NCBI RefSeq assembly: GCF_000189635.1
Contig: NW_002476365.1
Span: forward strand, 558,001 to 622,000
Direction of reading: 5' to 3'
DNA from: Tetrahymena thermophila SB210
Taxonomy: Eukaryota; Ciliophora; Oligohymenophorea; Hymenostomatida; Tetrahymenidae
Length of the DNA: 64,000 nucleotides
Within the stretch, counting starts at the first letter, position 1, and every line of letters starts with the position of its first letter. Position numbers and translations under genes: made by a program. This document shows positions 1 through 64,000 of this stretch, in pieces. Under the pieces are notes generated by a model. It was not told where the DNA came from. It was given only the letters and a program-made list of their open reading frames with translations, and searched no databases.

Positions 1-1049
1 CAATCAAGAGCAGAACAAAACACGATGTTACCTTTTTCGGGTGAGAAATAAGCTGCTTCTGCTTCTTTGTAGAAATCATCATCATTTCCTTCAATTTTAG
101 TTGAGTCTATGTCATTGCTTTTTTAATTTTCTAGAGCAACTGTAAGAGCCTTTTCTTTTTCTTAGTTAATGAAAGAACTAATAACGGCATTAACTTATTC
201 AATAATCATTTATAAATGCTAATATGTTTCTTCAGGAGTCTGGTACAACTCATATTTTAACCTAAAATATTTGAATTTATAATTTAAAAATATGTCTAAA
301 AACTGAAATAAATTGATCTTCTACTGATAAATTGCTCTAAGTAATAACTATATTAAACTTATCTAAAGAAGTAATTCAGTAGAAATCAAAAATCAAACAA
401 TATTTACTTGTCAATTTTATTTAAGACCAGAACAGATTTAACCTTTTCATCATAGCACTATTTTAATACTGTATAGGTTTATGCAGACACACCTTCCAAA
501 GCATCAACTACTACTAGTGCTCCATCAGTTAATCTCAAAGCACTACTGACTTCAGAAGAAAATTCTACGTGACCTGGTGAATCAATCAAATTAATTAAGA
601 AATCTTCTTGCTAAATAATTTGATGATAATTTTAATTTAAGTTAATTTATTTATAACTTGAAAAATGAATGAAAAAATTGTAAAAATATTACTTGCTATC
701 TATAGATAAGAGAAATTGCTGATGATTTCATTGTAATACCTCTTTACTATTCATCTTCTCTTGAGTCTAAATAATGCAGCTCTCCTACTAATTGCTTGGA
801 GAAGATATTGTTAGATGAAATTAGAGAATCTGACAATGTAGTTTTCCCTATTTGAAAAATGAAGTAAAATTAATAATTTTAAGAACCTAAATTGATGAAT
901 TGTTGAGCTACTATTGAAAAACGAAGTAAATTTTAATATAAAGATTTACCATGATCAACGTGAGCGACGATAGATATGTTTCTAATATTCTTTGGGTTTT
1001 TTTAGAGCTACAATATGTATTTTAATCTATTGGTATCTGAATTCAACAT
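1..1049 (-). CDS. EFL1: EFL1-like 60S ribosome-maturation GTPase (5' part, cut by window edge)
   Basis: EFL1 is an EF-2-like cytoplasmic GTPase that works with SBDS to release eIF6 from pre-60S subunits. Exons are 1049-950, 847-693, 610-408 and 261-<1, with phases that join cleanly. The N-terminus reads [20 protein letters not shown], followed by [16 protein letters not shown] (P-loop), [20 protein letters not shown] (switch I), [16 protein letters not shown] (G3) and VLVLNKIDK (G4). The start LQKN..NIRNI, and the acidic stretch before [11 protein letters not shown] in place of the plain EF-2 sequence, are EFL1 traits, so I prefer EFL1 to EF-2. About 40% of the expected protein is visible. 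ATG 1049 is the first Met in frame and lies about 20 residues before the P-loop, as in the family. Confidence 0.87.
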
Positions 1050-2265
1050 TTTTTTTCAAATTTTAACTTATCTGCGTCACGTTATGGGGTTATGATATAA
1101 TTGTATTAAGAAAGGACTACTTATTTTTTGAATAAAACTAGGATCTAATATTTGAAGTTCCAGAATGCTATTTACTAAGCTAAATCTTTATACCCTTTTT
1201 TAGTTTTCCTCTAGGTTATACCTAATTAATTATCTTTTTAAATATATTACTATAGATTAATGTATATTTTTTAACTCTGCTTATTCATTTAATTAATTCT
1301 AAATAAGGTCTAAAATATATATACCTAATAGAAAGATTTTATTATTAACCTTTATTGATACATTTCTTTCTGCTCTAATTATTTCTACTCAAATCGCAAA
1401 CTAAAATTCTTTTCAAGAAGTGCCTAGATATCTAGTTGGCAGATTTTAATAACTTTGCTATTCTTCTATTTCCATTTATTTTTCTATTTGATTTCCTAAC
1501 TGAACAGAAGTTTGTGAAATTTTATTAAAATTAAATTAAATGCTAAAAACATTTTTTAAAATATTTTTTAAAATCTAAAATTGAATAAAATGAAAAATTA
1601 ATTAATTTATTTAAAAATTGGCTGTATTTAACTTTTAAATTTAAATTTTTAGAATTTTGTAATTAAAAAAGAATATTAAGCATTTTTCAAATATTAAATG
1701 ATTCATCATAATTAAAATAATTGACACAATGTTTTTTTTGTAAAAAATTCATAAGTAAATTAACATAAAATTTTTTTGCCAAGAAATATTTTTAAAAAAT
1801 ATTTTAAACTTTTAAGACCATTTCATATTAAGATTCTATGTTGTTGTTTAAAATATATTTTTTATATTTTAATAAATCTTTAAAAGTAGAATATAAATTC
1901 AAATATTCAAGAATCAAACAGGCACTAATTATTTATTTATTTACCTCTTTTAATTTTTTTAGACAAAAATTTATTATCAAAAATTATGATGAATATACTT
2001 GATTTAAGGTCGAGTGATTGATTAATTGACTTATTAAATTTTAATTAATTTACGTTTTTAAAATAAAAAAAATAGAAAAAATTTAATTTTGATATTTTAT
2101 CTTTATTTGATGTCATTCATTAGAGAATTTGTTTGATAAAGAAAATCTTTTGGTTATTTGATGCAATTTATCAAAAATTAGAATCTATAAACAAAAAAAT
2201 ACACACACACAAATATATCGAAAATTTTGCATACAATTAATAACAAAGGACTCTAATTTTCTTTT
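1050..2265. other. Intergenic spacer between EFL1 and the hydroxyacid oxidase
   Basis: This AT-rich spacer holds the EFL1 upstream region and the oxidase 3' flank. I see no open frame with coding character and no RNA gene. It contains only short homopolymer tracts and one (AC)n of about 8 bases near 2203. Confidence 0.6.
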
Positions 2266-3768
2266 TCAAAGATTTGAAACAGGGATAGTGGCTTTAACAA
2301 GATGCTTAAGGCCAAGATCGGAAATTTTACCTGCTCCAAGAAGCATCATAGCTACTTTCATTTCTTTTTCAAAGAGTTAGAACATCTTTAAGACTCCCTA
2401 TTCTCCTTCAGCTGCTAAAGAGAATAATAGAGGTCTTCCTATAAAAACACACTTAGCTCCTAAAGCGAGACACTTTAAAACATCGGTTCCTCTTCTGATA
2501 CCTCCATCAACATAAACTTCAACAGTGTTTCTGTAATCCTTAATAGCATGCATAACTTCAGGTAGCATATCAATTGTGCTTCTAACTGTGTCCAATTATC
2601 TACCACCGTGATCTATTAAATTTTAAAAATTTTATTTTTTAGAATGAGGCTTTTAAATAAAAACTTTTGCTTAAGCTTTAGTTTAGACAACAGAAATTCA
2701 ACACATTTTAAATTAAATTTGTAATAGATGACGTAAAAAGATTTGCTTGTTTAATTTATTTTTGATTGAATGACGGAATGAGATAAGAGAGATGTGTTGA
2801 AACTTACAAATTAAATCAAAAATATTTACTTGTAACCCAAATATGAACACCAAGTTGAGCAGCTCTAAGGGCGTCTTCGCCATTTTGGATACCCTTTAAA
2901 ATAACGGGTAATTTTGTGAAGGACTTCAACCACTTGATATCTTCCCAGCTCATAGCAGGGTCAATTTGATCTTTAAACATTTCAAAGAGTCCACTGCCTC
3001 CTTTGCCTTTGACTGCAAATTCTTTTTTGAAGCTTTCTAATATTTCGAGTTTTAAGTGGGAAGGAAGAGTGAATTTGTTTCTTTCATCACCTTCTCTGAT
3101 GCCTAATATAGTAAATTAGTGTTATCTAATAAAATAAACTTTAAAAGAAAGTAATTTGGCTATATTTTTTCATTTATGCTAACAAAAATTAGATTCTACT
3201 TTAAGCCAACCTCTGTAGAGATTAGTCGTATTACAAAAATTATTCAAATTAATTGATAAAATCTCAATTTACCTAAGTAAGGAGCATCAACAGTGACAGC
3301 AATAGCTCTATATCCAAGTCTTTCAGCTTCTCTTACCATGACTTCAGTAATTTTTCTATCTTTTGCGATATATAATTGGAACCAACGAAGAGCATCAGGT
3401 TATTCTTTAGCTACATCTTCCATGTTAGTGGTTGCTAAGCTGCTTAAAGTATAGATAGTACCAACTTTCTTAGCTGCAGTAACAGTAGTTAATTCACCTC
3501 TAGGAGTAGCCATTCTATGCATGGCAGTAGGAGCAATACCAATAGGAATATTTAACTTTTAACCAAGGACGGTGGTACTCAAATCAATATCTTTTAAGCC
3601 TGCACATACGTATGGGTTCATCTTAATTCTGGCATAAGCATCAATGTTATCTCTTAATGTGTGTTCACCATTTGCACCAGATCTATAATAAGTGTAAGAA
3701 TTGTTTGTCAAGTTCTTCTTGGCCTCATCTTCGAATTCGAAGATGTTAACATATACCTTATCTGACAT
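2266..3768 (-). CDS. FMN-dependent 2-hydroxyacid oxidase (glycolate oxidase family)
   Basis: Oxidises short 2-hydroxyacids such as glycolate to 2-oxoacids with FMN and O2, giving H2O2; in most eukaryotes the enzyme is peroxisomal. Exons 3768-3273, 3102-2830 and 2612-2266 give 371 aa, the usual family length (about 365-370). Visible family residues are the active-site Tyr region ([13 protein letters not shown]), [23 protein letters not shown] (second active-site Tyr), the flavin Lys in LPVILKGI, the catalytic His/Arg in NHGGRQLD, and [13 protein letters not shown] plus [10 protein letters not shown] for FMN phosphate binding. All catalytic positions are present, so it should be active. The C-terminus SNL is a possible weak PTS1-like signal. 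The start is the first Met and matches family N-termini. The exact substrate cannot be told from sequence. Confidence 0.92.
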
Positions 3769-5153
3769 TTGCTTGTTAGATTTTTTTTTAATATTTAGTA
3801 AAGTTCTATTTAATTAAACTATTAATTAATTATAAATATCTTAAAAATGTTTACCTTTTTTATAAACGTCAAAACTTGTTAAAAAATAAAAGCACAAATG
3901 ATTTATTCAATTCAATATCCTACAAAGAAGTATAAATAAATCAGGTTAATCTTATAAAATCTTTGCAACCTATTAATTAGATTACAACAAAAATAATTTG
4001 TGGAAATAATCTTTGCATATCTATTATAAGAAGCTCATATGCTCCATTTTTTCCAAAGCATCATATAATTTTTATTTCTTAAATTTATTTCGTCCAATTC
4101 AATTACCTTTAAAATCTTTTAACTTGTTTAAATCAAAAGGATATTCATTTTATTGCAAATTTTAGATGTTATAAATTTTGCTTATAAAAAAAAATAAAAT
4201 AAAATAAACCATAAACAAAATTATATATCAATAAATTCTTCGCCAAACAAATAACAAATAATCGAGGGATTAGTAACTTTTATAATAGCTTACAAAAAGT
4301 ATGAAATTTTTATAAAAAGTAAAAATTAAATAGAATTTTATAGGAAAAGAATAAAAAAACAAATATTAGAAGTACTTTTATTGTGTTATTGATAAAATGG
4401 TACTATGCTAACATTATTCATTTCAACGCTATTATTAATATGAATTTGTTATGATATTTTTTAGTGTTTTACATTATTTTTGAGTTCTAATGTGAAATTA
4501 AAGTTTATTTTAGTTATAGATAACAAAAATAATTCATTATTAAGTAGTATTTAATAAATACTTATTAATATTATTTCATTCTAAAAGTCATTTTTTAGTT
4601 AACATAAAACAATATTAATATTTTTAAGCTAATTAATTTAGTTGAGTGATCAAGTAAATAATTTTGAAATAAATATTTAATTAATCTAATTTAATAAAAT
4701 TGAAATTTATAAATAAATAATTTAAAATTTTAATTATATTTTAAATTAATAATAGCTAATAAAGGACCTGATAAGTGTTGATTTTAATTACATCAAATCA
4801 ATTTGCAAATAAATGATTGTAAATTATTTAATCATATTAAAATTAATCATAAAATTAAAAAATATTGACAAAAATTTATTTTTACACAATTTAAAAATTA
4901 AAAAATAGTAATAAAAAATAAACATGAAATAATGAATTTTTATAGTAGCTTTAAATGAAGACTAATTTAGAAATAAATAAATGATAAGAAAGGATGAATA
5001 AATAAATAAATATATTGATTGTAAATAAATTGAGTTGTCTAATATGAAATATACATTTAAAAAAATAACATTTATAAATTAACTATTAAATTAATTTAAT
5101 GAAGATAGTAAAATTTAAATTAAGTTCAAATTATGTCATATAAACAATGATTG
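3769..5153. other. Intergenic spacer upstream of the oxidase
   Basis: About 1.4 kb of AT-rich sequence between the oxidase start and the stop of the coiled-coil gene, both on the minus strand. It presumably contains the oxidase promoter. I see no coding frame, RNA gene or clear repeat. Confidence 0.55.
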
Positions 5154-7536
5154 TCATTCTTATTATTAATTTTACTAAAATCCACTCTTAAGTGAATTTA
5201 ATATATCTTTATATCCTCCAAATCCAGGAACACCCATTTTAATCATTAGCTTCTAATTAGTCTCAGATAAAGCTTTTTATGATGAATTTTTGTTTGATTA
5301 AGCATCTTCGTGTGCTTCACTCTTTTACTTTTCCTTTCTTTCTTCTCTTTCTTGTATTTCTATGAACTACTCAAGCTTTTGTTGGTCAATTGATATTGTT
5401 CCAGAGTTGAATTCTTATTAGATTTATTTCTAATCTGAATCAAGATGATTACTATTATTTTAATAGCGTTCTACTTGAACAGGACTCTCTTAAAGACTAG
5501 AAGACAGAGTATTACCAAATGATTAATTAAAAACTTTATTTCCAATAAGTTACTCATTTATAACTTAATTACGCTCATTGCTGCTTTAACTTGACTACTT
5601 TTAAGATGAGTCTTAGTTAATCTCTAAAATAGCGTTTTCTGTGCTTTCTTTAACTTAAATTTGCTACAAAATTTGATTTTATTATTATAAATTCTATTAT
5701 TAAAATTAAGTATTGATATCAATCTGCTAATTTTGAACTTAAATTTATTTTTCTTAAATATTTTATTGATTTTAGTTTTAACTCTAATTTTGTGCTGTCT
5801 ACTTTTCTTCTTTAACTCTTATTTGTATTTAATAATTAAATGTTAACAACAAAATAAAATAATATCATCTTTTAAAAGTTTGTAAAATTAAAAATCTGTT
5901 TTTTTTTTGAAAAATAAATCCTCTTTTTTGTAAAATAAATAAAAAATATTTAGCAAAAGAAATTTAAAACAAACAGAAATAAGTGTTTTTGTGTAACAGA
6001 AATAAGTAATGTAAATTACCCATCATCCTGGTTAGATGTACTTGTGTTTATCTTCTACATACCTTAATCTAAATATATTTAATAATTGGATGAAGAGGCA
6101 GACTACTTAGATTAATGCTAGGTATGAATATTAGCATTCTGAGTATTGAGTGAGGATTCTTATTCTTGTTCATATTGGCTTTGAATGCATTCCATACCAA
6201 ATGTTTGACTGTTATTTACATTATTAGAATTGATAACCTAATTGTTAATTTCAGAAGTAGCATCTAGCTTGCTGGTAAGATTTGAAACTTGGTTATCATT
6301 TTAAGAGTTGGCCTGGTTTTATTTCTCTAGATACTATTGAGCAAAGTTACTCATTTGTTAAAGGTGCTCTTACAAAAGATTTTTTTCTTACTCCTTGCTT
6401 TGGAATACTTTCTGCTTTTCTTCTAGCAACTCATTATACTATCCTAAAAGACTTTCTAAGTTTCTTAATTCCTCAGAATCAGGTCCTTCGGATTAATATA
6501 TCATGACTGCATTTTAGACTTATTCTACCTTGGTTTTCATACTTTTATTTAAATCTCTAATTTGTTCTAAATGCTAGTCACTCTATTTGATTTCACTTTG
6601 AATCTTTTCCAAACCCTTGTTTATTTCTTCTAATTTCTTTTCACTAACTTATAATGTTCTTTTTTCATTTTTTAATTCAGATAAAGCAACTTCTTAATCA
6701 CATTGGTATTAAGATATTTTTTGCTTTATTTCTTGGACGCTCTTCTTCATAATTTCCTACTTCTTTTGCATATCGAATTACTCCTTTCTTACTTATTTTA
6801 TTTGTTTTTCAAGCAATATAAGCTTATGCTTTTTGTCCTCCATTCCATCCTTTTATTCGCTTTAATCTCTTCTAAATTCATCAATCTACATATTTATTAA
6901 GTAATTAATTTAAGTAATGATAAATCATTTTAATATTTTAGTTAAATTTGGTAATTTTATGCTTTATAGATACTCCTTTATATAAAATTAATGATAAATA
7001 TTTACTGAGCTCTACAATTTATTGTTCTCATCATCTATTATTTTTTCTTCCTTTTCCTTATCCTGCATAATAATATTCAAGGATTAAATATCCTTTTGCA
7101 ATTTTTAGATGTACTAGACTATTTTTTCTGCCTCTTAACGATTTTATTCTAAAGCTCTTTGTCCATCATTCTAAATTTAAAGAGCATGTTTGTTTGCTAA
7201 AGTTAATTAAAGGATTTCCCTTTTACCCTATGCAATAATCTTCTAATGTTAAGAGTATTCGCTATTCAGCTCCTTTTACAAGTCTATATGAGCACCTATA
7301 AGCTACTCTATCTATTCTTATTCAACATAAACTAATTGCTCTATTTTATCATATTTCTCTTAAAGAATAAGTAACTACTGTTGATTTTAGCTTAAAGTAG
7401 TTTTTTATCCGCTTTAAGGATTTTCAATAATTTTTTGAAGCTATTAAATAGCAGCTTCAAAAGTGGCCAAGTAAGATTCTGAAGAAGAGAATTCGTTATT
7501 CAAATCATTTTCTTAATTGAGGTTCTCTTAACTCAT
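5154..7536 (-). CDS. Gln-rich coiled-coil protein, function unknown
   Basis: Exons 7536-7006, 6885-6020 and 5817-5154 join in phase and encode about 686 aa. Residues about 15-400 are almost continuous heptad-like helix rich in Gln, Glu, Lys and Leu (for example NRQEAEKIVQYIQKLQKDIQ). A Ser/Asn/Gln-rich, probably disordered middle follows. The C-terminus is a sh​ort Gly-rich segment, MIKMGVPGFGGYKDILNSLK, before a Gln run and TGA. This last motif is the least repetitive part and may be a binding module. There is no signal peptide or membrane segment. A structural, cytoskeletal or vesicle-tether role is possible, but I do not recognise the family. Most Gln codons are TAA/TAG. Confidence 0.75.
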
Positions 7537-8674
7537 ATTTGTAAGTTGATTATGCTACTTTTTCTAATAGTTTAAATCTTTTGTGTTTTTGATTTTGTTT
7601 GTTTATTTACTTGTTGTTGTATTTATATATATAAAAAAATAAATTGTCAGTGGAAATTTATTAAATAATTAATTGTTAACAATAAAAAATATGCTTCTTT
7701 TAATTTCAATAAATAAATAGATATGCAGCTATTTGTTATTTAAAAATGAATAAACACAAATTAGATGTTTGTTTGATGTTGGTCAATCAATTAACATATA
7801 AATAAATAAATATTTTGCATTTCATATTTTTTATTTCTTATCTAAGATAATTTATTTTTATTATAAGAAAAAGGATTTTTATCAAAACTATAAATCTTCT
7901 AACTAAGATAAATTGAAAAAGATAGATAGATATTTCATTTAAAATTTAATTAAGGAAAATTATTCTTAAATCAAAATATATTTTTTATTAATTTAAAGAC
8001 AATTGATTACAAATATTACCTAGTTAATTATTTATTTATTTATGTAAGTTGATAGATAAATTAAATTTTCATAAGTAATTCATCTAGCTAGCTATCATAA
8101 ATTAATACAAGATTTATTTTATTCATTTAAAATTCAATTTATGAAAATTATTGTAAGGAATATAAGAATTTTTTTGGATTTAAGATAATTGATTAAAAAT
8201 AATTATTAAGCAAGTTACTTATTTTGTTAAATAAGTAGGTTGATAAATAAATAGTTATTTATCTAAATTATTAATAAATTTTGAATAAGAAATATCTATA
8301 ACTATGATAAATTGAGAGAAGATAAATAAATACTTTTCATTTAAAAACTGATTGATTAAAGAAAATTGTTGTTAGTAATTTAAGATATTAAAGATGATTA
8401 TTATAAATAGTTATTTATCTATTATTTAGGTTGATACATAGTAATATATATGAAGTATTAATAAACTTTACATAAGTAATTCATTATAAAATTGTTATTT
8501 ATTTTAGTATGTTTAATTGTTAATTTTTACAAAAATGATTGCTTTTATTAATTTTAGTTTTAGATTTTTATTCAATTTAAAATTTATTTAACTATTATAG
8601 ATAGGTAATAATGTCAAAATAATAATCTTATAGAGCTGTTAAATTAATACTTTTCTTATAACTATTTTATTTCC
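7537..8674. other. Intergenic spacer containing degenerate tandem repeats
   Basis: Spacer between the coiled-coil gene start and the 3' end of the pseudokinase-LRR gene. Its central part is a degenerate repeat array, listed separately. I see no coding sequence. Confidence 0.55.
7890..8490. repeat. Degenerate direct repeats, roughly 190-210 bp period, about three copies
   Basis: The block AACTAAGATAAATTGA...TTTCATTTAAAAT...GAAAATTATT recurs near 7900, 8090 and 8300. Each copy is followed by TTAAGA.AATTGATTA.AAATA.T and then AAGT(A)GGTTGATA.ATAA. The copies are diverged, with many substitutions and small indels. Confidence 0.55.
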
Positions 8675-10793
8675 TCAGCTGTTAACAGATTCATTCTTTT
8701 AAATAAAATGTAAATAAATCAATTTAATTAGAAAAAAGCTACCAAAAATAATTTACAAAAATTAGAATTCGCTCACTGAAATGATTTTTTACTCAACTTA
8801 TTAAAGATTTTATAAAAAGCCATCTACACCATTATATGTCAATTTATTTTTTCTATATTATTTTATTGCTGTTAATTATTTATTTACTATTTACAAAATT
8901 TAAATACCCAAGGTATATCCAAATTCCAGATATTTTCATCATATCTAATTAATTCAGCAGTTATCCTAGCCTAATTACTCCTTAGTCAGTTAATTAATTC
9001 TAGCTAAATATTTTTTTTTTTAATTTTGCAACAAAAGATTGAAATGAACAAAAATTACCCAAGTCCTAACTCCATTTTACTCAGATAAGGATGTGGCATT
9101 TTAGTCATAGCATCAAATACTTAATAAGCACCCTCATCACCTAATGAGTTGATACTTTTTTTATCATGAGCTATCATTGTTTTTTAAAATAAATTATTTA
9201 CCTAAAATACAATCTGAATGAAGTGAGCTAAGGTGCTTTAATATTTTCTATCATTTGTCTTGCTTTTTCACCAGCTACTTACCCCTCCAATTTGTTTAAG
9301 CTTCAAAAATATTTTTATTAATAAATAATGTTTTTATTCTAATTTATTTTATTACCCAAAATTTATCTCAAGTATATTTAGATTGTTGAAGCTCACTTCT
9401 TCGAATAATTTAATAAAGTAGTCCAGTCCTGAATTGCATAAGTTGTTTTTCCTAATTTGATAGATTCAATATAAATAATAAGCTCAATTGAATAAAATAG
9501 TTAATTTACTAGATTTTAAAATGAATTTAGGTTACATTTTCTAAATTCAGCTTTGGGAAGAGAGATAACAACTTCTCTCCAAGTTACTATCCTAATAAAA
9601 GCGACCTATTATTATGAAATTAATAAAATTAAAATTGTTATTCTAATTATTATAAATTATGCTACTGCAATTCTATATGAACCTTGCTAATATTTTCCTT
9701 TTATGATTTTCTTATTTGATACTCTTGATAATCCAGCTCTTTCTAACATGTTATTTAAATGATTTCTGCCTTTTATTATAGTTAACCATCAAATTATTAG
9801 AGTTTTTCAAGTAATTTGTTCAATATTTACTTTAAGGTTGAACTTACATAATAGAGTATTTACTGCTGCAACGGATAACCTGTTTTTAGGTATAATTTCT
9901 AATAAACGAAAAAAGAAAACTCCATAATCCTCTCCATGCATAAGTACCAAAGCCTAGGCATCTTTGAATTATTTTTCTTTAATATGCTTCAAAAATACCT
10001 CAGCATAATCTTTATTATCAGCAAGTGCTAAATAGCCTAGTACTACACCCATGCTCCAAGTATCAGCCTTCTTGAAATCATCAAAAACTGTAGGCATTTC
10101 TAATTTATCAGGAATGCCAGATTCTTATAATTTTAAATTATTAACTTCCGGTTCGTATTCTGGAGCTCTAAATATTTAATTTAGAGAGTTTACAAGATTT
10201 TGATAATAGAGCGATCTATTTAATGCAAAATCAGTGATCTTGACTTGTAGAGTATTCTTATTAATAAGAATATTGTTTAAACAAATATTTCCATGATAGG
10301 TATCATTCTATTTATCCAAAAAGGTAAAAGCAGCTACAACATTTGATATGATTTTTCTTTTATTTTATGTAATTTCTACTTTCAAATCTTCTATTCTATT
10401 TTGATATTCATAAATTATTGCTAAAGAATCTTTCCACTGATAAACATCTATGATTTTATTAATGTAGAACTCTCCTTGGCTTTCTAACTTTTTATGAACT
10501 TATATATCCTCCCTAATTAAATTTATTTACTGCTGAGACAGATTAACATAGCATTTCATTAAATATTTTTTGTCTTGCTTTTGTGAGTTTTCTTCTTGAG
10601 TATTCACTTCATCCTAGTTAGCTCCAGATTATACTTCTTATAAATTCATTTATCGAGGACTTGCTTCCTTCACTTTACTCCAACGCTGAACAATATAAGA
10701 GTTATTAACAAGTTAGCAAACTATTTTATATTCATCTTAAACGTTCTTTCCTGATTCCTTTTGATTGCTTGATTTACTTTGACAAACGCCCAT
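8675..10793 (-). CDS. Predicted pseudokinase with C-terminal leucine-rich repeats
   Basis: Exons 10793-9831, 9769-9510, 9451-9356, 9300-9202, 9154-9059, 9003-8908 and 8852-8675 give about 595 aa. The N-terminus MGVCQS fits N-myristoylation plus palmitoylation, suggesting membrane attachment. Residues about 25-320 form a protein-kinase-like fold: a beta-3 Lys in KKYLMKCY, YHGNICLNNILI in place of HRDLKPEN, DFA in place of DFG, RAPEYE (APE) and ADTWSMGVV (subdomain IX). The glycine loop is not recognisable and the catalytic Asp is Asn, so catalysis is unlikely. Exons 3-6 encode ribonuclease-inhibitor-type LRRs, such as LNILEINFGLNKLEG and ISGIWIYLGKNKL. These exons are 96, 99, 96 and 96 nt, all split after GG or an equivalent phase-2 point. 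A scaffold or regulatory role is inferred. The boundaries of exons 2 and 7 are the least certain. Confidence 0.72.
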
Positions 10794-11943
10794 ATCTTAC
10801 TTTACTTTTCTATTTGAAAAGTATTTTATTTATTTTAATTGAATATATTTTTGATTTCAAGCAACTAAACAGTTGTGATTGCCCTATTTTTATATATTAT
10901 AAATAAGCTTTTCTTGAAGAATTAATCCTTTTTCTTTTTCTGCAGTTTTGAGTTTCTAGATTATCCTTTCCTAACTAATAGCTTTATTTCTTGGACTATG
11001 TTTGAAACTTTTTATTTTATATGATCAATAGTTCTTTTAATAATTTGATTGTTGATTTCTTAGCTTTTAGTATATTTGATATAGACTTATTATTATAATA
11101 AACATATGAGATTGTGTGATGGAAATAATTACTAGGAATTGTTATTTTAAGCTCATAGCATATATTTCATAATAAACTAAAAATAATAAAGTACAAACAG
11201 CGTTAATTGTAAATAAATTAGTAATAGTAGAGACGTAGTATTTTAAGTTAATTACTCTTTAATTATAAAGAAATGTTGTACTATAAAATTAAATGTTAAA
11301 TATACGCAAATGTTTGTAATCCTCAAAGTAACAAAAGGACAGAGTTAAAAATTCCACACAGTGATATTTGGTGCTAACAAGCTTAATTTCAATTTAGAAT
11401 TATCAACCACTAATTATCAATTTTAATTGATTGCTTTAATATTTAAGATCATCAATTGATATATAACTCGATCACCAAAATGTTTACTCACAAAAATTAT
11501 AGCAAAACGATGAAAATTAATTTATATTTGTTTAATTAGAGTTAAGATAAAATGAATTTCCAATTAAATTTAAATATTCTAAGTCTAAGAATATAGCGTT
11601 CATTGATTATTTTTATGTTAAAACTTTAAAAAATAAATATAAAAAATTCATTAAAATTAAAAAAATTAAACAAAAAATTTGAGTGAGTAAAACCAGCTTG
11701 TAAATATAATTATTTTTTTAATTGTCTGGTTTGCGGGAAATTTTTATTTACTAATTTATTTTTATGACTAAATTAATTAAAATGATCAAGATTAAGTAAT
11801 GAATTATATTCAGATAAAAAAGTAAAACTTAAAATACAATCAATTAGGTTTATTTGTCAATTTTTGATAAAATTAAATTGTGTAAAAATCAATTACATTT
11901 GTAAACAAAAAATATCTACAAATAAACAAATAAAGAAAGCAAC
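10794..11943. other. Divergent intergenic spacer
   Basis: About 1.15 kb between two divergently transcribed genes, so it should hold both promoters. It is AT-rich with no coding frame or RNA gene that I can support. Confidence 0.55.
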
Positions 11944-14536
11944 ATGTTTGGAAATAGTTTAACCTACAACAACATTTTTGGTAATGCAATTTAAGATTCT
12001 CATTAGCGTCTTTTTGGAGGAGATAGAATGCTTACAACTAAGGATATAGAGGGTATTTTAATTTATAAAAAATATTAGCCAATAAGAAACTATTCCAAAA
12101 ACGTTTTTAAATTTATTTTTATGAATGCACAAAAGGCGCTTAACCAAAAAAATTCAATAGACATGTTTGGGGGAATTACTAGGCAAACTAATACCAAAAT
12201 ATATTAAGCTATGATCCTCAAAAGTAAAACCAATACATTTTCAGCAAAAAAATAACAAAATTTAGCTTATGAAAATAAATAAAGCAAACTTATTTAATAG
12301 TAAATTCGGAATAAATATGATTTATAAATAAATATTTAAACAGGTCAATTATTAAAAGTCCTATTTTGGGAGATAATGTTTAGCCCTTAAACAGAGCGAT
12401 TCCTAATTCTTCAGGAATGATATTTAGAGATCCTTAATACTAATCTCTCACACAAAAGTTATACACATAGCAAAGCTTGAGGTCACCACAATAAAAACTA
12501 GATTTAGCTTAAAATATTTAGAATGCATAAACACAACCTAATGAAAGATCATCTAATCTTATTTCTTAGAGTTATACTGGTTTAAAGAAAGATAGCAGTA
12601 ATCCTTTAGAAGGCTCTTCAGCTACAGTAAAATAATTAAGTAATACAAGCCAAAGAATTCCAGGAAGGAGAATAGAACCTCCTAGCTAACTAAAAGAATA
12701 AAATATTTTCTCTCACCCAGACTATGTAAAGTAAATAAAATTTAATGCAGCACTAATTTAAAGTCTTAGTTATTATAAAATATAAATAAAAACTTTAGAA
12801 AATTAAAAATAACCTACCTATCATTTCTAAAAACGAAAATAAATAACAAATTTAAATATTATTACTTAGACATTGTTTTATGGCTTTAATTTAGATTTTT
12901 TTATTAAAAATAAAAATAGCAAGCAGATATCTACTTACGCAAAACCTATGGTGAATATAGGTAACTAATCTTAAAACATTCTATCATCAAGTAAATAGGG
13001 TTTAGGTATAGTCCAAAAAGTTGATTAATATAAAATAGGTGATAAAATGTCAACCCTTTAAGGTTATTAGTCTTTATAAGCATTAAACAATGTTTTGAAA
13101 TCAAACAGATCTCCTGATGCTTACATACCGTTTGAACCTACTCCTAAAGAATACCAAAGAGAATCTATATCTTCATATGCTTTAGGGTAGAATAAAGATC
13201 TTGCCATTGAAAAGTATATCTAACAAAATAAAGATAAATATTACGAATAGCCTTCCAAATCCCCTGTATTTTAACAAAACCGCAACTTTGGTCCTGATCA
13301 TGTTCTTAGTGGACCAATTAGCGTGGAAAATAGATAGTCTACATCTTCCTATGAATTTGGCTCATTTGTCTCTCCTAAGTAATAATAAAATTAGTAATAA
13401 GATGTTATATCACCTAAGTAAGGCTATATAAATGAAAACAATACTTTGCCTCTTTCTAATAGACTGAATTAGAATAATTAATATACTTATAAAGAAAATT
13501 AAGTACAATAGGAAATTCCATAAATTTAAAGTGCTTCAAATTAAGATAATGCAGTTTCTCAAAAGGCTCTTTAAGAAGATAAAAATTTTGAATTTAATAA
13601 AATTAGCTCTTAATAGAAGATACAATCAAGACCTTAATCAAATACTTAGTTATTAGGGAGACCTGCTAGCAATACCAATCAGTTAACAAAAAGCTTTACT
13701 TAATTGAGAAATGAAGGAGCAGCTTCACCTAGCTAAGATTTAATAAGATTACGTTCTGTTCTTTCTTCTAGAGCTAGGTTGTTGCTAAATGCAAATTAAA
13801 ATGAAGCTACTACCAATAGTGAATATGGCCTCTATGCAGCTTAATCAAACAGAATAGGTATTAATTTAATTTAAATATTATTATTTCTAACAAATTTATT
13901 ACATAAAGATCAACCTAAAGAAAAGATTCTCTATCAATCTAAAAGAGATAACTTTCTACGTTCCCACTTAGTGAGAAGCTAGTCAGCAGAAGGAACAAGA
14001 CTTTTGAAAAGTATGGCAGACAATAATTAGTAAAATTAAGAGCAAGCAAGTTTGGTATCTAAATAATAAAATAGCCACTCACAACTTTACAAATATGGTC
14101 AATGGGGATTAAGAAACTATAATATTATTGGTAACTATATGAATCCATACAAGTATGAGGGAAGAAGAGGAGACCCATTTGCTGATATTAAATACTTAGG
14201 AAAGTTAGGAAATAATAAAATATAATCAGTTAAAAACTTAAATTCAGAAATAAAAAATGATAACATTTTAAATGCAGATTAAAATGGTTCTTAGAAACAA
14301 TAAGATCTAAGAAAAAGTGGATACCCATCATCACCATTAGCAGGAGTACAAAATTAATATGATGAAACCAATAAAAAGTTCAAGTAAAATTTAATATTTT
14401 TCTTAAATTTAAATGTCATATAATTAAATAAAAAAATAGTGCACTTTATCACAGCTAAAGAGCTCATGACCAACACTCTATTAAGTATTATGGAGCTAAA
14501 GCATTAAAAAATTTAAGCAACATAAAGCTTTATTGA
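11944..14536 (+). CDS. Asn/Gln/Ser-rich protein with conserved-looking C-terminal segment, function unknown
   Basis: Proposed exons 11944-12299, 12344-12725, 12927-13857, 13909-14383 and 14440-14536 join in phase to about 746 aa. The N-terminus MFGNSLTYNNIFGNAIQDSH and later DMFGGITRQT carry scattered FG dipeptides. The middle is low-complexity, rich in Ser, Asn, Gln and Pro, and probably disordered. The C-terminus is less repetitive and looks folded or conserved: YKYGQWGLRNYNIIGNY, MNPYKYEGRRGDPFADI and, in the last exon, AHDQHSIKYYGAKAL. There is no membrane segment or enzyme motif. I do not recognise the family; a cytoskeletal, ciliary or nuclear-pore-associated role is possible but not shown. 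The stretch 12053-12135 could instead be intronic, because it is AT-rich although open. Confidence 0.68.
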
Positions 14537-15656
14537 TATAAAAATCCTCCAAAATTAAAAAAAGAATGAATCAATAGAATTTATAAATTAAAAAAAAATA
14601 AGTTTATTTATTAATTTTATAATACAATTTGTTTAATTTGCTTGTAACTACTTTAAGGTATTGGTACAAAAATTAATTTATTCATATTAAAACTAAACAC
14701 TAAATTTTTTTAGATCTTTAATTTAATATTTAAAATATGTTTTATATTTTCAATTAAATTAATAAATTAAAAATTAATTTATTAAATTTTGATAGTGTTA
14801 TTTATTTTTTGATTCTAAAGCAATTTAAGATACTCGAACAAAAATTAATTATTTTATATTAAATCTCAATACAAAATATTTAAAATTATAAATAAAAAAG
14901 AATTTTTTAATTTAGAATTTATTTTTAAGTTAATTTTTATGATTAATTGAATAATTAAAAAAAGAAATAAACATTTTATTTGATTTATATTTTTTATGAT
15001 ATTAGTGCAAAAATATTTATTTTATATTAAAGCTAAATGAAATACAAATTTTAATTTCAAAAATTTAATTAAGACTTCTTTTTGATTATCGTATTATGTT
15101 TAAATAAAGAAGAAATGACATACAGATTAGCTCTAACAAAATTTATCTTTGAATTTAACTATAATAATTTTAAGAATAATAAAATGATGAAGTACATGAG
15201 ACGGTTATACAAGCAAAAGCTGATGAATATGAAACGTATGCATTTGAAGAATCTTATTAAGAAGAATTTTAATTTAAATGAAAAATGAATTTAAAAGTAA
15301 AGATGTTTTTATCTTTTTGCTAAAGCTCTTGTGTTATCTACTTAGTTGATAAATTTATGTTGAAATTTATTTTTTTATAATTTAAAAATTAAAAATTGAA
15401 TTAATTTTAATTAAATTATAATTTGATTTATATATGATAGATTTCCAAGAATTATTTTTTCATATTACAAATAATTACAACATAAGTAAGTATCAATTTT
15501 AGAAATAATTAAAAATATTTTTAATTTACATTTTATATTTCAAATTATTGATAATTTTTATGATATTTATAATTTCAATTACTAGCAATTTATTATTAAA
15601 TATTTGTGATGAAAATATTATTTTAGATTCACAAAAAATTTTTTATTTTAAAAAAA
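14537..15656. other. Spacer between convergent genes, with degenerate repeats
   Basis: Spacer between the 3' ends of two convergent genes. It contains a repeat block (14640-15060) and a short stretch near 15153-15281 with coding-like composition, discussed as a finding. Otherwise it is AT-rich and featureless. Confidence 0.5.
14640..15065. repeat. Degenerate tandem repeat, about 170-bp period, three copies
   Basis: A block of the form TAAGATA.T.G.ACAAAAATTAAT.TATT..ATATTAAA.CTAAA.AC recurs near 14653, 14823 and 14993, spaced by about 170 bp. AT-rich filler between copies is also partly alignable. Confidence 0.6.
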
Positions 15657-18600
15657 TCATTCAAAAAAATTTAGCTATTCAGCTCTAGATTCTTAAAGAT
15701 TTTTATCAAAGTTTTTAAGTTTTTTTAGTTTTCTATTTTTTTAAAGTTGTTGTTCCTAAGCATTTTTTTATTCTTAAATTTACTTTTAATTTAAATTATT
15801 ATTATTATTATTCTTTTTTTCCTTATCTTCTTGCACTTTCTTTTTCTTTTCTTCCTCAAGCTAGATATACTTTTAATATTTCAAGTTAATTGATTTTTAC
15901 TCTTCTCTATTTAAAATGTCTTTACAAATTATTAAAAATTTTTAAAATATAAAATTAATAAATAAGTTAAAAATTTATTTACTTTAAAATGTGTTTTTTT
16001 GGTTTTCAAAGCAGATTAAACATAAACTTTTATCACAATCTGAACAATAAGTGTGATAACAATAATAATGAGTAAAGTCTTTTTGCAACTCTTTCTTGCA
16101 GTTTGAGCAAGCGAAATTTATTTTAATCCCTTTTTTCTATTTAGTATCAAACTTATAATTCAAAAAATTGATTAAATTTATATTTTACTTATAATCTAAA
16201 AGAAACATTTTCCTTTCTGCAGTATTCAAAATAAAGTATATCCTTTGAATACTCAAATATCTTTTGCTCAAAACTGTAACTTTTAAGAAGAGTTTAAAGT
16301 GTCTCATAGAGTTTTGATTTTTAGTTAAAATTTTCTGAAGAGTTAGAACCTAATAAAGGTAGTAAATCTTTATTTTATAAAATAGAAGAGAGCTATACAT
16401 TATGTATTAAAGCTTCAAAAGATTCTTCTTCAAATTTCTTTTAAAATTCAATCATTTCTTTAGGTATATTCTGTTCTATTCTTTGTATTCCAGTGATCCA
16501 GAAAAACCAATTATTCTTTATAAAAAATCAAAATTCATTTATTTAGTAAGTTAAAAATATAAATTTTGAGAAATTCATTTATTTATTTTAAATTTGTTAC
16601 TTCTGAATCTTCATCACCTCTTTTGTTATTTTTAAGAAGGAGCTCTGTTCCGTCTGTAAACTCCTTAATAGAGTGAGGTTTGTCCTTTCTATTTAAATAT
16701 CTTTTTATCAAGTCTAAATGAATTTCCAATGCTCCTTTGATATTTCCAAAGCGGCTTAAAACATATGCAGTTCCTTGTAGATGGTTGGATTCCTTTAAAA
16801 TTTATTAAACTTCTTCTAGGCTATAGAGTTGAGTTTTGAGTTCATTGACTACCTATTTATTTTTAAAATTTCATTTAGCTTTATATGATTATCTTTTCTT
16901 ACTTCAGATGGTTAAAATTTAATTAGGAGCTTCATGTAAAGCATGTATAGGTATATCTCATTTTATGGTATACTTAGAGACTCTTCTATTATTTTTTTCC
17001 TTTAATCATGAATGTATTCAGATAAAATTTTGAAAGTAAGCTCTTCTTAACCATTTAGAGCTTTAATTATAGCATGAATGTCATAATTTTAAATTTTTTC
17101 GAGCAGTTCTTTTGTGTAATGATAGTTGATTGCTAATAATTTTGGAAGGTGGATAAATATTTTTTCTATAATTTATGCTTATTTTTCTGAATTTGTGTCA
17201 AGCAGCTCCTTAATAAAGCTAAAAATTTTAAATCTGATGTCTACAAAAGATGTTTCAAGATATATTTTTATAGCCTATTCAAAATCTCCTTGATAACGAT
17301 AAATGTAAGAGCATACTTCAACGAAAGGGGAATTCAGAGCTTTTCTTAAGATTTCGCTTAGATTTAGTTTATTTTTGCTAATATGGGGTTCGATCAATTT
17401 AATAATTTATTTGCTTCTATATTCTATTTCTAAGGCCCAATCTTTATTTCTATAAAAATGAGAATTAGGATTTTCTAACAAAAAGTAAATAGCTTCGGTT
17501 GAAAGTTCTTAATCAATTTGCACATCTTTCTCTTTGACTTCAGCTAAGAGCAAATAAAAGTAGTTAAAAGTATCTTTTGGTAAGTATTTATCTGTGTTTT
17601 CTTAACTGATTACATATTTAATATATTTACAAATTAGTGTTTTTAAACTATCTTTTATTTTTATTGCTTCACCATTCCCATTTTTATCAGATTAAACATT
17701 TCGATTAATTTTATCATCATATTGCAAGAGTTTTTGAAATTTTTATTTGTATTCTTATTCTTTGATTTTTAGAAATTCACTTGAATAACCTTTAAAAAAC
17801 ATCAAAATATTTTGTAAAGCGAGATCAGGATCGATTTTTAAGATTTTTATAAGATTTCTTTCAAAGAAGATCCATTCAAAAATACTGTTGACTGCCTATT
17901 TTTTAGTAAAATAATTACTTTTTTGAAAAAATTTTTTAACTTATTTTCATACTTCTGACCATTAAGTGTCATCCATTTAAGTGTTAGGGAAAACAATCGA
18001 AGACAGAGATCTTTTGATGTACCACAAAAGTTTGTAGCCTATCCATTCTTTTGTGTATATCAAATTTGTTTACGATGAACCATCTGAAGATTTTTATAAA
18101 CTACTACTTGAAGAAAGGGAATCTAAGTCTGACACCATTTGCTAGAGAGGAGCCTTGAAGTTATTTTCAAAGTTAGTAGAGATAAATATTGAGGCTGAAA
18201 GCAATTCTAATTTATTGCAGAGTCTTTTTATATATCTATATTCTAGTTATTGCTATTTATCTATACAAAAGATAAATTTAGCAATAATATCATGCTTATT
18301 TTTACTATCAAAGTAAGTAAAAAATTCTTTAAAAATTTCTTCATTAGGAATAAATTTAATATATTCTAGTACAATGTAAGGCTCTAACGACTAAAAGAAA
18401 CTATCTTTAAGCAATTAGACATGCCTTATGCGATTTAAAAATTCAGTGAACATAAATTAAACGTTATCTGTGAATATTAGATACTTCATATACATCATAA
18501 GGGCATTATTTTACTTAACTATTTCAAGAACATTTTCACCAATTATATCAACAAAAGGTTTCGTGTTTATTTCAGAAATATCTGAAATCATTTTTATTTT

Positions 18601-20747
18601 TTGGGGGCTATTTTTTATTCTAAAATTTATTAAATCTATCAAGTATCTTTCAAATGACTCTTTAACTTTTCTGGCAATGTAATTCTATTTTTTTAAATTA
18701 ACAAAATTTGTAAAAATTATCTTCTTAAAAATCAAACAATTACTTTAAGATCACTCTTAAAAGTAGAAATTTCACCAAAACTTTAGTTTTTTCCTTAATA
18801 TATTTGTAGGCATATTTCTAGGGTTTGAATTTAACTAGCTAGATCTTTTCTAGAATCAAATTTTAGATTTAACTATATTTCCCACTATAATATCTCGCCT
18901 TCTAATATTTAGTGTTATTATTCTACATTTGTTGTAGTCAAAGACAGGACATAAATCTGTTTTATCAAATTTATTTAATTGTTTCAAAAAACCAATAAAA
19001 ATAATTTACTTTTTCATTTAAAATTTAGATTGAATTGTAAAAAGATTTGATTAAGCGATTATCTATTTGAAGCTATCTCGATTTAGTGATTTTCTAGATA
19101 TTGTAAGACTAGAATACATGTGCATTAAGAGATTACTCTGCACCACCATTATCATTATATTTATATTAATCTTTTGCAAATTTAAGAAAATTTACTATAT
19201 GACAAGTATTGGTATTGTCTATTAAGAATATAATGTTATTTCTTATAAAACTACTATAAAGAATGTTAGTTTAATTTATGTAAAATCTATGCTTAAGTGG
19301 AAATTAATTTTCTACAATTTATTCGTTATTTGTTGTTTATTTAAATTACAGCTGTAACTTTACAACATAAACAATACTCCCCCATCCAATCATAAGTATA
19401 TCTTTATGGAAGTCTATTACAGGAATACAGTCAGAATCAACATCTCTGAATCTCTCATTGTTCCTCTTTTCATAAAAAACTATCATTGGCTAAGTCCTTG
19501 CACTTTCTGAAAGTATGATAATGCTATCTTTGGTAACAAAGGCTTACAGTAAAACCGTTATATTTTTTAAGCTGATAGGCTAGCATTTATAATTAATAAC
19601 CTTTTAAAATATCATTTCGTCTTGATTTTATATTTTGACTTCTTCTCTTGATTTTTAACTTCTTTTTATTATATCATAATAACTGTATAAATCTGGATAG
19701 TTTTCGCTGCTTGATTTTATACCAGATAGCATTCCTTTAGAAAAAATAGTCTTTTAAAGTTCTCCACTATCACAACTTAGAAAGGATAATTCAGTAATTT
19801 TTTCTACTTCCTTTTCGTGCAAAGGATCAGCTGAGTAAATATCATGAAAGAATTTAACAAAGTATACTTCTGTATTATGAATTTTTACTTGCATAGATAG
19901 TTATGCTTTCTTTAAATTAAAAAGATTAATGCTCCCATCCAGGTAGCCTACAACAATAAATTGTTATCGAATATCCATGCATGTAACTGGAGATTTTTAA
20001 CTTGATTCATATAATACTAAAGGCTTATCTTCTTCCTTTTTATATCTAAGTATTTCGCCACTATTAGTTCCTAAAAACACTTCTCCGCTTCCAACCTAAA
20101 TGTTTAAGTAAAATTTTTTAATTTAATTAAATTTAAAGCATAACTTCAAAAATAAAGAAGAAAAGCAATAAACATTTTATCAAAAATTTCTTAATTTTCA
20201 TTTTAAATTGTTAATTTTCGATCACTAATTGTATGAATGTATTAATTTATTTAGCAGTAAATATTACATATAAAGTCGTTATTTTTATCTTGCTTTTTTC
20301 GTAGAGCTTGATATAATCAATGTTTGTAAAGCTAATAGTCTTTATTTGATTATTTCCTATATAAGTCTGTTATTATCCAAATATCTAAGGAAATTCAATT
20401 TAATAATATTCTATTGTTTTTTTATCTAAGCATGCAGTCTGCATCTCAATAGAATTTACAGCTTCTAATGGATCTTTTTTGTAAATTTCTTCAAATTAAA
20501 TTTACTGCTGTTTTTATTTTAGTAAATTTACATTAGAAGACTCTAATTTCTCAATTTCCTCTAAGGTGATTGCATTATCATCAACAACTTTTATTTATTT
20601 TTCAACTTTTTTATTATCTGAATAATTATTTTCGTTTTAAAGAATATCATCCAATTAATTCATATCTAGTGAATTGAGATTGTCTAGAAGAAAAGAATTT
20701 ATATCAATATTGCTATCAGCAAGAAGTTTTTTATCTTTCTGATCCAT
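15657..20747 (-). CDS. VPS8: Vps8-like CORVET tethering subunit
   Basis: Vps8 is the Rab5-binding subunit of the CORVET endosomal tether. Eight exons (20747-20268, 20095-19010, 18956-18744, 18684-16903, 16852-16601, 16515-16189, 16151-15983, 15919-15657) join in phase to about 1523 aa, close to Vps8 (about 1300-1430) and far longer than Vps41, Vps39, Vps11 or Vps18. An acidic N-tail precedes a degenerate beta-propeller (VGSGEVFLGTNSGEILRY, FIVVGYLDGSINLFNLKKA, ILMIGWGSIVYVVKLQL). Then comes a long alpha-solenoid (QGTAYVLSRFGNIKGALEIH). A C-terminal RING-like zinc module follows (CSNCKKEL, CYHTYCSDC, SLCLIC), then a Lys/Glu/Gln coiled tail. Tetrahymena is known to have several Vps8 paralogues in different CORVET complexes, some linked to secretory granules; which one this is cannot be said here. 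Another class C/HOPS protein is less likely. Confidence 0.75.
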
Positions 20748-21883
20748 CGCCTTGCTTAACCTTTAAAAATTCCTAATTATTAACTAACTACAGCTATCTT
20801 TTTTTGGCAAATTTCCTACTATCTATTAATCAATCAATCTTTGATGTTTTTGCTTTTAAATCAACTTTAGAATAATATTATTTGTAAGATTTTAATTAGT
20901 TATGTGGATTAATAGTAAAATAAAAAGTAATTTGCATACTTAACTTTTAATTATATAAATTTTTAATAAGCAAATACTTACGTTTTAAATAAAAATTGAT
21001 TTCAAAATGCAAAAAATATTAATTGATCAGTATTTATAATCAAATTAAAATCTTTATATAAATATAAAAACATTCTGAACGAGCATTTTTCTTATTAAAA
21101 AACGAAAAATTTTAAGAAGATTATTTTAAAATATAAAATTTAATTAAAATTATTTCAAAACAAAATTTTAGCTAACAACTTTCAATTTTTTTAAATGTTA
21201 ACAAAGAGGAATTATAAAAATAAAACTAAATACATCTAATCATATTTATATATTTAAGATACATTGAAGAACAATACAGCTAGTTTTTTTTATTGTATTC
21301 AATTAAAATTATGCTTTTCTTTTGGCAAATATATTAATTAACTTGAAGGATTTAAATTCTAAGTAACAGAAAATTTGATTAAAATTTTTAGTTTAATAAG
21401 TAGAGCTTTTACCTATTTTATATTTTAAAGAAATACTATTAATTTTAATTGTGATATAAAATATAGTTGAAATCTTTGATAGAATATTTACTAAAAGACG
21501 ATAGAGGGGAATGATTAGACTATTCAATAGTTAAATTATTAACGAATATATTTATTTGAAAATGAATAAAAGACAATAAATAATCTTAAGTATATTAAAA
21601 AATCATCGAACACTCAACAAATAAGCTATTAGCCTTTTATTAGCTTATTTGAAATGCTCTCCATAAATACTTGTATCTTATTTATTTGATAGATTTACTT
21701 TTAGCGCAAAAGTTAAAAAAAAAATAATAACTTGAAAAATATATTAATAATTATGAATTTAATTTATTATCAGCTAAATATTCATTAATTAAAGCATTAA
21801 TTTGTGAAAATAAAAAGGAAAGATAATTTTTTAGAAGAATAGCTAGCAAATAAGCAGTAATAAATAAATCATTAATCAGATAA
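20748..21883. other. Divergent intergenic spacer
   Basis: About 1.1 kb between the divergent VPS8-like and zinc-finger genes, presumably containing both promoters. It is AT-rich, with no feature I can support. Confidence 0.55.
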
Positions 21884-23836
21884 ATGAACGAATAAAACTA
21901 GGCACTGCAAAATTGTAAAAGAAAAATTCTATTTGCTAATATAACTTTTTATATTTATAAATAGAGTTACAGTTTGAGTATGCTTAGTACAAAGGACTTA
22001 CTGTTCCAGGTTGGACATTTCATTTCTTTTAAATTTTTTAAATATTCTCTTTTTTTAGCATCAAATAAATTAGATTTATATAAAAATTTTAAATTGTTAT
22101 AGCTCCAGAGGAAGGTATTGACTATTTTTAAGAATCTTGCAAATTATACTTGGCAAACATTTTACTAACAAGTTAGGTAATTTTTGATTTTATGCATATA
22201 TATCGCACTTAATTAATATATAATTACCTTGCGAATATTTCTAATAAAATAATTTTTAATTATAAAGCTGAAGGATTTACTATAAGATAAAAATGATTTG
22301 CTTTGCAGAATTTAGAAAGAAGAGGTAAATAATATTTGCATTTAAATGTTTATTTAAGTAGAATTAGGAAATAAAAAGGATTTAAAAACAAATAATGTGG
22401 CTTATTTTAAAGAAATTATTAACGAGAGAAGAAAAGAAAGAGTCAAATTATTTTATTTTTTAAAACCAGTTATAATTTAAAATAATAAAGAAAATAATAT
22501 TTTTATTTATGTTATTTTTCAGAAAAGTTAAAATGATGACTCGAAAGGAGATATTTTAGATGATAAAAAAAGAAGAATAAGAAGATCTGCTTCACAAATA
22601 GATAGACACTATACTTGCCCTAAGTGTGCAAAATCTTATGGGTAAATTGATATTTCTTATAGATCTAAAATTTTATTATTTATTGATTGCTTATAGGTCT
22701 GAAGGTTCTTTATAATAGCATTTGAAGTTAAAGCATCCTGAATTTAACTTAAAAGGTAATTAATTTGTTTTGTTTGTGGAAATTCTTATATGGAAAACAC
22801 TTTTCTGATAGATTATGAATTCAAACCAACTTATAGGATCCCTGGATAAAAATATACTACTGATAGTAAGAGCTTAGAAGATTATGAAGATTACTCTTAG
22901 GATAATAAAGAGCAAAACGAAGATACAGAGAGATAAAAAGAGAATTAAGATGAAACTGCTGAAAAAGCAGAAGAGTCAGCTGCTAAGGAGGAAGCTGAAT
23001 CTGAGTAGTAGCAAAAAGAAAAAACAAAAAAGAGGTAAAAAAAGGAGAGGAGAAAAAGAAAGAAAGAAGCTGAAAAGGAAAAAGAAGCAGAAAATGAAAA
23101 AGAAGCTGAAAATGAATAAGAAAATGTAGAGGAGTAAGAAGTAGAAGTAGAGGAAGAAAAGAAATAAAAAAGAAAGTAAAAGAAAAAAAGGTCCAAGTAA
23201 GTATAGGAAGAAGATTAAGAAGATGTTGATAAAGAGAAAAAGTAAGAAGAAGAGGAGTCTAATAAGCAAGAATCTGAGAAAATAGAAGAGGTTAAACCTA
23301 AAAAACCAAGAAAAAAAAAGAAAAAACCAGAAGTTTAAGTTTAAAAAGAGGAGGAAGAAGAAAAAGGATCTTAATAGTAAGAAGAATAAGCTCAATAAAA
23401 TGAAGCAAATGAAGAAAACCCTCAAAATGAAGATAATCAAGAAAAAGAAAAAAATGATGAAAATAATTTAGAAAATGGTGAAAATAATAATGAAGATAAT
23501 TTAGAAAAAGATAAAAATTAAGATGAAAAAATAATTAATGAAGAAGTTTAAGCTGATAATAATAATGGTAACACTCAAGAAGAGAATAAATAAGAAGATA
23601 AAGATACAGTAGAGCCAAAACATTCAATTGAGAATGATAATTAAGAAAATGCAGCTGAAAACAAAGAAAAGCAAAATAATGAAGACATTGATCAATAAGA
23701 AAAAATTTAAGTAGAAGAGGATTAAAAAAATGACTAATAACAAGATTAAAAAACAGAATTAACAAATGAAAATAAAGATTAAGACATTTCAAACTAAACA
23801 TAAATGTAAATAGAAAATAGTTAAAATGATGAATGA
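21884..23836 (+). CDS. C2H2 zinc-finger protein with long acidic/basic Gln-rich tail
   Basis: Seven exons (21884-21914, 21965-22009, 22103-22176, 22268-22324, 22523-22641, 22697-22755, 22812-23836) join in phase to about 469 aa. Residues about 1-70 contain a helical segment (EEGIDYFQESCKLYLANILL). A basic stretch, DDKKRRIRRSASQIDRHYT, leads into one C2H2 finger, CPKCAKSYG + SEGSLQQHLKLKH, which is split by an intron. The last exon encodes about 340 residues made almost wholly of Glu, Lys, Gln, Asn and Asp, with KPKKPRKKKKKPE resembling a basic nuclear or AT-hook-like patch. It is probably a nuclear nucleic-acid-binding protein. The target is unknown, and a single finger gives weak DNA specificity. 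The purine-rich plus strand leaves long open frames on the complement, which are not genes. Confidence 0.78.
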
Positions 23837-24730
23837 GTTGAGTGAGTGAGATAAATTCCTCCATTTTATGTATATTTAATTTTAATATAAATATAAATCA
23901 ATAATTTGTCAGTTTTAAAAATAAAATAAAATAAATTAATAAATGAAATGTGATTTATATTTATTCGAAAATTGCATGTGTATAATATTATTGGAAAGTT
24001 AAAGTCTTTGTCTAATATAAAATGATTTATTTAATATTAATGTTTGTTATTGAAGTAGTTAAGAATTTAAATTAATTTGCTTTCTTGATTGTTCAAATAG
24101 AAATTGTTTTTTTATGAATAACTTATCATTTTAAACAATCTATTTAGGTAATATTTTTGAACTTGAAAATAATTTATTTATTTATTTACTTATTTATTTA
24201 TCATTCATTTGTTTTGAAATAAAAAAGGCAGATTATTTTAAGAAATTTTTGATTGGCGCTTATTAAATAGATCCAGTTTTATATTTAAATAAATTGAAAA
24301 TATATAGGATTTTATCAAAATTAACTTTTTAATTACGAAGATTGATTCTAAATCGACTGATTTATATATACATATAGACAAAGAAAATAGAAATATTTGA
24401 AGTATTTTAAAGATTATTTAAAATAAATTTTTAAATGATTGAAATGTAGCATAGAGATTTTAAAAGTAGCAAGTTAAAGGTGAAGGGATAATAATTAATA
24501 GCCCTTGAAGGAACTTTTTGATATAACTAATTATTTAACAATATTTTATTATTAAGAAGTATTAAATAGATCAGAACTATTAAATAAATTAATTAATGAA
24601 TGAATAATTAAAATCAAAAAAAGATTCTTAATAATTAGAAAAAAATTAGATTTCACATAATTAAAAAATAAGTATCTATCTATTTATTTATAAACAATAA
24701 ATTAGCTTGATTAATCATTAAGTAGGCGCT
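23837..24730. other. Intergenic spacer upstream of the exportin gene
   Basis: About 0.9 kb between two plus-strand genes: 3' flank of the zinc-finger gene and promoter region of the exportin-like gene. It is AT-rich with short TTTA runs (24176-24203) and no coding signal. Confidence 0.55.
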
Positions 24731-27700
24731 ATGGATTATTAAATGATCATGTAAGGGGCAGCTATCAATGAGCAAAGTCTTTTGCAATTCGAGTAGCTCT
24801 GCCAGACTACCATCAACCATGCAGATAAGGTTTTATATTATTTTAAATTAGGTTAAGCCATTTTAGGTGCTCACTTTACTTCTTTATAAAATTTGCACAA
24901 ACAAAGAGACACTTATTGTCTCTTTTAATAATTAAAGTGAGAAGATTGATAAATGGCCAATTTAAAAATAATAAATAAATATTTTAAATAGTAAAAAGCA
25001 TATGCAGCAATAACATTTTATTAATTAAAATAGGATAATTTGAAAGTTAATGAATACTTAATGAATTTCTTGTGCAATTGGAATAATTGGCCTTAAATTT
25101 AGTATTTTATGCAAAATGTGAAAAATGAAATTACTCTTTTTGTTATAATTGAGTAATATGCTAAAATTTTTATGAACTCTACTAAATTTGAAAATAAACC
25201 TATGGAAATAATAATAGAATAAGACAAAGTATTGACAGGTTAAGCTTAAATTGCATAAAGTTTAATGAATTTCTTTGTAGAATTCTTCATCAGCAGACTT
25301 GATAAACTTTCAAATCTTATTTAGCGTTCATTCTACCATTCAATTTCTCATTTAGTCCGCCAAAACTGGTTTAATATGGACTAGCCTGCTATCTAAATCA
25401 TCAAACCAATAATAGATAACTTCTTCAATAACGATATTAAACTAACTAAAGTCGGCCTCAAACTTCTTGACGAAATTGTCCAAAGTATTATTACTTACAG
25501 TTACTATACTTCTTACTTAGAATATCGTAAAACAATGATAAACTTTTAAAGGTAAATATAATTAAAGAATTCATTTAAATTAGACAAAAAAAAAATCTAA
25601 TCCAATAATTATTTAAAAAGAGGTGTTTATTATTATTTATTCATGATTTTATGGCTTTATTAAAATGCAATAAATGAAATTATTTTATTCTAAAACTATT
25701 TTATATAAATTATAGATCTACTTTACATAAAATTCTTGAAGTCTCAGTAAAGGAATTAAGAAAAGCTTTCATCGAAGGATATTTAAATAGTCCAGTTAAT
25801 ACCGAGGCTATTTAGCTCATGTTCAGATGTATGAGCTACAATTTCTCTTTGTCCTTTTTTGAAATCGAAGTTGATCCTGAACCTAGAGACTTAACTATTA
25901 TAGCTGTAAAAAAAATTATCAAACAAATAAATTCTTAAATTGAAAAAAAAAAACTTTTATTTTTAGCATTAAATTTAAAAAATATAAATCTTATTCCTTA
26001 TCAAAAAAATAGTTTCCTGATAAATTTGAGTTCCTATTTGCTGATTTAGACTTCATAAGCATGCTTATTTTAAATATGTTTATGACTTTTAAGAATGGTA
26101 ACTCAGAATTAGCCATGATTGTAAGATATTTTTTAAGGGAAAATTTAAATAATTAGTTTTATGAATAATTTACAGATGCTCAAAACAGTTGGTAAAATAA
26201 TCTCAACAAGATAAAGTGTTTTCTTATCTCTAGAAGTTAAGTAGAAGTTTAGAGAAATAATTTTTGAAGGCATAACTACTTTACTCAACATGAGATACTA
26301 AGAGAGAATGGAAAGCGAATATTATCAAGAAGTATTAGAGCTTAACTTCAGAATGATTGTAACTCTAAATTTAAAACTATTTATTTCAATATATATAAAT
26401 ACATGTTTTTATTTTTAGTCAAACTTCAATGTGAGTACTCTATTTGCTCATTAACAGCTTTTCTGTGATTGGATTAAAAGCTTGATTGAGTTCTAAAAGA
26501 TGTTGATTCAAACTGAAAGGCTACAAGTAAAAGATGATAATATCTTAATTAAAAATATTGAATTATGGAATAAAATAACAATGGACTTACAAATGTATGG
26601 ATCATATGAGGCCCAAGATTACATAACCGATACGTAGTTAATTAATTAAATAATTGATTAAATAAATAAAAAAATAAGACATTTATTTATTAATCAATTA
26701 CTTTATGTAAAATAAAAATTTATTGAATTTTTTAAAAATAAATAGCAATTTCAATAACCTTTACATTAATTTCATGTCGAATGAACCGTCTACACTTCTA
26801 AACTATAAGAGGAGATTAGAAGACCCTGTTAAGTATTATTTTGTTTAATAGCTTCTATTTAGTAATTATTGTGTTTAAAAAGTAGAGAATAAACTACAAG
26901 ACTAAAAATTGAACAAAAAGATGTTGATTAGATTAAAAGAATAGCAATTGAATTCTTTTATCAAATATTTGAGACAACTTTCAAATCTCACCATGTTATT
27001 CCTAAAGATGTTTCATTTAAGAGTAAAATAAGTCTGTCTAAGAATGTTTAAAATATTTAATTTTTTTACAAAAAGGTCACAAATCTTTCAAAAAGCAATT
27101 TATCAGATTCTTCGAGCCTTATTATGATCTATTTTGGTGGTCTTAAGGAAATTGCATTAAAGCTTTAAGTGTTTATTTTGATGAGATTCTCTAAAATTAC
27201 ATCGGTAGTGTGAAGAATGGCTAACCTGTTCCAGAAATAGTCAGTGAAAAATTAATCTTAGCCCTAAATTTGATAAGCAATATAGTGCTAAATATTAATC
27301 AAGTTGAATCTAATCCATACTTATTTGAAGAAAGCTAGGAGGAGCTATTTGCTATAGAGGGATAATTACTTTCTTATGTCTGGAAGTTAATTGAGTATTC
27401 AGTTTAATTCAATCACCCAACATTTGTAAATAGATTAAATTTGTTTTATTCACAAAATAAAAAAATTAATTATTCATATTAAAAACAGGATAGAAATCTC
27501 AAAATGGTTGAACTGTCATATTTAGTTTTTATTGAACAATATTTATCAATAACGATTGATGGTAATAAATTTTTTAAGAAACATAAATATTTAATCATAA
27601 TTTTTTATAAAAAAAGAACTTGAAATCCCACAAGATAATCCTAAATCAATTACATGCTCTAGAAGAGTATTTATTTGCTTTTAAATTAATATTAATTATA

Positions 27701-29703
27701 ATTTTTTTTAAATGGTTTTTCATTTTCAATTAAAGTTTTACAGAAAGATGATAAAGGAATTTGGAATCGATGCTGATTATAATAAAATTCTTCATATTTC
27801 TTTAGTCAAATTGTTTTCGAATACTAAACACTTTGATGCTGATATCCTTGACTATTCCCTTTATTTGGCTAGGTTTTTCTTCATGAGACTTAAGAAAAAC
27901 TTTTCAAGAGAAAAGTTTAAAAATTTTTAATGCTTAGAGATAGTTACTCAGTTTATTTAATAGGTAGTTTATTTATTTATTTAAAGAATATAAAAAAAAT
28001 TTTAATCTTAATTCATAAGATTGACTTCACTTCTCTAAGCTCTGCAACTTTTAGTAAGAACAGAACTAAAATATATGAAATAGTAGCTCTCATTTGGATT
28101 GATGATTTCTATGATAATTATCTTTAAGCTTCTGAAAATGTTTACAAGTAAGTAAAGTAAACACTTGTAAACGGTATCAACAGAGTAAAAATTTTTAAAA
28201 GCAAATAAATCCTTAATGGTTTCTATTAAAAAATAGGAAAGCTTAATGAAATATCTCAGAGATTTGATAGGCCTTAACAATTGTATAGAAATAGCAAAGA
28301 TATTTAGATTCTATTTCAAGCATATGTAATTATAATCCTTTTGTATTAAATTCAAATATCTTTATTTAAATAGATATGGCGATTTGGCTATGATCTTCCA
28401 AAATATGCAATAATTTTTCCATGATAATGAAGTTATGAAAGTTGTTTTAGATTTTGGTAACTCTTTAACTTTCAATAAAGCTCAAAGACTAAACCACGAA
28501 AGCAATTCTCCAATAGGCTACTAAATATTTTAGTTATTCAGCACATTCCTTTCCTAATACTCAAGATATCTTTTAAGTAAGCTTTAGGTATAGAATAGAA
28601 AAGTACTCAACATAGAAGAATAGTAATTTAATTTTATTTAAGACTTTCCTTGTTATTTATTATAATTTCAATAAAAAAGCTCCAAGTTAATTTATAAAAT
28701 ATTTAAAATTCTAAACGATTTCTTGAAAGGAAATTATGTTAATCTATCAACCTTCCCAATGTTCGGAGACTCTTCTATAAAAGATTATCTTCATTCATTC
28801 CTTGATTTGACATATGTTGTGAACGTTGACTTTTAGGTAATTTAAATTAGAAAAACTCATTTTAATACAAATATTTTATTTACTATGATTATTATAAATT
28901 AAATATAGCAATATCCAAAATACCAAGAAAGTATGATAGAAAATTTGCATGTGTTGACTGATATGGCAATAGAGGTTCTATTTGCAAATTTAGAAATAAA
29001 CTATGTCTCAAAAGTAACATTTCTTTTTTATTTTAGAATTTTAACTTAAATATTTTTATTTCAGCTGCTTGAAGTCTGCTTGATGTAAACAAATATTTTC
29101 TGTGATTTGCAAGCAAAGACAAACGAATAACAATTTGCTCTTTAGCTCCCCTAAGTAACAAGACTCTAAGATGTTGTATTAAATATAATAAAATACATAG
29201 TAGAAGAGATATAAATAAATTGTTTTAGTACTCCTATTATAGAGCAAAATATTAGAAACTTTTTAATGAGCTCTAATGAAATAATTTAATCCCTTTTGAA
29301 TATGTTTGTTGATTTGATTCTCACAAACATAAAAAACCCTCGTTTGACAAACAGTGCTAGTAAACTCTTGTTCTATCTATATTTGATTGATACCAAGGTA
29401 ATTATTTCCCAATCACCTTTCATAAATAATATATTAAAATCTAAATTTTAAAAAGTATGTTGAACTACTCGGATAGCACATCATCACTAAATTATGTTAG
29501 AGCATTGTTGAAGGGTAGTCTGTATAACAATAATATTTTACTATTTACGAAGGTAAATTAATTACAAAAACTAAATTTAAATTAAGCTTTTAAAATAAAA
29601 AAAAATAGGTGTAGAAAGAAAGTTAGAGGCAAATAATGAAGAAAAATTTGTTACAAACTTTAAAAATATACTTGGAAACATCAAAAAATAATTTAACAAT
29701 TGA
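24731..29703 (+). CDS. XPO7: Exportin-7-like importin-beta-family transport receptor
   Basis: Exportin-7 (RanBP16/17 family) binds RanGTP and carries proteins across the nuclear pore. The gene is broken by well over ten short introns, and I did not fix every boundary. Colinear similarity to XPO7 runs along the whole protein. It includes INHADKVLYYFKLGQAIL near the N-terminus, the helix SYLEYRKTMINFQRSTL, RRLEDPV, KFYRKMIKEFGIDADYNKIL (XPO7 has a KLYRRLSEVLG.. helix there) and LKGNYVNLSTFPMFGDSS (XPO7: GSYVNFGVFRLYGD). It ends YVELLGQHIITKLCQSI...VERKLEANNEEKFVTNFKNI, stop TGA 29701-29703. HEAT-like amphipathic helices occur throughout, with no membrane segment. The start is the first Met of the first coding exon. 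Xpo4 is the main alternative, but the GNYVN and LYRR-type blocks favour Xpo7. Confidence 0.78.
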
Positions 29704-31086
29704 AAGTAAGAGTTTAAAAATTTTTTCTATAAACTCTTTTAAGAATTTTATCAAAGTAACTTATAAATAAATAAATTAAACAACAAATAAAATAAAAATA
29801 AATAATTTTAATTTAAATTTAAATTTTCAAATGTAAGTTTTTTAACTAAGTTAGATAAAAATAATTGCAATAACAAACATATAATCCAACTAGTTATTGA
29901 ATTAATTTTGTCTTAACATAACTTATCATCAACTATGTATTATATATTTCAATATCTCCTAAATCTTTTTGTAAACAAAAGCAAAATAGACTCACTTAAA
30001 ATTTACATTAAAATTTATTTTTTAAATAATTCTCTATTTTAATAAATTTAATTTCCAAGCCTAATTTTTCAAGCTTTTAAAATTGATTTGATCATTTTTT
30101 TAATTAAAAATAATTAAATTTACTCTTTGAAAATTAAAAGCTATAAATGTGTAAAAATTTTTACCATTCATTTACAATCTAATATAATTATATTACAATA
30201 TAAGCTAAATATTTGGAAACAAATAAAAAAAATTCAAATCCACTTAAAATATTTAATTTTTTAATTAGAATCATAATTTTGCTATTTAAACTCTTCAAAA
30301 TTTGAAAATTAGTTTTTTATTCAACGTTTTATATTATTGAAAATCATTAAATTTATTCTTTATTATAAATCTATTAATATTTTTATAGTTAATTTTATTA
30401 TTTATTTCAATACTAAAAAAATCAAGAAAAAATAATCCAAATTGAAATAAATCTATATTTATAACTAACTATATATTTTAAGGATCATAACAAATTTTTA
30501 TTATTTAAACTATCAAACTCTTCAATTGGTTTAATTGTTCTTTTTCATTATTCAAAATCATAAATTAATTTAGTTTTTATAATAATTTTAATTATTTATA
30601 CTTATAAATATATTTAATCTCTTACTAATCATTTTATTATTCACTTTTCAAAAATAAGTTTAAAATTTTTGTAAAAAAGTGAAAAATGATTGCAAGAAAT
30701 AAGTAAACATATATTCATTTTTATAAGTAAATCATATATTTTATTCGAATGATAATCAAATTTTCACTGATAAGATTCTTGAAATTATAAAATTGGATTT
30801 TATTCTACCTTTTTAGCTTTTGAAAAACTTTATTTATTATAATTTTTTTTGATAATAATAATAATCACTAAGTATCTGCTATAATTTATAATAATTTACA
30901 AAAATTGTTGATCATATAATTTTTTTCTATATTTAATTTTTTATTTCTTTTCAAAAAATTAAAATCAGGATTTATAAAAACTTCTATCTATAATCAAAAA
31001 AATATTAAAAATTTTAAAGCATAAATAACCAAAACGTAAATTTTAAGTTTAGTTAATATCAAATTACAAAAAGCGAAAAAATAAAA
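29704..31086. other. Intergenic spacer with possible degenerate repeats
   Basis: About 1.4 kb of extremely AT-rich DNA between two plus-strand genes. Weak direct similarity exists between about 30265-30350 and 30480-30570 (shared ATCATAA..TTTAAACT.T and TTATTCAA..TCAT.AAT), hinting at a period near 210 bp. There is no coding frame or RNA gene. Confidence 0.45.
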
Positions 31087-33262
31087 ATGGTAAAGGAAGG
31101 ATAATAAAAATAGGAAATTAGCAAGAGCACATCTTCTGAACAGTCAAATGTATTTTTAATTTTTTATATATTTTTACATTTTCCATTTAATTATTGACAA
31201 AATGTCGCTATTTGCTTAAGAGGCTTTTACTTTTTTATGAGATCATTTTTATTTATAATTATTTATTATTTTACTTTATTGATAGAAAGAAGAGATTTAG
31301 CCCTCAAGAAATGATAGTGACCAAAGCGGTACTAAAACTAATCCTATTGAGACTGAGTTAGCTTAGCAATAATCAGTAGAAACAAACAATGCAGCTAATG
31401 AAGGAGATGTATAAAAAATTGAAAAAATTCCTAGCTCAGAAAAAGTTTAGAAAACTGAATAGAACATTCAAAAGCAAAGCTCCCAATTTAATGATGAGAA
31501 AGGAGGAGATAGTTCTCTAAAAGCAAATACTTCATAGAAAATTGAGCAAAATTTGAATTCAGCTTTCTCAGCTATGGGAGGATTTATGTCTGGAATCATA
31601 AATAAGGTGTAGCAAGGAGCGTCTTCTAGCTTAGGATAAAATTAATCTACTTTGCATCGTCGTCAGAAAAACGAAGATTTCATTCAAGAGAGAGAAGTTT
31701 TAATGCAATCTGCTTAGAATAGAAAAAGCTCTGTCTATTCTCTGTTGAAAGAATGGGATTAAGCAAGAATTAATTCTTTAAATATCCACAGAAATATCAT
31801 AGAAAGTATCTTGGGAAGAGTTGACTAGAGGATGAAGGCAAGCTAAGAAAATTTAACAGGTATTACTCTTTTCATTAAAGTGATTGTAGATTAAATTAAA
31901 AATGCAGCATCAGTCAACCTCCCAAGTATATCTAATGGCCATATCTATAAGGCTATCTATGATAAAATCTATGAAGCTATTCATAAATTTGAAAACAGCA
32001 CTTTAGAAATGAAGAAAAAAGCACTCACTTTTCATGAAAAAGTTGAAGTAGAAATTCACTAAGGATTAATAGCTGCAGAAGCTGAGCATTATTCAAATAC
32101 CATAGCAACTATACGCACTAATTTGCTTAACTTAAAACGCTCACTACATGAGTAATAATTAAAAGTTACGCGTAAAAGCATCAAAGTGAAAGATGTCTAC
32201 ACACATAACTCTGACTCTTCAAAGAAACCAAAGAAAGATTTTCAAAAGTCATTATATTCTTTTCTTTTAGCATGCCAGGATTTTAGAGATCTTCAAATAA
32301 TTTTGGCTAAAGCCACTGTTGGATTTTGGAAAAAGTCTATTGAACTCGAAAAGCAACGTTCAAAAGCAGTACAAAAGATAGTTACCGATTTCATTCATCT
32401 TCACTAAACCTATGTAGTAGAACAGGGACTTCCTACTTATTTTACTTAGGATTTAGTTTAAACACTACAATAATAAGTGGTAACAGATGAATTTATTATA
32501 AATCATATGGATTTTAATTCTATCATCTCCCCTGAAGATTAAATCTACATCTCAACACAGTTAAAAAAGCCTAAAAAAATAACTGTTCCAGCTCAAATTT
32601 CTTCTGAAGGAAAGTAAGAAGTAGCTGAATAAGGAATTTATGACATATCAATTTAGGAAGTCTATCATTTCTTGACAAAAATTTAATATCCTCAATTTGA
32701 TGACACAGGTCTTGCTCACAAAAAAATGCAAGTCTAGAGAGAATTCCCTAAAGAGCATTTCAAAAACACTACAATTTTGATCACGCCTGACTCATTCTTA
32801 TTATGCTATGACGAATAAACTTAGTAGAATAATCAAAATCCTCAACATTAGTCATAGCAACCACAATAACAATAACAATAACAATAACAATAACAATAAC
32901 AATAGCAACAACATTCTTAGGATTAAGAAGAAGAGCAGAAAGAATAACCAAAATAGGAATAACAATAATCTAAAGAACATCAAGGCTAGGAAGAAATTAA
33001 GAGAGTTAGAACTTCAAGTACATAAATAGAAGACGAATAATATTAAAGATTATTTTATTAGCGTTAGCCTGACTATTAAATGCAAATCTAGCAAATTACA
33101 TTAAAAAGAAATGGATTAGCACTTGATTTAAAATCTAGTTCAAAATCTAGTTTCATACAATTATTGTATCCCTCAAGTGAAATAAAGTTCCTTTTTAAAA
33201 CTTCAGACCAAATGGAAGAATTTATCTAAATAATACAAGCCTTAGAAGAAATCTCAGATTGA
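31087..33262 (+). CDS. Helical BAR-like protein with PH-like domain interrupted by polyglutamine
   Basis: Exons 31087-31149 and 31286-33262 give 679 aa. After a disordered, Gln/Ser-rich N-terminus (about 150 residues) comes a long helical region (about 190-430) with the size and pattern of a BAR/F-BAR domain, for example LLKEWDQARINSLNIHRNII and GFWKKSIELEKQRSKAVQKI. The C-terminus resembles a PH domain. Its first strands (NTTILITPDSFLLCYDE) are separated by a Gln-rich insert from the rest (QITLKRNGLALDLKS ... FLFKTSDQMEEFIQIIQAL, the usual final helix). A membrane-curvature or endocytic adaptor is inferred; no catalytic motif is present. The polyQ is written mainly as alternating CAA and TAA codons (about 32865-32912). 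Domain names rest on pattern only. Confidence 0.75.
32864..32917 (+). repeat. (CAATAA)n repeat coding polyglutamine
   Basis: About eight CAATAA units followed by CAATAGCAACAA inside the coding sequence. In the ciliate code this is an uninterrupted Gln tract; in the standard code it would be a string of stops. It lies inside the proposed PH-like domain. Confidence 0.85.
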
Positions 33263-34093
33263 ATAATTTATTAAAACAGCTAATTGAAAAAAGCATTTTA
33301 ATTATCTAATAAAATATTCATTTGCATATTATATATTAAATATTTGTTTACTATCATTTAATCCTAAAAATAAAAAAAATATTATCTCTTTGAAAATTTT
33401 ATTTTTTTTATACTTTAGTTTATCTGCCTTACATGTGTTTCTTTATCTTTCATAAAATATTCTTTATTCAAAAAAATTATTTTTGATAAAATTTTATATT
33501 TTTAGCAAAAAACTCTACGAATTAACGAGGTTTTACAGTAAATAAATTGAAAATTAATTATAATGATAGTTTGAGCTGAAATAGACAAAAATCAAATTAT
33601 TTTATTTACTCTCAATTTAAAATTATCTGATTAGATTTATTTGTTTACACAGATATTAATTTTTAAAATGAAAAATTAAAATCCAAAATAATTCATTTGT
33701 GTTTTTTTGTTTAAAAAATATAAAATAGAATATTTTGTATTATATAAAGCTGGTAAGTTAGTAAATAATAATTTATTTAAACTTAACTTTTTTGTCTATT
33801 TAGAGATTATATCATTTACATAAACTATTCGTAATCAAAAAGTAACTTTGAAAAACTATTACTAAAGTAATGCTATACGTATTTACCACTAATTTAGCAA
33901 ACATGTAACATATAAATATAATTGCGTCATTTGCAAATTTTCTTTGTAAATTAAATTAATATTTTTGAATATAATTTAAATATATGCAAAAGAACTATTT
34001 AATATAAAACTAAGAGTAAAACTAAACAAACATAACATAAAAAACTTGATAAATTATTAAGCAACTAAAATTTTGGAAAAATAAATTATAAAT
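33263..34093. other. Intergenic spacer
   Basis: About 0.8 kb of AT-rich sequence between plus-strand genes. I see nothing in it beyond homopolymer runs; it presumably holds the promoter of the four-helix membrane protein gene. Confidence 0.55.
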
Positions 34094-34675
34094 ATGAAAG
34101 AAGAGAGTCCTTTTTTAAAGTGTGTTATATCCTTGTTAATATTTTTTAGTGCGACTCATGGAATTTTAGAAATGTAATACTTTATTTGGAATATCTAAGA
34201 TGGAAGTTCTTTAAAAACACTTTCGAGAATGTATACTTCATAAAATGTGCCTTATGAAAACAGGTGCTACTTTTGGCTATTGTAGAACTTTATGATGTTA
34301 TCTAACTTTGTACTACTAATATTATTCATAGGATTTATATTCATGAAAAATCTAAAATGGCTCTATACAGGAATTGCAATTAGTTTTTTCAAGCTAACAT
34401 TGTCTGTAATTTGGTTAGCTCTTCTTTCTTCATCTTTTATAGAATAATCTTTGTAGAATTAAGTAGCTTGTGATAAATTATTGATATAAAATGAAGGTTA
34501 CTAAACGAACTCCTGCATAATTAATGATCTCTTTCTACTGGAAAGGAAATTAGTAGTCACAGTATCCTTAATTTAATTAATTATTTGTATTATTACTCCT
34601 TCTTATATCAAACTTATTAAATATCAACTCCAAGAAAATGAACCTTTAATATTCAGCGAATCACTAATGCATTGA
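34094..34675 (+). CDS. Four-transmembrane-helix protein, tetraspanin-like topology
   Basis: A single exon encodes 193 aa. Hydrophobic segments lie at about residues 8-27 (LKCVISLLIFFSATHGILEM), 62-84 (NFMMLSNFVLLILFIGFIFM), 89-112 and 150-173 (VVTVSLIQLIICIITPSYI). Between helices 3 and 4 is a loop of about 35 residues with two Cys (VACDKLL and TNSCIIND); two short loops are polar. Topology resembles tetraspanin or other small four-helix proteins, but the CCG signature is absent, so I do not assign the family. The first Met is directly followed by a charged KEE and the first helix. The stop is TGA 34673-34675. Confidence 0.7.
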
Positions 34676-35407
34676 ATGATAAATATAATTGAGTACAATT
34701 TAAACAAGCTTAGTTTTTTGTACTCATAATAATTTTCCAAATACTTTAACTAAAAAAAAAATATCTCACTAATATAAAATTTAACAAATTAATCAATTAT
34801 AAATTATATAAAAAATAAAATTTATTCTACTTTATTTAATTATCTGTGCTATGTAAATGTCTATAAATGTATTTGATATTAAAAATGAATTAATTTATAC
34901 ATTTTTTTTAATTTTATGAAGAAAGAAAGAAAATTCTAATGTTTATTCGAATCTAATAAAATATTTAAAAGAAAAATAAATTATTCGTTTTCGATCTAAA
35001 ATTTTGTTTGATTTTTTTATTTCAAAAAAATACATTTATTTACTTTTAAATTTTAAAGTAGAGACAAGACAGATAGAAAGAAGATTTTATGAAAAAATGT
35101 TTGTTTGTATGAACTTAGATTTTTTTAATTGATTGATTTATTTATTTTTGCATAAAGATTTGCTAAAATGAAATTAATTTAGAATATATTCATCAAGTCA
35201 AATCAAAGAAACAAAGAAACAAACAAACCTAATTAAATGAATTAAATCAGATAGATTGTATATATTCATATAATCTAATGTTAATTACTTCAATTTAAAT
35301 TTATAATAATATATAAAATAAATAGATCTTTTTAGAAAACCTTCAATAAAAAAGAGAACTAGCACAAATAGATAAATAACATTTGGTTGTTTTACATATC
35401 AACTAAA
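34676..35407. other. Intergenic spacer
   Basis: About 0.7 kb of AT-rich sequence between plus-strand genes, with short GAAA and AAAC runs (34920, 35205-35228). No coding or RNA feature is seen. Confidence 0.55.
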
Positions 35408-36922
35408 ATGAAAAATCAAAAGTAGCCTCCAATTAGGAAAAGTGCAATTAATACTCCAAGCAATTAATCGGTGTATGCTTCTAGAAAGAATACATAGATG
35501 ATCAATTAAGCTGTTACTAAAGAGGAAATTGTATCACCATAGAAATAGAGTCAATTCTTTTAAGCTTAATAAGCTGAAAAAAATTAGTAGAGTGAGTAGT
35601 TACAGAAAGCAAATACTCATTCAAGCAGCAGGATAGAATATATTTAAAATACAAATAGTAGTTTGAATAATTTCGGACCATAAAATGATAGAACACCTGA
35701 GCACTAAAATAGTATTTCTAACTTAGAGGATTATAATTAGCAAATTAACTCATAGTATTATAATCCATAGCAAAATAATACCTCTGATCAGCAAGGAAAA
35801 AAGGTGCTGAAAACAATAAGATCAGAAGCTAAGATGTTTGAAGTAGCTTAGGGAAATGTTTAAAATATTGATTTCAATTACACAATTGTCGATAATTTAA
35901 TTGCTAAAAGAGGGTTTGCATAAGAAAAAATGGTACCTATGGAATTATTCTAAGAAACAATGCAATATTTTGAACGTAGATTAACAGGTATTGAGCAGAG
36001 GATTGAAGATAATGAACAATTAATCCATTTGAGTGATAGATTGCTGGAGTTGAGATCATTCAATCCAAACTCTAGTATCAGCTCTTCTTCGGGAGTTAAG
36101 GATAGATATAGCTAACAAATTTCTTATTATTAAGGATCTCAAATGAGCCCTACAGGATTTTCTGGTCTTAATTCTAATCAGGGCATGAATAATGGATTGA
36201 ATAGAGCAGGAACAGGCGATTTTATGACTTCAACATTTGGAAGTGCTTAAACTCAAAAAAACAGCGGTTATCCAGGAGTTGGAAATAGTGCACCGCCTAA
36301 ATAAACTGAAAGTAGGTATGAAGGAACTGATTTAAATAATTAATAAATTATGAATAACACAACAATAATGATGGATTTGAATACCAAAGTTGCTTTAATT
36401 GAAAAAAAGCTTACACAATTCGAAGATTTTAACAAAAGCATATTAACAGATATTGACAAAAAATTTGCTGATTACAGTAAAAAGTTTAATACATAAATTG
36501 ACAAATTCTTCAAAAATGCTGCCTAAAAATTTGAGTCGTACGGTGAAAAAGAACAAAAGATAAATATTTTTTAGGAAACGATACAACAAAAAATAGATTT
36601 AATGAATTAAACATTTTCCCTAAAGCAAGAAGAATTAGTTGTAAATAAAGAAGAATTGAATGACAATATCAAAACATTAAGTGCCCTAATTAGTAAATTA
36701 GAAAATAGAATTAATGAGCATTCTATTGATATTGAAGAAAATAAAACACTTATTAAAGGAATTGAAGATGATCTATTTATAATGCTTTAAAACTATAAAG
36801 ATTTATCTGAAGGAGTGCAAAAATATAGAAACTTCTCAGATGAAATTTCATATCTAAAGTAAAATATGACAAATATCCTTAAAAATACTAACATAAGTCC
36901 AATTCATTTATTCAAAAATTGA
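35408..36922 (+). CDS. Intronless coiled-coil protein, function unknown
   Basis: A single open frame of 504 codons, ATG 35408 to TGA 36920-36922. Residues 1-140 are Gln/Asn/Ser-rich and probably disordered. A conserved-looking segment at about 145-215 reads KTIRSEAKMFEVAQGNV ... NYTIVDNLIAKRGFAQEK ... MELFQETMQYFERRLTGIEQ, with a short coiled coil. A second disordered stretch (about 220-310, Gly/Ser/Asn) precedes a long C-terminal coiled coil (about 320-490: TKVALIEKKLTQFEDF, ELNDNIKTLSALISKLENRI). There is no membrane segment or enzyme motif. The architecture suits a cytoskeletal or basal-body component, but this is a guess. It is unusual here in lacking introns. Confidence 0.78.
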
Positions 36923-38075
36923 CCAAAAAACCAAACAAATAAATAAAAAAATAACTCAATCATAAACTAATATTTTCACTAAAAACCATATAAATTAAAT
37001 ACTAAATTCACTTACTAAAATTTTCTGTTTAAATTTTGATTAAATTTATGAAATATCGTGTAAATAATTATTACTTATCCATTACATAAAAGTATCACAA
37101 TTTTAAATAATAAATAAGCAGTATTTATATTTTTCTTTTAAAAAATTATGGAACAAATAAAAATTATATTCATAAAAAAAATAAAAATAAATACTTTAAT
37201 TTTTCATTTAGAAGTTTTATTTAATTTAAAAATGTAGTATCAATAACTATAATTTATGTATTTTAGTAGATTAAGATTGTCTTGATTAAGATATTTAATT
37301 TATGGAAAACTACAATATATTTTTTAGATAGTATAAATTTTAAATTAAAAAAATTTATTAAAATAACTTACAATTTAAGTTAAATAATTTTATGGTATTA
37401 CAGTAGAAATGTATTTAATTGAATTAAGTAATTTTTTATTTATCTTTTAATACTTTAAGGATATAGCTTGATTATCATAATTCAATTTCATTTTTTATTT
37501 TTACTTTTTACAAAAATATGTTTTTGATTACTAATTAAAAAAATTATAGTAGCTATTAAAAAAGTTAAGCTATTAGTTAATTAAGTAAAATAATTTAAAT
37601 TTTATAATAATATTTTTTAAAAATTAGAATAATAAACTAATAATTTGGATATGATAATTTAATCTATGAAATTTTTATTTAATAAAAATAATATTTAGAA
37701 AAAAATGAATTTTAAATTAATTTAAAAATAAAAATCGATTATTTAAATTTAAGCTTATGTTTTGTATTATTTATTAGAATAGCATATGTATGTATTTTCA
37801 TTTATATAAAATTAAGTTTTATTAGACAACATTTATTGAGCTATTTTAGGATTATATTATATTAGCATTTTTATTTAGCAAGATTGATAAATAATCTGAG
37901 TTTAGTTTATTTATCTTACTTTAAATTTTTCTGCTGTTTATTTAACCATATTTATGGATTTAGATGTGATACAAACACATTTAGGAGTTTTGAATATCTT
38001 AGTATCACTTAGTTACTGTGATTAGCAATTTCCTTACTAAATCTTCTAAGTAACTTTTTAATTTAAGAAAGATAG
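36923..38075. other. Spacer between convergent genes
   Basis: About 1.15 kb between the 3' ends of the coiled-coil gene (+) and the first AGC kinase (-). It is AT-rich, with no coding or RNA feature that I can support. Confidence 0.55.
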
Positions 38076-39684
38076 TCATAATTTCTTGGAGGCATCAAAA
38101 TAGAAGTCTAATTATTTTAATAAAAATTTTTAATATTTTGTGAAATAAAAATAAATAGTTATTATATTAATTATTGATGAAATAAATTTAAATACCTTGA
38201 GTAATCTCTTTCTTGTCTTCCTCATCAGATGAAGATGAGCAGTCAGTAGAATCGTAATTCAAATTATTAGTATCTTGATAGGTATATGTACAGTTGAAAT
38301 TAGATACATCACTCACTTTCTTGACACCAGTATTAATAGGAGCAGGTAATGTTTAGTTAATAACTCCTTCCCAGTCAAATTTATTGAACCAGGGATGGTT
38401 TTTAATGTCATCAAAGCTCTTAGTTCCAATTCTTTCTTTAGGATCTTTAGCAAGAAGTTTGTTAATTAAATCCTTGAAGTAATTAGTCACCTTAACGTCA
38501 TCATTTACATCGAAGAAGACTTTACCATTCTAAATTCTTTCATAAAGTTAAGCTTAGGTGGTTTCTTCAAATGGAGTAACTCCAAATACTAATTCAAAGA
38601 TTATGCATCCAAGAGCCCATAAGTCTACTCCCTTTCCATGGCCTTCACGAGTTATCATTTCAGGAGCGAAATATTAAGGAGTTCCACAAAGTACTTAAGA
38701 TTCCTCAAGGGTTATATTCTATACTGCAGATCCGAAGTCTCCTAGCTTGAAATAACCATTCTTATCAATTAGAATATTTTCTGGTTTTAAACTGTTATTA
38801 AATAAAAGGATTTAGATAAATGTTTAATTAATAAAAAATGTAGTTTAATATATTAAATAATTCTAATTTTTATTTTTTAAATGCCAAAAAAAAAAAATTG
38901 TTAATACTTTCAGAAAGAAAGTTACTTAAAAATTATAAAAAATACTTCAAAATTTTTATTTATTTTTTGAGTTTTGTTTCAAAGTAAAATTCAAATTAGA
39001 GCTTTTGAAAATAGAAAGGCAAAATTAGATTTGGTTTTTTTATAATTTTTTTTAGAAGTAGAAGAAAACTTTACATTAAATATAGAGATTTTTTATCTTG
39101 TTATAGATATTATCTCATAATTAATCTCTTAGCAGTTTAATGTTGCATCAGTAAAAAGTTGGAATTAAAAAATAAAAAAAATGAAAAGAAAGTTGATAAA
39201 TTAATTACTCTCTGTAAATGATGTTTTAAGAATGAAGAAATTCAAGAGTGAGAATTAATTGAGCAGCATAGAATTTAGCATCCTTTTCAGTTAATTTGCC
39301 CTTTCTTTACATATAATAAGCTAAGTCACCACCTGGGCAATATTCTAAGAGATAGAAGTAGTTGCTTCTATTTTAGAAGGAGTATTAGAGTTTAGTAATG
39401 AGTTTAGAAGATTTGCAAAGAGTAAGAATATTTCTTTCAGTCATTATTCTGTGTTGAAGGTTTCTCTTCTTAATCAAAGATTTCTTGATGACTTTCATGG
39501 CAAAGAAATTACCGCTGTCTTTCTTCTTGACCAATAGGACTGTGCCATATCTTCCTTGACCAATTACATTAACCAATTCAAAAGAGCTAAGTGTAACAGG
39601 AAGAGACATCTTAGCTTATTTCTTTTACTTCTTGGTTAACTCTTCAGTTTTTTCAATGATATTAACTTGATTGATAGTATCCAT
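38076..39684 (-). CDS. PKA-type AGC protein kinase, copy 1
   Basis: A Ser/Thr kinase close to the cAMP-dependent kinase catalytic subunit. Exons 39684-39209, 38791-38196 and 38107-38076 give 367 aa. Motifs are [12 protein letters not shown] (glycine loop), [10 protein letters not shown] (beta-3 Lys), [23 protein letters not shown] (catalytic loop, its Asp codon split by intron 1), GDFGSAVQN (DFG), CGTPQYFAPEM (APE), [14 protein letters not shown] and [10 protein letters not shown]. The C-tail [16 protein letters not shown] resembles the PKA tail, then an acidic STDCSSSDEED run, and a 32-nt last exon ends FYFDASKKL. All catalytic residues are present. The activation-loop position equal to PKA Thr197 is Val (SQVLCGTP), so control may differ. 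It is a tandem paralogue of 41886-44055 with the same intron positions. Confidence 0.9.
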
Positions 39685-41885
39685 TTATTTTTTGTTGGTT
39701 GTTTTATATTTAATTTGTTTATTTTAAAGAGTTTCTATTTTTTATTTAATTATTATAACTTAGAATTTAGGCATGATAATATCCTTTTATATAAAATTAA
39801 ATTTCAATATAGACATATTAGGTTTGTCAACAAGAAGAAAGTAAACCTAAAAATAGAAAAAATTTAGTATTTATTTATCCCCTAATTGGAATCATAGTTA
39901 TCAAAATATTTTTTTAGTTATTTCGACGTAAACTGTAAAATTACCAAGATTAAATTGGAGATTTTTTAAATAACCGTGAATTCAAGAGCAGAGCATTACT
40001 TTTTTTACAGACCGTTCCATAGCAATTTTGTTTGAAAAAATTCATAAAAAGAAGAATTTTAATAATTTAGTCTTGTATCTTTTCAGATTCTATTAGAAAA
40101 GGAGTTGTATCTATTTTTAGTTAATATAGATTGACAATTTAAGCCTAACTTTAATTAGATCTATCTAATTCCTTCAGGTATAGATTTACAAAATTATACT
40201 TTAGATGCCAATTTAAGCTTTTGAAATCTGATTGTTTTACAACATTTGCAATTTGAAATTATTCAAAGTAAATTAAAAAAATATTTTCACTAATCCGCTC
40301 CCTATAAAATTAAAATGGAGTATTTCTCCTTAAAATCGATTTCAATTTTATTTAGCATAATTTTATAATTTCGATAAACCCTATTATCAACTAATTAGGA
40401 TAGATCAAACACAATTTTGGAGTTTTATGATAAATTTGAATATTTTATAAGAAAATTTAGAAAAAAATAAAATATTCATTTATATGATTTAATTTTAAGA
40501 AAAAGAATAAAAATATTTTATGCTTTGTTCTTTTTAATCATTATAAATTTGTTAAACAATTCAAGCTTTTATTTTACACACTGAAAAGTAACTTTTATAT
40601 AATAAGTTAATGCAATAATCAAATAGATAGATTTATTTTCAAATTTTTAACATTATTTCTACAAAAATGTAGAAATTAACCTAAAAATAGAATTTAAATA
40701 TTAATTTAAAATAAACTTGATATTATTTTTTCTTTTCTAGTTTTTGAAACGATATTTTGGCTGGGGGTTGTTTCTTAGTACGCTCTAGCTTTGGAGGAGT
40801 TTTTTTTTGTAGTACTCCTCATTACTTTTTTGAAAAAAAATAATAGGTATGTATAATGAAGATTACTAAGAAATAGTCTCTCACTCCCAATTTTAGATAA
40901 AAGTTTAACTTTTTGAATTAATTAAGATGATTTTTTCAAAAACAAAGTCAAAAATATTTGATTTACTTTGAGTTGGAGAAAATTTTTGCTAATACTTATT
41001 GGTAAATACTTAATAAATAAATAAACAGTTGTAAATATGTATTTTTAATTTTATCATTTGAGTGACGTGACCTTTCTTTTAAATGTTTGAACCGAAAATT
41101 GTAAAACCAGAATAATGACATAGTTATTAATACAATATTTTCCTTTATTAAAATTGACTATCTATCTTTATTGATCTCATTTGTTTAGTAAATATGATAG
41201 AAAATTAAAAACAAAAAGATAGTTAATATTAAAGGAATTAATTAATATGATAAATAAAGTAATATTTTTGAAATTAAAAGGCGATATATAAGAAAAGAAA
41301 AATTAAAATTCATAAACATTTTCAAATATTAGTTGGATTTTAAAAATCTAAGATTAAAGAATAAAAATAATAGAAAAAATTGCCTAAACAATTTATATTC
41401 AAATTTATTAAAACGGGAAATAGTTAGTATTGATATGATAAAAATTTTACTAAAAATAAAATATATTTATAATTTGATTGATTGACAAATAAAAATTGAA
41501 TATATACAGTTCTATGACAATTATAATATAAGTTATAGAAAGAACTGTTTGCTTAGAATTAACTCATAGCTCAATCTACAGTTTACAACATAAGCCAAAG
41601 GAGTTATTATAGTGTGAATAGAGGATTTTCGATTTAAGTTGTAATGTTATTGTTATTAATATAAGGATTATTTACACATTTGCTAGTCTTTTATCTGCAT
41701 ACTTACTCTCTGTTGAGCAAATATATTTATTTGTTGAGAGCAGGTTGAATTTTCTTGTTTTGGGTTCTTCTACAAGCACCACTTACCTTGTGGGAGTAGG
41801 ACTAGATGCGTAGTTTCTTGATTTATTATTTTTTTTAATTTTTAGTTTCCATGTCAACAGAAACTACGCTTTTTTAGATGAATAG
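39685..41885. other. 2.2-kb spacer between the two kinase genes
   Basis: The spacer holds the promoter of kinase copy 1 and the 3' flank of copy 2. It is AT-rich except for two short GC-richer islands, 40740-40825 and about 41690-41830, that might be RNA genes (see findings). No protein-coding frame with credible composition is present. Confidence 0.5.
40794..40820. other. Short inverted repeat (7-bp stem)
   Basis: GAGGAGT (40794-40800) and ACTCCTC (40814-40820) can form a hairpin with a 13-base T-rich loop inside a GC-richer island. Its function is unknown; it could be part of a structured RNA or a 3'-end signal. Confidence 0.4.
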
Positions 41886-44055
41886 TCATAATTACTTTTA
41901 ACTGCAGTCATAATAGAAGTCTATATTTATTTATTTAAAATAATTTATTAACTTATTCATTTTTTTATAGATTAATTAAAATTATTTTATTTTTAGGTAA
42001 TAGAAAATAATTAAAAAAATTACTCTAATATTCATCTGAGTCATCATCTGATGAGCAATCAGTTGAGTCGTTGTTGTAGTCACTAACATCTTTGTTGGTA
42101 AATGTAATATCAAAGTTGGATACGTCACTTACTTTCTTGACTGCAGGAATGAAGGGAGCAGCAATTGTTTAATTGGATAATGCAGTCCAGTCCATCTTAT
42201 CGAACCATGGGTGGCTTTTGATTTCTTCAATTGAAGCAGTTCCAAGTCTTTCATTTTAATTCTTTTTAAGGAGTTTGTTGACAATGTCCTTAAAATTATT
42301 AGAGACTTTCTTATTTTTGTCATTTTCAAAAATTACAGGGCTATTTTTAATTCTATCAAATAGAATTTTTTGATTTGAGTCATCAAAGGGGGTAGCTCCA
42401 AATACCATTTCATAAATGACGCATCCCAAAGCCCACCAGTCAACTGGCTTACCATGTCCTTCACGAGTGATCATCTCAGGTGGGAAGTAATGGGGAGTTC
42501 CGCAGACGCTCTTAGCTTCTATAGAATCCATATTTTGTCTGGCATATCCAAAATCTCCTAATTTCAAATAACCATTCTTTTCAATAAGGATATTCTCGGG
42601 TTTTAAGCTATTTAAATAAAATATGATTTAATAAACTTCCAAAAATAGATTTCCAAATAAATTTGATTATGGAATGAGTAAGAGGTAAATTTTTGATACT
42701 CAGATATATTATTAGAGATAATTTAAATGATATACTATCTAAAAGAATATAATTTGATACTCTTTGAGCTTGCGATGAGATAATATTGAAAAAAATTTTT
42801 AAAATTGATTTTTTTAATTGAATAAATCGAAAGAAAAAATCAATGATAGAGAAAATCTCCATGATTGGTTCGATTAAAGAAATATGATAAATTGAAAAAA
42901 ACTATGGAGATTTTATAAAATAAAAATTGTTATTATATTTTAGAATTTATTCTAAATATCCTAAAAAAGGAGTTTTTAAAATTCCTTCTAAAAATAGTGA
43001 TTTGAACTGTTGTGAGAACTTGTTAATTAATAGCTAAAAATAGTAAGTAGTACATTTACTTAACTTTTTATCTGATTGGAGTTTTTTGTTAATTTTCAAT
43101 TTTCAACTACTTAAATATCCAAATAATTTTAGATGGTATTGGCATAAATCAAAAATGATAAACGAATTAATTAATTTTTCATTCAAAATTTAATTGAAAC
43201 TTAAAACTTTTTATTTTAGATTTTAATTTAGTCCTAAAACTCCAATTTTTATCTAATTCTATTCCATCAATAAATAGGTAGCAATCAATAGAGCGAAATT
43301 CTATCTTTTTTAATTAAATGGGAAAACTATCTAAAGTAGACAAATTTTTTTCTAGCTATTCATTGAAAAAACTAATAATAGAATAGAAGTACTTAAAAAA
43401 AAAATTTTTTTGCTTTCAAACACCTTCTAAGAATTGGCATTAAATAATAAGGACCAATCATTAAAAAAATTTTTGTTAATTTGTTGGATATTCATTTAGG
43501 GAAATATTTGTCTCAAAATTGTCTTTATCTTTATCTCTTGAAATTAATTGAAAAAAAATTTTATTACTCTCTGTAAACAATATTTTAGGAGTGGAGGTAC
43601 TCAAGCATTAGCACAATTTATGCAGCATAGAATTTAGCATCCTTTTCACTAATTGTGTTCTTCTTTGAGATGTAGTTGAATAGATCACCTCCAGAGCAGT
43701 AATCAAGGATAAGGAATAAGTTATTTTAGTTTTAGAAAGAGTAATGGAGTTTAGTCATAAAATTATTATTGCAGAAAGCAAGAATATCCTTTTCTTATAT
43801 TATTCTATGAGCAAATTATCTCTTTCTAATTATTGATTTCTTGATAATTTTCATAGCAAAAAGCTTGCCACTGTCTTTCTTCTTTACTAAAAGAACAGTT
43901 CCAAACTTTCCTTCTCCAATTACATTCAGCAATTCAAAGGATTGAAGAGTAACAGGAACTCTTTATTTTGCCATTCTTTTTTGTTTCTTAGTTAATTACT
44001 CAGATGCAACAGGAGTAACTTCTAAGTTATTTAATGATGATTAAGAAATATCCAT
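41886..44055 (-). CDS. PKA-type AGC protein kinase, copy 2
   Basis: Exons 44055-43568, 42607-42024 and 41920-41886 give 368 aa, paralogous to 38076-39684 along the whole length. Motifs are [50 protein letters not shown] (Asp codon again split by intron 1), GDFGYARQN, KSVCGTPHYFPPEM (Pro replaces the Ala of APE), PVDWWALGCVIYEM and SHPWFDKMDW. The C-tail [18 protein letters not shown] closely matches the PKA tail, and an acidic Ser-rich run precedes a 35-nt last exon ending NFYYDCSQKQL. It should be active. At the PKA Thr197 position it has Ser, a possible phosphosite. Intron 1 is about 960 nt, longer than in copy 1 (about 417). Confidence 0.9.
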
Positions 44056-47000
44056 TTAAAATCAGTATTTCGTTGTGTTGTTGTTTTTTTCTTAAATTAT
44101 TTTAATTAATTCTGGTAAATTTTTTTTGAAAATAAGTTTGTAAGTTATTTTATTAAATTATTTCTTCTCTTTCAGAGCCAAAAAATAGAGGATTTAGCAG
44201 TGTAAGTTGTTTTTTATAAGCTGTAAATTTTTTGTTTTTAAAAGTTTGTTTTATAATAAATTTTTTTCCTAATTTTTGATTATAAGTTTAATTTAGTTGA
44301 ATCTTGCATGCTTTTATAAAAGTATACATATTAATTTAAAAGTACTCTATATCAATTAATCTTAATAATTGCCTTAATTTTTGGCTATTAATTCTAACAA
44401 ATCAATCCTTTAATAATTCAAAATGACAAATTTTGTTCTATTTTAAGTATTGCCAAAAAAATAAAAATTTCAGCTTTTTCTTTCTATCCTAACTAACTAA
44501 TTAATTAATTAATCAATCTATATTTTAAGACTTTCTTATATATTTCAAAATATGAATCTAATATTATAAATCGCTTGATAAAAATTAATTAAAGTAGAGT
44601 AAGACAAGTAAAAAATTAAAGGTGGGGAGCAAACAAATAAATATATTTGCTATATCAATAATCAAATATTTTTTAATTTCCTAATTAAAAACAATAATTC
44701 AAAAATTTTACCACTTCCTAAATAAATAGACAGCTATTCAAATTCAAGCAAACGTATTTTTTAGTCTCGTAGAATATATTATAAATTTTTTCTATATTAT
44801 TTTCAATATGTTTTAAGTTATTATTGATTATAATCTTAGCAAAGTACAAATTCAAAGCTATGAAAACTGAAAATGAGATAATTATATATATATTTCATCA
44901 TACATTAATAATATTTATTTTTACTTATAAATTCACTCTTCATAATTATTATTTTTTTTATTTAGCGATAATGAGTTACTTTATTTTTATAAGCCTTTTT
45001 CTTGTTGTTTATTCTAAAATAAATTTTTAAGATTTATTACACAAGTCAAATATTTTTATAGATTTTTGAAATTTTGATTTTGTGGTTATCTATATTAATA
45101 TTATTAAATTTTATCATAGTTTTCATCCTTAACATGTGATTGTTTTTACTATAATTTTGCTTTTAATTTTTTGAACTTTAATTTAATTTTTTTTATTATA
45201 TTTTTAAAAATAGTATTTTGTTTAAATCAAAATAATTTTTTTCTGTTTAAAATTATTAAAAATTGATATTTTATTCTAGAATAAATACTCAAATATTGAT
45301 AAGCTAATATATAAAAGTATCAATAAATTTCAAAAAATACTTAATCATATTTTGCATAAAAAGGTTTTAATATTTATGTTAAGTATCTCCACATTTTATT
45401 TAACTGATTGATAAGATTAAATTAAATTCACTAATTTTATTTTTCAAAATGTAATTTAAAATAAATTAAAAGAAAATAAAATATTTTGAAAATGGAGTGC
45501 ACATTTTTTAAGCTGTTTGAATAAATAAGAAAGAAATTTTTAATGTTTCAAAAAAAATATTAATTTAATATTAACAATTTTTGTTTGTTACAATTAAATG
45601 TAAAGTTTACTAAAAGTAAATAAACGATATTATTTATTTTCTAAAAAGTTAATCACTTTTATCAAATATTAATAAAAACAAAAAGTGGATTTTTTGAGAA
45701 AATATTTTTATTGAAGGATTCAGAATTAATTATATTTTAAAAGAAAGAAAGAATAATTTCTTTTTATAATCAATGATATCAAAGTAATTTTGTTTAAATT
45801 TATCTTTTAATTATTTATTAAATTTTACTACACAAATTTTTATAGATTTATTCTTTATTACCTCTCATTTAATATATCTATCTATTAGTAAAGTCTTCTA
45901 CAATCTAACAGATAAACCTAACACATTTTAATAGGTAATAATAAGCTAATAATAGAATTAAATAATCAGAAAGTTCTTCAATTTTTTAAATAATAAAAGC
46001 AAATTATATTTTAGTAAGTAGATAAAAAGTTTTTAATATAATTTTTGTTTTTATAATTATAAAATTCTTTATCTTAACAAAAAAATTCAATTTTTAAATT
46101 CTCAAAAATTATAAAATATGTTAGAATTTATTTTCAAAATTCTAATAACACTATTAAATATCTAGAAAGGTTTTTAAATAGAATATTACAAATTTTATTT
46201 TTAATCTTTTGAATTTATTTAAAAATTATAATCATATTTTAAGGTGAAAAAAAGTAAGAAAATTTATGGGAGATACAGAGATAATTAAAATTAATTTCAT
46301 ATTACATCATTATTTATGTAAATTTTTATCATTTTTATCTAAATAAATAAATTAATTGAAGATAATGAATCAATATACAAAAAGAAATCTTTTTATCAAT
46401 TTAGTTTAAATTATTAACTATATTTTTAAAGTGAAAAATGGAAGATAATAAATCGAAAATATAAAAATTACAGAAAGTTGCATTTTATTAAATTACCTTT
46501 TTGTTTATTTATTATACAATAATTTATTTTAATTTTTAAATTTTTAATCAAAAAATTAATTTTAACTTAATTAAATTTCATAACTATATTTTGAAATGTA
46601 AAAATGAAATAATTAATTAATCGAAAATACATCAAATTATTAAAAAATCTTCTTTAAAATTATTTTTTGTTTCTTTATTATTGTTTTAATGGAAAATGAT
46701 ACAAATATAAGTTTTATTTATACCAAACACTATATTTAACTTAATTGATTTTATTGGATATATTTTTTAATTGAAAAAATGGAATTAAATTAATCTAAAA
46801 TATAAAAAAATATCTTTTATTAGATTCCCTTTTTATTATTATGTTTTTCATCTAAATGATTATTAAACAATAATTCATTTTATAAAAGTATAGTCAAAAA
46901 AGTATATTTAACTTTATTTAAAATTTACTCTATTTTTGTATTGAAAAAAGGAAGATAATTTATGGAAAATACAAAAAATCATTACTTCTATCTAAATATT

Positions 47001-48502
47001 GATACAACCAAAAATTGATTTATATATTAAATATATCATTAAAAGCTGTTTTTAAGTTAATTAAAATTACTAATTTTATATTTAAAGTGAAAAAGTAGAA
47101 GATAATTTATGGTGAATACAAAGAATCACAAAATTAATATTAAATAATAGTTTATTATTTATTCCTTTTTAAGATTTTAATTTAAATATTGATCCAGCAA
47201 TAATGAAAATTAGTTTTGGATAAAAATCATTAAAAGATAATGTTTAACAGACAAATCAAATTTAATTAAATAAAGTATAATACTAACAATTTTGATGGTG
47301 TTATTGCTAAAAATTTAATTTATAGAATCAAATTATAATTTTGATAATTATTAGAATAAACATCAATATAAATTTAGAGGAAAATAATATTTAAAGAAAA
47401 TATAGAAGTGACCATCATTTTATTTGGTTAAAAAGATAGGAAAATATTTAAGTTGGCTGTTTTTTAGTTTATTGCAGTAAGTTGTTTGTTTACTGGCAAA
47501 AAATTTAGAGTATACATTAGAAAATAAGTAAGTAATACTTCTTAAATATTACGAGCTGTTTAAAATAAATAATTTATCAATTTTATTAATCATTTAATTA
47601 AAATCAAATCAGTAAATTGTTTTTGTTTAAAATTTCCTTCTGGTATTTTTTGTTATTTCAAATAAATTAAAATTGTTTAAACACCACCATGAATATTGAT
47701 CTTACAATAAATTACATAAGATGAGTGAAAAAATAATTTGAGATTAATAATTTTTTTATAAAAAACTCAAGATTAAGATTTAATTGGCGAAAAAATCATC
47801 AATTACTTTTTGGTAATTAAATGAATAGAAAAGATGATTTCTTAATGATTTGATATTTTGTGTAACTCAATGAATTAGCATTATAAAATAATGATATCAA
47901 TTAGTATTTAATTTTAAGGGTTTATGATTAAATTAAATTGTAAAAAAGTATGAAAAGTATTACATTTCAAAAGAGAGAAGTATTTTTGCGTTACAAAATT
48001 CATCAACAAAATTTACTAAGTTATAAATATGTTTTTAGCTATTGTTAAATTAACTGAATATTTTTGGCAAAATGCTGAAGAGAAAATATAATATTTATCA
48101 CTTAATTTATTTTTCTATTGTTGAGTAATTTGTAATGAACAATAAACAAAAGTTAATTGAAATCTAAGACAGTTTATGAATCATTCATGACAATATTATA
48201 AATAGAGTTAATTTAGTAGTATGTAATTTGAAAATAAGTAATAATTAATGAAAAAATAATTAATGGCTTCATGAATCTCAATTTTGTATTATCGTAGATT
48301 ACTTACTATCACCAATAAATAAATAAACCTGATAAATAATAACTTAGAAAACAAAAGAAAATAGCAAATTGACAACTAAAACATAATATTAATTACTATT
48401 AAACATATACTTAGAAGTAATTAAAATACTCATAATTATCAATCAAGCAAAAACCAAGCAATTAATTAATCAAGCAAGCAAGCAAGAAAGTAAAAGAAGG
48501 CA
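44056..48502. other. 4.4-kb gene-free spacer between divergent genes
   Basis: The largest gap in the window, between kinase copy 2 (-) and the first PAS/kinase-like receptor (+). It is extremely AT-rich. A hydrophobic frame at 44824-45030 is only a product of T-rich sequence. It contains a degenerate tandem array (46200-47260, listed separately). Promoters of both flanking genes must lie here. I see no RNA gene. Confidence 0.55.
46200..47260. repeat. Degenerate tandem repeat array, about 170-bp period, about six copies
   Basis: A module of the form TATATTTT(A)A.GTGAAAAA.GGAAGATAATTTATGGAAAATACAAA recurs near 46245, 46430, 46600, 46770, 46938 and 47085 (spacing about 185, 170, 170, 168 and 147). 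Between copies a second block, TTAACTTAATT.A..TT.., also recurs at matching offsets. Copies are diverged. Confidence 0.65.
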
Positions 48503-51500
48503 ATGGGAATTTTGAAAAAATTAAAAGTCATTTACTAATCTTTGCATTTATAAGATCCAGCTTTAAATAAATAGTTTGTAGAGCAAAGTCACCACAGTGT
48601 AATATTTTAGTTATTATTTTCGCTCATTAAGAAGCATGAAGCATGATTATAAGTCTTATTACATTAATACACTCTAATTCTAAAATCTTATTTTAATAAC
48701 TAACTAATTTACCATAAAAATAACAGCGGATTATCTTCTATTACATTGAAATGGTATTTTAGTGTATAAGATTATCATTCAGTATGAATATGGAATCTCC
48801 TTTGTAATTAGCTTAATTAGTTGGCGGAATTAGCATGAGTTTAGTTTCATTGTTGTTTGCATATTTCTTGTCCTCTAAAAAGTTTTAATACTACTCTGTT
48901 ATTTATAAATTGTCTCATATAGTACTTTACATGTTCAATATGTAGAAGCTTTATAATAATCTTGCATCGATGAAGTAGCTGTAACTGGATCAATCGTTTT
49001 ACTTCTTCATCTTTGGACAGGTAACATTAATTCTAATTAGCTTATTCGTGTAAATAAAAGTAAAAAAAAATAATACAAACAAATTTTCTTAATTAAAAAC
49101 AAATCAAAAAGACAGAGCTTGCAAAATTAATTTAATTAAGTTAACTTATCTGTTCTATAAGCAATTATCTAAAATACTTATGCATTTATTAAATCAAATA
49201 TTATGTTTAATACCAATCAATCAATGGTCAACACTTAAAATACTGTTTGAAAGAATCATTTTTTCTAAATCATAATGAAAAATGTTTAAATATCTGCTTT
49301 AAATAAATTAATAAAAAAATGCGTTTCAGTATTTAGCTGAATTTAAAAAAGAAAGAAAGACATTTTAAGCATTAAATTACTAACAAATAAATAAATTAAT
49401 TTCATTGATAGATAAGATTAATGCACTTAAAGAATAGATTTGTTTTTTTATATTAATTATGTTTTTTAATATTATAAAAAGGTATCTACAATAATATTTC
49501 ATTTGTAGCTTGATTCTTTGTGGCTTGAAATTGTATCCTCTATTGGGTAGGCTATTATAGTTTTAGTTGTTGTAAACTTCGATATTTTTTAAACTAACAT
49601 TATAGTATTTACTTATGTACAATTTAGTATATTCTAAGTTATAAATATTTTCAAATCTCAAAAGAAGTTTCTTCTCAAATTAAATGATAAATCTTGGTTG
49701 AGCATAACTGATTACTTTTACTAGATTCCTATTGTCATCATAAAATTTGATAGCATTACAAATTATATTTCATTAAATGGTAACATCATAAAAATTATTG
49801 AAAATAAATTTAAAAAATCATGCTTTTATTTAATGATATTTAGACTGTAATAAAACATCGGAGAAATTCTTTGACTTTAGAGGAGACGAAAAAGATTCAG
49901 ATAAGCTAAATAAAAAGATGAGTTAATTCATATTAGAAGATATTTTGTAAGCTGATGACTTAAATAATAGCATGATAAAAATGTAATTAAAAAGTCCTAC
50001 TTATAACTATCAAAACAATAATGGTACTAATATTTACTAAAGTCAAAGAGACTTAAAATCATATTTAATAAAAAAAAGTGCCAAAATAATTTTTTAAAAA
50101 GTTTCAAATCCAAAATCATTTGAGGAAGTTAGCAGCGTAGAAATAATATCATGTATGTACAATAATATCTAATACGAAGTGTAGATTCTTCCTGTAATAA
50201 TAGATTTTTAATTAAGTATAGCTCTATAATTTCATCAGTTAGAAAATTAGTCTAGCTTTTTATAAGAAAGGAAGCCTGCTAAAACTTTGGAGAAATCTTA
50301 CTTCAATTTAAATATGACAAATGTGAATGCAATAAACACTCCTACGTAATTCAAAAGTGAATCTATAACTAAATTACCTTTGTTTGTTAGCAGTTACAAA
50401 AAACAAAACCTCAATATCAATGCTTTTGTATAAAATATGAGTGTTTAGAATACTCCTTCGACCAATAAAAATAATATTCCTTAAAATTAAAATATGAATT
50501 CAAGCAATGAAGAAAAAGAAGAAGAATCTGTATTAATTATTAACTTCTACCACAGCATTATATAATTAATGAGTAGAAATATTGATGACCTCATAGCAAT
50601 GATTGAATACGCTCTATAATTTAGCTAGAGCTCTACATTAAAAGTATAAATTTAGAGCTTAAAGCTACTTAAGTAGGAGTAAAAGCTCATTTTTGATGCC
50701 GTTTAGCTGAAGGCTAATTTTATATAAAAATAATTGCATCAATAAAGTCAAAATAATTAAGCTATTAATAGTGCAGGTTCAAACCAATTAGCAGAACTTT
50801 CACCTCCTGTACTACAATACCATTATTTTGACTTTTCTGATATTTCAATATATTTAAAAAATCATCTTTTAATTCATGGTTATGATTACTATTTTAATAT
50901 AAAAAACTTGATTCCTTAAAAATTTTAAATTTACTCCAATAAGGAAATTATTTAGCAAATACTTTAATGTTGCATTTTCTTAATAACGGAGTCCTGTAAG
51001 TTAAAATCTATGCACTAATAATAAAGCAATATGATGAGATCTTTTGCAAGTAATGGGACACCTATTCCATAAAATATAATACAATAAAATGTTAATAACT
51101 TAATAAATACTTTGGGCATGACCTCTTAACAATAATAATAGCAATAGTCAGTTTAATAAGCTTAGACAAATAATTTTCAGCATAAAATGATGACAATAGA
51201 ATTGTCTTAAATTTTAAATTAGAATTAAGTTTCTAATATTTCTGTAAAAATAACTAATATTTAGAATCCAAATATATTAGACAGTTAAAAGCACTCTAAG
51301 CTGGCAACATTCTTTTTTAACGTCCTTAAAACATATCTGGATAAAGTAGGGATTTTGGCTTCTCTACTTTAGAAATAGAATGAAGATAATCTTAGATATA
51401 ATATATGCTTTACAATCTTATCAGACTGCAACAATATTTAAGCACATTAGCAACAGAACAATCAAATTTTATAGCTGTAGAATACAAATACAGGGATAAA

Positions 51501-52050
51501 TCGCTAAACTGTCATGAGTTCATAGTACTATAATAATTCAGGAAGTCCAAAGAATACAATACAATTTAAGGAAGTATTAAGTCCTCACATAGAAAATGGA
51601 ATCCAGCTTTCTAGTTCCAATAAGGGTCGAGATCATAGCAGCGACAACAATCCAAATACTCAAAATAATTCGCAAATGAATTTTCTTATCAACAATAGAA
51701 GCGAAAGCAAATTTTAAATTAACACTTCCCTGAATAATAACTAAAAATTAGAATTTTATAACTTGTAAGAAAAAATTGAAGAGCAAGTTTTAAATGACAC
51801 AGAAGATGACGAAGAACAAAGCGATATTGTTGAACCTGGAAATGAATACTAAAATGATGAGAGTAAATTAGATAAATTAAAATAAACTGTAATCAACAGC
51901 AGTGCTTTAGTTTAAAACGAATTCTCTCATAAAAAAAATTTTATAAAAAATAAATGCACCCAAAATACCCAAAATTTCGACAGCAAACTCAAACTTTAAA
52001 AAATTAAAAATTTGGAATAGCAAAAAAATTACAAATAAACAAATAAATGA
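48503..52050 (+). CDS. Membrane PAS protein with degenerate histidine-kinase-like module (family member 1)
   Basis: Exons 48503-48598, 48727-49020, 49509-49779 and 49844-52050 join in phase to 955 aa. Hydrophobic segments (VGGISMSLVSLLFAYFL, SHIVLYMF, QAIIVLVVVNFDIF and others) place the N-terminal 190 residues in a membrane. A PAS-like domain follows (YFYQIPIVIIKFDSITNYIS), split by a phase-1 intron and closing with EVQILPVIIDFQLSIALQF. A helical segment (INFYHSIIQLMSRNIDDLIA) sits where a DHp domain would be. HATPase-like pieces follow (YYFNIKNLIPQKFQIYSNKE, IIQQILQCCIFLI; later VSNISVKITNI and LATFFFNVLKTYLDKVGILA) without N, G1 or G2 box residues. Long Asn/Gln/Ser inserts and an acidic tail complete it. 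It is probably not an active kinase; a sensor or scaffold role is inferred. Confidence 0.72.
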
Positions 52051-53186
52051 AAAATAAAAATATGAAAAGCAAGTTACTATTCTTATAAAACATCGAAATT
52101 TATTTAAAAATCTTCAAATATCTTTTTTGAGAAGAAACAACCAGCAAAATTAAATGATAAATTTTAAATAAATATTTAAATCTTTTGATGATTTATTAAT
52201 TAAATTACTTTAAATTATGAACAAATAAGCATTGATTAATCTTTGTAATTATTAAATTAAATTTTGTCATGCCTTTTGTTATTAGCGCGTATTACAATTT
52301 AAAAGAATTTGTGACTGATGCTGTATAAATAAGATATGTGACAAATTAATAAAAGTTATATTAATCCTATTAAAAGAAAACTAATAATTTTTTGAAAAGA
52401 GTTAGTTGTCTATTTAAATGTAAAATAGCCCTAAATTAAATTAAATTTTGTATTTAAATTATAAAATTAACTAAAGAAAGCTACTTAATATCCTTACATT
52501 ATGAATATATTTTGTTATAAATAAAAAATATTGTAACTAAATTATTTTATTATTATTTATTTTCGAATTTTTAAAAGAGAAATTTATTTAACAAATCTCT
52601 TAATAAAAAAAATATTAAAAACTTTTCAGCAAAATTAATTTTTTTTAGAAGCGATAATGTAATTAAAAAGTTAAGATAAATAAATTTGATTATTAAAAGA
52701 GAATCAATAAATATTTCATTTATAATTTGAGAAGATAAAAGTATCTGATAAAATTACAATTTTATCTAAGATTATCTTAAGTAATAAAATTGGCATCATT
52801 AAGCTTACACTTTTTATCATTTGTTATAAAACTGTCAAATTCAAAGTTAATAACATAACTTAAATGAATTAAAATTATAGTTATATACGTTACTTCTTAA
52901 TTTATTTATTAATTAATTGTGGTTTTATCAGCAACTTAAATAGAAAACTAAATTCTTAAATTAATTATAATTGAAGGTGTAAATTAAGTATATTTGACAA
53001 AATATCTCAATATTTTAATGGTTAATTTTAGGGTTTAAATGTAATTTAAAAATAGTAAGAATGTATTTAGGAATTTTCTTGTGTGCATGAATTACTTACT
53101 TATATTTTAAGGTTAGTAAGTAATAAATATTATTTGCTTACATCCTTATTTATGTAAAATAAACCAAAAAATATTAAAAGATAAAT
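52051..53186. other. Intergenic spacer
   Basis: About 1.1 kb of AT-rich sequence between two co-oriented paralogous genes. It presumably contains the terminator of the first and promoter of the second. No coding, RNA or clear repeat feature is seen. Confidence 0.55.
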
Positions 53187-56100
53187 ATGAATAGCGTTAA
53201 TTAAATTTATTCTAAGAGACTTTTAATTTAAATTGCTGTTTTAATAAGCGGTTTTGGCAGTATTCATTACTTTCGTAGATACTCTATTTATTATCTCAAT
53301 TTTATGGCAGATTTTCAATTCAAAATAATATACATTACAGTTATTGCTTCTTAGAAAAAGGTAAGTAGGATCAAAAAGGAATTAAATAAGCATAGATTAA
53401 TAAAAAAAATTAATAAGATTCAAGAGATAATCATAAATTAATTAATTAATTAATAATATCCTTCATACAAATTAAAAGAATAATAATAATAATATAAAAT
53501 CTTCAAAAAATAATTAATAGTAAAAGTTTAGAGTATTTAAAGAAAGGTTTATGGTATTAACGATTCAAATATAAGAATGAAATACTATAATACCAAACAC
53601 ATATCCAAATGGACACTAAATTTTAAGAAAGATTATTTAGAAGAGTAATTTCATCAATAGAATAAGACAAAAGTAAAATATTTTAAAAGCACTCTTTTTT
53701 AGGTTCTGACCTTATTATTTGCAATTAATACATTAATAAAATAAACTGAATTCAACATTTTTTAAGAATTTATGGTCAAACCAATAGCCTCTACCAGCCC
53801 AAAAACACTTTTAAAATACAAATATTTGCATAAATGATAGGATTTATGGATAATTATATTATTTTTTTAAGATTAAACTTGGTTTTGGTCAAATTAATTC
53901 TATTGGGCGAACTAAATTAAATACGATTTTTATAAAAAGGACTTCTTCTTCTTTTAAATGATGATTCTCTCTACATTTCTTTGGAGTATTATATCTATTA
54001 CAATAGATGGTATATCTATAAATATGGGAGCATTATTAGGTGTTTTGTTTTTATCTTTCCTAATTATAAGAGTTCCTCATCTTAAATTTTGCTAGTATTA
54101 TATTTTTGTAATTTAGATTTTAGCATGTATAGCTATCCCATACTATAACTTAAGTAATAAGCAGCCATATTGGAGAATCTATCTGAATGGAGCTGTAATT
54201 TAAGCTTTATTTGTCAACTTATCTAATTTAATTTTATATTTATTTATTCATTTATTTTTATGATATAAGTTTAGTAGTATTATTATATTATTATTTGGTT
54301 TAATTTTTCTTTAATTGAGCTTAAAATAATTTTAGTAAGAACGGTTTTTTATTTTTAACAAAAGGCTTCTGTTTTGTGGATGTTTGTAGGATACTAATCA
54401 TTTGTAATGGAAAGCATTTCGATTGCATTTTAAATAATAGCTCCAATTTATATACTTAAAATGCAATATGAATATATTGTAGTACTTGGACTGTTTATGT
54501 TACTGCTTATAACTAGTAGATACATAAACAATCGTAGTTAAAGATTGCTGTTCCTTGCATTGCAAAGTTTTGAGCAATGGTAAGAAGCAATAGAAAAAAC
54601 CGTTCCAACGTATTTTATTGTTTCTCGTTTTGAGTTTATCACTCATCAAATGTATTTACATGGTAAAAATATTATCTAAATTTAAATTTTTATGATAATT
54701 AAAAAGAAAGAAAGAAAGAAAGAAATCTTTTTTTTCCAGTCTCAGCTAATTTAATTTGTTGGTGTTTTTACTAGAAAATTATTTATTTATTACTCACCTA
54801 ATTAATTAAATTATCTATTTTTTTTAATAAAAACTATTTAAAGACTGGTTTTAGCATTACAACTTCTCTTGATTTTAATATTTAGTTGTCTAATGCAACA
54901 ATTTAAATCACTTTCGAATCTAAATTTATTCACTTATCAAAATATTATAAGTTTTTTGATTGAAAATTTTTTTTTTGTTCATTAAAAATAAATTTGATTC
55001 TGGAATTATCTGTTTTAACTTTTTTTTGTTATAATTAATTAGATTAAAATAAGAAATTCTAAAAATTTATGGAAGCCTAATAGAGTACCAAAAAGTTTGG
55101 GTCAAAGAACTCAGAGGATAACAAACTTTATATTGAGTTTCTTAAGAATTGTGAAATAGAGTATGCACCTTCTTAACCGTTTTCGCCTGCATCTGCAGGT
55201 GGTGTCAGGTCTCATGGAAACTCTTATTCAAATAAGAATTCGAATGTTGAGTCAATCCATTCAAACTAAAATTTATATGGATTTGGAACAGGTAAAAATT
55301 AAGTTAATAACAACAATTTATTAAGCTCAGTTCATTTGAAAGTAGGTAATTAGTATACTAACAATACTCCTTCCTCAGCTACATAAGCTATTAATACTTT
55401 GTTTGATCTTTTGTTGAAAAAGCATGACTAGCTATACAATGAAACTACTTAAGCTTAAAATAAAAAAGGAAGAAAATCCTTGCAATTTAATTAAAATAAA
55501 CCAGATGATAAAAAAATAAAAACTAATAACAATGACTTTGCTGCAGCTGCACCAGGCGATTCGAGGAGAAATACCATACTTGCATAAAATTTATTCACTA
55601 ATATCGATGAAAATGGGGTTCAATAAAATTAATTGCTGAAAGAAGAGTAAATCAAAGTGATTTATAAAAGTCCATCTTCTCTATCTATTTAGAAGTTCAA
55701 AGTGAAAATAGTTCCTTTGATTATGCAAGAACCACTTTTAGCTATTAGTTTGTAAGATATCACTTTAAACGAAGAAGAAAAGAAAGTTAAAAAAATAGAA
55801 TAAGATAATAATGCAATAAATCTTTAGGTTATTTCTAAAATAAAATCACACCTCGAGTATTTAAACTAGAATTTATCAAAAGTCAAAAGCCAAAAAATGA
55901 AGCAAGCAATTATCTTTCCTCTGAATATCATTAGGAGTACAGCTGCTATTGAAAAGAATAAGATTACTTATGAATAATTTGGAGTTAACTAGCTATTTAA
56001 AGAACTTGCTAGCACATTTCCTAATCTAGCTTAAGTGAAAGTGAAGAATAACTCTGAAAACTTATAAAACTAAAACACAATTAGTTCTTATTAAAAAAGG

Positions 56101-58800
56101 GAAAATAGCAACAATACTCTCAATCAGAATGCAAATTAAGATGAATAAGAGAAAATGAAGGAGTTTGATTTGATTGACCCTCAGTCATTTGAAGAGCTTG
56201 ATGATTAAGAAATGGTCAAACAGTAGAAAGAGACTATTGCAAAAAAATATAATTTAGCTGGAGTCATATCAGCCAATCATGATTTCCTGTCTTTTTCTCT
56301 CCAAGAAAAACAATTTTATAGATAAAAATCAAATTTATAATCCAGTATGCAGACTTTAGGGGCTGAAAATCTTGCATTAAAGGGCTATGCCAATTTTGTT
56401 GATAGTGAATAAATAATTCCTTATTACAATTTTTAGAAAAAGATAAATTTAACCGAAACAGCTGCTGCCAACAAAGATAAATTTAATTCTTGTTAAAATA
56501 TATATATAGGTTCTTAAATTGATAATGATTTCAATAATACGCAAAGAATACATTAAGAAAATGAATAAAATCACAATACTTCTGCTTAATTTAAAAATTT
56601 TTATAAATCAATAAGTAATGATAATATTGGATCTAAAAAATAGAATAAAATGGTCAATAAATTTAGTCAATAGCATTTACCAAACACTGTTAATACTAGC
56701 CCAGCATTTTAAAAGGTAAATCCTTTGACTCAATCTAAATCCTCAATTTCGTATAAAGTAATTAAATAATAATTAATATCTTAGATTAATAATAATTTAA
56801 AGCAATTTGATGAAAGCTAGCAAAATAATAAGTCTTAAATTGGCTAATTAGAATAGAAAAATAAACTGAATATACCTACATCAGAGGATTTGTAAAAAAG
56901 AGGATTAACTTTGTATACCACAACAACGGGTTTGTCATAACAATAATATGGATCATTCATGCAAACAAAATGTTAAAATTAAATAGAAAAAGAAGACACT
57001 CATGAAGATCTAAATTCAGAAAAGGTCAGCAATAAAATTTAAACTGCTTTTCAAATTAATTAGAATAATTTTAGCACACAAAAAATATTAAGTGATTAAA
57101 ATTTATTGTAACAAAACAATAACATATAAAATGCGAGTGGTGTACAGCTACGTGAAGATAGACACTCTTCTATCGGATAAGTCAGTTCAAACAATTTTCC
57201 AAGTATTAACTAAATAGAGTTTGAAGCAAATTAAAATTTAGTTAAAAAGCACAACTTTAACTAATAAGTCGCCAGTAATAAATTAATTGTTTAGGGTGAT
57301 AACAAAAACTAAGATGCAAGCGTTTTCACTAATTTGCCACATATTAAAACTTCTACATAATTAGAAACTGAGGCTAATGATGTTATGAGCGAAAAAGAAA
57401 AAAAACTAAACACATTATTTAATAACTAATCAAAGAATTCAATAAATTAACCTGAAATTTAAATTCACAGCAATTACAGACTAATATTTTAGGCCTTGTG
57501 TGGGATCATTACTTGCTTTGGCAAGCAAGATGTGCAAATAATTATAGAAAACTATAACAAAAAGCTCTACAATTCTCTGAAATTTACAGTAAAATGTATT
57601 TAAAATGAAAATTAAACAAACAAAAAAACAAATTAAAATAGCGAAAAGAAATAAGAACAAAAATAAATATTTAATTTTGAGAATTCTCCATCAATAAATA
57701 ATTCTCCACAGCAAAATACTTATCAATACTCAATGTTCCCTTCAATAAACACACATACTCATAATCCTCCAAACAGTATTCTCTCACCCTCATCAAACTT
57801 CCAATCAGAAAATAATACTCCTCTTAAGTAGATAACAGTTGGAAAAGTAACTAAATTTAATTTATTATCGACAAATAAAGTTATGAAGGCTGAAGAAGAT
57901 TTCAAAAAGAATTTGTATGACCTAAGTTACTTAAGCAGCAAGCATTTAAGTAATAAAATTTGGAATAGTATTAAAGATATAGCATGCTTATTGGGACCTG
58001 AGAAGTTAGAATATCATGAAAATACTATATCCATAGAATTTTTTACAAATATGAACATTATCAAAAATTAATAAATGAACCCAAACATTCCTTTCTAAAA
58101 TACTAAGCCGAATCGTAACAGCCTTTTCAGTATTTAGCATAATCTACAAAATTAAATGTTTGTAAATAACATTAATTCGCAAACAAATATAAATAACAGT
58201 TAATTTTAGCCAAATAATTCTAACATGACTTATTACACTCCATAACTTAATGTGTAACCTAATTTCTAAGAAAATGTAGCTTAAAGCATAATCAACATCA
58301 ATAATAGCTCTATTGTTTTGGCAAATGTGATTAATAACAATTTAAACATAAATAATATAAATAATGAACCTAATACATCTATTGCTAATGCTTAAAATAT
58401 AAGTAGATTAGATCCTCAAACAGCATCTAACAAAAATAGTTTTAATAATTTATAATAACAACAAAATACCTATGTTTCATTTTAATAATACCTATCATTA
58501 AACAGTAAACATAGTGATTAAAATTACAGACCATCTTCATAGCAAAGCATATAAATCTAAAAATAACCTCAAAAAGTATAAACAATATTTCCAGTCCAAC
58601 AGCAATCCTCTAATTAACCATTTATGGTCAACTCTAAATTGAGAATCCCTGAAGAAGAAGAGTAATCTCCTTATAAAAAGAGATAATATAGTTAAGTCTC
58701 GTTGTCTTTAATGAGTTTATAATCTTAATAGGACGAAGGTATCAATTAAGTATAACCTATAAAAAACTTTCTAAACTAAAACGCTAAATTTAATAACTGA
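53187..58800 (+). CDS. Membrane PAS protein with degenerate histidine-kinase-like module (family member 2, largest)
   Basis: Proposed exons 53187-53360, 53703-53774, 53940-54194, 54365-54662 and 55043-58800 give about 1518 aa; the exon ending at 53774 uses an unusual GTCA donor and is the weakest. About six membrane segments (FLWSIISITIDGISI, MGALLGVLFLSFLIIRV, YIVVLGLFMLLLI) precede a PAS-like domain (EKTVPTYFIVSRFEFITHQM), split by the same phase-1 intron as the neighbour and closing with KFKVKIVPLIMQEPLLAISL. A DHp-like helix follows (VISKIKSHLEYLNQNL). After a huge Asn/Gln/Ser insert come HATPase-like remnants: YRLIFQALCGIITCFGKQDV (N-box Asn replaced), KFTVKCIQ, and KIWNSIKDIACLLGPEKLEY with ENTISIEFFTN. 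The tail is an Asn/Gln-rich disordered region of about 240 residues. Catalysis is unlikely. Confidence 0.7.
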
Positions 58801-58808
58801 TGCTAAAA

Positions 58809-58871
<63 letters not shown>

Positions 58872-59776
58872 ATATAATGAAAAATTTTAATTTAACAAAA
58901 GTGTATATTAATTATTCAAATAAAAATATATTTTTATATATATTCAGGCTTAGATCTTTATATTAACAAAAGTTTTGTTTTTTCTTATTTTAATAAACAA
59001 ACTTTCAACCTGTGTTTAATAAATGATACCTAAAACAAACACTAAATAAATATTTTAAAAATAAAATAAAATATATTTACAACAAAAAACAAAAACAAAA
59101 AATCTGTAATTTTACTTAATTTATAATTAAATTAGTTAAATGATTGTAAAATTAAGTCTCATTAAATAAAATAAGTTTATAAAATATTTAGCTGAACCTG
59201 CATTTGAAATAATTATTATATTAATTTTGAATATTTTTTTCCAATTCTTAATTATTTGCTTGATATTTTATTTTAAAATGTTTACAAAAATTCATCAAAA
59301 TATAGAAAATTTTTTTCAAATATAAATTAATTTATAACAACAAATAAAATGTTAAAATATGAATACTTTACGATAACCTACATTAATTAATAATCAAGTT
59401 AAGTATCATTATTTAAAATAAATTTACAATATTATAATTCAAAAAATTACAAAAGTAATAAAAAACTTTCTTCTTAAAATAGCTATAAAACTAGGTTAGA
59501 TAATAAAAATAAATATCATTTTATAAAAATATCTAAAATTATTTAGTAATTTTGGTGAATTTTAAAAAATATTATTTGTTAAAAATATTTTGTTACTTAT
59601 TTATTAGCTTTTTAATTATTTAAAAACCTTTGTAAATTAATCTATATAAACAAATCAACTAAAAATAATAAATAAATAAATAAATTTTAATGGCAAATAA
59701 AATTAGATAGAAATAATTAGATAATCAACAATGTATTAAAATTTAGATTACAATATAAAATTATTATTTAAATTGT
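58801..59776. other. Spacer between convergent paralogues
   Basis: About 1 kb between the 3' ends of the second and third PAS/kinase-like genes. It begins with a tetranucleotide repeat (listed separately) and is otherwise AT-rich without recognisable features. Confidence 0.55.
58805..58874. repeat. (AAAT)n microsatellite
   Basis: About 17 tandem AAAT/TAAA units begin a few bases after the TGA stop of the preceding gene. Confidence 0.95.
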
Positions 59777-62700
59777 TCAAACTTACTTTTATAAAGTTTT
59801 AAATTTATCTTCATAATTTTTAATTTATTTGATTGAGCTAGTAACACCTTGAATTCCATACTCACCTATGTTTCCAAGCTCTAAATCAAAAGAGCAATCT
59901 TAATCGTCATTTTAATTTTAAGAATTCTTTTTAGTTGAATTATCTTGGTTTAATTAAAATTAGTGCATCTCATAATTTTCTGTAGTTCTAACTTAATTTA
60001 ATCCTTGGATAATTATACCACCGATTTAAGGACTAATAACGTTGCTCTTAAAAATAATATAAAAATATATTAACCAAAAATTCTAATTTTAAAAATTGAA
60101 TATTGTTTAAAATAATTTCTTACGTAGGAAGGAGAATGTTTGTTGGTATAAATTTAATCGACTCCACTATTTTTTAATACCTATTTAGTATTTTTAAAGT
60201 CTGAAGGCTTTACAGAATAACTTTTAACAAAGCTTTCATGCTTTAGGTCATCATCATCAGCAGATCCTATAAATGGATTGTCTCCATTATTTTCGTCGAT
60301 TTCAAATTCATTTTTACTTGTTCCTCTCTAGTTTTAGGCATCTTCAATCTCCTTGAAGGATTTAGCTGGATCACTAAATAACCAAAAAGTACATAAAATC
60401 TAACAATTTTGGCTTTATTCCATTTCCATTTACTTGTTGTGCATAGATTGTAGATATCCAGTTAAATACTAAAACTCAATACTGTTGATTAGCTTGTGAT
60501 TATTTCCATTTAAATACCTAAATGGCTTGCAAAGAGCTTGGTACCAAGTTTAACCATTTTTATAATTTTCATTGTTTCTTTCTTTATAATAGTATACAGA
60601 TTCTTCATCTACTATCATTTGAATAACGAATTCGCCTGTCTTTTCTTCATCTCCATAAATATTTTAAGTGAACTTGAGAACAGTTTTAATATTTTCTAGT
60701 TTTTATAAGTTATAGCAATTTTCAAATAGGTAAATCAAAAATTGTCTAAATTCTTGATGTCCTGTGTTTAGCATGTACTCATCATCTAAGTTAAAAGCTA
60801 TATCGATTTCTTCATTGTATAAGCTTAAGACTTCAAAAACTTCTTACTTCAAATTAAATTGAGTAATTTCAGAACTAACTTCCTCCTCTTCAGGTAGATT
60901 GGCTAAGAGAGATTGTTATATATTTTTTTTTATTTATTAAACTTAGATGTTGTTATCAATGATCACTTATTTTTCATTGCTTCCTTACATCTAATTTAAA
61001 TCCTTACTTTATTTAACTTCTTCTTTTTAAGAAGTTACCAATTTATCTTTTTGATTGCTTATCTATGAATTTTATATATTTATCTAAACATTCTATTCTT
61101 CCACTTTATTTTTTGAATCATTAAAATTTGGATTTTATTATTAAATATTTCCTTCTTTAATCTCCTCTTGCACATAGTATTTTACTACTTTAGCTTAAAA
61201 ATTTAAAGATTAGTTAGTCCTATCCATAATATGATGAATTTATGTTTAATCAGAGGCGTTTTGTATTTGCTTTTGCATTTCTAAATATCTATTTCTATTA
61301 TTCCATAAATATACTTGCAGTAGATGTTGTTACATTTCTACCTTCTCATTTGCTTCACGTAAAGATTCTGGATCAGCTAAGCTCAAAGACAAAGTGAATA
61401 TTTTATCATCAGAATTTATACCTCTCACATTAAACTAATTTAGATAAGTAAATAGTAATTAATTTAAATAAATAAACATTTTTAAACCAAAGAAATTTAT
61501 AAACCATGGTCATAATTATTTTTTTAAAATTGATAAAAAATAATTTTATTTAAAATACAATTTATATTTTATGTATGATGCATGAATGTATTATTGTATT
61601 AGGGTAGATATTACTGAATAGTTAAAGTATCTTAAATTTAATTAATAATAATTTAATAATTGATCAAAATTTGGTTAGAATCTAAAATCTTGAAAAAAAT
61701 GGAAAGTATAAAAAATAAAATAAATTACTTTGTAAATGTAATTCTAAAATTTTACAACACCAACGTAAGATTTAACTTAATCAATATGAAAAGGCCACAT
61801 AGATTTGTCAAAGCATTTAACTAATATAGGCTTTATTGCTCTTCCAGAATTTCTTACAAATTCTTTGAATTGATGGGCAGGACCTTTAATCATATTATCA
61901 ATGACTAAATTATCTAATAAAAAATTTAATGATTCATCGTCAGAAACATTATAAAACTATTCAGATGACTATTTAGATCCTAAATATATACAACAAAATT
62001 ATTGTTTGTATTAAAGTTTTAGAATTTAATTATTATTAACCTTTAAAGGTGAATTTCTTCTCTTTTATATCATAGGAGAAAACTATTAATTGCACAAAAC
62101 TGACTTCCTTAGCTAATTCCTACCAATAATTAGCTAATTAGAGTGATAAGAATGTTTCTCTGTTGTATATATAAGATTGATACTTCAAAAAAATTATTGC
62201 AAACCCAGTGAAAAGTGACAACAAGCCTGTCTCTGCATCAATTCCTTTGAAGATATGTAATAAGAAAAAGCAAAGAATTATAAATAAAGTATCAAAGAGA
62301 GAGTTATGACCTTAAATCCAAAAAGAGATAACTATACCCTAGATATAAAAAGTAAAATAAAATAAAACTAAAAGAAAGTAAATTTGAAATCAAGTTAAAA
62401 TTTTGGGAGTAGAATTCAATTATTAAACTAAGTAAATTAATTTACACATCTTCATCTTATTAAAAAAACAAATGCACAAAATAATTTTTAGAAAAACCCT
62501 TATTTAAAGTATAATTTAATAAATAGTAGCTGATATTATCTTTCATTTTTATTTAGTAGTTTAATTTGTTTCTTTGTATGTATGTATGTTTGTATGTATA
62601 ATTTATTTGTTTATTTGTTTATTTGTTTAGAATATTATTGCAAATATTTAGTCTTAAGTTGAAGTCTTAAAAATTATAAATATCAATAGAAAAATATAAA

Positions 62701-63241
62701 TACCATTCCGTTAAAAAGAATTCTCAATTCACTTTTTTCTTTCGATTCTAAAAAGCAATCTGCTAGCACAAGCATAGTAAATATGCAAGTCCCCCAGTTG
62801 ATTTTTTAGAGATAGGAGAATTTGGAAACCTTTACTATTAGTAAAAAAACTCCGCAAAATACAAAAAAAGCGACTCTTTTTTGGTCATCAAAGGCATTAT
62901 CGATGTTGATTTTAGTAAGCAGCTGCTAAATGAATAAGAAAGCTAATAAAAGTCTTAGACCGTTCTAGTACTATTTTTTATAAGTGAAGTATTTAAAATA
63001 GTGTGACTGTAAATAGATATATATATATATATTATGATGATCTGAGCTATTATTTATTTATTTATTTTTTTACGCTTGGAGTGAAGAAATTTTGATACTC
63101 TAGCTCTAATCCTTCATTTTTAAACTTTTAAGTAATTAAATTGAGTTCACCTTTTTTGTATTTTAGCATCTCAATATTATCACTCAAAAGCTCCTTTTTC
63201 TCATCCTGCTTCAGCTTTTTTAAGCAAGGAATATTTACCAT
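59777..63241 (-). CDS. Membrane PAS protein with degenerate histidine-kinase-like module (family member 3)
   Basis: Exons 63241-63074, 63006-62704, 62338-62041, 61979-61729, 61434-60124 and 60046-59777 join in phase to 866 aa. A charged N-tail is followed by about six hydrophobic segments (LRLLLAFLFIQQLL, VAFFVFCGVFLLIV, LFIILCFFLLHIFKGI, LLSLFTGFAIIFL). A PAS-like domain (VQLIVFSYDIKEKKFTFKG) is split by the same phase-1 intron as in members 1 and 2 and ends GINSDDKIFTLSLSLADPES. A helix with IHHIMDRTNQSLNF sits where the H-box would be. An Asn/Gln insert leads to an ATPase-like part in which the N-box looks best kept (EFRQFLIYLFENCYNLQKL), while G1/G2 boxes (FVIQMIVDEE, SIEFQYLTGYLQSM) are not recognisable. 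The last exons are Asp/Glu- and Asn/Gln-rich. It is convergent with member 2. Confidence 0.74.
62574..62640. repeat. Simple TGTA and TTTG/TTTA repeats inside an intron
   Basis: TGTATGTATGTATGTTTGTATGTA followed by four TTTATTTG-type units, within intron 2 of the minus-strand PAS gene. Confidence 0.85.
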
Positions 63242-63933
63242 TATACTTTTTTAATTAGATATTAAAAATAAGAATTCTTAGATTTAATTAATAATTTCAA
63301 ATGCTAATTGATTACTTTTTTATAGAGTTAAGCGATTAAAAATAATTAGTTTTCAATTTATTTAATAGAACATGAAATAACTGTTTATTGATATTCCTTT
63401 TAAAATAAATTATAACTAGTTTAAAGAGTGTATTATTAATTATCTAAAGGCTAAAATTTTAAAGTATAATTTAAGATGTTTATTTGTGGATGATCTTTAA
63501 TCATTTTAAAAAAAGCAATTTATGAAAACAAAATTTAATAATAATAATAATCTCAAATTGGTGGTGATTTTTTTAATTATTAAGGTTGAATAATTTTTTA
63601 AACAATATTTACTCAGCCTCAGAGAATAATAATTGCATTTTAATAACTAATACTGTTTCTTTATCATTGAAACTAATATAATATTCTTTAATTAGCATAC
63701 AACTAATGATAATTTATAAAAATTAGATAAATGAGCTGGATGCTTTCAAATTTTGTGGTATTTTTAAGTTAAAATTTTACAAACAAACAAACAAATTACA
63801 AATATTTGATGAATAAATTTAGTCAACTCTAATTAAGAGGTTATGGTTAATTACTATTAAAATAGTTATAAAAATTACAGTTTAAAGAAAGAAACCTTTA
63901 CATATTTTTGTTTACAAGTTAAAAATTTTTTAG
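63242..63933. other. Intergenic spacer
   Basis: About 0.7 kb of AT-rich sequence upstream of the third PAS gene and of a possible plus-strand gene start at 63934. No other feature is seen. Confidence 0.5.
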
Positions 63934-64000
63934 ATGAACTTAGAGGAAAAACGGGGGATTATTTTGATGGTAATAATTCTTTAATTAAATTTCTTTTATT
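63934..64000 (+). CDS. Possible first exon of a plus-strand gene (cut by window edge)
   Basis: ATG 63934 opens MNLEEKRGIILM with GC content well above the surrounding spacer, then meets a GTAATAA donor-like sequence at 63970, as in the short first exons of neighbouring genes. Nothing more can be said, since the window ends 30 bases later. It could also be chance. Confidence 0.3.

Follow-up and report, generated by a model that had tools for sequence, protein, structure and literature searches.

Three adjacent genes in the 64,000-nucleotide stretch of Tetrahymena thermophila SB210 DNA analysed here (contig NW_002476365.1, forward-strand positions 558,001 to 622,000, hereafter the window) probably code for membrane receptors, part of a large ciliate family that arose from histidine kinases of bacterial type, with the catalytic function dead and signalling carried by the binding of partners. 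A wider proposal, which we regard as possible rather than probable, is that a two-component kinase of bacterial type gave rise in a ciliate to a whole class of about 50 receptor genes, losing its catalysis in steps (the histidine first, then the G1-box loop and last the N-box) until signalling proceeded by conformation and binding alone, and that the three genes stand at the end of this path. The three genes are called G1, G2 and G3 below, and the N, G1 and G2 motifs of the ATPase domain are always written as boxes.

The preliminary description of this locus placed two genes in tandem and a third convergent with them, and models made under the ciliate code recover this arrangement. G1 (48503..52050, forward strand) codes for 955 amino acids in four exons (48503-48598, 48727-49020, 49509-49779 and 49844-52050; intron phases 0, 0 and 1). 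G2 (53577..58800, forward strand) codes for 1468 amino acids, also in four exons (53577-53672, 53940-54194, 54365-54662 and 55043-58800), of which the first is echoed in L064, a relative on contig C10. G3 (59777..63241, reverse strand) codes for 852 amino acids in six exons (63241-63074, 62964-62704, 62338-62041, 61979-61729, 61434-60124 and 60046-59777; intron phases 0, 0, 1, 0 and 0). The models are based on open frames, GT..AG ends and agreement among paralogues; GT..AG at every modelled intron was itself a selection criterion, and alternative choices exist for the first introns of G1 and G3 and for the first exon of G2. Under the standard code the window holds no closed open reading frame (ORF) of 200 amino acids, and under table 6 it holds 39 of at least 250; both this code and the base composition suit Tetrahymena. 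With TGA as the only stop, the uncorrected chance per frame of such long open exons is about 9e-6 for G1, 2e-9 for G2 and a modest 1e-3 for G3. The long Asn/Gln/Ser-rich inserts first described are borne out by composition, with these three residues making up 33% of G1, 34% of G2 and 25% of G3. Elsewhere in the window, Rfam and tRNA scans returned nothing, a perfect AAAT microsatellite of 17 copies (58806-58874) directly follows the G2 stop, and the stretch 22790-23864, which has tandem repeats of 9, 18, 21 and 33 bases, strong GC and AT skew and frames open on either strand, is probably a Lys/Glu-rich repeat ORF.

The receptors were placed in their family through the segment that joins the membrane part to the PAS-like domain. 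A TM-PAS profile of 17 rows from outside the trio, 16 of them diverged genes and one the intact kinase L020, matched the stretch from TM6 to the PAS start with E-values of 1.3e-5 in G2, 1.1e-4 in G3 and 1.5e-4 in G1; at E up to 1, the three trio exons were all that it found in the window, in a search of 1670 segments that covered both strands and included relatives. By this segment and the introns that the genes have in common, their membership in a diverged TM-PAS receptor family is established at the level of sequence.

The wider family was gathered from the 101-Mb assembly of 445 contigs. A search with G3 reached two further places, at E 8e-4 and 0.09, the second being L016 on C424, a gene with the same layout as the trio in one open frame. 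L016 in turn gave 25 matches and L059 gave 35, each count including the query itself, and the G2 search, which added places on C10, C262, C200 and C174, had 12 matches outside its own contig at E below 1e-2 (C10:639301 at E 1.7e-14). The family amounts to 55 places, a few of them weak, obtained by merging the matches of the L016 search (all rows, E up to 0.11), the G2 search and the L059 search with the trio; three G2 rows that hit its own other exons, one G2 row at E 7.95 and two L059 rows (E 0.08 and 0.16) were left out, and the places on C377, C174 and C255 have no E-value below 1e-3. Several family places lie in runs on one strand. Six G2 matches on C262 (578270-602040, outside the window) are spaced 3-7 kb apart, with a further one at 300936, and the six are likely a tandem array; seven places occupy C156:370268-433464, some of them about 20 kb apart, and four occupy C78:294482-306901 at intervals of about 4 kb.

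The PAS-like starts (W..I....P...I.KFD in G1) were located with the TM-PAS profile at 49689..49778 in G1 and 54572..54661 in G2, both on the forward strand, and at 62042..62131 in G3 on the reverse strand. Pfam reports no PAS domain in G1 or G3, scanned from the N-terminus to the ATPase-like part, or in the last exon of G2, and profile A3 matched no solved structure, PAS included. The PAS-like domain claimed at the outset consequently lacks a direct Pfam match and draws suggestive support from the family profile. The matching segment of the intact kinase L018 hits PAS_8 weakly, short of the cut-off (E 0.0033), and the family profile of 16 rows aligned with the PAS starts of intact kinases in a sensible register, with a score of 17.4 and a probability of 7%, where the best of 30 column shuffles reached 14.0. 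Single family rows barely differ from shuffles in this comparison, except L020, which is itself in that intact-kinase profile. We therefore regard PAS as the probable label for this segment. Membrane segments do precede it, as first described, and the figure of about six is not clearly recovered by hydropathy: G1, G2 and G3 show 4, 5 and 5 segments at a threshold of 1.2, and 2, 5 and 2 at 1.6.

The phase-1 intron that was said to interrupt the PAS domain at an equivalent point in all three genes is indeed there, at 49780..49843 in G1, 54663..55042 in G2 (both forward strand) and 61980..62040 in G3 (reverse strand), with the junctions TTAAATG/AC, TTACATG/AT and TTTAAAG/GA (a slash marks the intron). 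Two further introns, both of phase 0, agree in position and phase across the trio, one ahead of the first membrane helix and the other ahead of helix 5. L064 has the PAS intron in phase 1 as well, and the bases that follow its acceptor, ATTAAAATAAGAAATTC, are the same as in G2; at the helix-5 intron site it reads open in frame. Ten matches of the G2 search on C10 (exon-3 region), C262 and C200 start at G2 residues 104-121 and end at residues 214-219 in nine cases and at 223 in the other. Exon 3 of G2 comprises residues 118-216, and match ends so close to the exon ends fit conserved introns on these contigs. In contrast to the trio, the PAS intron site is open in the 17 non-trio rows of A1 and in seven further relatives, a sample biased by the fact that matches running through the site are easier to find. 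The PAS intron is thus a mark of the trio and L064, and perhaps of the C262 array.

These introns argue for common descent of the trio and L064, and the phylogeny bears on how the cluster came about. In a tree of 27 TM-PAS segments, G2 groups with L064 (support 100/99), and G1 and G3 form long branches of unsure place. Topology tests, both limited by these long branches, rejected a trio-only clade, and with it simple local duplication (p-AU 0.0154), and did not reject a clade of the trio plus L064 (p-AU 0.248). Local duplication as first proposed accordingly fails, because the nearest relative of G2 lies on C10, shares the PAS intron with it and groups with it in the tree, and because the trio-only clade is rejected. 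From this grouping, this rejection and the introns common to the trio and L064, it follows that the cluster is old or was assembled, and is not a fresh triplication; an older duplication followed by dispersal is possible. The long branches of G1 and G3, together with the loss of kinase motifs, might also suggest that the three genes are decaying pseudogenes. We consider this very improbable, as the exons are open under TGA-only stops, the splice ends are usable, and G2 resembles its C10 relative both in exon 3 (41% identity) and in the PAS-end segment.

Kinase ancestry is clearest among the relatives. Profile A2, built from eight diverged relatives from the PAS start onward, was compared with solved structures and matched 3a0r best (E 6.3e-12) and 7z8n at E 7.4e-12, the latter match spanning DHp and ATPase, with RetS, ZraS, ETR1 and FixL among the further matches. 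At E up to 1, 36 of 39 matched sequences are histidine kinases, or receptors or phytochromes of that kind, and the other three, all with E above 0.06, are Piwi chains. Five of the eight A2 members give a Pfam HATPase_c match at E up to 1, the best at 8.9e-7, and matches below the cut-off of this family come from L016, L043, L039 and L046. On these comparisons the kinase ancestry of the relatives' C-terminal part is firm. The suggestion that a sensor family has drifted away from kinase chemistry is thus upheld at the level of the family, through the A2 matches to solved kinases, HATPase_c in the relatives and the membership of the trio by its TM-PAS segment.

The relatives also show how far the catalytic motifs have gone. 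An H-box pattern is present in 17 of 19 kinase loci and in none of 24 family loci or the three trio proteins, the pattern not being exhaustive (the L025 variant HDLRQP escapes it) and some loci holding only part of the gene. By eye, the Asn of the N-box is kept in 13 of the 14 relatives that have the box in view, L041 having His instead, and a DxGxG-like G1 box is seen in five of 13 (L042, L045, L046, L051 and L059), with two more keeping it partly. L042 (C114:931354) lacks the H-box pattern and by eye keeps the N-box, the G1 box (DSGPG) and the G2 box (GLGIG); it is a candidate ATP-binding receptor without the histidine. Taken together, these losses resemble a stepwise decay that began with the H-box, in an order read by eye rather than reconstructed. 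Among the matches listed, HisKA or HATPase_c lies within 6.5 kb downstream of one of the 55 family places (HATPase_c, on C377), and the same place is the only one with a listed receiver within 9 kb downstream; with 38 of 97 HATPase_c and 50 of 88 receiver candidates scored, these lists are lower bounds. In the genome as a whole there are 65 HisKA matches (all 76 candidates scored) and at least 50 Response_reg matches.

For the trio itself, the C-terminal part is more eroded. By eye, PAS, helix, N-box-like and G2-like segments still follow one another in this order, and the frames are open across the decayed part. A DHp-like helix read by eye in G1 (50527..50616, forward strand) contains a histidine in the motif YHSI (50548-50559), without the usual following acid and TPL, and the regions read as ATPase remnants from their pattern lie at 50827..51426 in G1 and 57466..58056 in G2, both on the forward strand; by eye, the G2 region contains LLGP at the place of the LGP seen in several intact kinases of this genome. 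In G3, on the reverse strand, a stretch at 60700..60867 aligns weakly by profile with the N-box half of the ATPase domain and keeps FENC at the N-box, and the rest of the presumed remnant (60370..60636) shows by eye neither a G1 nor a G2 box. None of the three genes shows the H-box consensus, and the earlier reading that the N, G1 and G2 boxes are gone except for a possible N-box in the third member agrees with what we see, by eye, in each of them.

Profile searches separate G3 from the other two. Its N-box half scored 22.6, 28.0 and 27.7 in hhalign with the group B, A plus B and intact profiles, where the best of the 27 non-trio ORFs in the window reached 17.5, 21.2 and 21.0, and it topped all 25 shuffles with each of these profiles; with the group A profile it scored 18.9, a value reached by two of 25 shuffles. 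A profile of all 29 sequences gave 28.5 for this half and 16.6 for the next control outside G3. The hhalign probabilities for the G3 remnant are 1-17%. By hmmsearch the ATPase part of G3 reached 6.1 bits, and a single control ORF (6.9) and a single shuffle out of 100 (6.8) scored higher; none of the trio was convincing by this method. The G1 remnant beat shuffles with none of four profiles, that of G2 exceeded controls with one of four, over 17 columns, and profiles from intact kinases detected neither convincingly. A Pfam scan up to E 10, in which HMMER filters drop most matches above 0.1, covered G1 and G3 from the N-terminus to the ATPase-like part and the last of the four G2 exons, and found neither HisKA nor HATPase_c there. 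It gave no family at all for G1 or for the G2 exon, and for G3 it gave DUF4369 at E 0.13 and DUF350 at E 2.9, neither of which reached the cut-off. In the segment search, a PAS-end/DHp profile made without the trio missed all three genes; run on the three proteins it gave local domain E-values of 3e-5 for G2 and 8e-3 for G3, with negative whole-sequence scores. Structure prediction from single sequences was of low confidence (mean pLDDT 40.5 for G3 exon 5 and 37.1 for the DHp-ATPase part of G1). Of the ATPase-like remnants once claimed for all three proteins, that of G3 is weakly supported above most controls, and those of G1 and G2 do not consistently rise above them.

One could therefore suppose that the trio keeps the membrane and PAS parts only, with the kinase part replaced by disordered Asn/Gln/Ser-rich sequence and output passing through the PAS domain or the tail. 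The scores of G1 and G2, together with a G2 C-terminal part for which the genome holds no detectable relative, speak for this reading. We nevertheless find it unlikely, given the retained order of segments, the G3 scores with three profiles (27.7-28.5 against 16.6-21.2 for the best of the 27 ORFs), the failure of any of 25 shuffles to reach G3 with either of two shuffled profiles (A plus B, intact), and the fact that relatives still match kinase profiles. From order and pattern, all three genes likely carry ATPase-like remnants, and we infer that their C-terminal parts share the kinase ancestry of the relatives.

If these are indeed catalytically dead receptors, the membrane or PAS part would sense a signal, the DHp-like helices would hold two molecules together as a dimer, and what is left of the ATPase domain, its ATP binding gone, would serve as a docking surface. 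The output would consist of conformation and protein binding. In the simplest case the receptors would bind or titrate the cell's own active histidine kinases or receiver-domain proteins, for which the action of the bacterial pseudo-kinase DivL on a receiver offers a model. G1 may have a phospho-accepting role through the histidine in its DHp-like helix. Extended to working phosphotransfer at an atypical site, in which an active kinase or receiver would pass phosphate in trans to this histidine and make the decayed ATPase part dispensable, the idea gains from the position of the histidine inside the helix and from a genome rich in receivers; with the H-box pattern missing from every family locus and trio protein scored, and by eye no comparable histidine in G2 or G3, we judge it improbable.

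Among plant ethylene receptors, some are known to have lost kinase residues, and dead protein kinases are well-studied regulators. Dead histidine kinases in the literature that we searched are mainly bacterial cases, and that literature contained no description of decayed ciliate histidine-kinase receptors. If the proposed reading is true, a large graded series from intact to fully decayed within one eukaryotic genome could indicate the order in which a two-component sensor loses its chemistry and yet persists, and it would raise the question of what role non-catalytic receptors have where active kinases and receivers abound. The expansion of ciliate kinases is already published: histidine kinases are described as greatly expanded in ciliates, as an atypical family (PMC3341644), and T. 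thermophila as having a family of 48 DhkL-like genes (PMC2636879). The present family has this expansion in common with those accounts, and some of its members may be in their lists; as far as these accounts go, they describe neither a branch without catalytic motifs nor the TM-PAS layout, PMC6944256 contains no ciliate terms, and we found no published account of the decayed branch in the literature searched.

The closest comparison lies in the same genome. Like the trio, the hybrid histidine kinases L020 and L018 have a membrane part and a PAS-like segment followed by DHp and ATPase, and L020 has the TM-PAS segment in common with it. Unlike the trio, L018 has Pfam HisKA, HATPase_c and Response_reg matches, and L020 shows by eye the H-box and the N, G1 and G2 boxes and has a receiver match. 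Among bacterial proteins, the Caulobacter pseudo-histidine kinase DivL is described as carrying PAS domains on a DHp-ATPase core and as working without kinase activity by binding a receiver (PMC4211667). As far as that account goes, DivL has lost the histidine alone and keeps the N, G1, F and G2 boxes, whereas the trio also shows no G1 or G2 box and, unlike DivL, is of the eukaryotic membrane-receptor type.
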